Shown: in pieces, positions 1-64,000 of the stretch
Layout: every line of letters begins with the position of its first letter
How positions within the stretch are numbered: position 1 is the first letter of the stretch
Assembly (NCBI RefSeq): GCF_005144585.1
Contig: NZ_SSMQ01000026.1
Coordinates: 62,001 to 126,000, forward strand
DNA length: 64,000 bases
Direction of reading: 5' to 3'
From: Polyangium fumosum
GTDB taxonomy: Bacteria > Myxococcota_A > Polyangia > Polyangiales > Polyangiaceae
Translations under genes and position numbers: made by a program
The notes under the pieces: generated by a model
Database searches by the model: none
Seen by the model: only the letters and a program-made list of their open reading frames with translations
Told to the model about the DNA's origin: nothing

Positions 1-1221
1 CTTGCGCAGCAGGTTCGCGAAGCTCACGGGCCCCGCGGCGAGCAGGTCCGACGTGCGCGGGACGATCTCGCGCGTGGCCCAGACCCGCCTCCACGCCGCG
101 ACGTCGATCCGCTCGCGGATCTTCGCGAAGACAGGGCTCTTTTCAAACACCTGGCGCTCGGCCGGCGAGAGCAGATCCGGGTGCTCGGCCCGCACCGCCT
201 CGAAGATGCCGAGGCACGTGAGCAGCTCCAGGTAGAGGCCCACCCGCAAGAGCCACGCGGGATCGGGGAGGTTTCGCCGCTGCTCGCCGAGGTCCTGCCG
301 GATGGCGTGCAGGTAGAGCATCGCCTTGTCGGTCCCGATCGTGAGGACCGGGAACCACGGGTGGTAGCCGACGTGTAGATCCGGGATGTCCAGCGCGTCG
401 GCTTGCAGCTTGGTGTCGGCCGGGATGAGCCGTTCGAGCAGCCGCGCGTAGAGCGAGCCGAAGCGGCCCGTGTCGTAGATCTCGGCCTCGATCGTGTCTT
501 CGGAGACGTACTTGCTGCCGTCCGTGTGCAGGGCCAGCGTGACGCGGATCTTCTGGTGGAAGAGGTTCGCGAAGGTGAAGGGATCGGCGCCGTCGGGCGT
601 ACGCGCGCGCAGGGACGCGTCGACCTCGGACCAGTCGTAGCCGCGCCCCTCGGGGCTGCCTTCGCGGCGCGGCAGGAGGCCCTGCGGGCTCAACGTCGCC
701 GCGTAGACGGTCTTGTAGAACTCGGCCCACGACGCGTCCGCGATCGCGGGGAACGGGTACGCGGCCGCGGAGACGACCTTCGGTTCGAGGACGACGCCCT
801 GGAGCCCCGGGACGGGGCAAGGCGCGCCGTGGCCCTCGACGTGGGGCAGGAACGCGACCGACATGCGGACCTCGAACGTTCGATGGAACGGCGCGACGTA
901 CGCGTAGAGGTCCTTCACCTGGTAGAGCAGGCAGAGGTCGTCGGTCGGCGCGCCCTCGGCCGCGGTCGACACGAGGCCGGCGTGCTCGCTCGCGCCGAGC
1001 CCGGGGCCGAGCGCCTCGTCCAGGGGCCTTCGGCCGGCCTCGAACGGGACGATATCGATCGCCGGCTCGAGCTCGGCGGACTCCTCCATCGGGTCCTTGC
1101 GCGACTCGAGCTCGCGCATGTACGCCCGCACGAACGCGAGTTTGTCCTCCCAGGACATCCCCGCGACGGGGCTCAGGAGAAGGCGTTTGAAGAGCTTCTT
1201 GAAGTCTCGGGGGTTGTGCAT
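1..1221 (-). CDS. Unrecognised protein, 3' end outside window
   Basis: An open frame of 407 codons reads off the left edge, so the C-terminus is missing. It is rich in aromatic and acidic residues, with no signal peptide or membrane segment seen, and I do not recognise the family. The ATG at 1221 lies 49 bases inside the end of the flavin monooxygenase gene. An alternative ATG at 1158 (residue 22, MSWEDK) would begin 15 bases after that gene's stop and has a G-rich stretch just upstream, so it may be the true start. The tight coupling suggests co-transcription with the monooxygenase and P450. A substrate-handling role in the same pathway is only inference. Confidence 0.6.
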   Translation of the reverse strand, partial: MHNPRDFKKLFKRLLLSPVAGMSWEDKLAFVRAYMRELESRKDPMEESAELEPAIDIVPFEAGRRPLDEALGPGLGASEHAGLVSTAAEGAPTDDLCLLYQVKDLYAYVAPFHRTFEVRMSVAFLPHVEGHGAPCPVPGLQGVVLEPKVVSAAAYPFPAIADASWAEFYKTVYAATLSPQGLLPRREGSPEGRGYDWSEVDASLRARTPDGADPFTFANLFHQKIRVTLALHTDGSKYVSEDTIEAEIYDTGRFGSLYARLLERLIPADTKLQADALDIPDLHVGYHPWFPVLTIGTDKAMLYLHAIRQDLGEQRRNLPDPAWLLRVGLYLELLTCLGIFEAVRAEHPDLLSPAERQVFEKSPVFAKIRERIDVAAWRRVWATREIVPRTSDLLAAGPVSFANLLRK

Positions 1222-2717
1222 GCTTCGTCGCGATCACGCGCCTGCCGGGCGCGCGTATCGAGCTCCTCCTCGAGGTCCGCGTAGAGCGAAGGATCCACCG
1301 GAAGGAGGAACTCGCGGAAGGGATTTTGCGGCAGCCTCCGCGTCCGCGCTCCCATGTCCCGGCAAAGGTCGTCGATGTAGTGGAAGTTCCAGGGCACGAC
1401 GCACGCGCCGGCCGTGAACGCGTCCGGCCGCTCGCGCTTGCGGTAGGCGATCCACTCGTCGATGCGCGCGATCACCTCCTCCCGCGGCGGCAGCTTCATC
1501 CGGCCCAGGAAGAGCTCGCAGAGCCACCGCGCCCCGACCTCCGAGGTGAGCTGGCTGTAGAGGCTGTTCACGAAGCCGCAAAAGCCGAGTCCCGGGACGT
1601 CGGGATGGTAGAGGCCACGATAAAGCCGGAACGTTCCGTCCTCGTCCTGCACGACGCGCCGGAGCGAGGGGTCGAGGAAAGGGAACTCCTGGCGGAAGCC
1701 CGTCCCGAAGATCACGACGTCGGCCGGGATGCGCTTTCCCTGGGAGGTCTCCACGGCGCCTTCGTGAAACCGAGCGATCTCGCCCCGCGCGAGCTTCAGC
1801 GTCCCGCGCTGCGCGGCCTCGTAAAAGCCTGGGGGCGTCATGTTCAGCGAGCAACCGACGCCGCTCAGCGGCATCTCGGGCCGGAGGCCGCTCTTGCTGA
1901 GCCCGAGGTCCATGTCGAGGGCGGCCATGACCCCGCCCCAGTACTGGGCGACGAACCCGCTGGCCCTCTCGTGGAGCGCGCGCTCAAAACCCTCGGCGCC
2001 CGGGTACGGGAAAAACATCTCGGTGAAGCGGTTCAGGAGCAGGTACTTCGTGGGCACGACCCCGAAGAGGAACCGCGGCGCCTTCCAGCCGACGCTCCGG
2101 TGGACGAGCGTCACCTCGCGGGCGGGCTCCACCGAGAGGGCAGCCACGTCGCACGCCGACTTCGAGAACCCCACGACGACCACACGTTTGCCCCGGAGGA
2201 GGCTCGTGTCGTGAAATGCCGTCGTGTGCAGCACGACGCCCCCGTTCGCCTCGAACGCCTCGCGCCCGGGGGCCTCGGGGATGTGCGGCAGGCTGAAGAG
2301 GCCGCTCGAAAGGATCACCTGATCGAAAGCGTGGGTTTTCCGCTCGGATTCGGGCGCGCCGACAGGCCGCGTGTCCACGGCGAACCCGCCTCCGTCGCGC
2401 CGGCGAACCTGATCGACCTGGGTGCGCAGGCGGACGTGCCGTGTCACGCCGAAATGGTCGGCGTACCTCGAAAGATAGGCCTGGACCTCTGCGCCCGCGG
2501 GCCACTCGGGGTAGTGGCTGGGCATGGGAAAATCGGAGAATGCGTAGGTGTCGCGGGCGTTTTGCGTCTGGAGGCCGGGGTAGCGGCGCGAGCGCGCCCA
2601 GACGCCGCCGACCTCGTCCTCTTTTTCGAACACCGTGACGTCGAAGCCGCCCCGCAGGAACGTCTTCGCAGCCACGAGCCCGCTCAATCCGCCCCCGATG
2701 ATCCCCACCGATGCCAT
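1173..2717 (-). CDS. Flavin-containing monooxygenase (FMO/Baeyer-Villiger class)
   Basis: This is a class B flavoprotein monooxygenase that would use FAD and NAD(P)H to oxygenate a small molecule. The N-terminus carries an FAD Rossmann motif (GIIGGGLSG), followed by an acidic residue ending the second strand (VFEKE) and GGVW. A motif resembling the FMO fingerprint (GVVLHTTAF) precedes a second dinucleotide site (VVVVGFSKSACDVA) and a late GTGF segment. Length (about 514 residues) fits the family. An ATG four codons upstream (2729) is in frame, but the GGAGGGG between the two acts as a ribosome site for the ATG at 2717. It lies downstream of the P450 and overlaps the next gene, as expected for a tailoring operon. 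The substrate is unknown. Confidence 0.88.
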   Translation of the reverse strand: MASVGIIGGGLSGLVAAKTFLRGGFDVTVFEKEDEVGGVWARSRRYPGLQTQNARDTYAFSDFPMPSHYPEWPAGAEVQAYLSRYADHFGVTRHVRLRTQVDQVRRRDGGGFAVDTRPVGAPESERKTHAFDQVILSSGLFSLPHIPEAPGREAFEANGGVVLHTTAFHDTSLLRGKRVVVVGFSKSACDVAALSVEPAREVTLVHRSVGWKAPRFLFGVVPTKYLLLNRFTEMFFPYPGAEGFERALHERASGFVAQYWGGVMAALDMDLGLSKSGLRPEMPLSGVGCSLNMTPPGFYEAAQRGTLKLARGEIARFHEGAVETSQGKRIPADVVIFGTGFRQEFPFLDPSLRRVVQDEDGTFRLYRGLYHPDVPGLGFCGFVNSLYSQLTSEVGARWLCELFLGRMKLPPREEVIARIDEWIAYRKRERPDAFTAGACVVPWNFHYIDDLCRDMGARTRRLPQNPFREFLLPVDPSLYADLEEELDTRARQARDRDEACTTPETSRSSSNAFS

Positions 2718-2776
2718 ACGCCCCTCCATGCTCGAAGAAAGAACCCGGATGGTAGGGCAAAGGGAGGCCGGGGGCT

Positions 2777-2936
2777 AGAGCGCCGACCCGTTCGGCGCTC
2801 TGCGAGATCGCGCAGCGAGCTCGCCTCGGGGGGTGAATCGCCCGGGCTTTGCCTGGGCGAGAGGGGGACGCGAGGCGTCCCCCTCGGGACAAAAGAGCTA
2901 GAACATCGAGCGGTTGTCGAACCGCTCGATGTTCTA
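2777..2936. repeat. Two hairpins and a direct repeat between P450 and FMO genes
   Basis: A 10-bp stem (2777-2786 with 2792-2801) and a perfect 17-bp stem with a 4-base GTCG loop (2899-2915 with 2920-2936) sit in the 220-base gap. The 14-mer CTAGAGCGCCGACC begins at both 2775 and 2934, so the intervening 159 bases are bounded by a direct repeat. There is no T-run on the minus strand, so this is not a textbook terminator. An mRNA processing or stabilising element, or a small repeat insertion, is possible. Confidence 0.6.
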
Positions 2937-2950
2937 GAGCGCCGACCTGC

Positions 2951-4150
2951 TCACCAGGTGACCGGGAACTCGTGCATGCCGTAGACGGCGGAGCCGTCCT
3001 TGAACGAGAGCTCCTCGAAAGGCACGGCGGCCCGCAGCTCGGGGATGCGCTTGAAGAGCGTGTCGATGACGATCTGCAGCTCCAGCCGCGCGAGGTTCTG
3101 GCCGAGGCACTGGTGCTGGCCGTATCCGAACGCGAGGTGATTCCGGGAGTTCCGCGCGAGGTCGAGCTCGTCGGCGTTCTCGAAGACCTCCGGATCACGA
3201 TTGCCCGTGTTGGCGAGGGCGAAGACGCCTTCTCCAGCCTTGATGGTCACGCCGCCGATCTCCACGTCCTCCTTCGCGACCCGGCCGAGCGCGGACTCCG
3301 CAATGGTGAAGTACCGCAAGAGCTCCTCGACAGCGCTGAGGGTCTTCGAAGGGTCCTCCCGGAGAGCGGCGAGCTTCTCCGGGTGCTGGAGCAGCACCAG
3401 CGTGCTCAGCGAGATCATGTTCGCGGTGGTCTCGTGCCCGGCGAGCAGGAGCAGAAACGCCATGCTCACCATGCCCTCGAAGTCGACGGCGCCATTCTCG
3501 AGCTGCTTCTGGATCTGGCGGCTGAGCAGATCGTCGGTAGGGTTCTGCACCTTGGCGCCCACGAGCTGGCCGAGATACGTCATGAGCGCGACGACCGATC
3601 CCATGATCACCTCGGCCGGCGCCTTCTGATTGACGACGTTCGCAGAATGCGTCTGGAAGAACTCGTGATCGGCGTAGGGCACGCCGAGCAGCTCGCAAAT
3701 GACGAGCGAAGGCACCGGCAAGGAGAGCGCCTGCACGAGGTCGACCGGGCGCGGCCCGGCGAGCATGGCGTCGATGTGCTGGTCCACGATCTGCTGGATG
3801 CGCGGCGCGAGCGCGTTCATCCGCTGGAGCGTGAACTCACCGAGCACCGCCCTTCGCGCGGGCCCGTGCTCGGGCGGGTCCAGTTCGAGCAGCATCGGCT
3901 TGAGGTTGCTCGACGGCGGGCGCTCGTACGCGAGCGAGGGGAAATTGGGGTCGCGCCGGTTCGAGCTGAACCGCGGGTCGGACAGGATCGTCCGGATGTC
4001 CTTGTGGCTCGTGGCGACCCACACGACCCTTCCATTGGGGAGTTTGACCTTGGAGAGGGGCGCCTCCTCGCGGAGCTTGCGATGCTCCACGGGCGGCGCG
4101 AACGGGCAGGTTCGGGTGACGGGAAGCGTGGGAACGGCATCGGCGGACAT
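2951..4150 (-). CDS. Cytochrome P450
   Basis: A soluble bacterial P450 of 399 residues, a typical length. The I-helix oxygen-activation motif AGHETT is near residues 238-243, the ExxR motif (EELLR) near 275-279, and the heme-thiolate loop FGYGQHQCLG near 341-350 with Cys348 as ligand. No membrane anchor is seen. It would hydroxylate or otherwise oxidise a small molecule, taking electrons from a ferredoxin system not encoded here. It shares orientation with the flavin monooxygenase downstream and is divergent from a TetR regulator, which probably controls it. The substrate cannot be deduced; family assignment is secure. Confidence 0.95.
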   Translation of the reverse strand: MSADAVPTLPVTRTCPFAPPVEHRKLREEAPLSKVKLPNGRVVWVATSHKDIRTILSDPRFSSNRRDPNFPSLAYERPPSSNLKPMLLELDPPEHGPARRAVLGEFTLQRMNALAPRIQQIVDQHIDAMLAGPRPVDLVQALSLPVPSLVICELLGVPYADHEFFQTHSANVVNQKAPAEVIMGSVVALMTYLGQLVGAKVQNPTDDLLSRQIQKQLENGAVDFEGMVSMAFLLLLAGHETTANMISLSTLVLLQHPEKLAALREDPSKTLSAVEELLRYFTIAESALGRVAKEDVEIGGVTIKAGEGVFALANTGNRDPEVFENADELDLARNSRNHLAFGYGQHQCLGQNLARLELQIVIDTLFKRIPELRAAVPFEELSFKDGSAVYGMHEFPVTW

Positions 4151-4201
4151 GGTTCACCTCGATTGGGGCGTCCAGGCTAGCCGGCCGGCAAGCACAGCAC
4201 A

Positions 4202-4255
4202 AGCCGATCGGCTAGGAGGGGGAGCGTGGAAAGCGTGCCGATCGGAAAGCGTGCC
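4202..4255. promoter_or_regulatory. Candidate TetR operator region
   Basis: In the divergent gap between the P450 and tetR genes there is a perfect 12-bp palindrome (AGCCGATCGGCT, 4202-4213). It is followed by a 12-bp direct repeat (GGAAAGCGTGCC at 4228 and 4244, period 16) around a second GCCGATCGG core. TetR proteins normally bind such palindromes beside their own gene. The assignment is inferred from position and symmetry. Confidence 0.4.
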
Positions 4256-4302
4256 GGACGACGAGGAGCCGGAGTAGTGTCCGGGGCCCGCGAGGAGAGC
4301 GC

Positions 4303-4908
4303 ATGACTGCCGGCACCGCCGCCACCGACACCCGATCTCGACTGCTCGACACCGCGCTGAGGCTGTTCAGTGAGCACGGGGTGGAGGGCACGTCGTTGCA
4401 GATGATCGCCGACGAGCTCGGCGTCACGAAGGCCGCCGTCTACTACCACTTCAAGACGAAGGACGAGATCACGGAGGCCGTCGCCGCGCCCGCGGTCCAG
4501 GAGCTCGGCCAGATCGCCGAGGAGGCGCGGAAGAAACGGAGCCGGGGCGCGCAGATCGATCAGGCGCTGACGGGATTCGTCGAGCTCATCGTTCGCCAGC
4601 GCTTGCTGCTCGGCCTGTACAACCGCGACCCGGGGATGCAGCGGGTCGTCAACAGGACGCTCCAGGCGCCGCACGGCGAGGACGTCAAAACCGGAATGAA
4701 GACGGTGCTCGCCGGCGAGGACCCGAGCCTGGCCGACGCGATCACGGTGCACGTGGTGTTCACGGGCCTCGCAATGGCCGGCGGCGCGCCCGAATACGCG
4801 GGCATCGACGACGACACGTTGCGCGAGCACCTGCTCGACGCGGGCCGGCGGCTGCTCGGCCGCCCCCGCCCCAAACGCCCGGGCCACGGCGGGAGGGTCG
4901 AGCCGTGA
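4303..4908 (+). CDS. TetR/AcrR-family transcriptional regulator
   Basis: A 201-residue protein with the classic N-terminal TetR helix-turn-helix. After SRLLDTALRLFSEHG comes GTSLQMIADELGVTKAAVYYHF, whose end is the recognition helix with the conserved YYHF. The C-terminal helical half is the ligand-binding and dimerisation domain and does not identify a ligand. It is divergent from the P450-FMO operon across 152 bases that contain palindromic sites, so it most likely represses that operon and itself. The ATG at 4303 follows GGAGAGC. Confidence 0.92.
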   Translation: MTAGTAATDTRSRLLDTALRLFSEHGVEGTSLQMIADELGVTKAAVYYHFKTKDEITEAVAAPAVQELGQIAEEARKKRSRGAQIDQALTGFVELIVRQRLLLGLYNRDPGMQRVVNRTLQAPHGEDVKTGMKTVLAGEDPSLADAITVHVVFTGLAMAGGAPEYAGIDDDTLREHLLDAGRRLLGRPRPKRPGHGGRVEP

Positions 4909-4935
4909 CCACCCCCCCACCGCCCCATTCAAACC

Positions 4936-6912
<1,977 letters not shown>

Positions 6913-7031
6913 CGAGGTGTCGGTCTGGTCGAACCTGGGCCCGGCGTCAACGGAGGAACGACACACGAGGGGCCGGGCGCGGCGGGCGCCTTGACGTCTC
7001 GGCCGACCCGTGGTCCGCTCGCCCGGCCGCC

Positions 7032-7517
7032 ATGCACCCGAATCAAGCCTTGATCGAACAATTTTATCGGGCGTTCCAGAAACGGGACGCCGAGGGAATG
7101 ATCGCCTGTTATCACCCCGACGTCGCGTTCTCGGACGCGGTCTTCGTGGGCCTCCGCGCAGCCGAGGCGCGCGGGATGTGGCGCATGCTCTGCGAGCGAG
7201 GGAAAGACCTCACGCTCGAATTCAGCGACGCGCGCGCCGATGATTCCACGGGCAGCGCGCACTGGGAGGCCCGGTATTCGTTCTCGGCGACGGGCCGGCA
7301 GGTGCACAACGTGATCGACGCCTCGTTCGAGTTCCGCGACGGCAAGATCATCCGCCACACGGATCGATTCGACCTCGGGCGCTGGACCCGCATGGCGCTC
7401 GGGCTCCCCGGGCTCGTGCTCGGCTGGACGCCATTCTTCCAGAACGCGGTGCGTAAAAAGGCGCGGAAGGGGCTCGCCGACTACATGGCGAAGAACCCCG
7501 AGCGCGCCGGGGGCTGA
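7032..7517 (+). CDS. NTF2-like / SnoaL-like family protein
   Basis: A 161-residue protein whose first 120 residues match the cone-shaped NTF2/SnoaL-like fold. It begins with QALIEQFYRAFQKRDAEGM, then CYHPDVAFSD, a hydrophobic strand near HNVIDASFEF, and RDGKIIRHTDRFD. These are characteristic of small polyketide-cyclase-like or ketosteroid-isomerase-like proteins that bind a hydrophobic ligand. The C-terminal tail after residue 125 is hydrophobic then basic (AVRKKARKG) and may contact membrane. It is transcribed away from thiC; function is unknown beyond the fold. Confidence 0.8.
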   Translation: MHPNQALIEQFYRAFQKRDAEGMIACYHPDVAFSDAVFVGLRAAEARGMWRMLCERGKDLTLEFSDARADDSTGSAHWEARYSFSATGRQVHNVIDASFEFRDGKIIRHTDRFDLGRWTRMALGLPGLVLGWTPFFQNAVRKKARKGLADYMAKNPERAGG

Positions 7518-7650
7518 CGCCGCGGCCGCCGGGGAGGATCCCCGCGGCCCCCCGCACTTCGCGCGTGGCTCTCGACGCAGGTCCGCTTATCATGCGAGCT
7601 CCGACGGCCGCGCGCGCGGCCCCTTCCGGACCCCAACGGCGAGGCTTCGC

Positions 7651-9660
7651 ATGCGATATCGACGGCTCATCCCGCTCTGCTTTCTCCCGGCCCTCCACGT
7701 GCTCGTTCCCGGCTGCTCGGACGACGTCTCCGCGTTCGGGATCGCCGACGCGGTCGTCACGATCGACGCGCGCGCCAAGCCCGGCGCCGCGGTCAACGTC
7801 AAGGTCGACGCACGAAATAGCGGACAGGCGACCTGGGTGCCCGGCGAGGTCACGCTCGCGCTGCCGGACGGGCAAGGCTTCACGAGCGCGTCGCTCGCGC
7901 TCGCGGGCGAGGTGGATCCGGGCGGCACCGGCACGTTCCAGGGCAAGCTGACCGCGCCCGTGCGCACGGGGCTCTTCAAGCTGAACTTCGACGCGCGGTA
8001 CGAGGGCGAGAAGTTCGGCGCGATCGCCTCGCCCGCGACCGAGATCACGTGTAACGACGGCGTCTACTGCAACGGCGCGGAGCGGCTCGTCGCGGGGCAG
8101 TGTGTGAGCGGGCCGAACCCGTGCGACGACGACGCCGAATGCACGACGGATAGCTGCGACGAGGCGTCGGACACCTGCAAGCACGAGCTCGGACCGGGCT
8201 GCGCGTCCTGCACCTCGGATTGCACGCCGGATTGCACGGGCAAGGTCTGCGGCGACAACGGCTGCGGCGGGAGCTGCGGGAGCTGTCCCGCGGGCCAGGC
8301 GTGCGCGAACGCGACGAACGAGTGCAAACCCGCGAACCAGCCCGGATCCTGCGCGGCGCCGCTCGATCTGCTCCCTGCGGGCACGGCGCTCGTCGGGGTC
8401 CACCAGATCACGGGAGACACGACGAACGGCCTGCACGAGGTCGTGCCGACGTGCAACTCGACGAGCACGGCCGTCGAGGCCGTCTACAAGTTCGAGCTGA
8501 CCGAGAAGATGGGCATCGAGGCGCGCGTCTATAGCTACGACACGGTGCTGCACATCCGGAAGGAAGACCCGGCGACGCCCGCAAACGAGTGCCTGGACGA
8601 CAAACCCGCCGCGACCGTGGGTTGCAGCGACGACGCCTCGCCGCCCGGCGATTACGGCTCACGCGTGGACGCGGCGCTCGATCCGGGGACGTATTACCTC
8701 ATCGTCGACGGGTTCGACGCCTCCCAGCACGGCGCGTTCGACCTGCAGGTGAAGTTCACGGCGAACGGCTGCGTCCCGCATTGCGACGGCCTGTATTGCG
8801 GCACGGACGACGGCTGCGGCGGCGACTGCGGGACGTGCGACACGGGGTTCGCCTGCTCGGCCGAGGGGCGCTGTCGGAAGGATCCGTGCACGCCGGACTG
8901 CGCGGACAAACAATGCGGCGACGACGGCTGCGGCGGGACGTGTGGCTCGTGCGCCGAGGGCTCGCTCTGCGTGCCGGCGACGTCGAAATGCCAGGTCTTC
9001 GCGGACTGCAACAACGAGACGCCGGTGTGTGATCCCCCCTGCGGCGCGGGCGAGTTCTGCGGGACGGACTGCGGCTGCCACGCGGCGAACGAGCCGATGG
9101 CGGATCTCGTGATCGACGAGAAGCGGCTCGCCGAGGAGATCCTCTTCGACGAGCTCGACGTGAGCCCGAACTCGTGCGCGTTCATCGAGGAATGCGTGGG
9201 CGGGACGGGCCTGCGGAAGCTGCTCCGCTTCAGCGTGGAGGCGAAGAACCAGGGCATGGCGACGCTCACGGTGCCGCCGCCGTCGGAGCGGCCGGATCTG
9301 TTCCTCTTCTCGCCCTGCCACGGCCATTACCACTTCAACGGGTTCGCGACGTACGCGCTGCTCGACAAGGACGGCAAGGAGATCGTGACCGGGCGCAAGC
9401 AGGCGTATTGCATGGAGGACACGCAGCAGATCGCCCTCGGCCCGAACGTGGGCTGCAACAAGATCTACACGTGCGAGGATCAAGGCATCCAGCGCGGCTG
9501 GTCGGATCTTTATGGCAACACGCTCGATTGCCAGTGGCTCGACATCACGGGCGTGCCGGCGGGGGATTACTTCATCCAGGTGAAGCTGAACCCGAGCCGC
9601 GAGTTCGAGGAGGTCAGCCTCGACAACAACACGGCCACGGTGCCGGTGACGATCCAGTAA
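7651..9660 (+). CDS. Lysyl-oxidase-like lipoprotein with Cys-rich repeats
   Basis: A 669-residue exported protein. A signal peptide ends at a lipobox-like VPGC, followed by a CARDB-like beta domain. Three disintegrin-like Cys clusters (C-G-D-N/D-G-C-G-G-x-C-G-x-C) surround a beta-rich pre-peptidase-type domain. The last 180 residues are a lysyl oxidase catalytic domain. It has the copper motif CHGHYH (His557, 559, 561), the cofactor lysine in GRKQAYCMEDT (Lys583) and the partner tyrosine in SDLYGNTLDCQW (Tyr621), then the typical DITGVPAGDYFIQV ending. In animal lysyl oxidases these Lys and Tyr form lysyl tyrosylquinone, so an active amine oxidase acting at the cell surface is predicted. No substrate gene is adjacent. 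Confidence 0.87.
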   Translation: MRYRRLIPLCFLPALHVLVPGCSDDVSAFGIADAVVTIDARAKPGAAVNVKVDARNSGQATWVPGEVTLALPDGQGFTSASLALAGEVDPGGTGTFQGKLTAPVRTGLFKLNFDARYEGEKFGAIASPATEITCNDGVYCNGAERLVAGQCVSGPNPCDDDAECTTDSCDEASDTCKHELGPGCASCTSDCTPDCTGKVCGDNGCGGSCGSCPAGQACANATNECKPANQPGSCAAPLDLLPAGTALVGVHQITGDTTNGLHEVVPTCNSTSTAVEAVYKFELTEKMGIEARVYSYDTVLHIRKEDPATPANECLDDKPAATVGCSDDASPPGDYGSRVDAALDPGTYYLIVDGFDASQHGAFDLQVKFTANGCVPHCDGLYCGTDDGCGGDCGTCDTGFACSAEGRCRKDPCTPDCADKQCGDDGCGGTCGSCAEGSLCVPATSKCQVFADCNNETPVCDPPCGAGEFCGTDCGCHAANEPMADLVIDEKRLAEEILFDELDVSPNSCAFIEECVGGTGLRKLLRFSVEAKNQGMATLTVPPPSERPDLFLFSPCHGHYHFNGFATYALLDKDGKEIVTGRKQAYCMEDTQQIALGPNVGCNKIYTCEDQGIQRGWSDLYGNTLDCQWLDITGVPAGDYFIQVKLNPSREFEEVSLDNNTATVPVTIQ

Positions 9661-9665
9661 TCCCC

Positions 9666-10445
9666 ATGCATTACAAGGACGGCCCCCGCCCCCGCCTGTT
9701 CGCGCACCGCGGCGCCTCGGCCGCGGCGCCCGAGAACACGCTGCCCGCCTTCGCCGCCGCGCTCGCGGCGGGGGCGGACCGCCTCGAGCTCGACGTCCAC
9801 CTCACGGCCGACGAGGAGGTGATCGTCCTGCACGACGAGGACGTGGCGCGCACGACGGACGGCGCGGGGCCGGCCTCGAAGAGACGTTTCGCGGAGATTC
9901 GCGCGCTCGACGCGGGATACACGTTCACGGATCCGGACGGCGCGTTTCCCTTTCGAGGCCGCGGCATCCGGATCCCGACGCTCGCCGAGGTGCTCACGTC
10001 GCTGCCGGGCGTGCCGCTCAACATCGAGCTGAAGGTCGACGACGAGGCGCTCGTCACCGCGGTGAAATGGGTGCTCGATCGGCACGACGGGCGGGAGCGG
10101 GTGCTGCTGACGGCGGAGACGGGCTCGCTCATGGGGAAGATCCGACAGCGGATCCCGGGGGTGCTGACGGGGATGAGCTTGCCCGAGTCGCTTGCGTTTC
10201 TCTGCAATGGGGGAAACCCGGGCTACGTGGCGCGGGGGTTTGCCTTGCAGGTGCCGACGAGCCTGGCGGGGATCCCGATCGTGACGCCGTATTTCGTGGA
10301 GGTCGCGCACACGTGCGGGCTGGAGGTGCACGCGTGGGTGATCAACGACGAGGCCGAGATGCGCGCGCTCCTCGCGATGGGCGTGGATGGGATCATGACG
10401 GACGACCCGGAGCTCGGCGCGCGGGTGCTCGGTCGGGGGAGCTGA
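9666..10445 (+). CDS. Glycerophosphodiester phosphodiesterase
   Basis: A 259-residue GDPD-family TIM barrel that hydrolyses glycerophosphodiesters to glycerol-3-phosphate and an alcohol. The catalytic His-Arg (FAHRGAS) with PENT is at the N-terminus. ELDVHLTADEEVIVLHDE supplies the metal-binding acidic residues and second His, and NIELK is further on. The C-terminal VHAWVINDEAEMRALLAMGVDGIMTDDP is diagnostic. No signal peptide is seen, so it acts in the cytoplasm. The ATG at 9666 is 5 bases after the lysyl-oxidase stop, suggesting co-transcription. Confidence 0.95.
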   Translation: MHYKDGPRPRLFAHRGASAAAPENTLPAFAAALAAGADRLELDVHLTADEEVIVLHDEDVARTTDGAGPASKRRFAEIRALDAGYTFTDPDGAFPFRGRGIRIPTLAEVLTSLPGVPLNIELKVDDEALVTAVKWVLDRHDGRERVLLTAETGSLMGKIRQRIPGVLTGMSLPESLAFLCNGGNPGYVARGFALQVPTSLAGIPIVTPYFVEVAHTCGLEVHAWVINDEAEMRALLAMGVDGIMTDDPELGARVLGRGS

Positions 10446-10468
10446 GGCGGGCCGGTTTCGCGGCGGGG

Positions 10469-10518
10469 GTCGACAGCAAAGTCGCTCGCGCCGACGGCAA
10501 CGTCGCTCGCGCCGACGG
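10469..10518. repeat. Short copy of the 21-bp repeat
   Basis: About 2.4 copies of the 21-bp unit that forms the large array at 11449-11784. There is one degenerate copy (10469-10489), one exact (10490-10510) and one truncated (10511-10518), followed by a small hairpin GGGCAGTTCTGCCC. Together with the large array it brackets the lipoprotein gene between them. Confidence 0.85.
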
Positions 10519-10644
10519 GTCGTGGGCAGTTCTGCCCAATGGCCGCTTCCGTTTCCGCGACCGCGACCGCCTCCGCTTGGCGCTCTGAGGCAACTCGATC
10601 TGCCTCAGGCTCCGTGGTAGCGTGTTCTGTATCTCCTCACGCGA

Positions 10645-11322
10645 ATGATCATGGGCACCAAGAAACGGGGCGGGGGTCGGGTGGCCATCGCGGCATCGAT
10701 CGCGTTCGTGTGCGCGTGCGGCGCGCGGTCGGAGATCGAGACGATGGGTCCGGCTCCGGCTGCCAGCACGACCTCGAGCTGCCATAACAACGGCGACGCA
10801 GGTGAAGGAGGAGAGGCCCAGGTTCCGGGCTGCGTTCTCCTTGCCTCCCACATCAACGGTGCGGACCTCGACCCCACAACCCTGACAATGCCGGAGTCAT
10901 CCCCCCCAGGACCCCACCCCGTCGTAGGATACTGGGATGTGGTGGACAACAGCCTCTCCATCGTCGGCCACACCGGCAAGGGCCCCTGGTTTCAGCTCTG
11001 GAGCAACGACATCGACGCCCTGGCCTGCGGGAAGTCGTTGCCCCTCGTTCCCACCATGAGCGAGGCGGTGCAAAACCACGTCTTCCTGATGTGGGCGACG
11101 GCTGGTGCTACTTGGTGGGCCAGCGCCACGGGCACGCTCCACGTCGTCGCGTACGAGCCTAGCGCGAGCACGGAGCAGCGACCCATCCACATCGAAATCC
11201 ACGGCGCATCCATGGTGCCAGGCCCCACGGAGGTCGGTAGCCCGACCAACCACGCCAGTGGGACCTTCACCGCCGACCTTTCGTGCCGACTCGAGGAGTT
11301 CTGGAACGTCGCATTCAACTGA
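10645..11322 (+). CDS. Hypothetical lipoprotein
   Basis: A 225-residue protein with a basic N-terminus, a hydrophobic stretch (VAIAASIAFVCAC) and a lipobox cysteine, so it is predicted to be lipid-anchored. The mature part is Thr/Ser/Pro-rich with a few cysteines and shows no family I recognise. ATG 10645 and ATG 10651 are both possible starts, neither with a strong ribosome site. The gene is flanked on both sides by copies of the same 21-bp repeat. Confidence 0.6.
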   Translation: MIMGTKKRGGGRVAIAASIAFVCACGARSEIETMGPAPAASTTSSCHNNGDAGEGGEAQVPGCVLLASHINGADLDPTTLTMPESSPPGPHPVVGYWDVVDNSLSIVGHTGKGPWFQLWSNDIDALACGKSLPLVPTMSEAVQNHVFLMWATAGATWWASATGTLHVVAYEPSASTEQRPIHIEIHGASMVPGPTEVGSPTNHASGTFTADLSCRLEEFWNVAFN

Positions 11323-11448
11323 AGGCGTGTTCGAGGACGGCAAGGCTCCGCGCGGGTGGGAGGTAGGGCAACCCTACGTCGCGAGATCGAGCCCGTCTAC
11401 GCGATTACGCAAGAACGACCCACGGATCGGGAAAACTGCCCAGCTCCC

Positions 11449-11784
11449 GCCGACGGCAACGTCGCTCGCGCCAACGGCAACGTCGCTCGCGCCGACGGCA
11501 ACGTCGCTCGCGCCGACGGCAACGTCGCTCGCGCCAACGGCAACGTCGCTCGCGCCAACGGCAACGTCGCTCGCGCCAACGGCAACGTCGCTCGCGCTGA
11601 CGGCAACGTCGCTCGCGCCGACGGCAACGTCGCTCGCGCCAACGGCAACGTCGCTCGCGCTGACGGCAACGTCGCTCGCGCCAACGGCAACGTCGCTCGC
11701 GCTGACGGCAACGTCGCTCGCGCTGACGGCAACGTCGCTCGCGCTGACGGCAACGTCGCTCGCGCTGGCGGCAACGTCGCTCAG
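11449..11784. repeat. Tandem array of sixteen 21-bp hairpin repeats
   Basis: Sixteen head-to-tail copies of a 21-bp unit, GCCGACGGCAACGTCGCTCGC followed by variants, make a 336-bp block with no gene in it. Most copies differ only at positions 3-4 (GCCGAC, GCCAAC or GCTGAC); the last is GCTGGC. In the major type CGACG-GCAA-CGTCG folds as a 5-bp stem with a GCAA tetraloop. Because 21 is a multiple of three and the unit has no stop, all frames stay open, which creates spurious long ORFs. The 577-base gap 11323-11899 holds this array and nothing else recognisable. Confidence 0.95.
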
Positions 11785-11899
11785 ACACAGGTTCCGCCCC
11801 CGATTGACGGCGGACGGACGGGCTCCATGTCCCCGTGCAGACGGGGCTGCCTGCGCGGCCGTGGCGGTCGATCAGAGCATCCCCTCGGGGGGAGTCACC

Positions 11900-12301
11900 A
11901 TGAAGAGCATCTGGATGGGCGCCGCATTGCTGATCGCGGGCCTCTTCACGAGCGCGGCCGCCGACGCCGCCTGCACGAGGAATCCATTCCGAATGGGCTG
12001 GGACGCCGCGAATCAGGCGTGTCAGGACATCGCACAGGGGTATACGCCCATGCCTTGGGGCTACCGGCGGTTGGCGAGCGGCGAGTTCGTCCCGATCCCG
12101 GAGCCGGAGCGGACCTGCACATGGCAAGACGTCGTGGAGTGCAAGAACGCGGCGGCCCAGTATCTCCGCCGATTCCCGAATCAGGGCTGCGCCCAGCTCA
12201 TCCGGCGCGACGTTCGGCTGACGAGCTCGCGCGGCACGCCCATCGGAACCGCCCAGCAGGTCTGGCGGACCTACCTCAACACCACCTGCAACCTGCCGTA
12301 G
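11900..12301 (+). CDS. Small secreted protein of unknown function
   Basis: A 133-residue protein with a Sec signal peptide (basic start, then hydrophobic AALLIAGLFTSAAADA) likely cleaved after ADA. The mature part has six cysteines (the first at the mature N-terminus, in CTRNPF), suggesting disulfides. The ATG at 11900 is preceded by GGGGGGAG. The frame is open far upstream only because it runs into the repeat array. It is convergent with the response-regulator gene; no family recognised. Confidence 0.7.
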   Translation: MKSIWMGAALLIAGLFTSAAADAACTRNPFRMGWDAANQACQDIAQGYTPMPWGYRRLASGEFVPIPEPERTCTWQDVVECKNAAAQYLRRFPNQGCAQLIRRDVRLTSSRGTPIGTAQQVWRTYLNTTCNLP

Positions 12302-12329
12302 GCTGCTGCGCCTGCGGATCCCGCCGATT

Positions 12330-13013
12330 CTAGAATTTTCCCCGTACCCAGCCCGTGGACGAGGTCACGGTCCGCTGCGAGTGCGGCGCCGTGTCGGGCG
12401 AGCGTTGCGAGAGGGGCGACGCGTCGAAGCTGCGCTGCGACAAAGGCGCGGCATCCGAGGGGCGCGTCAAAGGCAATGAGGCGGCCGACAAGGGCGGGAG
12501 CGACTGGGACGAGGAGCCAGAGAGAGGCGGCACCTCCGAGGGCCGCGTCATGCGCGGCGGGACGTCGGTGCGCGGGCCGGGCGGCGCCGTGCTCGGCCGG
12601 ATGCTCTCCGGGGCGCGGTCCCGCTTCTGCCACGTGCCATTCAGATACTCTTCGACGCGCGAGGCGAGCTCGTCGCCGTCGTTCGTCTTCGGGATGAACC
12701 CCGACGCGCCCGTGCTGAGCACGAGGCTCTGAAGCTCCCGCGCCGGCCGGTCGGAGTGAAAAACGATGGGGCACGAAAGGATGCCCTTCTGGAGGGCCAC
12801 CTCGACCAGCTTGCCCCCGTGCAGCGCCGGCATGTTGACGTCGACGAGCACGAGATCCGGCTGTTCACGCGCCACGGCCGCGCCGAAGCCAAACGGCGAG
12901 TCGAGCGTGATCACCTCGAAACCACGAGATTGCAGGAGCAGCTTGACGAGCTCGCGGCAAATCTCGCTGTCGTCGACCACGAGAATCCGTCGCTTCGTCG
13001 TGCTCGCGCTCAT
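12330..13013 (-). CDS. CheY-like response regulator with Ser/Pro-rich tail
   Basis: A 227-residue protein. Residues 1-125 form a receiver domain: acidic pair DD at 14-15, phospho-acceptor Asp58 in LVLVDVNMPAL, and conserved Lys109 in FIPK. The remaining 100 residues are low-complexity Ser/Pro/Arg with repeated PLSQRS-type motifs and no DNA-binding domain, probably disordered. It lies 150 bases downstream of the CheA-like kinase on the same strand, so it is a likely partner. The role of the tail is unknown. Confidence 0.85.
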   Translation of the reverse strand: MSASTTKRRILVVDDSEICRELVKLLLQSRGFEVITLDSPFGFGAAVAREQPDLVLVDVNMPALHGGKLVEVALQKGILSCPIVFHSDRPARELQSLVLSTGASGFIPKTNDGDELASRVEEYLNGTWQKRDRAPESIRPSTAPPGPRTDVPPRMTRPSEVPPLSGSSSQSLPPLSAASLPLTRPSDAAPLSQRSFDASPLSQRSPDTAPHSQRTVTSSTGWVRGKF

Positions 13014-13163
13014 GGCTGCCTCTCGCTTACCGAGGGTGGTAACGCCCGCGCGTCATGCCCGGGCCATTGACACCATCGTATCTGAGGTGCCGTTGCCACG
13101 GCAAGAAGGACGTAACCCCGAGGCACGATTCGCGCGCGGCGGAAAAACCGGTGTATGGACGGC

Positions 13164-14765
13164 TCAGAATACCTCGGGCCGCACGAGCAGGACGTCGGCC
13201 CCGTCGACCGTCACGATCTCGGCAGGGCAATCGTCGGCCGTCGGGCAGAGGCGCGTCGCTACGGCCGCGTACGGCTCGCCGCCTGCACGAAGCGTGAAGC
13301 GTTCCTCCCCACGCCGAACCTCGATCCGCACGCCCTCGCCGCTCTGCGCGCCGCCCGGTGGCGCCATATCGAAGTATTCCACAGGATCGAGAGCGGGCAT
13401 CCCTCCCTCGGCCGGCAAGACACGAACGCCGGGCCCGGTCGCCACGGCAAGGACGAGGTCGGCGCCCCGCGCAGGAAAACAAATGACGGGGAGCACATGG
13501 CTCGCCTGAGGGACGCGGAGCCGGAGCGTCGTGCCCTGGCCGCGGCGCGTGGTGATGGAGATACACCCGCCGACCCGCTGGATGGCGGCACGCGCCGCGT
13601 CGAGGCCGATGCCGCGGCCCGAGACGTCCGTGACCTCGGTCCGCGTGGACAGGCCGGGACGAAAGAGCAGCTCCGTGAGCTCGTCGTCCTCGGCGCGCAG
13701 GGCGATCTCCGGCGTGGAGAGGCCGAGGTCGATCGCCCGCGCCCGCACGGCTTCGAGGTTCACGCCCGCGCCGTCGTCCTCGACCGAGATCTCGATCTCG
13801 CCGCCCTTTTGCCGCGCCGAGACACAAATCGACGCCTCGGGCGTTTTGCCCGCGGCCCTACGCGCCTCGGGCCGCTCGATGCCGTGATCCACCGCGTTGC
13901 GGAGCGCATGCAGGAGGACGACTTCGACCGACTCGGCGACCTCGGCGCGGACGCGCACGTCGTCCACGGCAAAGGCGACGCGGACCTCCTTGCCGAGGCT
14001 CTCCGCGAGGACACGCGCCGCCTCCTCGTGCGGCGCGAGCCGCGGCGCGAGGGTGACGGCCGAGAGCGAGGTGACCTCCGCGGAGAGCGCGCGGACGACG
14101 TCGCCGAGCCGCCCGCGCGCGCGCCCGGCCGCGACGTGCTCCAAAAACACGCGCACCGCGAGGGCCGCGAGGCGCCGCTGCGTGGCCATCGATACACGAT
14201 CGGGGAGATCCACGACGGCGCTGCGGGACCCGGGCACGCGCGGGGGGTTTTCGGGCTCGTCGGCCGAGACCTCGGCGAGGACCTCCTCGATCTGATGGAC
14301 GAACCCCTCGACATCCATGCCGGCGCTCGGGGCCGCGTCTTTGCGGCGGAGCATCACGATCATGAAGCGGATGGCCATGGTCACGACGAGGTCGACCTCG
14401 TCGGGCACGCGACGGCCGCGCCGCGCCACAGCCGCGACGAGGCCTTCGAGGGCGTGGCAGAGCGTGGCGAGCCCGCCGAAGTGCATCATCCGGGCTTCGC
14501 CTTTGAGCGTGTGCAGCTCCTGCTGCATCGCGGCGGCGACCTCGGGCGCGCCCTCGCCGTGCATGAAGTTGCCCCAATCGCCCTCGACGCGGTCGAGCCG
14601 TTCGAGCGCCACGCCGCGGAAACGGCCGAGCAGCTCGCTGGGAAGCGCGGCCGGGCTCAAAAGGCCTCTCGCCGCACGGCAGGATCGCTCACGGGTTTGG
14701 ACAACAAATGCGCCCCCTGGACGGGAGGCATCATACCCGAAGCAAAGAGCGAAGCGGGAGCGCAA
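13164..14765 (-). CDS. CheA-like hybrid-type histidine kinase
   Basis: About 500-530 residues in CheA order. An N-terminal HPt domain has the phospho-His in ELHTLKGEARMM. A dimerisation helix region is followed by a kinase domain with N-box LLHALRNAVDHGIE, G1 VEDDGAGV and G2 DVSGRGIGLDA, and a C-terminal CheW-like SH3 pair. The CheY/CheB-binding P2 domain is absent. No CheW, CheR, CheB or chemoreceptor is nearby, so this is a non-canonical chemosensory-type pathway, probably phosphorylating the downstream receiver protein. The start is uncertain; a GTG about 20 codons in (VQTRERS) is as plausible as the ATG. Confidence 0.88.
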   Translation of the reverse strand: MRSRFALCFGYDASRPGGAFVVQTRERSCRAARGLLSPAALPSELLGRFRGVALERLDRVEGDWGNFMHGEGAPEVAAAMQQELHTLKGEARMMHFGGLATLCHALEGLVAAVARRGRRVPDEVDLVVTMAIRFMIVMLRRKDAAPSAGMDVEGFVHQIEEVLAEVSADEPENPPRVPGSRSAVVDLPDRVSMATQRRLAALAVRVFLEHVAAGRARGRLGDVVRALSAEVTSLSAVTLAPRLAPHEEAARVLAESLGKEVRVAFAVDDVRVRAEVAESVEVVLLHALRNAVDHGIERPEARRAAGKTPEASICVSARQKGGEIEISVEDDGAGVNLEAVRARAIDLGLSTPEIALRAEDDELTELLFRPGLSTRTEVTDVSGRGIGLDAARAAIQRVGGCISITTRRGQGTTLRLRVPQASHVLPVICFPARGADLVLAVATGPGVRVLPAEGGMPALDPVEYFDMAPPGGAQSGEGVRIEVRRGEERFTLRAGGEPYAAVATRLCPTADDCPAEIVTVDGADVLLVRPEVF

Positions 14766-14821
14766 TCAGCGCTCGACGGGGCCGTTCGGTCCCTGTAGGG
14801 TCGCGCGTCGGAGCAGAGGTC

Positions 14822-16279
14822 ATGAGGAAGCCGCTCGGGATCGTGCTCTTCCTGTCCGTCGTCGGAATCGTGCCTCGTACGACGCGGGCCGCGGACGGGG
14901 ATGGAAAGGGCGCGCCGGAGGCGCGTGAGCGGACCGCGATGGAGCGGCTCGACGCGCTCGAAGAGGAGAACCGCCGCATGCGCGCGCGCGTGGCGGAGCT
15001 CGAGCGCGCGGCAAAGCAGAACGAAGCGACGCGCGAGAAGGTCGCGAAGCTCGAGGACGACGCGAGCTTCTTCGATCAGCAGATCGCAAAGCTCCTGCCG
15101 ATCGCGAGCCGGCTCGGGGGCTACCTCGACTTCGGGTTTTTCCGGGCGACGGGGACGGGCGCGGGCATACGGAGCGACCGCGGATATCGATATTTCCCGG
15201 AGTACGAGGGCGACATCCCGGCGTCGTGGGTCTTTTATGGCGACCCGCTCTCGACGATGGTGAACGCGCGCGGCGAGCCGGCGGACACGGGCGAATCGCG
15301 GGCGCTCACGTTCGACGCGATCGATAGCGGCGGCAAATCGTCGTTCGCGGTGAACGCGCTGAACATGCAGCTCTTCGCGGCGCCGCACGAGGACCTCACG
15401 CTGACGGCGTCGATCGACTTCGCGCCGCGGGGGCGGGACGTGTCGGTGCCGGGGGATCGTGCGCTCGGCGATTTCATCGACGTGAAGCTCGCGTACGCCG
15501 AGTATCTCGTCCCGATCGAGCGCTTCGAGCTCAGCCTTTATGCCGGGAAGTTCGATTCGGTGCTCGGCTGGGAGTACCGCAGCCGCGAGGCGACCGACCG
15601 GCTCACCGTGACGCCGTCCTTGCTCTGCCGATACACCTGCGGATCGCCGCTCGGGCTGAAGGCGCGCGGGAAATTCTGGGACGGCGCGATGATCCTGAAC
15701 GTGGCCGTGACGAACGGCAGCCATGGAAGCGAGACGTTTCCCTTTCACGGCGAACTCGATCGAAACGACTGGAAGACCGTGGCGGGCCGCATCGCCTCGC
15801 GCGCGCCGCTCGGCGCGGGGCTCGAGGTCGGTCTGTCGGGCTCGATCGGCGCGCAGGACCTGCAAAGCGCCGAGGACGCGATGCACACGCACGTCGGCGT
15901 GGACCTGCACCTCGATTGGCACGATTTCGATGTGACGGCCGAGTTCCTGCAAGGCGTGGTCGATGGGAAGAGCGCGCAGGGGGACACGAAATGTGGCCTC
16001 GCCCCCTGCCTCCGGTACCGCGGAGCTTATGTCCAGGTGGGCTATCGGGTGCTGAACTGGCTCACGCCTTATGCGCGGGTCGACGTGCGCGACGCGGTAC
16101 ATCGGAGCGGCGTGAGCTTCGTCTACCAGTCGCAGGTCCTGCGCGCGACGGCCGGGGTGCGGATGGAGCTCGGTACCCACCTCATCCTGAAGGCCGAGTA
16201 CAATCTGAACCGCGAGCTGGGCCGCGCCCCCCAGTTTCCGAACGACGTGTTCACGAGCTCGATGCTCCTGAAATACTGA
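14822..16279 (+). CDS. Outer-membrane beta-barrel (porin-like) protein
   Basis: A 485-residue protein with a signal peptide (LGIVLFLSVVGIVPRTTRA), then a coiled-coil segment (about residues 40-85, MERLDALEEENRRMRARVAELE) as in trimeric or OprP-like porins. A long stretch of alternating strands ends in an aromatic-terminated strand (SSMLLKY). The final Tyr is the usual outer-membrane assembly signal. It leads an apparent operon with a cupredoxin and a multiheme cytochrome, so a porin supporting redox traffic is plausible but not shown. Confidence 0.8.
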   Translation: MRKPLGIVLFLSVVGIVPRTTRAADGDGKGAPEARERTAMERLDALEEENRRMRARVAELERAAKQNEATREKVAKLEDDASFFDQQIAKLLPIASRLGGYLDFGFFRATGTGAGIRSDRGYRYFPEYEGDIPASWVFYGDPLSTMVNARGEPADTGESRALTFDAIDSGGKSSFAVNALNMQLFAAPHEDLTLTASIDFAPRGRDVSVPGDRALGDFIDVKLAYAEYLVPIERFELSLYAGKFDSVLGWEYRSREATDRLTVTPSLLCRYTCGSPLGLKARGKFWDGAMILNVAVTNGSHGSETFPFHGELDRNDWKTVAGRIASRAPLGAGLEVGLSGSIGAQDLQSAEDAMHTHVGVDLHLDWHDFDVTAEFLQGVVDGKSAQGDTKCGLAPCLRYRGAYVQVGYRVLNWLTPYARVDVRDAVHRSGVSFVYQSQVLRATAGVRMELGTHLILKAEYNLNRELGRAPQFPNDVFTSSMLLKY

Positions 16280-16300
16280 AGCTCCCGAGGAGAATGGCGC

Positions 16301-16999
16301 ATGCGTCTCGGCTCTCGTCTCCCAGGCCTCGTGATCAGCCTCTCCGCGGTGGCGCTCCCGCTCACCGTCTCCTTCTCCCCGCGCGTGAGCCGCGCCGAGG
16401 CGCCGGCCGTGGGCAACGTCTCGGGCGTGGTCACGGTCCTCGTGGACGACGCGCCGAAGGCCGATCGATCGGGCGTCGTGCTCTCCCTGGAGAACGTGCC
16501 CGGCGCGCCCGCCCCGGCCGGCAAGCGCGAGATCCGCCAGAAGAACCTGACGTTCACGCCGGGGCTGATGGTCATCGTGAAGGGGACGACCGTCGAGTTC
16601 CCGAACGACGACAAGGTCTTCCACAACGTCTTTTCGGTCTCGAAGGCGGCGCGCTTCGATCTCGGGCTCTACAAGAGCGGCGAGAGCAAGTCCGTCACGT
16701 TCCGCGAGGCCGGCGTGGTGGACGTCTACTGCAACATCCACCCGCACATGGTCACGAAGATCAAGGTGCTCGACAACGGCTTCTACGCCGTGACGGGCGC
16801 GGATGGATCGTTCCAGATCAAGAACGTGCCCGTGGGGACCTACCCGGTCGTGGCGTGGCAAGCGCACGCGCCGGAGGTGCGCGGCGAGGTGACGGTGACG
16901 GCGGGCGGGTCGGCGACGTTCAAGCCGACGATCACGGAAGGCGCGGCGCCGAAGCGGCACATGAGAAAGGACGGGACGCCATACGGCCGGTACAAGTAA
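16301..16999 (+). CDS. Exported cupredoxin-like protein with carboxypeptidase-regulatory-like domain
   Basis: A 232-residue protein with a signal peptide (cleavage near SRAEA). A plastocyanin/azurin-like copper site is formed by His in KVFHNVF, and Cys and His in YCNIHPHM, whose Met may be the fourth ligand. The last 65 residues (GADGSFQIKNVPVGTYPVVAW) are a beta-sandwich of the kind found after carboxypeptidases. It would be a periplasmic type-1 copper electron carrier. It begins 21 bases after the porin stop and is followed directly by a multiheme cytochrome c gene. Confidence 0.85.
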   Translation: MRLGSRLPGLVISLSAVALPLTVSFSPRVSRAEAPAVGNVSGVVTVLVDDAPKADRSGVVLSLENVPGAPAPAGKREIRQKNLTFTPGLMVIVKGTTVEFPNDDKVFHNVFSVSKAARFDLGLYKSGESKSVTFREAGVVDVYCNIHPHMVTKIKVLDNGFYAVTGADGSFQIKNVPVGTYPVVAWQAHAPEVRGEVTVTAGGSATFKPTITEGAAPKRHMRKDGTPYGRYK

Positions 17000-18195
17000 C
17001 GGCGCTCCTCGCCTGCACGTTCGCCTGCAATCCCTCCGCGCCGCCGGGAGGCTCCGAGCGCGCGGGAACGAACCTCGAAGCGCCCGCGTCCCCGGACAAG
17101 CCCGCCCTCGAACCGCCACGCCCGCGCGCGTTCCCCGCCGATCGATGCGGCGAGTGCCACGGCATGCTCCACGCGGAGTGGAAGACGTCGGGGCACGCGC
17201 GGGCGCGGAACTCGCCGCTCTACGTCGCGATGCGGGATCGCTCGAAGAACGCCAGTTGCGAGGGGTGCCACGCGCCGCTCGCGACGCTCACGGATCCAGC
17301 GGAGAGGGCCGTCGACGAGGGCGTGACGTGCGAGGCGTGCCACGCGATCCGCGACGTCGGGGAGGCGGCGGCCGAGCCACGTTATTCGTTCGACCTCCAA
17401 GGAAACCGGAAGTTCGGGCCGTATTGCGACGGCAAGGACAACTACTTCCACAGGATGGGCTGCGCGCCCTGGTTCCGCGACGCGCGCGTCTGCGGCGGCT
17501 GCCACACGTTCTCGATGCCGCTCGCGGATGGGAAGAGCCTGCCGATCATCAATGAGTACGCCGAGTGGCGCGCGTCGAGCTTCTCGGTGTCGGGGACGGC
17601 GTGCCAGGAGTGCCACATGCCGCCGGAGGTGACCCACGCGGCGACGGGCAGCGAGCGGAAGGTGCGCGTCGGGCATCACGGGTTCATGGGCGAGAAGGGC
17701 GAGCTCGTGCGCAAGGCGCTCGGGATCGTGGCGTCGGCGACCGATCGAGCAGGTACACTGGTGGTCTCCGTGGTGCTGAAGAACGAAGGCGCAGGGCACG
17801 CGGTGCCGTCGGGGTTGCCCGGGAGGCAGGTCGTCGTGCGCGTGCAGGCGCTCGACGAGAAGGGCCACGCGCAGGCGCGCGAGGAGCGCACGATCGGGCG
17901 GGTGCTCGTGGATGAAGCGGGGCGCGAGGTGCCGTTTTACGCGGCGCGAGCGGAGAAGAGCGACGAGCGGATCGCCGCGGGCGAGTCACGCACGTTCACG
18001 TTCGAGCTCGACGCGCCGCGGGCGGGCTCGCTCGTGATCGAGGTGGCGTGGCGCTCCGTGTCGCCCGCGCTCGCGGAGGCGCTCGGCGTGCCCGCGGAGG
18101 AGCGTACGATGGGGAAGATCGAGATGCCGTTCGGCGGAAAACGAAGCGGCAAGGGGCGCGAGCACCTGCCGAAGACGGTGGTGGCGCGGCCATGA
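16981..18195 (+). CDS. Pentaheme cytochrome c (lipoprotein-like)
   Basis: Five c-type heme sites are visible: CGECH, CEGCH, CEACH, CGGCH and CQECH. They lie in the first 230 residues with spacing typical of cytochrome c554/NrfB-like folds. A beta-rich domain of about 140 residues follows (VLKNEGAGHAVPSGLPGRQVVV). A lipobox-like LLAC precedes a Pro/Ser linker, so periplasmic anchoring is likely. The start is unresolved: no ATG, GTG or TTG lies near the expected signal peptide. The nearest upstream in-frame candidate is GTG 16855, inside the cupredoxin gene; the coordinate given is an ATA codon at the edge of the likely signal. The stop overlaps the next ATG (ATGA). Confidence 0.8.
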   Translation: MRPVQVTALLACTFACNPSAPPGGSERAGTNLEAPASPDKPALEPPRPRAFPADRCGECHGMLHAEWKTSGHARARNSPLYVAMRDRSKNASCEGCHAPLATLTDPAERAVDEGVTCEACHAIRDVGEAAAEPRYSFDLQGNRKFGPYCDGKDNYFHRMGCAPWFRDARVCGGCHTFSMPLADGKSLPIINEYAEWRASSFSVSGTACQECHMPPEVTHAATGSERKVRVGHHGFMGEKGELVRKALGIVASATDRAGTLVVSVVLKNEGAGHAVPSGLPGRQVVVRVQALDEKGHAQAREERTIGRVLVDEAGREVPFYAARAEKSDERIAAGESRTFTFELDAPRAGSLVIEVAWRSVSPALAEALGVPAEERTMGKIEMPFGGKRSGKGREHLPKTVVARP

Positions 18196-19985
18196 AGTTC
18201 CAGAGCGCGTTGCTGCTCTGGATCGTGCTCCTCATCGCGGCGATCACGGTGGCCACGGCGGGAAGCGCGGCGTTCGTGCTGGAGCGGCGCGCAAGGGAGG
18301 AGCTCGGGGAGGCGCTCGAACGGAGCGCGCGCGTGTTCGAATCGCATCGCACCGAGCGGCTGCGCGCGCACGCGACGAAGGCGCACGTGGTGGCGGAAGA
18401 GCCGCGGCTCAAGGCCGTCGTGGCGACGGAGGACGTGTCGCCGGAGACGGTCTACGGCGTGGCCGACGAGCTCTGCAAAGCCGTGAAGAGTGATCTCTTC
18501 CTGATGACGGACGGGACGGGGATCCTGCTCGCGGACGTGGCCGATCCGAAGGCGTCGGGCTTCGACATGTCGAAGGATCCGATCGTGGCGGGCGCGCTGC
18601 GCGAAGGCGAGAGGTCCGGGCTCTGGACGAACGAGGGGAAGCTCTACGAGGTGGTCGCGCGGCGGCTCTCGTTCGGGACCGAGACGGTCGGCGTGCTGGT
18701 GCTCGGCTTCAAGCTCGACCATGCGCTCGCCGAGGAGGTGCGTCTCCAGACGGGGAGCCTCGTGGCGGTGACGGATGGGGCCACGGTGGTGGCGCATTCG
18801 AAGCTCGAAGATGGGAGGGACGCGTCGAGCGAGGTGCTCCGGATGTTCACGACGCCGTCCGCGCCCGAGGGCGGGCCCTATCTGTCGACGTCGCGGACGC
18901 TGGATACGGGCCCGGGCGCGAAGCGGACCGTTCACCTCGCGCGTTCGCTCGATCGCGCGCTCGTGCCGTCCCGCGAGCTCGAGGTGCGCGTGGCGCTCAT
19001 CGCGCTCGTCGCGCTCGCGGCTGCGGCGGCGCTCGCGATCGTGCTCTCGCGCAGGCTCTCGCGCCCGCTCGACGGGCTCATGGCGTTCGTGGGCGACGTG
19101 GCGCGCGGGAAGCTCGACACACAAGCGACCACGTCCGGGCCGACGGAGATCCGCGCGCTCGGCGAGGCGATGAACCGGATGGCGCGCGAGCTCGCGGAGT
19201 CACGCGAGCAGATGGCGGCGAAGGAGCGGCTCGAAAAGGAGCTCGAGATCAGCGCGCGGATCCAGACGTCGATCCTGCCGCGGCGGCTCGACGTGCCAGG
19301 GCTCGACGTGGCGGCGCGGATGATCCCGGCGAGCGAGGTCGGCGGCGACTACTACGACGTGTTCCCCGTGGAAGGCGGCGGCATCCTCGCGATCGGCGAC
19401 GTGGCCGGGCACGGCCTGCAGTCGGGGCTCGTGATGCTCATGGTGCAAAGCGCGATCGCCGCGCTCGGGCGGGAGGATCCGTCGGCGCGGCCGAAGGACC
19501 TCGTGCGCGTGCTGAACCTCGTGCTCTACGACAACATCCGCAACCGCCTGCGCAACGACGAGCACGTCACGCTGACGGTGATGCGCTACCACCGGAGCGG
19601 ACGCGTGGTGTTCGCCGGGGCGCACGAGGACATCCTGATCCTGCGCGCGCGCACCGGGAAGGTCGAGATGATCCCCACGCTCGGCCCCTGGGTCGGCGCG
19701 ATGCGCGACGTCGCGCGGACGGTGCAAGACGACGAGCTCGCCCTCGAAGACGGCGACGTGATGGTGCTTTACACGGACGGCGTGACGGAGGCGCGGAGCG
19801 CGTCGGGCGAGATGTACGGGATGGAGCGGCTCACCCAGCAAATCCAGGCGCTCGCGGGCGAGCCCGTGGAGCGAATCCGCGACGTGATCCTCGACGACGT
19901 GGCCCGCTTCGCCCGCGTCCAGGAGGACGACGTGACGCTCGTCGTCGTGCGCTTCAGGGCGAGCGAGACGAGCGCCGAAGGCTGA
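18192..19985 (+). CDS. RsbU/SpoIIE-type PP2C phosphatase with sensor and HAMP domains
   Basis: A 597-residue membrane protein: N-terminal transmembrane helix, an extracytoplasmic Cache-like sensor (about residues 40-270), a second transmembrane helix (ALIALVALAAAAALAIV), then a HAMP linker. A SpoIIE-type phosphatase domain has the metal motifs EVGGDYYDV, IGDVAGHG and LYTDGVTEA. Such enzymes dephosphorylate anti-anti-sigma STAS proteins. The next two genes encode the kinase/anti-sigma and the STAS protein, so this is the sensory input of a partner switch. Its start overlaps the cytochrome stop by four bases. Confidence 0.93.
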   Translation: MKFQSALLLWIVLLIAAITVATAGSAAFVLERRAREELGEALERSARVFESHRTERLRAHATKAHVVAEEPRLKAVVATEDVSPETVYGVADELCKAVKSDLFLMTDGTGILLADVADPKASGFDMSKDPIVAGALREGERSGLWTNEGKLYEVVARRLSFGTETVGVLVLGFKLDHALAEEVRLQTGSLVAVTDGATVVAHSKLEDGRDASSEVLRMFTTPSAPEGGPYLSTSRTLDTGPGAKRTVHLARSLDRALVPSRELEVRVALIALVALAAAAALAIVLSRRLSRPLDGLMAFVGDVARGKLDTQATTSGPTEIRALGEAMNRMARELAESREQMAAKERLEKELEISARIQTSILPRRLDVPGLDVAARMIPASEVGGDYYDVFPVEGGGILAIGDVAGHGLQSGLVMLMVQSAIAALGREDPSARPKDLVRVLNLVLYDNIRNRLRNDEHVTLTVMRYHRSGRVVFAGAHEDILILRARTGKVEMIPTLGPWVGAMRDVARTVQDDELALEDGDVMVLYTDGVTEARSASGEMYGMERLTQQIQALAGEPVERIRDVILDDVARFARVQEDDVTLVVVRFRASETSAEG

Positions 19986-20041
19986 GATAGATTGAGCGTC
20001 GCGCTCCGCACAGCCGCGACCTGAATCCAGGAACGCGAAAG

Positions 20042-20536
20042 ATGATGACCGAGACACCGACCGCGTTCGAGCTGACGTTCCAGCCCAATGTCGAGCTCAT
20101 CTCCATCGTTCGTAGGTTCCTGTCCGACTTTTACGAGCGGATGATCGAGGACCACGACACGGTGTCGCGCATCGCGCTCGCGACCCACGAGCTCCTGGAG
20201 AACGCCGTCAAATACGCGAGCGACGGCGCGACGTTTTTGTCCGTCAAGTTCGAGCCGGGAGAGGCATCGAGCACGGTCTCCATCCGGCTCATGAACCGGG
20301 CGAAGCCCGAGCACATCGCCGCGGTTGCCACTATCTTCGGGGAGATGAGCCTGCACGACGATCCCTTCGGCCACTACCAGATCGCGATGGCGCGCAGCGC
20401 CAAGCGGAAGGTGGGCTCGGGGCTCGGCCTCGTGCGCGTGCGTGCCGAAGGAGAGATGACGATGAGCCACACCATCGAGGACGACAGGGTCACGATCCTG
20501 GCGCAGACGACCGTCACGGCGCGGAGGCGCGGGTGA
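20042..20536 (+). CDS. RsbW-like anti-sigma factor / serine kinase (HATPase)
   Basis: A 164-residue GHKL ATPase. The N-box HELLENAVKYA is near residue 57, and a degenerate lid and G2 (KVGSGLGLVRV) follow. RsbW-type proteins bind a sigma factor or other target and phosphorylate a STAS partner. It lies between the SpoIIE-type phosphatase and the STAS protein with a four-base overlap (GTGA) into the latter, giving the standard partner-switch set. No ECF or SigB-like sigma factor is adjacent, so the target is unknown. Confidence 0.88.
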   Translation: MMTETPTAFELTFQPNVELISIVRRFLSDFYERMIEDHDTVSRIALATHELLENAVKYASDGATFLSVKFEPGEASSTVSIRLMNRAKPEHIAAVATIFGEMSLHDDPFGHYQIAMARSAKRKVGSGLGLVRVRAEGEMTMSHTIEDDRVTILAQTTVTARRRG

Positions 20537-20913
20537 GCGCGGCGTCGGATCTCTCGGTCGCGCTCCGCGACTTCTCGGCGAACGTGCGCGCGGAGGGCCG
20601 CTCGCTCGTCCTGCGCCTCTCGGGCAACGCGGACATGGCCGCCAAAGACAGCCTGGATACGCTGCTGCCGCGCGTGCACGCCGAGGCGCAGCGGATCAGC
20701 GCCACCGAGGTGCAGGTGGATTTCCGCAACCTCGAGTTCATGAACTCGTCCTGCTTCAAGAGCTTCGTGACTTGGATCAGCGAGATCGGCGATCTCGAGC
20801 GGAGCAAGGAGTACAAGATCCGGCTCCTGTCGAACCCGGAGATGCACTGGCAGCGCCGCAGCCTGCACGCGCTCCGATGCTTCGCGGTGGATCTCATCTC
20901 CGTCGAGTCGTGA
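20533..20913 (+). CDS. STAS-domain anti-anti-sigma factor
   Basis: A 126-residue STAS protein starting at GTG 20533. The phosphorylation loop reads VDFRNLEFMNSSCF, in which the MNSS serines correspond to the MDSSG site of SpoIIAA/RsbV. It would release the RsbW-like partner's target when unphosphorylated. Translation is coupled to the upstream gene by the GTGA overlap. The C-terminus (RRSLHALRCFAVDLISVE) is slightly extended. Confidence 0.88.
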   Translation: MSAASDLSVALRDFSANVRAEGRSLVLRLSGNADMAAKDSLDTLLPRVHAEAQRISATEVQVDFRNLEFMNSSCFKSFVTWISEIGDLERSKEYKIRLLSNPEMHWQRRSLHALRCFAVDLISVES

Positions 20914-20966
20914 CGCCGCGCGCGTCTTCGTCTCCCCCGGCGTGATCGATCCTTGGGGCTCAAATG

Positions 20967-21037
20967 AAAAGAGGCCCGGCGAGGTTGGTCAGCACGCCGG
21001 GCCGAGCCCAAGCCTTCCAAGGAGACCGGGCTTTTTT
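20967..21037 (+). terminator. Terminator with competing hairpins after the partner-switch operon
   Basis: A 9-bp perfect stem (20973-20981 with 20995-21003) is followed by AGCCC...GGGCT (21005-21009 with 21028-21032) and a run of six T (21032-21037). The 5' strand of the first stem can also pair with the 3' strand of the second, because AAAAGAGGCCCGG is nearly complementary to CCGGGCTTTTTT. Two mutually exclusive folds are therefore possible. The simplest reading is the operon's rho-independent terminator. Confidence 0.75.
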
Positions 21038-21093
21038 CAAAGTACGTCGGGTGCGCGACGCGTTGCAAGCCCATCACGGATGGTGACGTATCG

Positions 21094-22137
21094 TCATCGG
21101 GACACGTGTGGCTCGTCCGCGGAACGACCGAACGAACCGTACGTTTCGTCCCGTCGCTTTCGGGCCGCGCGCGGGTCCATCGCGTCGCGCAGCGCATCGG
21201 CGACGAGGTACGAGCCGCCCACGGTCACGAGGAGCAAGAGGGCCGGCAGGATGAGCAAACGGAGCGCCGAAGGGTTTCGCGCGCCCTGCGCGAGCGTCTC
21301 GCCCCAGGACGCCGCCGATGTCGGCGCGCCCATCTCCAGGAACGAGATCGCGGCTTCCAGAAGCACGACGGACGCCACGCCGAACACCGAGCTGACGGTG
21401 ACGGGGCCGAGCGCGTTCGGGAGCACGTGGCGAAGGAAGATGCGCGCGCGGGAGGCGCCGAGGGCGCGCGCGGCGAGGGCGTAATCCTCGGTGGCGCCGC
21501 GCAAGCTCTCCGCGTGCACGAGGCGCGCGACCTCGGCCCAACGCACGAAGGCCACGGCGAGCACGAGCGAGAGCGCCGAGGGCTCGTGCTCGATGGCGCG
21601 CACGAGCGCGACGACGAGGATGGCGGGGAAGGTGTCGATGGTCTCGACGAGGCGCACGAGGACGTCACGCGAGGTGCCGCCGCGGATGCCCGAGAGGCCG
21701 CCGAGGAGGACGCCGAGGACCGCGCTCACGAGGACAGCGACGAGCGAGAGGCCGAGCGCGGTGCGCGCGCCGTAGACGAGGCGCGCGAAGAGGTCACGGC
21801 CCTTCTCGTCGGTGCCGAGCGGGTGCGCGCGGGACGAGGGCGCGAGGGGGCCCGCCACGCTCGGCTCCTTCGGGCCAGATCGCACGAGGGGCCAGACGGC
21901 GAAGGCGTCCGCATACGAGCGCGTGATCTCGTCTTCGGAGAGCTGCTCGTAGCGCTCGGCGTGAACGATCGCGGGGAGGAACTCGACGCCCCGCGGCCCG
22001 ACCGCGAAGAGCGGCGCAGGCGCAGCGAGGAGCTCGGCGAAGACGCCGACGAGCACGAGCAAGCCGAGCAGCACGGCGCCGAGGCCCGCGCGGCGGCTGT
22101 GGGCGACACGCCGGAGGACGGTCGTGCGGTGGCTCAT
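21094..22137 (-). CDS. ABC transporter permease, DppC/OppC-like
   Basis: A 347-residue inner-membrane permease of the peptide/nickel class. The N-terminal helix (AGLGAVLLGLLVLVGVFAEL) and a periplasmic loop are followed by GTDEKGRDLFARLVYGARTALGLSL, the hallmark of DppC-type subunits. Five helices follow, with the ATPase-coupling EAA loop (GASRARIFLRHVLPNALGPV). It overlaps its DppB-like partner by four bases. Neither ATPase nor binding protein is in the window, so they must be elsewhere. Confidence 0.93.
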   Translation of the reverse strand: MSHRTTVLRRVAHSRRAGLGAVLLGLLVLVGVFAELLAAPAPLFAVGPRGVEFLPAIVHAERYEQLSEDEITRSYADAFAVWPLVRSGPKEPSVAGPLAPSSRAHPLGTDEKGRDLFARLVYGARTALGLSLVAVLVSAVLGVLLGGLSGIRGGTSRDVLVRLVETIDTFPAILVVALVRAIEHEPSALSLVLAVAFVRWAEVARLVHAESLRGATEDYALAARALGASRARIFLRHVLPNALGPVTVSSVFGVASVVLLEAAISFLEMGAPTSAASWGETLAQGARNPSALRLLILPALLLLVTVGGSYLVADALRDAMDPRAARKRRDETYGSFGRSADEPHVSR

Positions 22138-23657
22138 GTGCGCGGCCTCTGGCGCAGGATGCTCTGCGCGAGCCGCGGGTCGAGCGTGGTGTACACGAGG
22201 TCCGTCATGATGACCCCGATCGTCGCGGTCGCGGCCATGAAGATCGAGACGGCCATGAGCCAGCTCGTGTCGCGCGACTGCACGGCGACGACCGTGGCCG
22301 CGCCGAGGCCTTCGAGGCCAAAGACGCGCTCGACGACGAAGGCGCCGCCGAGCGCCATCGGTGCTTCGAGCGTGGCAAGCGTGACGACCGGGAGGAGCGC
22401 GCCGGGGAGCGCGTGAACGAGGAGCGCACGCGCGCGGCTCGCCCCCCGCGCGAGCGAGGCGCGCACGTGGTCTTGCGCGAACGCCGACGCGAGGCCCGCG
22501 CGCGCCTGGCGCGCCGGCGCAGCCACGAGGCCAAGCGCGAGCACGACCGTGGGCAAGAAGAGCCCGTGCCCATGGGACCCTCGCGCCGCCAGGATCGCGA
22601 AGACCGCCGTCGGGATCGCGTAAAACACGAGCACGATGGCCGCCGTGATCCCGTCACGACGCCGCCCGCGCGACGCGGCGCCGAGGAGCCCGATCGGCAA
22701 AGCCGCCGCATACGCCAGCGCGATCGCGCCGAACACGAGCGTGAGCGTGATCGGCGCGCGCCGCGTGAGGCCGTCGAGGACGGGCTTGCCGTCGAAGCCC
22801 ACGCCGAGGCGACGCGTGACGGCGCCGAGCGCCCACTTGCCGTAGCGCGTTTCGAGCACGATGGCCGCGAACCGCGAGGGGCCGTCGAGCGTCACGAAGT
22901 CGTTCTTGTAGACCATCCAGAACGAGCCCCACCGCTCGACGGTGGCAAGGGCCGTGGCGTAGTCGTCGCCGGGCGCGATGCGATCGTCGCGGCCCGTGAC
23001 GTACGCGGCGATGTCGACGAGGGCCCGCGCCCGCTCGAACGAAGCGGCGTCGGTCGGGTGCTCGAGCGCGCCGAGGACGTCCTCCAGCACGAACGTGTCG
23101 AGCTCGCGGAGCTCGGCCGCGCGTGTCGTGCTGCCGTACCGCGAGAGCCTGCGGACCGCGCTGCGCACGGACGCGCGGCGGAACTCGATGCCGCGGTCGT
23201 CCCAGAAGCGTGTCCAGAACGCCACCGCGCGCGTCGGATCCGAGAGCCGCTCGCCCGTGAAGCCCATCCGCTCGCCGATCGGCGCGAGCGCGAGCGCGAC
23301 CTCGGCGCGTGGCCCGGGCGCGAGCGAGTCGAGCGCGGGGAGCACGTGTGGCAACGCAGCGCCGCCGAGGCGCGCGAGCTCCTCCTGCCCCTGCGCTTTT
23401 TGCGTGATGTCGCCGTCGACGATCGCGCGCATCGCCTCGGCGGCGCGCGCGCGCACGTCGCGTGTCCCGAGGTTCACGAAGCGCGGCAGGTCGAGGAATC
23501 GCTCGCGGCGAAGGCGCGCCCGCTCGGAGGGCGTGACGGCGAGCGCCGGATCGTCCGTTGGATCGGGGACGTACGAGAGGAACAGGAACGTGACGATCGA
23601 GACCCCGATCAACGTCGGAAGAATGAGGAGCAGCCTGCGGATCGCCAGCCTGAGCAT
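22134..23657 (-). CDS. ABC transporter permease, DppB/OppB-like, with helical insertion
   Basis: A 507-residue permease, about 180 longer than usual DppB. The first transmembrane helix (RRLLLILPTLIGVSIVTFLFL) is canonical. Then about 200 residues of Ala/Arg/Leu-rich helical sequence resembling HEAT-type repeats intervene (QEELARLGGAALPHVLPAL) before the permease core (APITLTLVFGAIALAYAAALPIG) with its EAA-type loop (GASRARALLVHALPGALLPV). The insertion would lie on the periplasmic side. It begins 5 bases after the FHA-protease gene, so it may be co-transcribed with the signalling cluster. Confidence 0.9.
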   Translation of the reverse strand: MLRLAIRRLLLILPTLIGVSIVTFLFLSYVPDPTDDPALAVTPSERARLRRERFLDLPRFVNLGTRDVRARAAEAMRAIVDGDITQKAQGQEELARLGGAALPHVLPALDSLAPGPRAEVALALAPIGERMGFTGERLSDPTRAVAFWTRFWDDRGIEFRRASVRSAVRRLSRYGSTTRAAELRELDTFVLEDVLGALEHPTDAASFERARALVDIAAYVTGRDDRIAPGDDYATALATVERWGSFWMVYKNDFVTLDGPSRFAAIVLETRYGKWALGAVTRRLGVGFDGKPVLDGLTRRAPITLTLVFGAIALAYAAALPIGLLGAASRGRRRDGITAAIVLVFYAIPTAVFAILAARGSHGHGLFLPTVVLALGLVAAPARQARAGLASAFAQDHVRASLARGASRARALLVHALPGALLPVVTLATLEAPMALGGAFVVERVFGLEGLGAATVVAVQSRDTSWLMAVSIFMAATATIGVIMTDLVYTTLDPRLAQSILRQRPRT

Positions 23658-23662
23658 CGTGC

Positions 23663-25108
23663 CTACTTGAGCAGCGCCTCGACGAGATCGATCCGCATGC
23701 CGAACTTGTAGGGCGAGGCCTTCACGACCTCCGTCTTCCGACCTGCGATCTTCTCCTCGCCCTCTTCGAGGTAGCCGCCCGAGTTCACCGCGATCACCTT
23801 GCCCTGGCCGCTCCAGACGGGGCTTCCGTTCGAGCCGCGTGTCGTCGCGGCGTCGTGCTGCACGAGCCAGGCGTCCTGGTATGCCGCGGGACGGCCCGAC
23901 GCGCTCGTGACGCGGCCGATGTGCGCGGCGAGGAACGTCGCGGCGGGGTTCGTCGTGTCCATCAAGCGGCCGGGAAAGCCGATGAGGTAGACGTCGTCGC
24001 CCGCGCCCATCCCCGAGAGCTCTTGCTTCGTCGCGATCTCCAGCACGACGGCCGAGCGGCCCCGGATGGTCACGACGCCGACGTCGGGCGTGATGCTCTC
24101 CTGATCGGTCGGCCGATAGCTCGGGTGCGTGCGCATCTCGATCACGTCGAAGCGCGCCTGCCCGCGCCCCTCGTTCTCCAGCGCGACCACCGAGCCCTTC
24201 GCCTTCGCCTCCTGGATGCAGTGCGCGCTCGTCGCGAGCATCGAGGGCCGGACGGCGAACGCCGTGCAGAAGCCCTCGCCCTTCGAGGCGAGCATGAAGA
24301 TGCCCTTCTTCGATCGGTCGTAGAGGTTTCGGCCGAAGCTCGCGTTCGACGGGTGGAGGTTGCCGAGCCGCCCCTCGATCTCCTTGCGGCGCGGATCCTC
24401 GGGCGGCATCTGCGCGAGCTCCTCGCGCAGGTGCTGGATCTCGTCCTGCGAGCGTGTGCTCCAGAAGATGAGCCCGCCGAGCGCGAGCAGCGCGACCACG
24501 AGGAGCGCGCCGAGCACGTACGCCGTCCTGCGTTGTGACGCCGTCGCCGCCGTGACCTTCTCTTCGACGATCGCGTTGAGCTCCGCCGTCCGACCGAACT
24601 TCTGGCGCCCGCTCGCCACGGCCACGGCCTGCGAGATCATCATCGCGATCGTCCGTTGCCCGACGCGCGCGCCCGCCGGCGGCGCCGGCTGCACGGCCTG
24701 CGCGATCTGCATGCGCGGCGGCGCCGCGGCGGGCGCGATGCCCAGCGGCGGCGGCTGCATCGGCGGCATCGGTGGGAGAGGCGCCATCGGCGGCGCGGCG
24801 GGCACGAGCTCGATCAGGATCCGCGGGCCCTTCGCGCCGAAGCTCACCTCGGTCCCCGAGGCGAGCGGGTGCCGCTGATGGACCCGCTGCCCGCCGGCGA
24901 ACGTCCCGTTGCGGCTGCCGAGATCCACGACGTACCAGGCGCCGCCCTCGCGACGCAGCTCCGCGTGATGGCCACTCGCCTCGCGATCGTGGTTCGCGTC
25001 GAAGACGACGTCGTTGTCCGGCGCGCGGCCGAGCCGCACGACGTCACGTTCGAAGATCTGCGACGTCCCCGCTTTTTGCCCTGCGATGTGCACGATCCGG
25101 AGGTTCAA
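23663..25108 (-). CDS. FHA-domain membrane protein with trypsin-like domain lacking the catalytic serine
   Basis: A 481-residue protein. The N-terminal FHA domain (VVRLGRAPDNDVVF, HAELRREGGAWYVVDLGSRNGT) binds phosphothreonine. A Pro-rich linker is followed by one transmembrane helix (RTAYVLGALLVVALLALGGLIFW) and a chymotrypsin-fold domain outside the membrane. The His (TSAHC) and Asp (TPDVGVV) of the triad are kept. The nucleophile motif, however, reads RGSNGSP where the neighbouring paralogue has GGNSGSP, so position ten of the aligned HDA...SP block is Asn, not Ser. It is therefore probably a non-proteolytic binding or regulatory protein. It overlaps the protease gene upstream by four bases. 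Confidence 0.87.
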   Translation of the reverse strand: MNLRIVHIAGQKAGTSQIFERDVVRLGRAPDNDVVFDANHDREASGHHAELRREGGAWYVVDLGSRNGTFAGGQRVHQRHPLASGTEVSFGAKGPRILIELVPAAPPMAPLPPMPPMQPPPLGIAPAAAPPRMQIAQAVQPAPPAGARVGQRTIAMMISQAVAVASGRQKFGRTAELNAIVEEKVTAATASQRRTAYVLGALLVVALLALGGLIFWSTRSQDEIQHLREELAQMPPEDPRRKEIEGRLGNLHPSNASFGRNLYDRSKKGIFMLASKGEGFCTAFAVRPSMLATSAHCIQEAKAKGSVVALENEGRGQARFDVIEMRTHPSYRPTDQESITPDVGVVTIRGRSAVVLEIATKQELSGMGAGDDVYLIGFPGRLMDTTNPAATFLAAHIGRVTSASGRPAAYQDAWLVQHDAATTRGSNGSPVWSGQGKVIAVNSGGYLEEGEEKIAGRKTEVVKASPYKFGMRIDLVEALLK

Positions 25109-26133
25109 GGCGTGGGCACCCCGCGGACGAGATCGATCCGCATGCCGATGCGGTAGGGAGAGGCTTGCACGATCGTCGTCTTCTGCCCGTCGATGGAGAT
25201 GTTTTCCTCGTCGTCCATGTGGGCCGCATGGACGCCGACGACGTGGCCGTACTGGTTGAAGATCGGGCTGCCGCTGTTGCCGCCGCGCGTGACCGCGTCG
25301 TGCAAGATCACCGCGGCCTTGTCCGCCGACGTGGCCTGCTCGTCGAAGCCCATCAGCCGGCCGAGGTGCCCGCTCAAGAACGTCGCCGACGGGCTCACCG
25401 GATCCATCACCCGCCCAGGGAAGCCGAGCACGTACACGTCATCGCCCGGCCCGAGCGCGCGCAGCTCCGCGTCGCTCGCCAGCGTGACGGCCCCGGGCAA
25501 CGTCCCCTTCACGCGCAGCAGCGCCACGTCGGGTGTGTCCGCGCGCTTCGACGAGGTGCTGTAGGTCGGGTGCGCGCGCTGCGCGACGACCTCGAGCTCG
25601 ACCTTCCCCGCCGACTCGTTCTGCACGACCACGGGCTTTCCGCCGCGGGCTCCGCACGACGTGACGCAGTGGGCGTTCGTCACGAGCTGGTTCTTGTCGA
25701 TCGCGAAGGCGCTGCAGCAGCCGCTGATGAGGCGGTTCTGCTTGTACGCGAGGACGTAAAGCGCGCCCTTGTTCTGCTCGTAGATCTCGCGCCCCGAGAG
25801 CACCTTCGTCGGCAACGTGCCCACGGGCGCCGCCACCGGGCGCGCGCCAAGCCCCGCCTCGGTCGTCAGGATCGCCGCCGCGCGCTGCGATCGATACACG
25901 ACGAAGGCCGCCACCCCGAGCGCGACCAGCGTCACGGCCACGCCAAACGCGAGCAGCGCGTTCAGCCGCGCGCCTCGCCGCGTCGCCTCCGCGACCTTCG
26001 CCTCGATGATGCTCGCACTCTTGTCAGGCCCGCTCGTCGCGCGCGCGACCGCGTTCTCCACGATGCGCTGCGCGGTCGCGACGTCCACACGACCGTCTGC
26101 GTCCATCGCCTCGCGCGGCACCTCGCTCGGCAT
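25105..26133 (-). CDS. Membrane-anchored trypsin-like serine protease
   Basis: A 342-residue protein with one transmembrane helix (LNALLAFGVAVTLVALGVAAFVV, about residues 55-80) and an external chymotrypsin-fold domain. The full catalytic triad is visible: His in TNAHCV, Asp in TPDVALL and Ser in RGGNSGSP. Cysteines near CCSAFAI and the His, and VTSCG, suggest disulfides. Its C-terminal half is clearly paralogous to the FHA protein immediately downstream. Order and overlap suggest the two are made together and may form a complex. Confidence 0.88.
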   Translation of the reverse strand: MPSEVPREAMDADGRVDVATAQRIVENAVARATSGPDKSASIIEAKVAEATRRGARLNALLAFGVAVTLVALGVAAFVVYRSQRAAAILTTEAGLGARPVAAPVGTLPTKVLSGREIYEQNKGALYVLAYKQNRLISGCCSAFAIDKNQLVTNAHCVTSCGARGGKPVVVQNESAGKVELEVVAQRAHPTYSTSSKRADTPDVALLRVKGTLPGAVTLASDAELRALGPGDDVYVLGFPGRVMDPVSPSATFLSGHLGRLMGFDEQATSADKAAVILHDAVTRGGNSGSPIFNQYGHVVGVHAAHMDDEENISIDGQKTTIVQASPYRIGMRIDLVRGVPTP

Positions 26134-26187
26134 CCCGCGAGTATATTTTTGGCGGGCGGGCTTCGCCAGCGCTTGCGAGGGCGAACG

Positions 26188-27465
26188 CTAGGGCTTGAGC
26201 AGGTAGTAGCCGGCGATCGTGATACACGCGAGCGCACTCGCGATCATCATGACGATGAGCCACTGCGGCGCGCCGTCGGTCGGGATGTGGATCGGATCGT
26301 CAGGGCCGTGCGAACGCGGCCCGTACGAAGATGGACCCTCTCCGTCCTTGGAGGCGTCTTCCCGCCGCTCGGAGTCGCTCTCGCGGCGGTTCCCTTCGGA
26401 CGAGGTCGACGAGGGCAGCGGCGTGAGCGGCACCGAAATCTTCGGCTGATCGAGCTCCTTGACACGGCGGCTCGGATCGGGGGCGTTGAGCGAGCTCGGC
26501 GGCATGGGCTCGGGGAGCTGGTACTTGCGGTAGCGCAGCCCCGTGATGTCCTCTTCCGTCGGCTCGGGCAGCGCCTCGCCCTCGAACTTCGACACGACGA
26601 CCGTGATGTTGTCGTGACCGCCCGCCTGGTTCGCCCGATCGGTGAGCGTCTTGCAGACCTCGAGCGGATCATCGATCGTGCGCAGGACCTCGCGGATCTC
26701 CTCGTTGCGCACCATGCCCGAGAGGCCGTCCGAGCAAAGCAGGAGCGTGTCGCCGCGCTTGAGCTCGACGAACGTGAGGTCCACCTGCACGCTGTCCGAG
26801 GTGCCGAGCGCCTGCAGGATGATGTTGTTGTGCTCGAAGGTCTCGGCCTCCTCCTCGGTGAGCTGACCGGCCTCGATGAGCTGGTTCACGAGCGACTGAT
26901 CACGCGTCACCTGCACGAGCCGGTCGCCGCGCAGGATGTACGCGCGGCTGTCGCCGACCTGGCCGATGAAGAGGTGATCGTCGACGAGCGCCGACACGGT
27001 GGACGTCGTGCCCATCCCGCGCCGCGTACGATCGAGCTTCGCCTCGCTGAAAATGCGCAGGCCCGCCGACTCGATCGCGTGCACGAGCCGCGCCGCGAGC
27101 TCGTCGTGATCCTTCGGCGACTCGCCCGAGATCATCTTCTGGAAGATGATGTCGACCGCGAGCTGGCTTGCGACCTCGCCGGCCGCCGCGCCGCCCATGC
27201 CGTCGCAGACGCCGAGCAGCACGCCGCGCTCGCCGACGAGCTGGTTGCGATCGGTCTCCATCAAGCCGCGGCTCGCCTTCGTCAGGTCCGCGACGATGAA
27301 GTTGTCCTCGTTGTGCTCGCGCACCTGACCCACGTCCGTTCGACCGAACAAGCGCAGCTTGATCGGAGCGGACTTCTTCGGCTTGCGCTCGCTGGGCAGA
27401 CCCTCGGCGCTTTCCGCGGGGCGGTTCGAGTCGGGCTGCGTCTCTCGGGAGGCTTGTTCGCTCAT
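26188..27465 (-). CDS. PP2C-family serine/threonine phosphatase with C-terminal membrane anchor
   Basis: A 425-residue PPM-type phosphatase. Metal and catalytic motifs appear in order: REHNEDNF, GVCDGMGGAAAGE, GQVGDSRAY, LCSDGL and GGHDNITVVV, over residues 40-290. A charged Ser/Glu-rich linker leads to one C-terminal transmembrane helix (LIVMMIASALACITIAGYYLL). It would remove phosphate from Ser/Thr-phosphorylated proteins, the natural counterpart of the FHA readers on both sides. No Hanks-type kinase is in the window. Confidence 0.94.
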   Translation of the reverse strand: MSEQASRETQPDSNRPAESAEGLPSERKPKKSAPIKLRLFGRTDVGQVREHNEDNFIVADLTKASRGLMETDRNQLVGERGVLLGVCDGMGGAAAGEVASQLAVDIIFQKMISGESPKDHDELAARLVHAIESAGLRIFSEAKLDRTRRGMGTTSTVSALVDDHLFIGQVGDSRAYILRGDRLVQVTRDQSLVNQLIEAGQLTEEEAETFEHNNIILQALGTSDSVQVDLTFVELKRGDTLLLCSDGLSGMVRNEEIREVLRTIDDPLEVCKTLTDRANQAGGHDNITVVVSKFEGEALPEPTEEDITGLRYRKYQLPEPMPPSSLNAPDPSRRVKELDQPKISVPLTPLPSSTSSEGNRRESDSERREDASKDGEGPSSYGPRSHGPDDPIHIPTDGAPQWLIVMMIASALACITIAGYYLLKP

Positions 27466-27472
27466 GGGCTCA

Positions 27473-29167
27473 CTACGAGAGGTCCACCCGGAACAGGTGC
27501 TGGCCGATGCGTAGGTAGTCGCCGTTGTCGAGGGTGACGTCCGCGCGGATCGCGACGTAGGTGCCGTTGGAGGAATCCAGATCCGCGATCGTGAACTCCC
27601 CGCTCATCGGGCTCCTGCGCAGGACGGCGTGCCGCCTCGACAGGAACGGGTCGGCCGTGAAAACGATGTCTCCCACCTCTCGACCGATCACCGTTTCATC
27701 CCGGAACAGATGGTACACGTCGCGGGTCACGCCCTCGACCGTCCGCTGACAGAGCCGTGCGCGCCGTGGGGTCGAGGGAGACCCGAACAACAGGGTCCCA
27801 TGCTGGGTTGCATGCCCGAGCCCTCGCTCCGCGTCGTTCACGGTTTCGAACTGTAACACTTCGAGGCCCAGGAGGAGCAAGTCGCCGTCTTTCAGCGCGT
27901 GCGGTTCCCGGATACGCCGGTAGACCCCGTTCGTGGAATGCAGATTCCGGAGGATCCACCGACCCCCCTGGGGCAAGAGGCGCGCATGCCGCGGGGAGAC
28001 GTACAGATCGTCCGAGAGGAGGATGTCCCCCTCGGACCGGCCGACGTCGACCTGGCGATCCACGAGCGGAAACGACTTGCCTTCGCTGCCGTCCTCCACG
28101 ATCACGACCAGCCGGCCGGTCTGCAGGCGCCCGCTCGGCGTGACGGACGGCGCGGGCGCGGGGGCGACGAACGTGGACACGAGCCTCTCGTCCCGGCGCC
28201 CCGCGGTCACGGGCTCGGCGAACGTGGGCTCGGCCTCCGTGCGGGCGGCGGCCTTCTCCCCCTCGTCGAGCGGCGCGCCGCAGTACTTGCAGAAGCGCAT
28301 GCCCTCGGCGGAATGACCGTGGCAACGCGCACAACGGACGAGCCGTGGAGGGCCGGTCCGGGCCGTCGCGATCCCAACGACGGGCGCGCCGATGATCTTG
28401 TCCCCCGTGTCGTCGGGGATCGTGGCCGGCGTGCTCTCCGGGTTCGGCGCGACCACGGAGCGCGGAACCACGGGCCGGGCCGCCGGCGTCTGCGTGATCG
28501 GCGCGGGGGCGAGAGCCGCCGCGGGAGGCTCCGCAGGCAGAGGTGAAGGAGGCGAAGGCGGCGCGGCCACGGGCTCGGGCTCGGACTCCGGCGCGCGACG
28601 CACGACGGCGGATTCGTTCGAAGCGGCCGGGGGACGACCAAGCGAAGCGCCACACGTCACGCAGAAGCGGTATCCGGGCGGATTCGACGAGCGACAGCTC
28701 GGACAGGTCGTGATCGCATCGGCGCCGAACGAGACGGTGAACTGGAGCGCGGGGGCCTCGGGCCGCGAGCGCGGCGCCGAGGGTTTGGGCGACGAAGCCG
28801 AGCCGCCGGATGTCGGACTGCCGGACGTCGGACTCCCGGAGGTTGGACTCCCGGATGTCGGACTCCCGGATGTCGGACTCCCGGATGTCGGACTCCCGGA
28901 CGTCGGACTCCCGGACGTCGGGCTCCCGGATGTCGGGTTCCCGGATGTCGGGTTCGCCGAGGGAGCGGGGTTCGAGGCGATCGCGGGCGTGGAGCTCGGC
29001 GCGTCGTCCGTGCTTCGGACCTCGGGGACGGCGGCGCGCTCGACGCGCTCGATGCCGTGGGGCGGTGTGGGCGGCACGCCGCGCCCCTGGGTCCGGAGGC
29101 GCCTGCCGCAATCCAGGCAAAACGTCAGGTTGTCGGCGTTTTCACGACCGCAGACGTCGCAGATCAC
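27473..29167 (-). CDS. Zinc-ribbon and tandem FHA-domain protein
   Basis: A 564-residue cytoplasmic protein. It carries three zinc ribbons: CDVCGRENADNLTFCLDCG at the start, CPSCRSSN...FCVTCG near residue 165, and CARCHGHS...FCKYCG near 280. Low-complexity linkers separate them, including ten TSGSP/N pentapeptides. Two FHA domains follow (VDVGRSEGDILLSD...LHSTNGVYR, then VIGREVGDIVF...LDSSNGTYV). It would scaffold phosphothreonine-bearing partners. It starts the minus-strand run containing the PP2C phosphatase (7-base gap) and the two trypsin-like proteins. Confidence 0.9.
   Translation of the reverse strand: MICDVCGRENADNLTFCLDCGRRLRTQGRGVPPTPPHGIERVERAAVPEVRSTDDAPSSTPAIASNPAPSANPTSGNPTSGSPTSGSPTSGSPTSGSPTSGSPTSGSPTSGSPTSGSPTSGGSASSPKPSAPRSRPEAPALQFTVSFGADAITTCPSCRSSNPPGYRFCVTCGASLGRPPAASNESAVVRRAPESEPEPVAAPPSPPSPLPAEPPAAALAPAPITQTPAARPVVPRSVVAPNPESTPATIPDDTGDKIIGAPVVGIATARTGPPRLVRCARCHGHSAEGMRFCKYCGAPLDEGEKAAARTEAEPTFAEPVTAGRRDERLVSTFVAPAPAPSVTPSGRLQTGRLVVIVEDGSEGKSFPLVDRQVDVGRSEGDILLSDDLYVSPRHARLLPQGGRWILRNLHSTNGVYRRIREPHALKDGDLLLLGLEVLQFETVNDAERGLGHATQHGTLLFGSPSTPRRARLCQRTVEGVTRDVYHLFRDETVIGREVGDIVFTADPFLSRRHAVLRRSPMSGEFTIADLDSSNGTYVAIRADVTLDNGDYLRIGQHLFRVDLS
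28808..28957 (-). repeat. 15-bp coding minisatellite (ten TSGSP units)
   Basis: Ten tandem copies of a 15-bp unit inside the zinc-ribbon/FHA gene encode Pro-Thr-Ser-Gly-Ser/Asn. Units differ at a few synonymous or Ser/Asn positions. The repeat keeps frame, so copy-number change would only lengthen or shorten the linker between the first and second zinc ribbons. Confidence 0.95.
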
Positions 29168-29254
29168 AGCGCGAGAGGACCGCGGAGGCGCTTTCGAGTC
29201 AAGTGCCCGAGCGCAAGTCCGACACGAAAAGGGCGCCCCGCGGGCCGCTCCGCG

Positions 29255-29938
29255 CTACCTGCGCCCGATCTCGCTGCGGATCTCGAACTGGAACTCGGCG
29301 CCCAAAAAGTGCGCCACGCCCGTGGCCCGGACGGCCCCCGCCGTGTCGGTCCATCCGGCGATGAGCATCGGCCGGTACACCAGCCCGAAGCCCAGGATCG
29401 CCACCCGGGAGAGCTCGATTTCGACGCCGAGGCCGCCGAAGAGCAGCCCGCCGCCCGTCTCGACGCCCCACTCGTTTCCATACGCGAGCGCGCCGATCCC
29501 CCAGGAAGCGTAAGGCGCGGCGCGGGTGCCGAAGTCCGGCAGGTAGCGCATCTCGAAGCGGAGCTGCTGGAAGATCCCGAGCCGGTAGAGGTTGCTCGAG
29601 TCCATCTTCGCGAACTGGTAGGCCCCGCCGATGTACCACGGCCCGGCGGACCGATACCCGCCGCGGATCGCGAGCCCGCCGGCTCCGCCCAGGATGCACG
29701 GCGCGGTCTTTCCACCTTGGGGTGCGCAGACCGCGCCCGCGTCGAGGTTCGTCTCCGCCACGATGGCCACCCCGTATTGGATGTACTCGACGTGCAGCGG
29801 CGGTGGACGGACGCCCCCGAGGACACGAAGAGGCGCATTCGCGGGAGGCAGCGCGGCGCTCGGCTCACCACGCGCCGGACCGGAGGCGGCGAGCAGAGAG
29901 GCGCAGAGGAGCAGACCGAAGGGCCGTCGCGCGCTCAC
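29255..29938 (-). CDS. Outer-membrane beta-barrel-like protein, unknown function
   Basis: A 227-residue protein with a signal peptide (FGLLLCASLLAASGPARG). The mature part is dominated by glycine-rich amphipathic strands (GGLAIRGGYRSAGPWYIGGAYQF, YASWGIGALAYGNEWGVETGGGLLFGG), as in small outer-membrane barrels. One cysteine pair (CAPQGGKTAPC) could form a disulfide. It ends in basic residues rather than an aromatic, so the barrel assignment is tentative. Confidence 0.65.
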   Translation of the reverse strand: MSARRPFGLLLCASLLAASGPARGEPSAALPPANAPLRVLGGVRPPPLHVEYIQYGVAIVAETNLDAGAVCAPQGGKTAPCILGGAGGLAIRGGYRSAGPWYIGGAYQFAKMDSSNLYRLGIFQQLRFEMRYLPDFGTRAAPYASWGIGALAYGNEWGVETGGGLLFGGLGVEIELSRVAILGFGLVYRPMLIAGWTDTAGAVRATGVAHFLGAEFQFEIRSEIGRR

Positions 29939-30218
29939 CGGCGCTCACGCTACGCGTCTGGGCCCGAGCCCGCAACCCGCCGCGCGCATGCCTCTCGCGG
30001 AGCGCGGGCGGGGCTCTCGTCCCTTCCCCTTTCCGCTCCGGGCGAGGCCCGGGAAGGCGCGGCCCGAGGCGCGGGACGGGTGGGTCCTGGTCACGGAGCT
30101 CTCCGGGAGCTCGATCCTTGACGCGGCGCGCGCCTGCGCCAACGTCTCGGAAACCTCTTCGCCGATCATCGGCGCGCTTGACGTCGCCATGGTTGGTCGC
30201 CTAAACGGAGCCACGCTC

Positions 30219-30611
30219 ATGGAGATCCACCTCGACAAGCGTGCGGTTAAGCAGATCCGCCTCTCCGCTGCGGACGCGATCGACGAAGGCGATACGGAGG
30301 CCCTGCGCGAGGACGTCCTCGAGGCGTTCAGCGAGGAGCAGGTCGAAGAAATCGAGCGACGGCTCGACAGCGGTGACTTCTTCGAATTCTTGACCGACGT
30401 CCTCGACGAGTGGAGCGGCGACGACGTCGACGAGCTCTTCGAACTTCTTGAAACGCAGCTCGGCGAGATGGGCATCGATCTCAAGTACGAGCAGCGTGAA
30501 GAAGAGGACGAGGAAGAAGTCGAGGACGACGACGACCTCGACGACGACGACGACGACCTCGATGACGAGGACGACGAGGAGCTCGAGGAAGAGACTGACG
30601 ACGAGGACTGA
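30219..30611 (+). CDS. Small protein with long Asp/Glu tail
   Basis: A 130-residue protein. Residues 1-85 are predicted helical and acidic (DKRAVKQIRLSAADAIDEGD...LLETQLGEMGIDLKYEQ). The last 45 residues are almost only Asp and Glu, encoded by GAC/GAG runs, hence strongly anionic and disordered. ATG 30219 is preferred because GGAG stands nine bases upstream; ATG 30189 is also in frame. Similar acidic-tailed proteins can act as nucleic-acid mimics or chaperones, but no function can be assigned. Confidence 0.72.
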   Translation: MEIHLDKRAVKQIRLSAADAIDEGDTEALREDVLEAFSEEQVEEIERRLDSGDFFEFLTDVLDEWSGDDVDELFELLETQLGEMGIDLKYEQREEEDEEEVEDDDDLDDDDDDLDDEDDEELEEETDDED

Positions 30612-30620
30612 CGTCCGCCG

Positions 30621-31742
30621 TCAGTCGGCCGCGGGATCCGCAGGATCCTCGTCCTTCCGTCCGCTCACTTCTTGCTCGATGTAGCCCGCGCACGGCTTTT
30701 CGTTCGGCGCGGGCCTCATTTCGTCGCAGACGAGGTGCGCGCAGCGCGCGTACCGCGAGTCGGAAAAATCCTTGCGCAGACGCGTGACGAGGTCGCAAGC
30801 CTCGTCCTTGTCGCCGTCTTCATGCGCGAGGCGCGCCTCGGCCCAGAGCGCGTCGTCACGCAGGTCGGACGTCGGATGATCGGCGTAGAGCTTGTGCATC
30901 TCGCGGCGCGCGGCGCGATGGTCGTGCAGCCGATCGCGGTAGAGCACCGCGATGCGCATCTGCGCCGGTGAGTATCGCGGTCGCTCGTAGCTGCCCGTGA
31001 GGTGCGAGGACTCGCGCGCCGCGAGCAGCGTGCGCAGGTGCGTGATCGCCGCCTCGTAACGCCCGAGCTTCTCCTCGATCAACGACGCGTGCCAGAGCGC
31101 GTCGTCCGTCAGCGTCCCGTACGGATACGGGTGCGCGACGGAGAGCGCGACGAGCGCGTCGCGTGCCTCCGCGAGCCGCCCGAGCCGCTCGAGCGCGAGC
31201 GCCGCTTCGTAGTCGACGTTCTCTTCGAGGTCCGTGTTCCGCAGGATCCGCGCCGGCCCCTTCGCCCACGCGAGCACCGCCTCGTCGCCGCCGCGCTCGC
31301 GCTCGTGCTCCACGATCCGCTTCACCGCTCTGCGCGCGAGGCCGTGCTTCGTGTGCTTCGCCGTCGCGTCGAAGAGCATCCCGTACCCGCGCTCCGCGTC
31401 GCCGTGCGTGATCTCGAGATCGGCGAGCTCGAACGCGGCGCGGCCTGCGCGTGGCCCATCGGGCGACGTCTCGGCGAGCTTCTGGAGCGCGGCCTTCGCC
31501 TCGACGTGCGCGCCGCGCCGCTCGTGCATACGCGCCACGAGGAAGAGGGCCTCGTCGCGATCCTTCACGCGCTCGGCGACGCGCGCGGCCTCGTCGTAGC
31601 TCTTCGCGGCCTCCTCGTAGCGCCCCGCGTGATGCGCGCGCTGTCCCGCGGCGAACGAGCGCTCGTACGCGTCGCCGAGGCTCGGCCCGCACCCCACGAG
31701 CCACCACGCGAGGACGAACCCGGCGACGCGCTTCGTGCTCAC
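30621..31742 (-). CDS. TPR-repeat lipoprotein
   Basis: A 373-residue protein with a short signal and lipobox ([12 protein letters not shown]). Tandem tetratricopeptide-like helices fill the rest ([26 protein letters not shown], then units near [34 protein letters not shown] and [18 protein letters not shown]). It would serve as a periplasmic interaction scaffold. The start overlaps the threonine aldolase stop by four bases, so they are co-translated. The C-terminal cysteines and acidic tail are unexplained. Confidence 0.83.
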
Positions 31743-32776
31743 GCGGGCGTCGCCTTTCGCGTGACGACCTCGCGTGTCGCCTCCGCGAGCGCAGCCGCGG
31801 CCTCGGCGAGGCGCGCGGCCGGCAGATCGAGGTGCGTCACCACGCGCACGCGCCGCGGGCCCGATGCGCTGACGAGCACGCCACGCGCGCGCGCCGCCGC
31901 GACGAGTTCGTCGGCCGCCACGGGCAGATCCACCTGCACGAGGTTCGTCTCGACTTCGCGCACGTTCGCCCCGGGCACCTCGCGGATCGCCGCGCCGATC
32001 ACACGCGCCGCGGCGTGATCCTCCGCGAGCCGCGCGCGGTGATGCTCGAGCGCGTACAGCGCGCCCGCCGCGAGCACGCCGACCTGCCGCATGCCACCGC
32101 CGAGCATCTTCCGGAACCTACGCGCTCGTACGATCGTCGCCGCGTCGCCGCAGATCGCCGATCCCACCGGCGCGCCGAGACCCTTTGAGAAGCAAACACT
32201 CACCGTGTCGAATGGCGCACACAGCTCGGCGACCGAGAGCCCCGACGCGACCGAGGCGTTCCACACGCGCGCGCCGTCGAGGTGCATCGCGAGCCCGTGC
32301 GCCCGCGCGACCTCGGCGATCGCGATCACGTCGCGCTGCGGGAACACCCGACCGCCCGCTCGGTTGTGCGTGTTCTCCAGCGCCACGACCCGCGTCCGTG
32401 GGTGGTAGTCGGCCGGCGGCTTGATGACCGCTTGCAGCTCCTCCGGCCCGAAGAGCCCTCCGCGCCCGGCGACCTCGAACTGCACCCCGGACCAGGCCGC
32501 GCCCGCGCCCGACTCGTAGAACGCGCAGTGCGCGCCTTCGCCGATGATCACCTCGTCGCCGCGCTGCGTGTGGCAGAGCAGGGCGATCTGGTTGCTCATC
32601 GTCCCGCTCGGCACGAACAACGCCGCCGCTTTGCCGGTGATCTCGGCGGTGAGCTTCTCCAGGCGCGCGACCGTCGGGTCCTCCCCGTAGACGTCGTCGC
32701 CCACCTCGGCCCGGGCCATGGCCTCCCGCATCGCGGCGGTGGGCCGCGTCACGGTATCCGAGCGCAGATCGATCAT
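31739..32776 (-). CDS. ltaE: Low-specificity L-threonine aldolase
   Basis: A 345-residue fold-type I PLP enzyme that cleaves L-threonine or L-allo-threonine to glycine and acetaldehyde. Family signatures include [13 protein letters not shown] at the start, [40 protein letters not shown], and the PLP lysine in [14 protein letters not shown]. Length and start agree with the family. It is transcribed just ahead of a TPR lipoprotein with a four-base overlap, but no metabolic link between the two is evident. Confidence 0.96.
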
Positions 32777-32862
32777 GCCCCTACTTCACCCACGAAGAAG
32801 CGCGCTTGGCAACGCCTTGTTCGCGGGCGGGGAACGTCAGGGGAGGACGGCGCCTCGATGCC

Positions 32863-33525
32863 CTAGCAGAAGAAGCACTTGTTGCGCTGCGGCGGCTCCG
32901 GGTCGAAGCGCACGCGACCACAGGTATCGCAGACGCACAGGTTTTGCGCGTAAAACTCCCGCCGGCCGAGGATGTCCGATACGAACAGGCTCGTCACGAT
33001 GTCGCTCAGGATATCGTGGCTCCGGGGCCGCGGCACCCATTGCATCGTATCGCCCACGACGACCCTCCGGACGCGGCCGGCGAAGATCGCGGCCGAGAGG
33101 AAGCGGTCGTCGGCTGGGGACCGGAGCAGCCCGCGCAGGTGGCCGACCACACGCGCGCGCGTGCGGACCAAAATCGCGGCCGTCTCGTCCGTCGGCGGGA
33201 TCTCGGGCAGGAACGAGCTGCAGTGCTTGTCGGCGGGCACCGCACCGAACAGCGGCTCCTGAATCCGCCAGGGACGGGCCATGTAACCGGACTGCACGAG
33301 GTTCCGGTCGATCCAGGAGCGCAGCTCTTCCCGGCACATCCTCCGCGAGGCCACGCCCTCGAGGAACGTCAGCGCTGCGGCGAGCGCGTCGCTCGGCGGG
33401 GGCAGGGGCTCGGGCAGGACGGCGCGACGGATGCCACTGCCCCGGTTCGACGAGATGGGCGCCGCGTCGCTCGTGCTTTCGCTCTTCGCGGCGAGAACAT
33501 TTCTGGGCGAGGGTCGCGTCGACAT
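32863..33525 (-). CDS. Hypothetical protein with C-terminal zinc ribbon
   Basis: A 220-residue protein of unknown family. The C-terminal 35 residues carry two cysteine pairs, CDTCGRVRF and CFFC (the last residue is Cys), forming a probable zinc ribbon. The middle has a conserved-looking block with basic helices and PRSHDILSDIVTSLFVSDILGR. No membrane segment or signal is seen. A domain-like regulator or adaptor is possible but cannot be named. Confidence 0.65.
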   Translation of the reverse strand: MSTRPSPRNVLAAKSESTSDAAPISSNRGSGIRRAVLPEPLPPPSDALAAALTFLEGVASRRMCREELRSWIDRNLVQSGYMARPWRIQEPLFGAVPADKHCSSFLPEIPPTDETAAILVRTRARVVGHLRGLLRSPADDRFLSAAIFAGRVRRVVVGDTMQWVPRPRSHDILSDIVTSLFVSDILGRREFYAQNLCVCDTCGRVRFDPEPPQRNKCFFC

Positions 33526-34102
33526 GTCACGCGAGCATGAGCAATCGCCGGGCCAGACGACGAAGCTCCGCCATGGTCGTCAGACGTTCAACCGGAACGA
33601 AAAAAGGAAGCCCTGGACGGTCTGGAGAGCGGGCGGGCGAGCAGCTCTTGCCATGCGGCCTTCGGCGATTGCATTTCGGGAGCGCGTGAGCCGGCCCCCG
33701 GTGTGCGGCGCGGACACGGTCGAGCCAGTGCGCCGTCGCGGCTCCCGCGTCGGAATGGAGCCGCCCTTCGGGGCACGCTCCATTTTTTTCACATTCTACC
33801 GACTGCTCTTGATTCGTAGGTAAACAAACCGTCCCCGGAATCGACGCGGCGTCCGGTGTCCACCTTATGCCGCGACGAGAGCAGGAAATCGCGGCCCGCG
33901 AGAAGCGTGAGCAAAATCACTGCCACCAAAGATTCCTGCGCGGAGCGCGGACATCGACCCCATGGAACTGCCGCGCGACGCCGCACGTATGCATGGACTC
34001 CGACCCCTCTCGCCCTGGGCGTGCTCCCCTTTGCGAGCGAATTTCGCACGGGGGACGCCCGAAGGCTGACGTTCTGGTCGGACAACGGAGAGAGTGCTTT
34101 AC
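33526..34102. other. 577-base gap without a convincing gene
   Basis: No open frame here has convincing codon use or a ribosome site. It contains one strong plus-strand terminator (33755-33789) with no plus-strand gene before it, and a lower-GC tract near 33785-33830 that is likely promoter sequence. An unannotated small RNA ending at the terminator is possible. Confidence 0.5.
33755..33789 (+). terminator. Orphan rho-independent terminator
   Basis: The stem ATGGAGC/GCTCCAT closes GCCC-TTCG-GGGC with a small internal bulge and is followed by six to seven T. It points along the plus strand, where no protein gene precedes it within 2 kb. It may end a small RNA. Confidence 0.75.
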
Positions 34103-34774
34103 ATGACCAAACATGGACTTGTTTTCCTGGGTGCTTTGCTCGCTTCCACCTCTCTCATCGCGGCGACGGGCTGCGGCGATGAGAACAGCGGCGGATCCGG
34201 CGGTTCGGGTGGTTCGGGCGGCGCGGGTGCGTCCGGCGGCATGGGCGGCACCGGCGGCATGGGCGGCTCGGGCGGCTCGGGCGGCAGCGCCGCGGTCGAC
34301 TGCGACAAGTACTGCACGGACATCGCGGCGAACTGCACGGGTGAAAATCAGCAGTATGCCGATAAGACGAGCTGCATGGGGAGCTGCGCGGGCCTCCCGG
34401 CCGACGGCAAAGACGGCGACGCGGCCGGCAACACGATGCAGTGTCGCATCTATCACACGAGCGCGGCGACGGGAGATCCGGCGACGCACTGCCAGCACGG
34501 CGGCCCGAGCGGCGGCGCGACGTGCGGCTCGCTCTGCCAGGCCTTCTGCTCGCTCGCGGTGGAGACGTGCCCCACCCAGTGGCCGCAGGAAGGCGAATGC
34601 ATGACGTCATGCATGGCCTGGACCGCCGCGAACATGACGTACAACGCGGCGAACTTCACGGCCGGCAATACGACCGAGTGCCGCCTCTACCACCTCTCGG
34701 TGGCGGCGAGCGACGAGACGGCCGCGGCGACGCATTGCCCGCACACGATCGCGATGTCCGACACCTGCAAATGA
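34103..34774 (+). CDS. Cys-rich lipoprotein with Gly/Ser linker
   Basis: A 223-residue lipoprotein. The signal (LVFLGALLASTSLIAATGC) ends in lipobox cysteine ATGC, followed by a 45-residue Gly/Ser linker. A domain with about 14 cysteines in two similar halves follows, each with a CDKYC/CGSLCQAFC-like motif, CMGSC/CMTSC, a C-R-x-Y-H motif and a closing HC. The two halves look like an internal duplication. Such lipoproteins are common in Polyangiales; function is unknown. ATG 34103 is chosen over the GTG at 34094 because GGAGAG lies at proper distance. Confidence 0.78.
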   Translation: MTKHGLVFLGALLASTSLIAATGCGDENSGGSGGSGGSGGAGASGGMGGTGGMGGSGGSGGSAAVDCDKYCTDIAANCTGENQQYADKTSCMGSCAGLPADGKDGDAAGNTMQCRIYHTSAATGDPATHCQHGGPSGGATCGSLCQAFCSLAVETCPTQWPQEGECMTSCMAWTAANMTYNAANFTAGNTTECRLYHLSVAASDETAAATHCPHTIAMSDTCK

Positions 34775-34814
34775 GAGCGACCGACCTCGCTCCTCGCGCG
34801 AGGTCCACGCCTCT

Positions 34815-34851
34815 CCCGAGCCCCGCGGCGTTCGCGGGGCTCGGGTTGTTT
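34815..34851 (+). terminator. Rho-independent terminator after the Cys-rich lipoprotein
   Basis: A perfect 13-bp stem (CCCGAGCCCCGCG with its complement, 34815-34827 and 34833-34845), a 5-base loop, then TTGTTT. Confidence 0.88.
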
Positions 34852-34902
34852 CCCCGAAAGAGCCGCCACGCCACGCCCGCCGGGTTGCGCTATTCTCCCG
34901 CA

Positions 34903-35397
34903 ATGCCTCTCCTTTTCCGTCGCCTCGCGCCGATCGCCTTGTTCTCTCTCCTCGCCGCCCTCGGCTTCGCGTGCACCGCGGATCTCGAAGAAGGTTGCCT
35001 CGGTGGGCAATGTGTCCCGCCCGGCAGCCCCCCGATCCCTCCCCTGCCGACGAGCGGCGCGGGCGGCGGCGGCGGCGGCGACGCAGGCCCGACCTGCGAC
35101 GACACACCGGCCACCGGCGATTTCCCGTGCGACGTCTTTGCCGTCCTCCAGACGCACTGCCACGGCTGTCATCAATCGCCGCCGCTCTCGGGCGCGCCTT
35201 ACTCGCTGCTCACGTACGAGGATACGCGCGAGCTCCACGGCGTGACCACGAAGCCCCGTTTCGTGCGTATGGCCGAGGTCGTCGAAAGCGGCTTCATGCC
35301 CCTCATGGCCACGATCCCCGAGGCCGACAAGCAACTCCTGCTCGACTGGCTCTCGACCTGCGGCCTGCCCGCCCCCGATGGTATGGGCTGCGAATGA
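34903..35397 (+). CDS. c-type cytochrome-like lipoprotein (single CxxCH)
   Basis: A 164-residue protein with signal and lipobox (FSLLAALGFAC), a Pro/Gly linker, and one CHGCHQ heme-binding motif preceded by VFAVLQTHC. It matches the small 'planctomycete-type' cytochrome c domain (VLQTHCHGCH...LLTYEDTRELHG, then MPLMATIPEADKQLLLDWLSTC). The heme site and general length are right, but the distal Met is uncertain (FMPLM is a candidate). Likely a surface or periplasmic electron carrier. Confidence 0.8.
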   Translation: MPLLFRRLAPIALFSLLAALGFACTADLEEGCLGGQCVPPGSPPIPPLPTSGAGGGGGGDAGPTCDDTPATGDFPCDVFAVLQTHCHGCHQSPPLSGAPYSLLTYEDTRELHGVTTKPRFVRMAEVVESGFMPLMATIPEADKQLLLDWLSTCGLPAPDGMGCE

Positions 35398-35466
35398 CAA
35401 CGTCCGTGGATGCGCCGACCATGAACGTCGACGTCGGCAATCCCTTCGAAAAGATTTCCAGCTACA

Positions 35467-37113
35467 TCACGCCGCGGACGCCCGCCCGGCCGGCCGCACG
35501 GAATCACAGAGCTCCGCGAGCAGCCGATCCAGCGTTTTGAGGTCCAATGGCTTCGCGAGGTGCCGATCGAAGCCGGCCGCCCGCGAGAGCTTCCGATCCT
35601 CGGGCGAGGCATACCCCGTGAGCGCGATCAGGATCCTGTCCCGGTGCGTCGGATCCGCGCGGAGCGCCTGCGCGACCTCATAACCGTTCATCCCGGGCAA
35701 ACCGAGATCACACAGGATCACCTCGGGATCGAAGCTCCCCGCTTTCTCGATCCCCTCGGGGCCGGAATGGGCGACCTCCACGTGCACGTTGCGCCGCCCG
35801 ACCGCGAGCGCCTCGGCGAGGCTCGCGGCCGCGTCCGCGTTGTCCTCGATGACCAGGATCCGGCCGCAGCGATGCTCCTCGCGGCCCACGCTCGCCGCGC
35901 CGCTCGGGGCCGCGGGCTCCCGCACGGGCAGCTCGATCGTGAAGGTGGCGCCCCGGCCCGGGCCCTCGCTCTCGGCGCGCACGTCACCACCGTGCAGCGC
36001 GACCAGGCCCTTGACCAGCGAGAGGCCGAGGCCGAGCCCCCCGCGGCTCCGCGTGAGCGTCCTGTCGGCCTGCGTGAAGGGATGAAAAAGATGCGGCAAG
36101 AGCTCCGGCGCAATGCCCATCCCGGTATCGCTCACGCGAATGCAGGTTCGCCCTCCCTCCGCGAGCGACACCACGACCTGCACCCGCCCGCCGCGATCCG
36201 TGAATTTGGCCGCATTGTGCAGCAAATTGCCGACGATCTGCGCGAGCCGCGTCCCGTCGCCGTTCACCCACACGGGCCCGTCGGGCAGCTCCACGCTGAG
36301 CGTCACCCCGCCCTGTTCGAAGACCGAGCGGAGATCCTCGACGGCGCGATGCACGAGCTCGCAAAGCTCGATCGGCCCGTGCTGGAGGTGGATCTTGCCG
36401 CGCGAGATACGCGTCACGTCGAGCAGGTCGTCGATGAGGCGCGTCATGTGAACGATTTGCCGCTCGATCACGCGCTCGGCGCGCTTCGCCTGCTCGCTGC
36501 CGGGCGCCGCGCGGCCGAGCACGTAGAGGCTGTTGCGAACCGGAGCCAAAGGGTTTCGGAGCTCGTGCGAGAGAATGGCCAGAAACTCGTCTTTGCGACG
36601 ATCGGCCTCCGAGAGCGCCTCGGCGAGGGCACGATGGCGCTCTTCGCTCTCGTGGAGCGCCGCGAGCGAGGCCCGCGCGGCCATGGCGGCTCGCTCGGCC
36701 TCCAGCCGCATTTGCTCGGCGAGCCAACGCTCGTCCTGCGCGCGCCGCCGCGCCCGGCGCTCCGAGCTCATGACGAGGATCACAATCGTGCCGGTCACGA
36801 AAAATGTGACGAGCCGGAATACGTAGGGAAAGACCACCCCCGGAGGCTCGTCCCCCGACGACCCCACAAACCAGTACCACCCGAAGCCGACCGTGGAGAG
36901 GACGAGCGAAACCAGGCTCGGAAAAAACCCCACGACGAGCGCCAAAAGCGCGAGGATCCCGATCGGCACCACCAGGAACAGGCCGTCGAGCGGCCGGACC
37001 AGCAGGAGGGCCATCGCAATCGAGGCCATCGCGACGGAAATCGCGAGCAGCCAGGGCCAGATCACGGCAAATGTGGAGCGCGCGGGCACTTCGGAGGGGA
37101 TGGTTTGCTCCAT
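35467..37113 (-). CDS. Hybrid sensor histidine kinase with C-terminal receiver
   Basis: About 548 residues. Four N-terminal transmembrane helices (FAVIWPWLLAISVAMASIAMALLL, then DGLFLVVPIGILALLALVVG and following) resemble the KdpD-type DUF4118 membrane domain. A coiled coil follows, then HisKA with phospho-His in LAILSHELRNPLAPVRN. The HATPase has IVGNLLHNAAKF, VSDTGMGI and GGLGLGLSLVKGL. The C-terminal receiver has Asp in VILCDLGLPGMNG and Lys in HLAKPLD. No separate sensor domain is seen, so it may sense membrane state. The frame opens farther upstream, but ATG 37113 fits the membrane topology best; ATG 37152 is possible. Confidence 0.9.
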   Translation of the reverse strand: MEQTIPSEVPARSTFAVIWPWLLAISVAMASIAMALLLVRPLDGLFLVVPIGILALLALVVGFFPSLVSLVLSTVGFGWYWFVGSSGDEPPGVVFPYVFRLVTFFVTGTIVILVMSSERRARRRAQDERWLAEQMRLEAERAAMAARASLAALHESEERHRALAEALSEADRRKDEFLAILSHELRNPLAPVRNSLYVLGRAAPGSEQAKRAERVIERQIVHMTRLIDDLLDVTRISRGKIHLQHGPIELCELVHRAVEDLRSVFEQGGVTLSVELPDGPVWVNGDGTRLAQIVGNLLHNAAKFTDRGGRVQVVVSLAEGGRTCIRVSDTGMGIAPELLPHLFHPFTQADRTLTRSRGGLGLGLSLVKGLVALHGGDVRAESEGPGRGATFTIELPVREPAAPSGAASVGREEHRCGRILVIEDNADAAASLAEALAVGRRNVHVEVAHSGPEGIEKAGSFDPEVILCDLGLPGMNGYEVAQALRADPTHRDRILIALTGYASPEDRKLSRAAGFDRHLAKPLDLKTLDRLLAELCDSVRPAGRASAA

Positions 37114-37271
37114 CGGTGAAGGGACGACGGACGGGTTGCCACAACGTAACATACGACCGAGGCCACGCCATACGAGGCGAGGACGTGCCCGGCATCGCCC
37201 GGAAAAACCTTTACGGCTGAGCCCGCTTCGGCGGCCGACGTCGCTCGGTTGTCCACGCATTCGACGCACGA

Positions 37272-37312
37272 GCGATAAAAAGCGAAAGGCCCCGATCTTT
37301 CGATCGGAGCCT
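37272..37312 (-). terminator. rnpB terminator
   Basis: On the minus strand an 11-bp stem with one G-U pair and a GAAA tetraloop (37287-37297 with 37302-37312) is followed by a T-rich stretch (37271-37285 read in reverse). It directly follows the 3' end of RNase P RNA. Confidence 0.88.
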
Positions 37313-37313
37313 C

Positions 37314-37735
37314 TCGGTCGCAGCGGCTCATAAGCCGAGTTCTGTCTCGCCCCGAGGTCACCCCCGGAGCGCCGGCGATCATTCCTCTAGGACACGCATT
37401 GCTACGTGCCTCCAGCAGCCAACCCGGAGGCATCGGACGGGCCGTCCTCCCGGGACCTCTCGATCCCATCGCCTCCCTACGCGGCCTTGCACCGGGTGGG
37501 GTTTGCCATGCCACCCCCGTTACCGGAGATGCGGTGGGCTCTTACCCCACCGTTTCACCCTTACCGACTGGACGAGCACCACGAGGGCACCTTCAAGCCG
37601 GCGGTCTGGTTCTCTGTTGCACTCTCCTCGAGGTCACCCTCACCGGGCGTTACCCGGCACCCTGCCCTGCGGAGCTCGGACTTTCCTCCCGCGGAAACCC
37701 GCCGGCGATCACCTGCTCCGCTGCGACGAGGCGGA
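37314..37735 (-). ncRNA. rnpB: RNase P RNA (class A)
   Basis: The catalytic RNA that trims tRNA 5' leaders. Read on the minus strand it contains GAGGAAAGTCCGAGCTCC and AGGGCAGGGTGCCGGGTAACGCC, then AGTGCAACAGAGA, and near the 3' end GAACTCGGCTTATGAGCCG. All are universal rnpB landmarks. Helix P2 is closed by TCGCAGCGG (37718-37726) pairing with CCGCTGCGA (37318-37326). Exact ends are estimates. Long open frames on both strands here are by-products of high GC. Confidence 0.96.
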
Positions 37736-37838
37736 AGATAACGCCCCCCGATCCGAAAGTCGAGATGTCGCCGTTCTAGCGGCCCTGCGGCCCACGGCTC
37801 ACGTTCATCTCGTCCGCCTTCTTCTTGCCGCGCCGTTT

Positions 37839-38361
37839 TTACAGCGCCGAGAGCTCGAACGCCGTCGCGACGGCGGGCTCGCCGAGCTCCCGCGCCGCGG
37901 CCTCGGCCGCCTCGCGCGCCGTCCGCGCGAGGCTCACGATGATCCCGTCGAGGAGGTCCAGCGTCTCGGTCTCCACAGGGGTCCCCCGCGGCTCCGCCTT
38001 GGCCTTGGCCGCGTCACGGAGCGCCGTCGCCTTCGCATCGAGATCGAGCGCCGCTTGCGGGCCGCCGCGCTTCTCCAGCCCTTCGGCGTCCTCGGCGGCC
38101 GCGGACTCGCGTTCGAGCAGGACCTCGATTCTATGGACGGCTTCGATATTCCCGGAGAGCAAGAGCACCCGTTTCGCCCCGGCGAGCACCGACCGCGCGC
38201 GCAATCGCACACCCTGCCCGTCCCGCATTGCCGTCGCATGCGCGGCGGTGTCGAGCTACTTTGTCGTCCGCTTGGACTCGCGCCCCACGCCCGCCTGAAT
38301 GAGGAACACGCCACACGCCGTCGTCGTCCAGCACGAGCTCGTTGCGATAGAACGCGGCCAC
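37839..38361 (-). pseudogene. Decayed gene with 7-bp duplication and internal stop
   Basis: Two reading frames join into one protein if a tandem 7-bp duplication (ACACGCC at 38306-38312 and 38313-38319) is collapsed. GTG 38361 opens MAAFYRNELVLDDDG, which continues as VFLIQAGVGRESKRTTK. A TAG at 38256-38258 then interrupts the frame, which resumes LDTAAHATAMRDGQG and runs to a stop at 37839. The reconstructed product is about 170 residues, helical and Ala/Glu-rich, of unknown family. An internal ATG at 38228 could still give a 129-residue C-terminal piece. It lies between metH and rnpB. Confidence 0.6.
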
Positions 38362-38469
38362 GTCCCTGTCTCGGATTCTACACGGGTACGGGTCGCAATG
38401 CTGGACGCAGGGGGCGCGTGCCGATTGCGCTCGAGGCCAATGATGACGCGCACCGCCCGCTCCCGGGCA

Positions 38470-42294
<3,825 letters not shown>

Positions 42295-42295
42295 G

Positions 42296-43222
42296 TCAGG
42301 CGTTCGGCTTGGTGGCGATGGCGAGGACGACTTCGAAATGGGGCTTCTTGGGTTCGCGGCACGTGACGTCGGCGAACGTGACGGTGAGGCCGGCTCGGGA
42401 GAGCATCCGCTTCAGGGTTCGAGGAGCGAAGCCGGGGTGGCGTTCGCCGTAGGCCGCGGTGATCGTCCGATGCTCGTGCGCGTCGAGCGTGAGCGCCACC
42501 AGACGGCCGTTCGGGCGCAGCACGCGCGCGCACTCCTCGAGCGCTCGCTGCGGCCTCTCCGCATAGGTCAGCGTGTGAAAGAGGACGATCGCGTCGAAGG
42601 ACGCCGCGCGGAACGGGAGCTCGTGCATGTCGGCGACCTCTGCGCGCACGTTCTTGTGACGAGCGAGGCGCTTCGTCGCGGCCTCGATCATCCGGGCGTT
42701 CGTGTCGATGCACGTGAGCGACGCGCAGTACGGAGCGAGATAGCCGGCCGCAGCGCCGTCCCCCGACCCGACATCGAGCACCTCCCCGAGGTCGAGCAGC
42801 GCCGCGATCCCCACGGACAGCGACTGCCACGTGCGGCCTGGCGAGTAGTGACGCTCCATCTCGCCGACGAACGAATCCGGGAGCGCTCCGCAGCGCTCGT
42901 CATCGAGAAACGACAGCCGGCGCTTGTCGCGCTCGAGCGTCGGATCGCCTGATCTCGTAGCCGCGTCGAGGACGGTCTTCGCGGTGCTGGACAAGGACTC
43001 CTTCGCGAGCACGTAGAAGGAGCGCTGCCCGTCCCGCCGGTCGCGGACGATGCCGCCCTCGCGAAGGCGCGCCAGATGCGTGGACACCCGCGACTGCGAG
43101 ATGCCGGTGATCTTCACGAGATCCGTGACGCTGAGCTCCCGCTCGAGGAGCAAGGCGCACAAGCGGAGACGGCTCTCGTCGCCGAGCATGTTGAGCGTGC
43201 CAACGGTTCCAGCGAGGTCCAT
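42296..43222 (-). CDS. ArsR-family regulator fused to SAM methyltransferase domain (SahR-like)
   Basis: About 308 residues. The N-terminal winged helix is ArsR-type ([24 protein letters not shown], then [18 protein letters not shown]). The C-terminal half is a class I methyltransferase fold with SAM motif [17 protein letters not shown] and [19 protein letters not shown]. This architecture matches SahR, which senses S-adenosylhomocysteine and represses methionine-cycle genes. Its position one base ahead of metH fits that role. ATG 43222 (MDLAG) and ATG 43234 are both in frame; the first lets a candidate operator lie in the leader. Binding SAH rather than methylating is inferred. Confidence 0.88.
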
Positions 43223-43231
43223 GTATGTGCT

Positions 43232-43249
43232 CATCTACATAAGCAGATG
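43232..43249. promoter_or_regulatory. Candidate regulator binding site ahead of the SahR-like/metH operon
   Basis: An interrupted inverted repeat, CATCT-N8-AGATG, lies in an AT-richer patch immediately upstream of ATG 43222. ArsR-type repressors bind such sites near their own start. Support is from position and symmetry only; a small divergent ORF starts at 43282. Confidence 0.35.
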
Positions 43250-43281
43250 CGTTCGGGCGTCGCAAGGCGCGCTCGAAGCAC

Positions 43282-43410
43282 ATGACCGGCCGCTTTGCCC
43301 TCGCGCAGGAGCCGTCGGTCGGCCCCCTCCGCTGCGGCCGTATTCCCGGCTACGGCATGACGCCACCCTACGTGGGCCTCGCGCGGACGGTCGAGCTCAT
43401 CATCGAATGA
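43282..43410 (+). CDS. Possible 42-residue small protein
   Basis: A short frame from ATG 43282 to TGA 43408-43410, with codon third positions almost all G or C like its neighbours. It encodes MTGRFALAQ...RIPGYGMTPPYVGLARTVE and so on. The ribosome site is weak. It is divergent from the SahR-like gene and tail-to-tail with the zinc-ribbon remnant, overlapping its end. No family recognised; may be fortuitous. Confidence 0.3.
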   Translation: MTGRFALAQEPSVGPLRCGRIPGYGMTPPYVGLARTVELIIE

Positions 43411-43555
43411 TCTTGCACCGATGGCACACGTATACCTCGGCGCCGGCAAACAGCGCGCGCGTGACGTGCACCGAAGGCCGGGCCTCAGCGCAGCTCTTGG
43501 CGGTGTGCTTTGGGGAATGGCAGCGAGACTTGCCCGAGGGGCATCTTCACAGCGG
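43400..43555 (-). pseudogene. Frameshifted small zinc-ribbon protein
   Basis: The minus strand reads ATGCCCC then shifts. If one C of the CCCC run is removed, a continuous 47-residue protein results, beginning MPSGKSRCHSPKHTAKSC and ending VYVCHRCKIIR. It has two Cys pairs (C-x-C spacing C8/C18 and CHRC) typical of a tiny zinc ribbon. As it stands, the ATG frame stops after 19 codons and the zinc-ribbon frame lacks a start. It could be a real decayed gene or a sequencing indel. Confidence 0.4.
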
Positions 43556-43670
43556 AGACCAGCGAGCGGCCCTCACGAGACCGGCCCTGCCCCGAGGAGC
43601 TCGCCGAGATCGAGGCGGGAATGGCGACCGCGGTGGTCGTGGAACCCAATGAACTTCCGCTTCCGCTGCC

Positions 43671-43699
43671 GCTGCTGCTGCTGCTGCTGCTGCTGCTGC
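43671..43699. repeat. (CTG)n microsatellite downstream of the sigma-factor gene
   Basis: Nine consecutive GCT/CTG triplets (CAG on the transcribed strand) lie in the 3' region of the rpoH-like gene, 20 bases past its stop. They are not inside a supported gene. Confidence 0.9.
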
Positions 43700-43718
43700 A
43701 GCGGCACGGGCGGAGAGA

Positions 43719-44588
43719 TCAAGCCGCGAGCGGGTGGAGCCGGTCGCGCAGCTTGCGCTTGGCGCGGGCCTCGAGCTGGCGCGCGCGCTCGCGCGAGACG
43801 CCGAGGCGCCTGCCAATCTCGGCGAGCGAGAGCTCCTCCTCCGGATCGGCCATCATGCGCGTCTCCACGATGTATCGCTCGCGCGGATCGAGGTTCTGCA
43901 CCGCTTGCTCGAGGCGCTCGCGCAAAAGCGCTCCCTCCTCGGCGCGCGAGAATCGCTCCTCTTGATCCTGGTCCTCGGCGACCAGGGTATCGACGAGCGA
44001 ACGCGCGCCGTCCTCGAACACCTTCGTATCGAGCGAGACGTCCCGGGCTTCGAGCCGGCGGGCCATCTCGACGACCTTCTCCGCGGGCGCGCCAAACTTC
44101 TCGGCGAGGAGCTTGTCCCCCGCTTCGCCTTCGCCCACGAGCCCCGCGATACGCGCGCGCTCTCGGCGGAGACGGAAGAACATCTTCGACCGGAGCGGGC
44201 CGGATCCGACGCCGACGAGGCTCCATGAATGAATCACGTGGTTCAGGATGTACGCACGGATCCAGTATGCCGCATACGTGACGAACCGATTGCCGCGATC
44301 CGGGTCGTACTTGCGGATCGCGTGCACGATCCCGAAGTTCCCCTCGGCGATGAGATCGGCGAGAGGAATGCCATAACGCCGGTAGCTGATCGCGATGGAC
44401 ACGACATGCCGCAGGTTGGCGAGCGCCAGCCGTGCGGCCGCGCGCTCGTCTCCCCGATCCCGGAAAGCACGGGCGAGCTCGACCTCCTCCTCGCGCGAGA
44501 GCTCCGGAATTTGCCGAACATGCGCGATATATCGAGAAACCGCGCTGCTTTGGTCTCGAGAGGTCTGCACGTCTTCCCTCATTCTCAT
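43719..44588 (-). CDS. rpoH: RpoH-type (sigma-32) alternative sigma factor
   Basis: A 289-residue sigma-70-family protein without region 1.1. Region 2 is seen in SREEEVELARAFRDRGD, DLIAEGNFGIVHAIRKYDPDRGNRFVTYA and WIRAYILNHVIHSW. The RpoH box follows (KMFFRLRRER, compare the canonical KLFFNLR). Region 4 ends with LSLAEIGRRLGVSRERARQLEARAKRKLRDRL. The RpoH box separates it from RpoS and flagellar types. A role in heat or proteotoxic stress is known for the family. Its start is preceded by a GAG-rich patch; the upstream 388 bases hold no gene. Confidence 0.92.
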   Translation of the reverse strand: MRMREDVQTSRDQSSAVSRYIAHVRQIPELSREEEVELARAFRDRGDERAAARLALANLRHVVSIAISYRRYGIPLADLIAEGNFGIVHAIRKYDPDRGNRFVTYAAYWIRAYILNHVIHSWSLVGVGSGPLRSKMFFRLRRERARIAGLVGEGEAGDKLLAEKFGAPAEKVVEMARRLEARDVSLDTKVFEDGARSLVDTLVAEDQDQEERFSRAEEGALLRERLEQAVQNLDPRERYIVETRMMADPEEELSLAEIGRRLGVSRERARQLEARAKRKLRDRLHPLAA

Positions 44589-44976
44589 GAAAGGTGCGAT
44601 TTCCGTGGGCGCACCGCGTAGTCGCTCGGCCTACCCGCCGTGGACGCCGTTTCGAGGGGCCTTCGAGGACGTCGGCCCCGACGGACCGACTCCCTGCATG
44701 ACTCACGCCGCCCGCGATTGGTTCGAACCTGGACCGCGTGTGGCACGCCCCTGGCTCACGGGGTGACATGGCCCCAGAGAGGAAGGACCCTGGGTGCGGC
44801 GTGGCTGCACGCTGTGCGACCGGAACGGCCGTGAATGCACACTTCGGGAAGGCCCGAAGAACGCAGAAAGCCGGAAGTCCGTGGGGATTTTCGAGGTGTT
44901 TGCCGTCCGCGGGGGAGCGGGCGGCGCGGCGCGGACGAGCGCCGCGGTGGGGCGCGGGAGAGCGCGGGAGAGCGTG
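44589..44976. other. 388-base gap between rpoH and the Fe-S carrier gene
   Basis: No supported gene. The palindrome GGTTCGAACC at 44720-44729 resembles a tRNA T-arm, but no acceptor, D or anticodon arm can be drawn around it. The rest presumably includes the rpoH promoter. Confidence 0.5.
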
Positions 44977-45303
44977 CTAGGCGGAGAACGAAGAGCCGCA
45001 GCCGCAGGTGCTCTTCGTGTTCGGGTTCGAGAACTTGAACCCCGAGCCGTGGAGGCCTTCCACGTAATCAATCTCCGTCCCGTCGAGGTACTGATAGCTC
45101 AGCGGGTCGACGTAGAGCTTGATGCCTTTGTCCTCGAAGGTCTCGTCGAGGTCGGTCGGCTTGTCCTCGAAGTAGAGATCGTAGGAGAAGCCGGCACAAC
45201 CGCCGCCGATGACACGCAGACGCAGGCCCTGCCCCATGAGATCCTCGGCCGTCGCAATCTCGACGACCTTCTCGGCTGCCTTAGGCGTGATGCTGATAGA
45301 CAT
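44977..45303 (-). CDS. A-type iron-sulfur carrier (IscA/ErpA/HesB family)
   Basis: A 108-residue carrier that passes Fe-S clusters to apo-proteins. It begins MSISITPKAAEKVVEI, typical of the family. The three ligand cysteines are in GGGCAGFSYDL and the C-terminal STCGCGSSF. ATG 45303 is chosen because GAGGAGAACT immediately precedes it; the longer open frame upstream is not translated. Which member (IscA, ErpA or SufA) cannot be decided, since no isc or suf genes are nearby. Confidence 0.95.
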   Translation of the reverse strand: MSISITPKAAEKVVEIATAEDLMGQGLRLRVIGGGCAGFSYDLYFEDKPTDLDETFEDKGIKLYVDPLSYQYLDGTEIDYVEGLHGSGFKFSNPNTKSTCGCGSSFSA

Positions 45304-45456
45304 AGTTCTCCTCGTAGCCTCGTCCGGAGAAGCCATGGACGCGGGTGGTGTGCGTCGCAGAGGCCGCGCTGAGGTCGGCGGCTCCCAGACGCTCCCTAAG
45401 ATAGGCAACCTCCTAGCCACTTGCCAGTGGTAGATGACGCTACGGAACAAAAGGGC

Positions 45457-46274
45457 ATGCGGCTCCTACGTCGCGGCGTGAACATGATGCGAAGCGGGAT
45501 CCCAGCGCCGGACGAGCGCGAGGTCCTGCGCGCGCTCCGGGTGCCCCACGCGACCCGGATCGCCGACATCGACGAGCGCGGGGTGCGGGACGCGATCACG
45601 CTCGCGCTCGATCGCGCGCTCGGGATGGCCTCGTTCGAGGGGTCACGCAGGGGACGCCGCCTGGGCTCTTGCGTTCGGCCGTGCTCGCGGAGCGGTTCCG
45701 CGGCGCGCGCGAGGTCGCGTTCCTGGTCGTCACGCTCGGCGAGCGATGGGACGAGGCGCTCGATGAGCTCGCGCGGCGCGGCGAGCCGGCCGAGGCGTGG
45801 TTCCTCGACGCGGTCGGAACGTTCTTCGTGGACCGGGCCACGCGGGTGGGTGTTCTCGCAGGCGATCCGCGAGGGCCGGACATCGGCAAGAACATCGTGG
45901 GCCTGATGCTCCGCAACTTCGGCTTCGACGTGCACGACCTCGGGCGCAACGTGCCGCTCGAAGACATCCTCGCCGCCGCGCGCGAGCACAAGGCGCAGAT
46001 CATCGGCCTGTCGGCGCTCATGACGACGACGATGATGCGCATGAAAGACGTCATCGACGCCGTGCGAGGCCAAGGTCTGCCGCACGTGGTGATGATCGGC
46101 GGCGCCGTGACCACGCCCTCGTTCGCCGAGGAAATCCACGCCGACGGCTACGGCAAGGACGTAGGCGACGTGGTCGCGATCGCCGAGCGGATGCTCGTGA
46201 CGCACAAGGAGCGGTTCCCGCGGGAAGGCTCGGAAAAAGCCGCCACGCAGGCGCCACGCTCGCCCTCGCCGTAG
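45457..46274 (+). pseudogene. Frameshifted MetH-activation-like plus B12-binding protein
   Basis: Two frames form one protein if a fifth G is restored to the GGGG run at 45639-45642. The N-terminal part (DEREVLRALRVP...ALDRALGMASFEG) and the next (EVAFLVVTLGERWDEALDELARRGEPAEAWFLDAVG) resemble stand-alone MetH reactivation-like domains. The C-terminal 125 residues are a B12-binding Rossmann fold ([26 protein letters not shown], then IGLSALMTTTM and VMIGGA). The axial-ligand motif DxHxxG is altered to GDPRGPDIG, losing the histidine. If translated from TTG 45669, a B12-domain protein could still be made. The order activation-then-B12 is reversed relative to MetH. Confidence 0.6.
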
Positions 46275-46309
46275 CGCCTCGCGTGCGCCGCGGGTGATGC
46301 GCACGCTCC

Positions 46310-46357
46310 TTCCTGCCCCGCCCTCTTCCTGCCCCGCCCTCTTCCTGCCCCGCCCCT
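46310..46357. repeat. Three 16-bp pyrimidine-rich tandem repeats
   Basis: Three near-identical copies of TTCCTGCCCCGCCCTC stand immediately upstream of the HD/Hsp90-like gene, followed by further C/T-rich sequence to about 46375. They lie between genes and leave little room for a normal promoter. Confidence 0.85.
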
Positions 46358-46400
46358 TCCCCCCTCCCCCTCGCGGGCCGAGTCGGACTACCCTCGGAAG

Positions 46401-48992
46401 ATGGCGCACCTCGAGACGTCCACGCTCTGGGAAAGCACGCTCGCGCCCCGCGGGGCCGACGACGCAGCGGGGCCTCGCGCGACCTTGCGCGACGCGCTTT
46501 CGCGCATCCGCGGGCGCGCCACGGCCATCGCGAACGAGATGGTCGCAGCGCGCACCGACGAGCCGAGCCTCGCGGACCTTTTGCACACCGACGATCTGTG
46601 GATCAGCGCAGACACGGTGGCAGGGCCGAGCTTCTCGCTGACGCCGCCCGAGGCGTTCGTGCTCGCGTCGTCGCTCGTCGTGCACGATCTCGCGCTCGCG
46701 CTGGCGACGATGCACGGCGGGGCGGACGCGCTGAAGGGCGAGCGCACGTGGCTCGACGCGGTCGTGGGCATGCTGGTGCGCAAGCTCGGGCGCGCGCCGA
46801 CGACGGCCGAGCTGCAGCAGCCGCCGGCCGACATCGAAGAAGACGCGATCGCAGAGGCGCTGCGCGTGCTCTACGCCAGGCACGCCGAGCGGCTCGCGCT
46901 CGCGCCATACGGGGACGCGCACGGGCAAGAGCACCACCTGGTCGAGCCGGTGGAGCTCCGGCAGGCCTACGGGTCGACGATCGGCCGCGTCGCGCGGAGC
47001 CACCTGTGGCTCGCGACGGAGCTGCCGGAGCACTTCCACGAGACGATCGCGCCGCTCGCCGGGATGCCCTCGGGCTGGACGGTGGACGCATTCAAGCTCG
47101 CCTGCCTCTTGCGCGTCGCGGACGTGGCGCGGATCGATTTTTCGCGCGCGCCGCACTTCTGGCGCGCGGCGCGCAGGCCCGCGGGGGCGCGGCGGGAGCA
47201 CTGGATCTTGCAGGAGAAGCTGCGCGAGCCGTACGTCGCGAACAGCCGGCTGATCTTCCTCGCCGACAGCCCCTTCACGGTGGAAGAGGCGCCCGCGTTC
47301 TGGCTCGGGATGGACACGCTGGTCGCGGTGGATCGCGAGCTGCGGATCGTGGACACGCTGCTCGCGGAGGCAGGTCGGCCGAGGCTCGTGGCGCGCGGCG
47401 TGGCAGGCGTGGAGGACCCGAGCCGGCTCGCGGATTTCCTCCCCGTCGAGGGATGGACGCCGGTGGATACGCGGGTGCACGTGACGGACATCCCGTCGCT
47501 CGTGGAGCGGCTCGGCGCGACGCGGCTCGACGAGAGCGACGCGTCGATGCCGCTGCGCGAGCTCGTGCAGAACGCGGCGAGCGCGGTGCGCGCGCGGCGC
47601 ATGCTGGAGGAGTGGCCGAGCGACTGGGGCACGATCACGGTGCGGCTCGGCGAGGACGAGGAAGGGCACTGGCTGGAGATCGAGGACACGGGCACGGGGA
47701 TGCCCGCAGAGGCGCTCTCGGCGCCGCTGCGCGACACGGCGAGCGAGTACTGGTCGTCGCTGCTCTTGCGCCGGGATCCGCCGGGGCTCCTGGCGAAGGG
47801 CTTCCGCCGCGGAGGCGGCGGGCTCGGGCCCTTCGCGGTGTTCCTTTGGGGTCAAAGGGCCCGGGTCACGACACGCACGTCCGATCGGGGGCGGAAGGAG
47901 ACGAGCGTGCTCGAGCTCTATGCGGGCGGGACGACGCGCCCGATCCTGCGCGCGGCCGCGGACGCGGAGGTGATGAGCGACGCGGGGACACGCGTGCGGG
48001 TGTGGCTGCGCGCGCCGCCGGACGCACCGGACGGGATCTTCTACCGGCGCGGGCACGATCGCTGCTGGACGCTGGAGGAGCTCTGCGCGTGGCTCTGCCC
48101 GGCGCTCGACGTGCACCTCGACGTGGAGGACGCACACGGCAAGCGCACGCGCGTGGTGCCGGCGTCGGACTGGATGACGATCGACGGCTACGAGCTGCTC
48201 GGCCGGACGTGGAGCCCGGAGCCCGAGCCGTTCGAGAGGCTCTGGCCGCGCGAGATCCCGGAGATGGCGCAGAACCTGCGGCCGCTCGTGACGTCGTCGG
48301 GCGACACGGTGGGCCGCGCGTGCATCCACCCGACGTACGCGGGCGTGGTGGCCGTGGGCGGGCTGCGCGCGTGTTCGATGCGAGGGATCTCGGGCGTGCT
48401 CGTGGGTCGTCCCGGGGCGACGCGAGAGGCGACGGCGGTGCCCGTGGTGGAGCGGCAGGAGCTCGCGCGGTGGGCGTCGGAGCAAGCGGCGCTCTTGTCG
48501 GCGCTCGTGAAGGAGCCGGCGGAGCAGATGGCGTGCGCGCAGATCGTGCGGGCGTGCGGCGGTCGTCTCGGCGCGCTGCCGATCGCGGAGAGCGCCAAGG
48601 GATGGCTGTCGGAGCAGGCGATCGCGGCGTGGGACGTGGTGCCGGACGAGGTGCTGCTCGTGCGGGATCACCAGCGCGGGCGTGGTCCGTGGTGGCGCGC
48701 GAAGATCACGCTCGCGCCGAACGTGCTGGTGGTGCGGATGCACCTGCCGGCGATCCTGGATGCGCGGGATCCGACACTGTGGCCGAGCGAAGAAGCGCCG
48801 AGCGGTGAGCCGTGGCGCGCGGTGCTGCGGACGCTGGCGGGCGCAGTGCTGGAGGCGCTGGCGCGCGCGTGGGGCGTGCCACTCGACGAGGTGGTGCGAT
48901 CGACGGGGCCGTCGCGGGAGTCACGGGTGATCGGGGTGGCGGATGGGCGGAGCGTGGAGAGTTTTGTGGATGTGGTGAAGCGGCCGGGTTGA
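46401..48992 (+). CDS. HD-domain and Hsp90-like (GHKL) ATPase protein
   Basis: An 863-residue cytoplasmic protein. Residues 55-260 form a helical metal-dependent HD-type domain: His62, the HD pair at 95-96 in LVVHDLALAL, His201 and Asp241 in LLRVADVARI. From about 360 an Hsp90/GHKL ATPase follows, with N-box ELVQNAASAV (Glu387, Asn391), G1 EDTGTGM (Asp429), and glycine loop GGGGLGPFAVFLWG near 471-484. The rest extends as in Hsp90 middle domains, with no membrane part. HD-plus-Hsp90 fusions are associated with predicted prokaryotic conflict systems (family knowledge). Next to it stand an AAA ATPase and inverted repeats. Substrate and partner are unknown; a chaperone or nucleotide-hydrolysing effector is inference. 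Confidence 0.82.
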   Translation: MAHLETSTLWESTLAPRGADDAAGPRATLRDALSRIRGRATAIANEMVAARTDEPSLADLLHTDDLWISADTVAGPSFSLTPPEAFVLASSLVVHDLALALATMHGGADALKGERTWLDAVVGMLVRKLGRAPTTAELQQPPADIEEDAIAEALRVLYARHAERLALAPYGDAHGQEHHLVEPVELRQAYGSTIGRVARSHLWLATELPEHFHETIAPLAGMPSGWTVDAFKLACLLRVADVARIDFSRAPHFWRAARRPAGARREHWILQEKLREPYVANSRLIFLADSPFTVEEAPAFWLGMDTLVAVDRELRIVDTLLAEAGRPRLVARGVAGVEDPSRLADFLPVEGWTPVDTRVHVTDIPSLVERLGATRLDESDASMPLRELVQNAASAVRARRMLEEWPSDWGTITVRLGEDEEGHWLEIEDTGTGMPAEALSAPLRDTASEYWSSLLLRRDPPGLLAKGFRRGGGGLGPFAVFLWGQRARVTTRTSDRGRKETSVLELYAGGTTRPILRAAADAEVMSDAGTRVRVWLRAPPDAPDGIFYRRGHDRCWTLEELCAWLCPALDVHLDVEDAHGKRTRVVPASDWMTIDGYELLGRTWSPEPEPFERLWPREIPEMAQNLRPLVTSSGDTVGRACIHPTYAGVVAVGGLRACSMRGISGVLVGRPGATREATAVPVVERQELARWASEQAALLSALVKEPAEQMACAQIVRACGGRLGALPIAESAKGWLSEQAIAAWDVVPDEVLLVRDHQRGRGPWWRAKITLAPNVLVVRMHLPAILDARDPTLWPSEEAPSGEPWRAVLRTLAGAVLEALARAWGVPLDEVVRSTGPSRESRVIGVADGRSVESFVDVVKRPG

Positions 48993-49012
48993 GGGAGCGG
49001 CGGGGGCCGGGT

Positions 49013-49104
49013 CGACGAACAAGGGGCGTGGGTGGTCCCCCCGAACTCGGGCCCTGCGGGCCCTCAAACAACAGGACCCCCCCACCCACGCCCCTTGTTC
49101 GTCG
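49013..49104. repeat. 23-bp perfect inverted repeat between the two ATPase genes
   Basis: The arm CGACGAACAAGGGGCGTGGG plus three more bases (49013-49035) is perfectly complementary to 49082-49104. The 46-base spacer itself contains GGGCCC-TGC-GGGCCC. No T-run follows. It could be a strong mRNA hairpin, a bidirectional terminator-like element or a small non-autonomous inverted-repeat element. Confidence 0.9.
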
Positions 49105-49213
49105 TCCCAACCCCCCCCACCTTCCGCGCGGGACACCCCCGACGGCTGGGGAAAGAGGGGTGGGGAGCGCTGACGGGGGGGACGGCGGACGGAAGAAGGA
49201 CGCGAGGACTGGG

Positions 49214-50498
49214 ATGAAGCTCGTCGTCGAGAAGGTCGGGCGGATCGAGAAGGCGGAGATCGAGATCCGGCCGCTCACCGTGTTCATCGGGGAGAACGGG
49301 ACGGGCAAGACGTGGACGGCGATGGGGCTGTTTGCGCTGCTGAAGACCTCGTCCGGCCAGGGTCGAAACGAGAAACGAGTGACCCAGGACGTCGAGCGGT
49401 TGCTCGCGGACCGCGCGCACGAGTTCGTCGAGCAGGTGGAGAAAACGTCAGGGGAACTCCTGTTCGAGATTCGACGATCGGAGTTGCTCCGGTTGTTGCC
49501 CGAGCAGTTCGAGGTCCGGCTGGATCGGATCGACGGTGAAAGACTCGTCGGAGCGACGCTCGATGAACGAGCGCAGTTTCGCCTCACGCTCACGCAACAC
49601 GAATTCGGCCGGTATCCCGAGGATCTGCTCCTTCGGCTGAAACTATCGCCGGGACACCTCTCGGCCACCCTCTTCGAAGGGGACTCCGAACCCTTGGTCG
49701 GTACGAGCTTCAGCACGCGTGATCTGCGAGAGGCCGTTCAAGCGCAGCTCGCGATCCTTCTCTCTGCCTGGATACGACGCATGCGCATCCTGCCTGTGGA
49801 GCGGGATTTCTTGTCGCCAAAGTACGTGCAGCTCCTCGTCCAGGGCATCCGATTGTCCCTCGGTCAGCAGGCCTTCTGTGAACTGCTTTCCTTCGCCCAG
49901 GCACGGGGAGCGTCCCCGTCGCGAGAGGACCAGGAGCTCGTACGGCTCACGGGGCAAGTGCTCGGGGGGCGCTTTGGGTTCGAAGAACCCAGCGCATCCC
50001 TCGTCTTCAAGCCTGAAGGAGCGAACGAGCCCAGCATGCTGCCGGTCGCTGGATGCGCCTCCATGCAGAAATCGCTCGCAGGCCTGCAGTTGTTCCTCGA
50101 AACGGCAGAACGCGGTGACCTGTTGATCATCGACGAGCCCGAGCTCAGCGCGCACCCGGAAGCCCAGGTAAAGCTCGTCGAACTCTTCGCTCTGATGATC
50201 CGTCGCGGCATCCAGCTCGTGCTCATCACACACTCGCCCTACATCCTCGACCGCCTGTCGACGCTCCTCGAACTTGCCCGACTCAGCGAGGAGCAACGAG
50301 CGCGGGTCGCCGATGTCCTCGCGCTCGGGAACCCGGATGCGTACGTCACCCCGGACGAGGTCGCCGTGTGCCTTCCGGACAGAACACAAGGCGGGTCTCT
50401 TCGTTCATCTGCTCGAAGAGAAGGCACGCACGGCCGACATCTCGTACCTCGCCAGGCCCTGGGAAAAGCAGCGATCTCCTGGGCTCCCGAGCCCCTGA
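49214..50498 (+). pseudogene. AAA ATPase (OLD/RecF-like), frameshifted near its end
   Basis: A ring- or SMC-like ATPase of about 428 residues. Walker A GENGTGKT is at 26-33, a helical insertion and coiled region follow, then Walker B LLIIDEPELSAHPEAQ near 305 and sensor LVLITHSPYIL. These are the features of AAA15/21 and OLD-type ATPases without the TOPRIM nuclease. After EVAVC the frame runs on past the natural end. Removing one C of the CC at 50371-50372 restores FRTEHKAGLFVHLLEEKAR...GLPSP and a stop at 50498. Base composition is less GC-extreme than its neighbours, suggesting transfer. It follows the HD/Hsp90-like gene, but separated by 220 bases and an inverted repeat. Confidence 0.75.
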
Positions 50499-51045
50499 AG
50501 CGCGCGCGTTCGCGCAAAGCCGGGCGCGCCGAGATGGGGTGGAGGGGATTTTCGGTGCAACGGGTCGGCTTGCCGTTGCGTGGCGTGTGGTGCACGCACG
50601 GAAAATCGCCCCGTCGAGCGTCAGCGACGGTGGTTGCTCCATGCAAGACGGTCCTTCGCCGCTGCACGGGAGCGGTCGCACCGGTGCAAGGAGCCTCCCG
50701 CCCCCGTGACGGCGGTGTTTGCACGTGCGCAAGCAGCGATGTGGCGTGGGATGGCGGAGCGTTGTCCCCGTGCAACCACGGTGAACGAACGTCGTTGGCC
50801 GCCCTTGCACGCGTGCAAGGCACGCCACGCAAGTGGCACGGGTCGCGTTGCGCGCACGCAAGGCACGCCTCGCAAAGGGCACGCGTCGTTTTGCGTGCGT
50901 GCATGGCACGCCTCGCAGGTGGACGCGTCCTTTTGCCCGCGCGCACGGGCCGGACGGGCCGGTGGTTGCCACGATCTGCGCCGGCGCGCGTGCGCTGCGG
51001 AGCGGACGTTGCGGGCCCGCGCGCGCGTGCACGGGCACTCGGGAC
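50499..51045. other. 547-base repetitive gap
   Basis: No supported gene. The region is filled with degenerate TTGCACG/CGTGCAA-type palindromes, best ordered in the 43-bp repeat at 50805-50950. It separates the ATPase remnant from the nucleoside importer. Confidence 0.6.
50805..50950. repeat. 43-bp imperfect tandem repeat built on TTGCACGCGTGCAA palindromes
   Basis: Four diverged units start at 50805, 50848, 50891 and 50933 (periods 43, 43, 42). Each opens with a palindrome or near-palindrome (TTGCACGCGTGCAA, TTGCGCGCACGCAA, TTGCGTGCGTGCAT, TTGCCCGCGCGCAC) followed by GGCACGCCNCGCAA-like sequence. Scattered single copies lie upstream to about 50600. Confidence 0.8.
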
Positions 51046-51957
51046 CTAGTCGGCGGCGTGTTTGCCGAGACCCTCGGGCGCACCTGCGCGGCGTGGGGCG
51101 AGCGCGAGCACGAGCAAGGTCGCGACGTAGGGCAAGGTCTGGATCAGATCGCCGATCGCCGTCTTGCGCACCTCGTCCTGGAGCACGATTTGCAGCGCTT
51201 CGAGCGTGCCGAACGCGAGGCACGCGAGCGCGGCGCGGCCCGCGCGCCAGCCCGAGACGACGACGGCCGCGAGCGCGATGAAGCCACGCCCCGCAGACAT
51301 GCCGGACTCGAAGCGCTGCTGGTCGTACGCGAGGTGTGCGCCGCCGAGCGCGCAGATCGCGCCGGAGACGGCGAGCGCGGTGAGGCGGACGCGCGTGACG
51401 GCGATGCCCACGCTCGCGGCGGCGACGGGGTTCTCGCCCGCGGCGCGGACGCGCAGGCCGAAGCGGGTCCTTTGCAGGAGGAACGGGGTCGCGGCGACGG
51501 CGGCGAGCGCGAGGAAAAAGACGGGATCGGCGAGGACACGCAGGAGCATCGCGCCGCCCGTGGCGCCCGTGGGGCCGAACCGGTACGCCTCGATCCCCGG
51601 GGAGTTCGAGGCGCTGTCGTAGAGGGCGCGCAAGCCCATGCGGGTCGCGGCGAGCGCGAAGAGGTTCAAGGCGATGCCGCTGATGACGGCGTGGACGCGG
51701 GCGCGCTCCGTGAGCTGGCCGTGGCCGAGCGAGAGCGCGACGCCGGCAGCGATCGCCGCGACGAGGCCAAGCGTGGGGCTGTTCGTCGCGTGCGTGACGG
51801 CGACCGCGGTGAACGCGCCCGTGAGAAGGATGCCTTCGAGGCCGATCTGGATGACGCCCGCGCGCTCGGCCCACACGCCGCCAATCGCCGCGCACGTGTA
51901 GGGCACGGCGATGCGGATCGACTCGGCGAGCATGGTGAGGGAGAAGATCGAGCTCAC
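51046..51957 (-). CDS. Nucleoside/purine-type ABC permease (BmpA system, NupQ/YufQ-like)
   Basis: A 303-residue inner-membrane permease of the BPD_transp_2 class. It has about eight helices and the hallmark GVWAERAGVIQIGLEGILLTGAF near the start, with GENPVAAASVGI in the ATPase-coupling loop. It overlaps the second permease by four bases. It would carry nucleosides or similar polar ligands in a BmpA-type system. Confidence 0.93.
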   Translation of the reverse strand: MSSIFSLTMLAESIRIAVPYTCAAIGGVWAERAGVIQIGLEGILLTGAFTAVAVTHATNSPTLGLVAAIAAGVALSLGHGQLTERARVHAVISGIALNLFALAATRMGLRALYDSASNSPGIEAYRFGPTGATGGAMLLRVLADPVFFLALAAVAATPFLLQRTRFGLRVRAAGENPVAAASVGIAVTRVRLTALAVSGAICALGGAHLAYDQQRFESGMSAGRGFIALAAVVVSGWRAGRAALACLAFGTLEALQIVLQDEVRKTAIGDLIQTLPYVATLLVLALAPRRAGAPEGLGKHAAD

Positions 51958-53063
51958 GAGCGGGCCTCCTCGGAGGCAGGCGTGGGGGCCGGTTTGTCGC
52001 GCGGAGGTTCAGGCTCGGGGCCTTCGTTCGTCGCCGCGCGCGAGCCCTTCGCCGCGACGCGGCTCGCGACCGCGACAAGGACGATGAGCGTGGCTTCGAG
52101 GACGTCCATCGCCTCCTTCGGGACACGCGCGTTCACCGCGAGGCCGGCCTGCTCCAGCGTGCCGAGGAAGATCGCGGCGAGGACGATGCCGACGGCCTTG
52201 CCGCGGCCGAGCATGGCGACCGCGATGCCGCTCCACCCCGCGCCCGCGCCGAGGCCAAGCTCGTAGTACCCCTTGTACCCGAGCGCCGTCGAGGAGACGG
52301 CGAGCGCCGCGATCGCGCCGGAGAGGAGCATCGCGAGGAGCAAACGCCGCTCGACGTCGATGCCCTCGGCACGGCAAGCCTCGGCGCGAAACCCGACCCA
52401 GCGAATCTCGCGGCCGAGCCGGCTGCGTTCGAGCAGGGCCATTCCGACGAAGACGCTCACGACGGCCAGAGGGAAGGCGAAGCTCGCGGCGCTGCCCGCG
52501 AAGGAGGGCACGACGCGATCGAGGCGCGGGAGCGCGGCGCCAGGCGCGATGTCCGCGGTGCGGAGCGAATTGGAGCCGAGGACCGTGGTGAACGTCCACG
52601 GGAGGATCGCGTCCACGATGCGGTTGACCATGATGGCCGTGATGATCTCGTGCACGCCGCGACGCGCGCGCAGGATCGCCGGGATGAACGCGACGAGCGC
52701 GCCCACCGCGGCGGCGGTGGCGAGCACGATCGGCAGCGCGATCGGCATGGGAAGCGAGGCGGGGAGCTTCGAGGCGACGAGGCCGCCGACGAGGCTCGCG
52801 AGCGCGAGCTGCCCCTCGGCGCCGATGTTGAAGAGGCCCGCGCGCAGCGCGACCTCGAACGCGAGGCCCGTGAAGAGCAGCGGCGTGGCCTTGAAGAGGA
52901 CCTGGCCGAGGCCGTAGGGCGTGCCCCACGTGCCCTCGAACGCGAGGCGCAGCGCCGAGGCCGGCGCTTCCCCGAACGCGAACGCGATCAGGTTGAAGAT
53001 CAGGATGCCGCCCGCGATCGCGAGGACGATCGGGAGCAAGGCGCGGACGCGCTTGTCGTTCAC
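51954..53063 (-). CDS. Nucleoside-type ABC permease (BmpA system, NupP/YufP-like)
   Basis: A 369-residue permease starting at GTG 53063, whose GTGA overlaps the ATPase stop. The family hallmark ALRAGLFNIGAEGQLALASLVGG is near residue 75, with a second signature VHEIITAIMVNRIVD. About ten helices and a charged C-terminal tail complete it. With the ATPase upstream and the second permease downstream it forms the membrane part of one importer. Confidence 0.93.
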   Translation of the reverse strand: MNDKRVRALLPIVLAIAGGILIFNLIAFAFGEAPASALRLAFEGTWGTPYGLGQVLFKATPLLFTGLAFEVALRAGLFNIGAEGQLALASLVGGLVASKLPASLPMPIALPIVLATAAAVGALVAFIPAILRARRGVHEIITAIMVNRIVDAILPWTFTTVLGSNSLRTADIAPGAALPRLDRVVPSFAGSAASFAFPLAVVSVFVGMALLERSRLGREIRWVGFRAEACRAEGIDVERRLLLAMLLSGAIAALAVSSTALGYKGYYELGLGAGAGWSGIAVAMLGRGKAVGIVLAAIFLGTLEQAGLAVNARVPKEAMDVLEATLIVLVAVASRVAAKGSRAATNEGPEPEPPRDKPAPTPASEEARS

Positions 53064-54619
53064 GCGTCCTCCATGCCGAGCATGGCCCGGCCGATGACGT
53101 CGTCGGAGGACGTGGGCGGTAGCTCCGTCACGATGCGGCCGCGGTGCAAGACGAGGATGCGGTGCGCGAGGCGCCTGAGCTCGCCGAGGTCCGCGCTCAC
53201 CACGAGCACGGCGAGGCCCTTTTCCGCGGCCGCGACGATGGCGCCGTGGATCGTCGCGGCCGCCCCGACGTCGACGCCGCGGGTCGGTTGTCCGAGGACG
53301 ACGAGCGCGCGCTCGGGGCTCGCCTCGATGCGATCGAGCGCGCGTCCCACGACGACCTTCTGCTGGTTGCCGCCGGACAGCTCGCCCGCGCGCCTCGCCG
53401 CGTCGGGCGGGTTCACGCCGAACCGATCGATACGACGCTTGATCAACGCGGCTTCCGCGGCGGGCCCGTCGATCTGGCCAAGCTCGCCGAGCACGAGGTT
53501 GTCGCCCACGGTCGCGTCGAGCATGAGCCCGTCGGCGTGGCGATCTTCGTGAACGACGGCGATCGCGCGGCGCCGCTTGCGAAGATCCTCCGTGGACCTC
53601 ACGGCAGGCAGGCGCGCGCCGCCGAGGACGATCGATCCGGCCACGCCGGGTTCGAGCCCCGCCACCGCGCGCACGAGCTCGCGTTGCCCGTTGCCCTCGA
53701 TGCCCGCGATTCCCACGATCTCCCCCTTCTTCACGGCGAGGCAGAGGCCGTCGAGCACGCGCTTGCCCGCGGCGTCGACGAGCACGAGGTCCTCGATCGA
53801 GAGCGCGACCTCCGCGTCCTCCGCGAGCGCGGGCGGGCTCGCCTCGGGCGGCGGCTCGCCGCCCATGATCGCGCGCGTGAGCTCGTCTTCGAGCCGCTTC
53901 GGGTGGTCGCGCTCGTCCGCTGTGATCGGCCGCGAGAGGACGGTCCTGCCGCGCCGCATGATCGTGACGTGGCCGGCGAAGCGGAGGACCTCGTCCATGC
54001 GGTGCGTGACGACGGCGATCGTCGCGCCTCCCTCGGCGAGCGCGCCGAGCGTCGTGTAGAGCTCCTCCGCTTCGAGCGGCGAGAGGACCGCGGTCGGCTC
54101 GTCGAGCAGGATCGCGCGGGCGCCGCGGTAGAGCACGCGCAAGATCTCCAGCCGCTGCCGCTCGCCCACCGCGAGATCCGAGGTGCGCGCGTCGAGGTTC
54201 ACACGAAGGCCCGTCGTTTCCATGAGCGCCTCGGCCTCGCGCCGCGCCTTCGCGAGGTCGAGTCGGCCGAACGAGCCCGTGGGTTCGCTCCCGAGGACGA
54301 GGTTCTCCAGGGCCGTGAACGCTGAAACCAGCATGAAGTGCTGGTGCACCATTCCGATGGCGTTCGTCCACGCTTGGGGCTTCGGATCGCCTGCGGCGTC
54401 CTGCGCCCCAAACCCCCGGCCGTCCTCGATCCGCACCGTGCCCGCCACGCGTGGGGCGAACCCCGCGGCCGCCTTGAGCAGCGTCGACTTGCCGGCCCCG
54501 TTCTCGCCGAGGATCGCGTGGATCACGCCGGGCTCGAGGGTGATCGTGGCCGACCGGATGGACCAGCAATCGCCGTAACGAACGGCGATGTCTTCGATCT
54601 TCATCACGGGGCCGCGCAT
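53060..54619 (-). CDS. ABC importer ATPase, double nucleotide-binding domain (NupO/YufO-like)
   Basis: A 519-residue protein with two ATPase cassettes. The first has Walker A GENGAGKS, a signature-like DLAVGERQRLEILR and Walker B AILLDEPTA. The second has a degenerate Walker A (GIEGNGQRE), signature LSGGNQQK and Walker B-like ALVVLGQPTRG. This asymmetry is usual for sugar- and nucleoside-type importers. It is the first gene of a three-gene operon with four-base overlaps. No BmpA-like binding lipoprotein is present in the window. Either M1 or M6 (54604) may be the start. Confidence 0.93.
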   Translation of the reverse strand: MRGPVMKIEDIAVRYGDCWSIRSATITLEPGVIHAILGENGAGKSTLLKAAAGFAPRVAGTVRIEDGRGFGAQDAAGDPKPQAWTNAIGMVHQHFMLVSAFTALENLVLGSEPTGSFGRLDLAKARREAEALMETTGLRVNLDARTSDLAVGERQRLEILRVLYRGARAILLDEPTAVLSPLEAEELYTTLGALAEGGATIAVVTHRMDEVLRFAGHVTIMRRGRTVLSRPITADERDHPKRLEDELTRAIMGGEPPPEASPPALAEDAEVALSIEDLVLVDAAGKRVLDGLCLAVKKGEIVGIAGIEGNGQRELVRAVAGLEPGVAGSIVLGGARLPAVRSTEDLRKRRRAIAVVHEDRHADGLMLDATVGDNLVLGELGQIDGPAAEAALIKRRIDRFGVNPPDAARRAGELSGGNQQKVVVGRALDRIEASPERALVVLGQPTRGVDVGAAATIHGAIVAAAEKGLAVLVVSADLGELRRLAHRILVLHRGRIVTELPPTSSDDVIGRAMLGMEDA

Positions 54620-54715
54620 CGCCCCGAGGATACCGCGGGCCCTGCGCGCCGGGATCGGCGCCGATGACCTTTTTCACGCCGTGCGATCTCGGGCCCTTGG
54701 ACTATCGTCCGCGGC

Positions 54716-57082
54716 GTGCGCCCTCGGTTTTCCCTCGTCGTGACGCTCTTCCTCGTCTCCGGATCGACCGGGCTCCTCTACGAGGTCGCGTTCGGCAAGC
54801 TGCTCGGCTACGTCTTCGGCGCGACGGCGTATGCCGTGAGCACGGTGCTCGCCGCGTTCATGGGCGGCATGGCGCTCGGCGCGCACCTCGGTGGCAAGCG
54901 CGCCGCGCGCATCGCCCGCCCGCTCGTGGCCTACGGGGCGCTGGAGATCATCGTTGGCCTCGTCGTCGCCGCCTCGCCCGCCGCGCTCGAAGCGCTCACC
55001 GCGGCCTATGTCCACGTCGCGCAGAAGGCCCCGGGCTCGCTCGCGATCCTGACGGCGGCGCGCGGCGCGTTGACGGCGCTCGTGGTGATCGTTCCGACGG
55101 TGGCGATGGGCGCGACGCTGCCGATCCTGGCGCGGGTCGTCGCCGGTGAGGTCGGCGCGCGCAGCCAGCGCCGGCTCTCGTTGCTCTACGCCATCAACAC
55201 GGCGGGCGGCGCGATCGGCGCGCTGACGAGCGCCTACCTCGTCCTGCCCGCGCTCGGCGTGCGCGGTACGATCTGGGCGGCGGCGCTGGCGAACGTGACG
55301 ATCGGCGTGACCGCGATCGTCGCGGGGAGGCGCGCGCCCGTGGAGGCGCCCGCGCCCGCGGCGGAGGAGACGAACGCGAAGCAGCCGGCGCCCGCGACGC
55401 CGGAGCACGGCCCGTATCACGAGAACACGGCGCTCGCGTTCGCGTTCGCCTCGGGGTTCATCGTGTTCGCGGCCGAGGTCGTCGAGACGCACCTGCTCGC
55501 GCTGCTCATCGGCAACAGCGCGTACGCGTTCGGCCTGATGCTCGCCGTCTTCCTCGTGTGCCTGGCGATCGGCGCGGCGCGCTCCCCTGCCCTCGCCGAG
55601 AAGCGCGGCGACCGCGCGCTCGCGTTCGGCCTCGGCGCTGCCGCGATCTCGCTCGCGCTCACCATGCCGCTCTGGGCCGAGCTGCCGCGCCTCTTCCTCT
55701 TCGCGGGCAAACATGTGCACTCCTGGACGGGCCGCGAGCTCGTCCGCGCGCTCGCCGCGCTCTTGATCCTCGCGGTCCCCACGGTCTTTTTGGGCACGAC
55801 GTTCCCGCTCCTGCTCCACCGCGTGGCGTCGATGCCCGACGTCGGCGCGCGCGTCGGACGGCTGACCGTGGTGAACACGGTCGGCACGATCTTCGGCTCG
55901 ATCATCACGGGCTACGTCATCCTGCCGGCGCTCGGATCCCAGGGCACGCTGCTCGGCGTCGTCGCGGCGCTCGCGATCGCCTCGGTGCTCGCCTCGCGCG
56001 TGGCCAGCGGAGACAAGGGCTCGGCCGTCGCGCGGTTCGGCTTGCCCGCGGCCGCGATCGTCGTCGCGGCCGTGCTGCCGCGCTGGGACATGGCGCGCAT
56101 GACGAACGGCGCGAACGTGTACTTCTCCGCGGGCCCGCCGCCCGATCGCATCGAGATGGTGCGCGAGGACGTGCACGGCGGCGTGACCACGGTGGCGCGG
56201 CGCGCCGAGGTGCTCACGCTCTACACGAACGGCAAGTTCCAGGGCGACAACGGGCCCGAGATGGCCGCGCAGCGCAGGTTCGCGCACTTCCCCTCGATGT
56301 TCCTCCGCGGCACGGAGAAGCGCGTGCTCGTGATCGGGCTCGGCACGGGCACGACGCTCGGCACGATCGCCACCTACCCGTGGGAGCGCATCGAGGTCGC
56401 CGAGATCTCGCCCGCCATCGTGGACGCGTCGCGGAAGTATTTCGCAGGGCCGGCGCGGAACGCGCTCGACGATCCGCGCACGGCGCTCTCACTCGAAGAC
56501 GGCCGCAACCACCTGCTCGTGTCGCCGGGCGGCTACGACCTCGTGACGATGGAGCTGACGAGCGTGTGGTTCGCAGGCGCCGCGAGCCTCTACAGCCGCG
56601 AGTTCTACGAGCTCGTGCGCGCGCGCCTCGCGGACGGCGGCATCCTCCAGCAGTGGGTGCAGCTCCACCACATCCGCAGGCGCGAGCTCGCGGCCATCGT
56701 GCGCACGCTGCGCGTCGTCTTCCCGCACGTCGCGCTCTTCGTCGGCGGATCGCAGGGCATCCTCGTGGCGAGCGCGCGGCCCCTCGTCGCCTCGCGCGCC
56801 GAGCTCGATCGGCTCGCGACGGCGCCGCCGATCCGCGAGACGCTCGGCGCCGGCACCTTGCCAGGCCTGCTCGACGAGCTCGTGGCCTCGGGCGAGGAGC
56901 TCGATCGGTTCGTCGCGGAGACGCCGGGCGAGCCGCTCGTCTCCACCGACGACAACCTCTTCCTCGAATACGCGACGCCCAAGGGCAACGTGCTCGACTA
57001 CTGGCAGTCGCTCCGCGAGACGCTCGTGATGCTCGACGGGTACCGCACGCCGAACCCGGCCGCGCGGCACCTCGGGCCTTAG
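54716..57082 (+). CDS. Membrane-fused spermidine-synthase-like methyltransferase-fold protein
   Basis: A 788-residue protein. The first 450 residues hold about twelve to fourteen helices of MFS-like or fused-permease type (LFLVSGSTGLLYEVAFGKLLGYVFG, GAHLGGKRAA), in two halves around a Pro/Ala-rich loop. The C-terminal 300 residues are a spermidine synthase-like fold: VLVIGLGTGTTLGTIATYP, VAEISPAIVDASRKYF and LEDGRNHLLVSPGGYDLVTMEL. Such fusions are widespread but rarely characterised, and real polyamine synthesis is not established. Start at ATG 54716. Confidence 0.88.
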   Translation: MRPRFSLVVTLFLVSGSTGLLYEVAFGKLLGYVFGATAYAVSTVLAAFMGGMALGAHLGGKRAARIARPLVAYGALEIIVGLVVAASPAALEALTAAYVHVAQKAPGSLAILTAARGALTALVVIVPTVAMGATLPILARVVAGEVGARSQRRLSLLYAINTAGGAIGALTSAYLVLPALGVRGTIWAAALANVTIGVTAIVAGRRAPVEAPAPAAEETNAKQPAPATPEHGPYHENTALAFAFASGFIVFAAEVVETHLLALLIGNSAYAFGLMLAVFLVCLAIGAARSPALAEKRGDRALAFGLGAAAISLALTMPLWAELPRLFLFAGKHVHSWTGRELVRALAALLILAVPTVFLGTTFPLLLHRVASMPDVGARVGRLTVVNTVGTIFGSIITGYVILPALGSQGTLLGVVAALAIASVLASRVASGDKGSAVARFGLPAAAIVVAAVLPRWDMARMTNGANVYFSAGPPPDRIEMVREDVHGGVTTVARRAEVLTLYTNGKFQGDNGPEMAAQRRFAHFPSMFLRGTEKRVLVIGLGTGTTLGTIATYPWERIEVAEISPAIVDASRKYFAGPARNALDDPRTALSLEDGRNHLLVSPGGYDLVTMELTSVWFAGAASLYSREFYELVRARLADGGILQQWVQLHHIRRRELAAIVRTLRVVFPHVALFVGGSQGILVASARPLVASRAELDRLATAPPIRETLGAGTLPGLLDELVASGEELDRFVAETPGEPLVSTDDNLFLEYATPKGNVLDYWQSLRETLVMLDGYRTPNPAARHLGP

Positions 57083-57098
57083 GCCAAACGCGCGCGCG

Positions 57099-57848
57099 CT
57101 ACTTCTTCTGCTCGGGCTTCTTCTGCGTCGGGTCGAGCGAGATCTGCTTGTCCTGGACCTTCTTCACTTCGTTGCCCGTGGGCTTGAAGTTCAAGGTCGG
57201 CACGACCGCGATCACGGGCTTCTTGCGCGCCTCTTCCTCGGCCTTGCGCTCTTCGAGGCTCGGCACGTCGAGCACCATACCGCCGCCTGTCGGGTCCTTG
57301 CCGAGGAAGGGCTTGCCGTCGACCTCGGCGACGTGGAACTCGGTGCGGCGGTTCTCCGCGCGGCCCATCTCGAGCTCGTTCGGCGCGATGGGCTTCGTCT
57401 CGCCGAACCCGACGGCGAGCAGGCGCAGGTGGTTCACGCCGTTGTCGACGAGCCAGTTGCACACGCTGAGCGCGCGCCGCGCGCTGAGGTCCTGGTTCTT
57501 GTCCTCGGCGCCGTTGTCGTCCGTGTGCCCCTCGATCCGCAGGCGCGTGACCTCGGGGTGCTCGTTGACGAACGCGAGCAGCGTCTTCAGGACCTTCTCG
57601 GTCTCGCCGAACTTGTGGATCGTGGCGCTGCCGGTCTGGAAGACGATCTTGCCCTCGATGTAGATCTGGCTCTGGCCTTCCTTCGCGGTCCAGGCCTTCT
57701 CGGGGTACCAGCGCGGCAGTTGGCTCTTCTGCTCCGCCTTCGGCACGGGCACGGGCGGCAGGCGGTTGTCCGAGCAGCCGACGAGCGCAGCCAAAGCCCC
57801 CAGCGTGGCGGCGAGCGCGACGGACCTTCCAAGCGAGGTGCGGTTCAT
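57099..57848 (-). CDS. OmpA-family lipoprotein
   Basis: A 249-residue protein with signal and lipobox (LGALAALVGC). An OmpA C-terminal peptidoglycan-binding domain begins at residue 55 (IYIEGKIVFQTGSATIHKF, then LRIEGHTDDNG and NQDLSARRALSVCNWLVDNGV, and GFGETKPIAPN with NRRTEF). This anchors the outer membrane to the cell wall. A Glu/Lys-rich tail follows. ATG 57848 (MNRTS) is preferred over the ATG four codons upstream because it starts the signal peptide; TTGGGG is the likely ribosome site. Confidence 0.92.
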   Translation of the reverse strand: MNRTSLGRSVALAATLGALAALVGCSDNRLPPVPVPKAEQKSQLPRWYPEKAWTAKEGQSQIYIEGKIVFQTGSATIHKFGETEKVLKTLLAFVNEHPEVTRLRIEGHTDDNGAEDKNQDLSARRALSVCNWLVDNGVNHLRLLAVGFGETKPIAPNELEMGRAENRRTEFHVAEVDGKPFLGKDPTGGGMVLDVPSLEERKAEEEARKKPVIAVVPTLNFKPTGNEVKKVQDKQISLDPTQKKPEQKK

Positions 57849-57965
57849 GAGAGGCCCCAAGCGTCACCCATTCCGGCCTTCTCCCGCAAGTAACTCGGTA
57901 CGAGGCGGGCGCGTCTTGTGTTCCGGCGCCGACTTGGGCACCGTCCGGAGGGCGCGGAGGCTCGT

Positions 57966-58370
57966 ATGGCGCTCGTCGGCAAGCTCGAAGTCACCATCAA
58001 GATCAACCGGCTCCCCACCGAGGTGACCACGGACAAGAACGGCTGGAAGGAGTTTCTGGTCGACTTCGGCAAGCGCGGCGCGCGCGTGAGCCTGCGCCCG
58101 CGCATGTGGAACCGCCTGGAACAAGCCGCGAACACGCACCCGCACTGGATCGCGGTGATCACCGGCCAGATGGGCGACGACGTGCAAAAAGGCGTCTTCA
58201 AGCTGCTCGAACCAAACCTGCAGGTGTTCGAGTACACACCGAAGACGCCCGGAGCCGAGGCCAAACCCGACGCGTCGAAGGCGCCCGACGGCAAGGCGGA
58301 GGGGTCCGCGCCGACAGCCGCGCCGGAGAAGGCCGACGAAAAGCAGGCTGCCTCCCCTCCCGGGGAGTGA
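57966..58370 (+). CDS. Hypothetical protein, conserved-looking N-terminus with Ala/Pro-rich tail
   Basis: A 134-residue protein. Residues 1-90 (MALVGKLEVTIKINRLPTEVTT, then WKEFLVDFGKRGARVSLRPRMWNRLEQA) look like a small folded domain, and the last 40 are Ala/Pro/Lys and acidic, probably disordered. No known motif. It lies 22 bases upstream of larE on the same strand, so it may be co-transcribed. Confidence 0.65.
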   Translation: MALVGKLEVTIKINRLPTEVTTDKNGWKEFLVDFGKRGARVSLRPRMWNRLEQAANTHPHWIAVITGQMGDDVQKGVFKLLEPNLQVFEYTPKTPGAEAKPDASKAPDGKAEGSAPTAAPEKADEKQAASPPGE

Positions 58371-58392
58371 CGGCGTGTTAGATCCTCCTCCC

Positions 58393-59235
58393 ATGGCCCT
58401 GGACCCTGCCATCGAGGAGAAGCTCGCTCGCCTGCGCGAGAGGCTCGTCAAGCTCGACTCGGTCCTCGTTTGTTACTCCGGCGGCGTCGACAGCGCGTTC
58501 GTGCTCGCGGCCGCCCACGCGGCCCTCGGGCCACGCGCCATCGGCATGACCGCCGTCTCCCCAAGCCTCGCGCCGGGCGAGCACGAGGACGCCGTCGCGG
58601 TCGCGGCCGCGATCGGCGCCGATCATCGGCTGGTCGCGTCGAACGAGATCGAGGATGCCGGCTACGTCGCGAACAACCCGGACCGCTGCTTCCACTGCAA
58701 GAGCGAACTCTACCGCATCGCGGCGCAGAAGCGGGTCGAGTGGGGGCTCGCGGCGATCCTGAACGGGACGAACGTCGACGATCTCGGCGACTACCGGCCG
58801 GGGCTCGAAGCGGCGCGGCTCGCCGAGGTCGTGAGCCCGCTCGTCGAGCTCGGGTTCACGAAGGCCGACGTCCGGGCGGGCGCGTCCGCGCTCGGGTTGC
58901 CCATCTGGGACAAGCCCGCGGCCGCCTGCCTTTCGAGCCGCATCCCCTACGGCACGAGCGTGACGCGCGAGCGGCTCGCGCAGATCGGCGGCTTCGAGGG
59001 CGCACTGAAGCGGCTCGGCTTCCGCCAGGTGCGCGTGCGTTACCACGGCGAGCTGGCGCGGATCGAGCTCGCGCTCGCGGAGCTCGGGCGCGCGGCGGAG
59101 CCGGAGAAACGCGACGCGATCGTCGCGGCGGGCAAGCAGCACGGGTTCAAGTACGTCACGCTCGACCTCGCCGGCTACCGCGTCGGCAGCCACAACGAGG
59201 TCCTCGTCGGCAAGAGCCTGCGTATCGTGAGCTAG
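58393..59235 (+). CDS. larE: ATP-dependent sulfur transferase LarE
   Basis: A 280-residue PP-loop enzyme that installs sulfur on the pyridinium biscarboxylate of the nickel-pincer cofactor. The PP-loop SGGVDS is at residues 29-34. NNPDRCFHCKSELY contributes Cys99 and Cys102, and KPAAACLSSRIPYG contributes Cys179, the position of the sacrificial cysteine of some LarE proteins. Three cysteines together match the class reported to hold a [4Fe-4S] cluster, so catalytic rather than sacrificial sulfur supply is possible. No larA, larB or larC is in the window. The ATG at 58393 is preferred over an earlier GTG. Confidence 0.93.
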   Translation: MALDPAIEEKLARLRERLVKLDSVLVCYSGGVDSAFVLAAAHAALGPRAIGMTAVSPSLAPGEHEDAVAVAAAIGADHRLVASNEIEDAGYVANNPDRCFHCKSELYRIAAQKRVEWGLAAILNGTNVDDLGDYRPGLEAARLAEVVSPLVELGFTKADVRAGASALGLPIWDKPAAACLSSRIPYGTSVTRERLAQIGGFEGALKRLGFRQVRVRYHGELARIELALAELGRAAEPEKRDAIVAAGKQHGFKYVTLDLAGYRVGSHNEVLVGKSLRIVS

Positions 59236-59255
59236 CGCGAAAAGGAGGAGGTCCC

Positions 59256-60179
59256 GTGGGTCGATTCGATCACCTCGCCACGCAGCCGCGCCGCGGCCCG
59301 GCCGACCTCTTCCGCTGGCGGGTCCTCGATCCGCTGCAAGGCAAGAGGATCAAGGACCCGGGCGGGTTCGTCACGCCGCAGCGTCCGCACGACGTGGACC
59401 TCGTGAAGAGCCCGGCGCCGAGCCTGACGTGGATCGGGCACGCGAGCTTTCTGCTCACGCTCGGCAAGAAGAACATCCTCTTCGATCCGGTGCTCGGCGA
59501 GCGGATCGGCCCGATCAAGCGGCTCGTGGCGCCGGGCATCGGCTGGCAGGTGTTGCCGCCGATCGATATCGTCGTGATCACCCACAACCACCGGGATCAC
59601 CTCGACGCGTGGAGCATCGAGCGGCTCGGCGATCGGCCGACGTACGTGGCGCCGCTCGGCAATACACGCTTTTTGAAGGCGGCCGGCGCGTCGGCGAAGA
59701 TCGTGGAGCTCGATTGGTGGGAGACGACGGGGATCGATTCGCTGGAGATCACGCTCGTGCCGGCGCGGCACTGGTCGATGCATTTGCCCTGGGATCGGAA
59801 TGACGCGCTCTGGGGCGGGTACGTGATTCGTGGGCCCGAGGGGACGGCGTATCACTCCGGGGATACCGCGTACTGGGATACGTTCGAGGAGATCGGGCGG
59901 CGCGCGGGTCCGATCGACTGGGCGATGTTGCCCATTGGCGCGTACGAGCCGCGCTGGTTCATGGAGCCGCAGCACATGGGGCCCGAGGAGGCGGCGTCGG
60001 CCGCGAGAATGCTCGGGGCTACGCATTTCGTGGCCATGCATTGGGGGACGTTCAAGCTGACGGACGAGCCGATCGGCGAGCCGCCGGAGCGGGCGCGTGC
60101 GGCATGGCAGGCGGAGGGCGGCGCCGAGGAAAAGCTCTGGATCCTCGACGTGGGCGAGACGCGGCACCTCGGGCGTTAG
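59256..60179 (+). CDS. Metallo-beta-lactamase-fold hydrolase (NAPE-PLD/UlaG-like)
   Basis: A 307-residue zinc-dependent hydrolase. The metal motif THNHRDHLD is present, followed by later His and Asp ligands in PARHWSMH, HSGDTAYWD and HFVAMHWGTF. The N-terminus (GHASFLLTLGKKNILFDPVL) is typical of N-acylphosphatidylethanolamine phospholipase D-like members. GTG 59256 is the start, preceded by AAAGGAGGAG. The substrate is probably a phospholipid-like diester by family, not proven. Confidence 0.93.
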   Translation: MGRFDHLATQPRRGPADLFRWRVLDPLQGKRIKDPGGFVTPQRPHDVDLVKSPAPSLTWIGHASFLLTLGKKNILFDPVLGERIGPIKRLVAPGIGWQVLPPIDIVVITHNHRDHLDAWSIERLGDRPTYVAPLGNTRFLKAAGASAKIVELDWWETTGIDSLEITLVPARHWSMHLPWDRNDALWGGYVIRGPEGTAYHSGDTAYWDTFEEIGRRAGPIDWAMLPIGAYEPRWFMEPQHMGPEEAASAARMLGATHFVAMHWGTFKLTDEPIGEPPERARAAWQAEGGAEEKLWILDVGETRHLGR

Positions 60180-60218
60180 CCGAGGACGAACGCCGTCCGT
60201 GAGACGGAAGGAGCGAAT

Positions 60219-60236
60219 GGGGGGCCGGAGCCCCCC
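60219..60236. terminator. Hairpin between convergent genes
   Basis: A GGGGGGC-CGGA-GCCCCCC stem (7 bp) lies between the end of the hydrolase gene and the convergent Spy-like gene. No T-run, so termination efficiency is uncertain. Confidence 0.55.
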
Positions 60237-60248
60237 ACGCGCCGGGAT

Positions 60249-60800
60249 TCAGATGGCGAGCGCGCCGGTTCGCAGCAGATAAGCGAGCTTCTTCCGCTGC
60301 TCGGCCGAGAGGAGCGCGTGAATGCGCCCGAGCGCGCGCACCACCGACGCCTGCAGTTGCTCGGCGCTCTTCACCCGATCCGCGCGGATCTGATCGAGCC
60401 GCGGTTCATCGAGCTTCTCCCCGAGCACCGCATCGGCGAACGCGCTCGTCGTGCGCCGATGATCCACGGCGGCCTGTGCGCGCTCGATTTTCAGCTCGTC
60501 CAGGATCGTCGCGAGCTCCGCGATTTGCCCGTCGTCGAGCTCCAGCCGGTGGGCCAGGAATCGCAGCGGTCGGCGCACGCCGAAGTTGCCGCCGCCCCCT
60601 CCGTCGAAGTCGGAGCCGCCGGGCAGGTCGTCGCCGCCCCCGTGCCCCCCGTGCCCCCCGTGTCCCCCATGTCCATGACCGCCGCCTCGTCCGGGGCCGC
60701 AGCCCCCTCCGAACCACGCACGACGACCACCGGACCAACCCTCGGGGCCACACGAGCCGCCTCGGCCCGCGTGCCACCACGCCACGAATGCAGGATGCAT
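60249..60800 (-). CDS. Spy/CpxP-like (LTxxQ-type) protein with Gly/His-rich segment
   Basis: About 183 residues. The N-terminal half is Gly/His-rich (HGHGGHGGHGGHGG-like), which could bind metal. The C-terminal 100 residues are helical with LDDGQIAELATILDELKIERAQ and LSAEQRKKLAYLLRTG, resembling the periplasmic heavy-metal-sensing or Spy-like helical domain. No cleavable signal is obvious, which is atypical for the family. ATG 60800 (MHPAFVAW) or ATG 60806 may be the start. Confidence 0.68.
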   Translation of the reverse strand: MHPAFVAWWHAGRGGSCGPEGWSGGRRAWFGGGCGPGRGGGHGHGGHGGHGGHGGGDDLPGGSDFDGGGGGNFGVRRPLRFLAHRLELDDGQIAELATILDELKIERAQAAVDHRRTTSAFADAVLGEKLDEPRLDQIRADRVKSAEQLQASVVRALGRIHALLSAEQRKKLAYLLRTGALAI

Positions 60801-60955
60801 GTTCACTCCTCCTCGCCGGGGCTCAGCGCGCCCGGCGGGTGTTTCGAGCGCGGGCTTTATGCCTCGCGCCGTGGGAGGAGCTTGTGGCGCGGCGGGGGGG
60901 CTGTCAACGCGCGCCGCGCAGGCGCGAACTTCTTAACAGTTCACGGGCAGGAGAA

Positions 60956-61672
60956 TCAGGCCGGGGTGTAGGACACGCTGCGGATGATGACTTCGAGGGG
61001 GCTCGTGGCCCCGGCGGGCACCGCCCCGGCGCGCAACCAGAAGTTGATGCGTAGGTTTGTCGAGCGCAACGGCCGCAGCGGGTTGTTGATCACGGTTTGA
61101 ATCGGCGCGGCTGCGCCCACGAGGGTGCGGCTCGTGAAGGTGGCGCGCTGGCGCGTCCAGACGAGCTGGTGGAACGACGCGCCGCTCCAGGTGGTCGGGA
61201 CCGGGTAATGCGAGCTCTGCGGCTGCACCGAATGCACGAGCCGCGGGGCGTTCGGGCCCGTGCCCTGGAAGCGCGCCACCTCCACGTCGAGCTCGGTGTT
61301 GTTGCCCTCGTTGCTCCAGGTGAAGAAGCCGAGCACTGCCTGGTTGTGGAACGAGCGAATCGGTGTCTCCAGCGTCATCGTGTACGTGCCGTAGCCCACG
61401 GCCCGCGTCGAGATGATCTCGGAGCTCCTCCACACGCCGTCGCCGTCCTCGTCCTCGATGAGCATGTGCAGGCGGTTTTGCGCGTCGACGAAGACGTTGT
61501 CCCCCGAGAACACGTTCGGGCCGGGGCCGACCGGCACCTCGCCGCTGTCCTTCAGGTTCCATTCGAGTCCAGACCACGGAAAGGCATTCGCCTCGTTCAC
61601 CGGGATCACCAGCGTCGAAAGCACGAGAGTCGCGGAAACCCCGGTCGAGAGCATGTTCGAGATACGGTTCAT
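60956..61672 (-). CDS. Secreted GH16-like lectin/glucanase-fold protein
   Basis: A 238-residue secreted protein with signal peptide (ATLVLSTLVIPVNEANA). A jelly-roll domain contains EIISTRAVGYGTYTMTLETP and the catalytic motif ELDVE (general ExDxE of glycoside hydrolase family 16), in GNNTELDVEVARF. If correct it would cleave beta-1,3 or beta-1,4 glucans or similar polysaccharides. Only one domain is present and no binding module is added. Its 5' neighbour on the same strand is the MYXO-CTERM protein. Confidence 0.78.
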   Translation of the reverse strand: MNRISNMLSTGVSATLVLSTLVIPVNEANAFPWSGLEWNLKDSGEVPVGPGPNVFSGDNVFVDAQNRLHMLIEDEDGDGVWRSSEIISTRAVGYGTYTMTLETPIRSFHNQAVLGFFTWSNEGNNTELDVEVARFQGTGPNAPRLVHSVQPQSSHYPVPTTWSGASFHQLVWTRQRATFTSRTLVGAAAPIQTVINNPLRPLRSTNLRINFWLRAGAVPAGATSPLEVIIRSVSYTPA

Positions 61673-61844
61673 GCGAGGGGTCCACTGCCATCGTCGTGCC
61701 ACGGGGCGGGCAAGGCCGACGCGGGAGTGTCGTGGAATGCGCGGCGAGCCTCGCGCCCGCCTGACGGTCGACTCTCGCTGTTCCACGAATTCGGTTGGGC
61801 AGCGCCTGCGCAGCGGCGGGGCGCACGGATGCGAATGCGTTCGG

Positions 61845-64000
61845 TCAGCAGGGCTCGTTCGAGCTGCGACGCGCGCGACGGAAGAGACCGCCGAGGCCGA
61901 GCGCGAGCGCCACCACGAGGGCGGACGCGTCCGGCGTTCGGCCTGAAGCGCCGCATCCGCCGAATGTGGTGGGGCCGGACGGAGGAGCCCCGGCATTCGG
62001 ATCCGCAGGCAGGATCACGGGCGGATCGACGTGCGTCACGTGGCCTTCGTCATCCACGGACGCATTCACCGAGGCCACCGCCGGGTTGCCCGCGGAGTCG
62101 AGGACGGAGATACGCACCACGACATTCTTGCCGAAGAGCGAGGCCGGCGGCGTGACGGAGAGCTCGGCCTTGCCCGCGGGGCCAACGAGGAGGCCTTCCC
62201 CGGCGACGAGCGCCTCGTCCTCGGCCGCGCCCGCCTCGTGCATCCGGACGAGCCAATGGTCGAGCGCGAGGTCGTCCGTCGCCTCGAAGGCGACGTGCAC
62301 GGCCGTGCTCTCGGCCTTCGCGTCGGCGTCGAGCGTCGGGGGCGTGCCGTCCGCGATGACGACGGGCCTCGAAAAGACCTCGGGGCTCACGCCGTTCGGG
62401 CCGATCGCGCGAACGGCCACGCGGTACGGGCGCGCGGCGAGCATGCCCGTGAGGTCGATCGACACCGAGGTCCCCGAGCTGGACTTGTGGGCCGGCGACC
62501 AGAGGGGCTGCTCGTCCGGACCCACGAGCGCATAGGTGTAGCTCTTCGCCTCGGCGACCGGCGCGAACGCGACCTTCACCGCCTCGCCAAGCTTGACGAC
62601 GTGGGGCGCCTCGGACGGTCCGTCGTCTGTCTCGCCAAACGCGATCCAGCTCGGCGAGAGGCAGCCGGGGACGTCGATGTGGTGGATGTAGCCGTCCGCG
62701 ACGCCCACGAGGATCTCGTCCGCGCCGTCGCCGTCGGTGTCGCCCACGACGGGCTCCGCGACCGAGCCGCCGAGGAACTTCGACCAGCGGAGATCGAGCG
62801 TGCAGGCGTCGAGGGCATAGAGGTGTCCGTCCGTCGAGCCCGCGAGAATGGCGGGGCCGCCCGGGCCGAGCGAGGCGACGGAGGTCGCGTTCGAGAGGAC
62901 GCCGGGGCGCTTTCCCGCGGCGATCGCGGCGTCCACGGTGGGGTAGACGCTCCCGCCGGCGAGCGCGCGGGCGCCGAGGAGCGCGCCGGTCGCGCCGTCG
63001 AAGGCGCGCAGCGTGGGCGAGAGGACGGCCGGGGTCACGAAGCGCGCCGCATTGCCGCAGACGACGCGCGCGCCTGCCATGCCATTGACCTGCTCGGAGC
63101 TCTCCGATTGCCACGCGGTGCCGAGGTCCGCCTGGAGCAGCCGCGGCGAGGACGCGCCCGCCTGGAGCAAGAGCTCGGGCCCGGGCCCGCCCTGGAACGA
63201 GGCGAGCATGGGGAGCGAATACCACATGGAATTGCCGGGCGTCGTCTTGACGAGGCCCGTGGCGGCGTCGCGCGCGTTCAGGCCGTCGTTCATCGAATAC
63301 CACGCGTCCGTGCCGTCGCCGTCGAGGTCACCGACGCTCGAGCCGAAGAAGCCGCCGAAGGGCAAGGGTGCGCCCTGCCAAACGAGGGTCTTGGAGGCGA
63401 AATCGACCGCGGACTGGACGATCTGCACGCCCTCGATGCGCCAGTCGATGCCGACGCGCGGCGCGCTCGCGCCCTGCACGCGGAGCGGCAAAGGCGTGCC
63501 GTGCGGCGCGCCGGGGCCGAGGTCGACGGCGCCGAGGGAGGCGCCATTCTGCGAGCGGCGCGCCACGAGGGCGCTGCCTTCCACGCCGACGACGGCCATG
63601 CCGAGCGTGTCGAGGTCCACGATGCTCGCCGCTTGCATGCCGGGCTGGATGAAGCGCGGCAGCGGCGGGACGATGAGCGAGGCGGCGCGCGCATCGCCGA
63701 CGTAGAGGCCGAGCGGCGAGCCTGGCAGGACCACGAACGGCCCGAGGTCGTCGCTCCCGACGAGCGGCCCGCCCACGGCGCCCGAGCTCGGCTGCATGCC
63801 GCCGCCGACGAGCGAGCCTGTCGCCTGCCCGCCCCAAACCACGATGCCGTTCGTCCCTTGCAACGTTTGTCCGAGCACCACGATCGTGCCCGCGGTCGTG
63901 CCGACGGCGACCTGCGGATAAGGGCGCGTGGAGAAATCGGCGCCGAAGACGCCCGTGACGTCGCCGATGAGCGGCGTATGCTCGCCGATCTTCTTCGGGC
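61845..64000 (-). CDS. Large secreted beta-propeller-type protein with MYXO-CTERM tail, 5' truncated
   Basis: At least 718 residues remain; the N-terminus lies beyond the right edge. The visible part has repeated blade-like motifs around DGDGTDAWYS and DTDGDGADEILVGVADGYIHH, resembling FG-GAP/VCBS or PQQ-like propellers. A fibronectin-like beta domain follows (AVRAIGPNGVSPEVFSRPVVIADG). It ends in a MYXO-CTERM-type sorting sequence: GGCGASGR, a hydrophobic helix (ALVVALALGLGGLF), then RRARR. Such tails direct surface anchoring in myxobacteria. The function of the extracellular part is unknown. Confidence 0.87.
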   Translation of the reverse strand, partial: PKKIGEHTPLIGDVTGVFGADFSTRPYPQVAVGTTAGTIVVLGQTLQGTNGIVVWGGQATGSLVGGGMQPSSGAVGGPLVGSDDLGPFVVLPGSPLGLYVGDARAASLIVPPLPRFIQPGMQAASIVDLDTLGMAVVGVEGSALVARRSQNGASLGAVDLGPGAPHGTPLPLRVQGASAPRVGIDWRIEGVQIVQSAVDFASKTLVWQGAPLPFGGFFGSSVGDLDGDGTDAWYSMNDGLNARDAATGLVKTTPGNSMWYSLPMLASFQGGPGPELLLQAGASSPRLLQADLGTAWQSESSEQVNGMAGARVVCGNAARFVTPAVLSPTLRAFDGATGALLGARALAGGSVYPTVDAAIAAGKRPGVLSNATSVASLGPGGPAILAGSTDGHLYALDACTLDLRWSKFLGGSVAEPVVGDTDGDGADEILVGVADGYIHHIDVPGCLSPSWIAFGETDDGPSEAPHVVKLGEAVKVAFAPVAEAKSYTYALVGPDEQPLWSPAHKSSSGTSVSIDLTGMLAARPYRVAVRAIGPNGVSPEVFSRPVVIADGTPPTLDADAKAESTAVHVAFEATDDLALDHWLVRMHEAGAAEDEALVAGEGLLVGPAGKAELSVTPPASLFGKNVVVRISVLDSAGNPAVASVNASVDDEGHVTHVDPPVILPADPNAGAPPSGPTTFGGCGASGRTPDASALVVALALGLGGLFRRARRSSNEPC

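What the first reader, a model, noticed from the sequence alone, without database searches (positions are those of the whole stretch)
14822..20913. Redox chain fused by context to a partner-switch module
Porin, cupredoxin, pentaheme cytochrome, SpoIIE-type sensor phosphatase, RsbW-like and STAS genes are on one strand; the cytochrome stop and phosphatase start overlap (ATGA). Coupling an electron-transfer chain to a sigma-type partner switch through translational overlap suggests redox-responsive gene control or extracellular electron transfer regulation.
Basis: partly seen in the sequence, partly recalled or inferred. Interest (0 to 1): 0.6.

Follow-up and report, generated by a model that had tools for sequence, protein, structure and literature searches.

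The report
Copper-protein receptor cassette with swappable outputs
A run of six genes in a soil myxobacterium links an outer-membrane pore, a copper protein and a five-heme cytochrome to a membrane receptor and its phosphorylation switch, and relatives in other bacteria keep the copper protein and receptor together but swap the receptor's signalling end, which points to a family of envelope sensors that we did not find described.

Summary
In detail: six same-strand genes (14822-20913) encode a porin, a type-1 copper cupredoxin, a pentaheme lipoprotein cytochrome, a dCache-HAMP-SpoIIE (PP2C) receptor, a GHKL ATPase and a STAS protein. The ATGA overlap is real; 19 of 22 loci keep a 4-nt overlap before the receptor gene. 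All six genes are conserved in order in 5 of 5 same-genus genomes and one other genus; porin-cupredoxin-cytochrome-receptor recurs across Myxococcota.

The interpretation needs changing. The switch resembles SiaABC, not a sigma switch, and the barrel model looks like a diffusion porin, not an electron conduit. The wider pattern is more interesting: the cupredoxin is paired with a transmembrane dCache receptor whose output is exchanged (SpoIIE, cyclase, histidine kinase, Hpt-HATPase, GGDEF-EAL). A profile search with the receptor domain alone led to 20 further loci; 18 have a cupredoxin-like gene directly upstream, in copper-free form. Best reading: the cupredoxin is the receptor's co-receptor and reports redox, copper or substrate state. 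All evidence is genomic; no expression, binding or phenotype is shown. Six searches of open papers aimed at such a pairing found no description.

The parts
14822..16279 (+). Outer-membrane beta-barrel porin, 485 aa, signal peptide, N-terminal coiled coil 34-91, 16 long strands in the model
   Evidence: BBP2 23 bits, below cut-off 26.2; model pLDDT 71; OmpU/OmpF/OprO class; found upstream of the cupredoxin in relatives
16301..16999 (+). Secreted cupredoxin with C-terminal CarboxypepD_reg-like domain; Cu ligands His108, Cys144, His147, Met150; near-invariant tail H.RKDGTPYGRYK in the cassette
   Evidence: Copper-bind 31.1 bits over cut-off 21.2; four ligands present in 73 of 73 cupredoxins outside the MXAN_5187-paired group
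16981..18195 (+). Pentaheme c-type cytochrome, predicted lipoprotein; non-standard start, ATA at 16981 is the best candidate
   Evidence: (ExtKL 61 bits, cut-off 250)
18192..18195 (+). ATGA stop/start overlap of cytochrome and receptor genes
   Evidence: a start codon in 4-nt overlap with the previous stop in 19 of 22 loci
18192..19985 (+). Transmembrane receptor: TM, periplasmic dCache domain (about 30-262), TM, HAMP, SpoIIE-type PP2C phosphatase
   Evidence: SpoIIE 133.6 bits, HAMP 38.3; DctB dCache Z 17.9
20042..20536 (+). GHKL ATPase / presumed kinase, slr1658-superfamily-like (SiaB-like role)
   Evidence: E-L-x-E-N box in 26 of 26 aligned rows, duplicates included
20533..20913 (+). STAS protein, slr1659-superfamily-like (SiaC-like role), presumed phospho-acceptor Ser in FMNSS
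   Evidence: NS[SA] in 22 of 23 rows, duplicates included

Best explanation
The operon is a sensory cassette of the cell envelope. A porin admits solutes; a secreted type-1 copper protein and a pentaheme lipoprotein cytochrome form a small redox or substrate-handling pair in the periplasm; and the state of the copper protein (redox, copper loading, or complex with the cytochrome) is read by direct contact with the periplasmic dCache domain of the transmembrane receptor, much as LuxP is read by LuxQ (comparison recalled). The receptor then changes the activity of its cytoplasmic SpoIIE/PP2C phosphatase, which dephosphorylates the STAS protein; the ATPase re-phosphorylates it; the STAS protein's phosphorylation decides its partner and thus a downstream target that is not encoded in the operon. 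Shown: gene order, conservation, domains, copper ligands, pairing of cupredoxin and receptor with several different outputs. Inferred: physical contact, what is sensed, direction of electron flow, phosphotransfer, the target.
For: Order conserved. Receptor output swapped beside the same cupredoxin family: SpoIIE, guanylate cyclase (11 of 11 confirmed by Pfam), HisKA-HATPase, Hpt-HATPase, GGDEF-EAL, with the periplasmic domain clearly detected in at least one member of each group (scores in several cyclases, kinase L109 and L121 are weak). Matching receivers: STAS and ATPase genes in 18 of 20 loci whose SpoIIE domain was seen and in 0 of 17 other-output loci; cNMP-binding genes beside the 2 of 11 cyclase loci checked; a sigma-54 response regulator beside kinase L088. 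Reverse test: 15 of 86 receptor-domain hits lie just downstream of one of 71 cupredoxin hits, 0.02 expected by chance (10 of the 15 are the cassette loci themselves). Of 20 further receptor hits fetched, 18 have a cupredoxin-like gene directly upstream. In that group the copper ligands are lost yet the pairing persists, which argues for contact with the receptor rather than electron transfer alone.
Against: No expression, binding or phenotype data. dCache domains usually bind small molecules directly (recalled), and the best structural match is DctB, solved with malonate and succinate. Some relatives of the porin and cupredoxin lack a receptor: porin-cupredoxin-CCP/MauG in L062 and L063, and S. 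meliloti pSymA. Of 54 cupredoxin loci from one search, 31 have an adjacent two-TM receptor, 1 (L086) an adjacent hybrid kinase with a single-Cache hit, 10 only a more distant Ser/Thr kinase gene with weak domain similarity at best, and 12 none, 4 of these cut by a contig end.
Confidence: 0.55

Rival explanations
1. A metabolic or respiratory operon with its own regulator: the porin imports a substrate, cupredoxin and cytochrome oxidise or reduce something, and the dCache receptor binds that small molecule directly; the redox proteins are targets, not inputs.
For: dCache fold closest to DctB and other small-ligand receptors; porin model of the diffusion class; porin-cupredoxin pairs with a MauG/CCP-type protein and no receptor exist (L062, L063).
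Against: Cupredoxin-receptor pairing persists without the cytochrome (L118) and with barrels and heme proteins of other families, and persists even where the cupredoxin has lost its copper ligands.
Confidence: 0.27
2. A copper-sensing system: the cupredoxin acts as a periplasmic copper receptor whose loading is read by the receptor.
For: All four type-1 copper ligands present in 73 of 73 cupredoxins outside the MXAN_5187-paired group.
Against: No copper export or resistance gene turned up among the neighbours given to Pfam, though no dedicated search was made; a heme protein accompanies two of the versions (pentaheme cytochrome, truncated globin), which copper sensing does not need.
Confidence: 0.1
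3. One reading: an extracellular electron conduit coupled to a sigma-factor switch.
For: The best-scoring curated model of the cytochrome is ExtKL (61 bits), a name shared with the Geobacter extHIJKL conduit cluster (PMC5585712, passages); SpoIIE, ATPase and STAS make up a partner switch.
Against: No sigma gene in the unit; 16-strand barrel model; ExtKL score far under its cut-off of 250; cytochrome dispensable.
Confidence: 0.04

Closest known systems
SiaABC(D) partner switch of Pseudomonas aeruginosa
   Same: HAMP-PP2C membrane phosphatase, small kinase and small phosphoprotein in one operon; acceptor region of the STAS protein (FMNSS) resembles the SiaC T68 peptide LLYLNTSSIK (PMC7647112, passages)
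   Different: Phosphatase scores far below the SiaA cut-off, the STAS protein gives no SiaC hit; no diguanylate cyclase SiaD in the unit; carries porin, cupredoxin and cytochrome
LuxP-LuxQ type receptors (periplasmic protein read by a tandem Cache receptor)
   Same: dCache receptor with a periplasmic protein partner; LuxQ is among the structural matches (Z 13.0, rmsd 3.3 over 194 residues)
   Different: Partner is a cupredoxin, not a sugar-binding-type protein; contact not shown; the LuxP/LuxQ mechanism itself is recalled
MXAN_5187 family pairs of myxobacteria
   Same: Same receptor domain with a cupredoxin-fold gene directly upstream
   Different: Copper ligands lost; C-terminal MXAN_5187 domain instead of an enzymatic output; family name tested for two proteins only
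Porin-cytochrome conduits (Mtr, Geobacter ext clusters)
   Same: Outer-membrane barrel and multiheme lipoprotein cytochrome side by side
   Different: 16-strand barrel model of the diffusion class, five hemes, cupredoxin and receptor in the same unit; Mtr features recalled

Membership tests
SiaABCD system | Phosphatase is SiaA (NCBIfam NF038263) | tested here: not met
   69.5 bits, cut-off 700
SiaABCD system | Phosphoprotein of SiaC family (PF09345) | tested here: not met
   Window STAS gives STAS_2/STAS below cut-off and no SiaC; relative L071 gives SiaC 21 bits, cut-off 24.5
SiaABCD system | Phospho-acceptor aligned to SiaC T68 | tested here: inconclusive
   NS[SA] in 22 of 23 rows (L118 has SSS); compared by eye with the peptide in PMC7647112, SiaC itself not aligned
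SiaABCD system | Diguanylate cyclase SiaD in the operon | tested here: not met
   Operon ends with STAS at 20913; the genes that I take as real to the right, from 22137 down, are on the - strand (by eye)
RsbW/SpoIIAB sigma-factor partner switch | Anti-sigma ATPase of RsbW family | tested here: not met
   RsbW 20.1 bits, cut-off 155
RsbW/SpoIIAB sigma-factor partner switch | Sigma factor as target | not testable with these tools
   No sigma gene in the unit; partner unknown
Type-1 copper cupredoxin | Copper-bind domain and His-Cys-His-Met ligands | tested here: met
   31.1 bits over 21.2; ligands in 73 of 73; copper binding itself untested
SpoIIE-type PP2C phosphatase | PF07228 over cut-off | tested here: met
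   133.6 bits, cut-off 25
dCache receptor | Tandem Cache fold between two TM helices | tested here: met
   Model pLDDT 84, DctB Z 17.9, 201 residues, rmsd 4.6; Pfam dCache_3 under cut-off in the window protein (15.4 of 25.7) but over it in L118, L079, L115, L114, L116, L075 and L120
Porin-cytochrome conduit (Mtr/ext) | Very large barrel that houses a cytochrome | tested here: inconclusive
   Model of moderate quality (pLDDT 71) has 16 long strands; best matches are diffusion porins
ExtKL cytochrome | NCBIfam NF040886 over cut-off | tested here: not met
   61.2 bits, cut-off 250

The most novel reading that the evidence does not exclude
Cupredoxin-coupled receptors are a general class of bacterial signalling not yet described: a blue copper protein, fed by a heme protein and served by a dedicated outer-membrane barrel, acts as redox-switched co-receptor of a dCache receptor whose output (PP2C switch, cAMP/cGMP, c-di-GMP, His-Asp relay) is exchanged between lineages, and a copper-less kind (MXAN_5187 pairs) has kept the protein contact without the redox chemistry.
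Probability: 0.4. Interest if true: 0.85.

Novelty: new variant of a known kind. Interest (0 to 1): 0.62.

Why it matters
If right, bacteria in several phyla read the state of a periplasmic copper protein through a transmembrane receptor and plug the same input into several different second-messenger or phosphorylation systems. That would give function to several families now named only by domain (cupredoxin/CarboxypepD_reg proteins, DUF3034 barrels, MXAN_5187 proteins) and offers a direct, testable route from envelope redox chemistry to gene control and behaviour.

Tried and rejected
Chance clustering: rejected by conserved order and the reverse test. Sigma switch: no sigma gene, RsbW models far below cut-off. 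Electron conduit: barrel model and dispensable cytochrome speak against it. Cytochrome as the core: cytochrome hits occur in 47 of 59 genomes searched, own included, but the 5 weak-hit loci examined (L048-L052) gave no tblastn hit to any of the other five proteins. Cupredoxin-cytochrome fusion by frameshift: judged unlikely because a lipobox follows the junction in the rows displayed, and no clear slippery heptamer was seen by eye. Ser/Thr kinases near one cupredoxin clade (10 loci): receptor-domain similarity weak (best about 7e-6 in a set of 22 sequences); not claimed. The promoter scan is of little value at 69% GC.

Literature: searches returned no paper; one returned two, of which I saw the listing only; one (DUF3034) two, listing only; some concern Sia, myxobacterial cytochromes and ATA starts. 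I read passages of PMC7647112, PMC5585712 and PMC12834913. Subscription papers and preprints are not held.

Mended on re-check: L075 carried the label SpoIIE in the tree though its contig ends before the output domain, and L086 the label none though a hybrid kinase lies directly downstream; the tree's count of label changes was not redone. The STAS/ATPase count is therefore 18 of 20, not 18 of 21. The GTG 144 nt upstream in the cytochrome frame came out only.

Rows dropped or limited: L065-L067, L070, L074, L076, L079 and L081 repeat other loci and were left out of the tree and of counts of distinct loci; the CxxCH count (30 of 31 with five) and the motif counts include such repeats. One MXAN-type cupredoxin (L170) was too short for the tree. 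The tree sample is not random. 39 of the 86 receptor hits were read in their surroundings: 10 cassette loci, 9, 20. The receptor profile A2 has 13 rows, three of them from non-SpoIIE receptors. Several other-output loci end soon after the receptor (L114, L047), so an absent STAS gene there means little.
Full report
Setting. The window is C119:62001-126000 of an unnamed 13 Mb genome, about 69% GC over the window. Its closest named relatives are Polyangium isolates, with which the cupredoxin is 88-91% identical, so it is a polyangial myxobacterium.

Observation. Six genes lie on the + strand. Porin 14822-16279; cupredoxin 16301-16999; cytochrome ending at 18195 with five CxxCH; receptor 18192-19985; ATPase 20042-20536; STAS 20533-20913. 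Pfam: Copper-bind 31.1 bits (cut-off 21.2), SpoIIE 133.6 (25), HAMP 38.3 (25), Cytochrome_C554 25.1 (20.8); porin BBP2, HATPase and STAS all below cut-off. NCBIfam gives slr1658 (35.9 bits, cut-off 100) and slr1659 (34.9, cut-off 100) for the last two, SiaA 69.5 (cut-off 700) for the receptor and ExtKL 61.2 (cut-off 250) for the cytochrome. The ATGA overlap at 18192-18195 is real.

Conservation. tblastn shows all six genes in the same order in 5 of 5 same-genus genomes and in G036; porin-cupredoxin-cytochrome-receptor in order is kept in G011, G014 and G045, the last from another family. A search of named genomes with the cupredoxin alignment gave 54 loci. L065-L083 carry porin, cupredoxin, cytochrome and receptor in that order, except where the contig ends (L073, L080 lack sequence for the receptor); in L080-L083 one to three kb lie between porin and cupredoxin. 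L118 has porin, cupredoxin and receptor without the cytochrome. In 19 of 22 loci with a receptor gene, a start codon overlaps the previous stop by 4 nt (exceptions L047, L060, L082; six of the 22 are one genus). The cassette is patchy: cupredoxin hits at cassette level occur in 10 of 59 genomes, own included.

Outputs are exchanged. Next to cupredoxins of the wider family the receptor's cytoplasmic part is SpoIIE (Myxococcota), guanylate/adenylate cyclase (L084, L087, L089, L090, L091, L105, L112, L114-L117, all by Pfam), histidine kinase (L088, L109; also L086, a hybrid kinase with a single-Cache hit), dCache-HAMP-Hpt-HATPase (L079/L047, in a full porin-cupredoxin-cytochrome cassette) or GGDEF-EAL (L120, L121 by Pfam, L122 by a local profile; plasmids of Caballeronia, Novosphingobium, Paraburkholderia). 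A profile of the periplasmic domain built from 14 SpoIIE receptors hits L088 (kinase), L114-L117 (cyclases) and L120 and L122 (GGDEF-EAL) at E below 1e-13 in a set of 22 sequences; L121, L109, L112 and several cyclases are weak or below threshold; L047 is hit at 1e-68. On a cupredoxin tree of 80 rows the labels are clustered but still need 17 changes (shuffled mean 46.9), so outputs have been exchanged several times (two labels were later found to need correction, see Tried and rejected).

Partners follow the output. Both STAS and ATPase genes are found in 18 of 20 distinct loci whose SpoIIE domain was seen (missing: L061, none within the stretch held; L069, contig end) and in 0 of 17 loci with other outputs. 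The two gammaproteobacterial cyclase loci checked of 11, L115 and L116, have cNMP-binding genes downstream; the kinase L088 has a sigma-54 response regulator. Upstream sits a predicted outer-membrane barrel of varying family: BBP2 porin, DUF3034 (354 bits), an unnamed family in L084/L089/L090/L101/L103/L104/L117, others in L115 and L088; no similarity between these families at E up to 1 (barrel nature of the unnamed ones is inferred from a signal peptide and, in most, a terminal aromatic residue). A truncated globin gene lies between barrel and cupredoxin in L120 and L122 and, divergently with the barrel, beside the cupredoxin in L121.

Reverse test. In the same 59 genomes, 71 cupredoxin hits (E up to 1e-6) and 86 receptor-domain hits (E up to 1e-3) were found in separate searches; 15 receptor hits lie within 2.5 kb downstream of a cupredoxin hit on the same strand, against 0.02 expected. 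Ten of the 15 are cassette loci; five are new. These five and four weaker receptor hits were then read: 8 of the 9 have a cupredoxin hit directly upstream with the first profile, and the ninth, L169 in the own genome, with a profile of the copper-less kind. Of 20 further hits fetched in order of rank, 18 have such a gene directly upstream; L181 and L188 gave no hit to any of the three local profiles. The two receptors tested, L169 and L164, are MXAN_5187 family proteins (502 and 253 bits, cut-off 200).

Copper site. His, Cys, His and Met ligands are present in 73 of 73 cupredoxins outside the MXAN_5187-paired group; in that group Cys is replaced by Asp in 7 of 7 aligned rows and the C..H..M motif is absent from the matched stretch in 19 of 19 loci. 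A receptor pairing that persists without the metal site suggests that the pair works by protein contact.

Structures. The receptor's periplasmic part folds as a dCache domain (pLDDT 84); best matches DctB (Z 17.9), with LuxQ at 13.0. The porin model (pLDDT 71) has an N-terminal coiled coil and 16 long strands and matches OmpU, OmpF and OprO.

The switch. The ATPases keep an E-L-x-E-N box (26 of 26 rows) and the STAS proteins an N-S-[SA] step (22 of 23 rows) where the SiaC peptide reads LNTSS (PMC7647112, passages; SiaC not aligned). In that paper SiaA, SiaB and SiaC form a PP2C/kinase/phosphoprotein partner switch, proposed to act through the diguanylate cyclase SiaD (passages). The present module works like it but does not pass its membership tests. 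In L045, L071 and L077 a Ser/Thr kinase fused to an FGE-sulfatase domain lies between phosphatase and STAS.

Cytochrome start. The cytochrome frame overlaps the end of the cupredoxin gene in the -1 frame. In L040 (same genus) and L071 the open frame holds no ATG, GTG or TTG at all before the end of the signal peptide; in the window, L039, L041, L042, L072, L073 and L075 the only upstream one within 600 nt is at -144, deep inside the cupredoxin gene. The common reading is [IL]R[PSA][LV]Q followed by a hydrophobic stretch and a lipobox, whose arginine is encoded inside the cupredoxin gene. ATA at 16981, 9 nt after AGAAAGGA (the only AGA among 171 Arg codons counted in the operon), is the best candidate start; the CCATAC context is also part of the conserved cupredoxin tail, so its conservation is not independent proof, and L045 and L078 read CTA there.

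Verdict. Everything rests on sequence, gene order and models.

Noticed in passing
window 16850-17050; L040, L071 and others: Cytochrome gene without a standard start codon: none at all in the open frame of L040 and L071, only a distant one (-144) in the window and several relatives; a lipoprotein signal seems to begin inside the cupredoxin gene in the -1 frame, ATA (CTA in L045 and L078) as likely start.
   Followed up: partly
L169 2083-4597 (G000:C154) and L164-L168, L170, L171, L178, L180-L199: Receptors with the same dCache-like domain (MXAN_5187 family in the two tested) carry a cupredoxin-fold gene directly upstream in 27 of 29 loci read, without the copper ligands where checked.
   Followed up: yes
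L120, L121, L122: DUF3034 barrel, truncated globin, cupredoxin and HAMP-GGDEF-EAL gene clusters on plasmids of Caballeronia, Novosphingobium and Paraburkholderia.
   Followed up: partly
L062 226-3126; L063 7626-10750: Porin-cupredoxin pairs followed by a CCP/MauG-type diheme protein and no receptor.
   Followed up: no
L045 11872-14538; L071 11637-14330; L077 11601-14507: Ser/Thr kinase fused to an FGE-sulfatase domain between the SpoIIE receptor and the STAS/ATPase pair.
   Followed up: no
window 11443-11782: Tandem array of a 21-bp unit, 16.2 copies, 95% matches, open in several frames.
   Followed up: partly
window 12330-14765, - strand: Divergent Hpt plus HATPase (CheA-like) gene 13164-14765 with a response-regulator-like ORF behind it (by eye); the kinase-profile hit beside the operon is also seen in all five same-genus loci.
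   Followed up: partly
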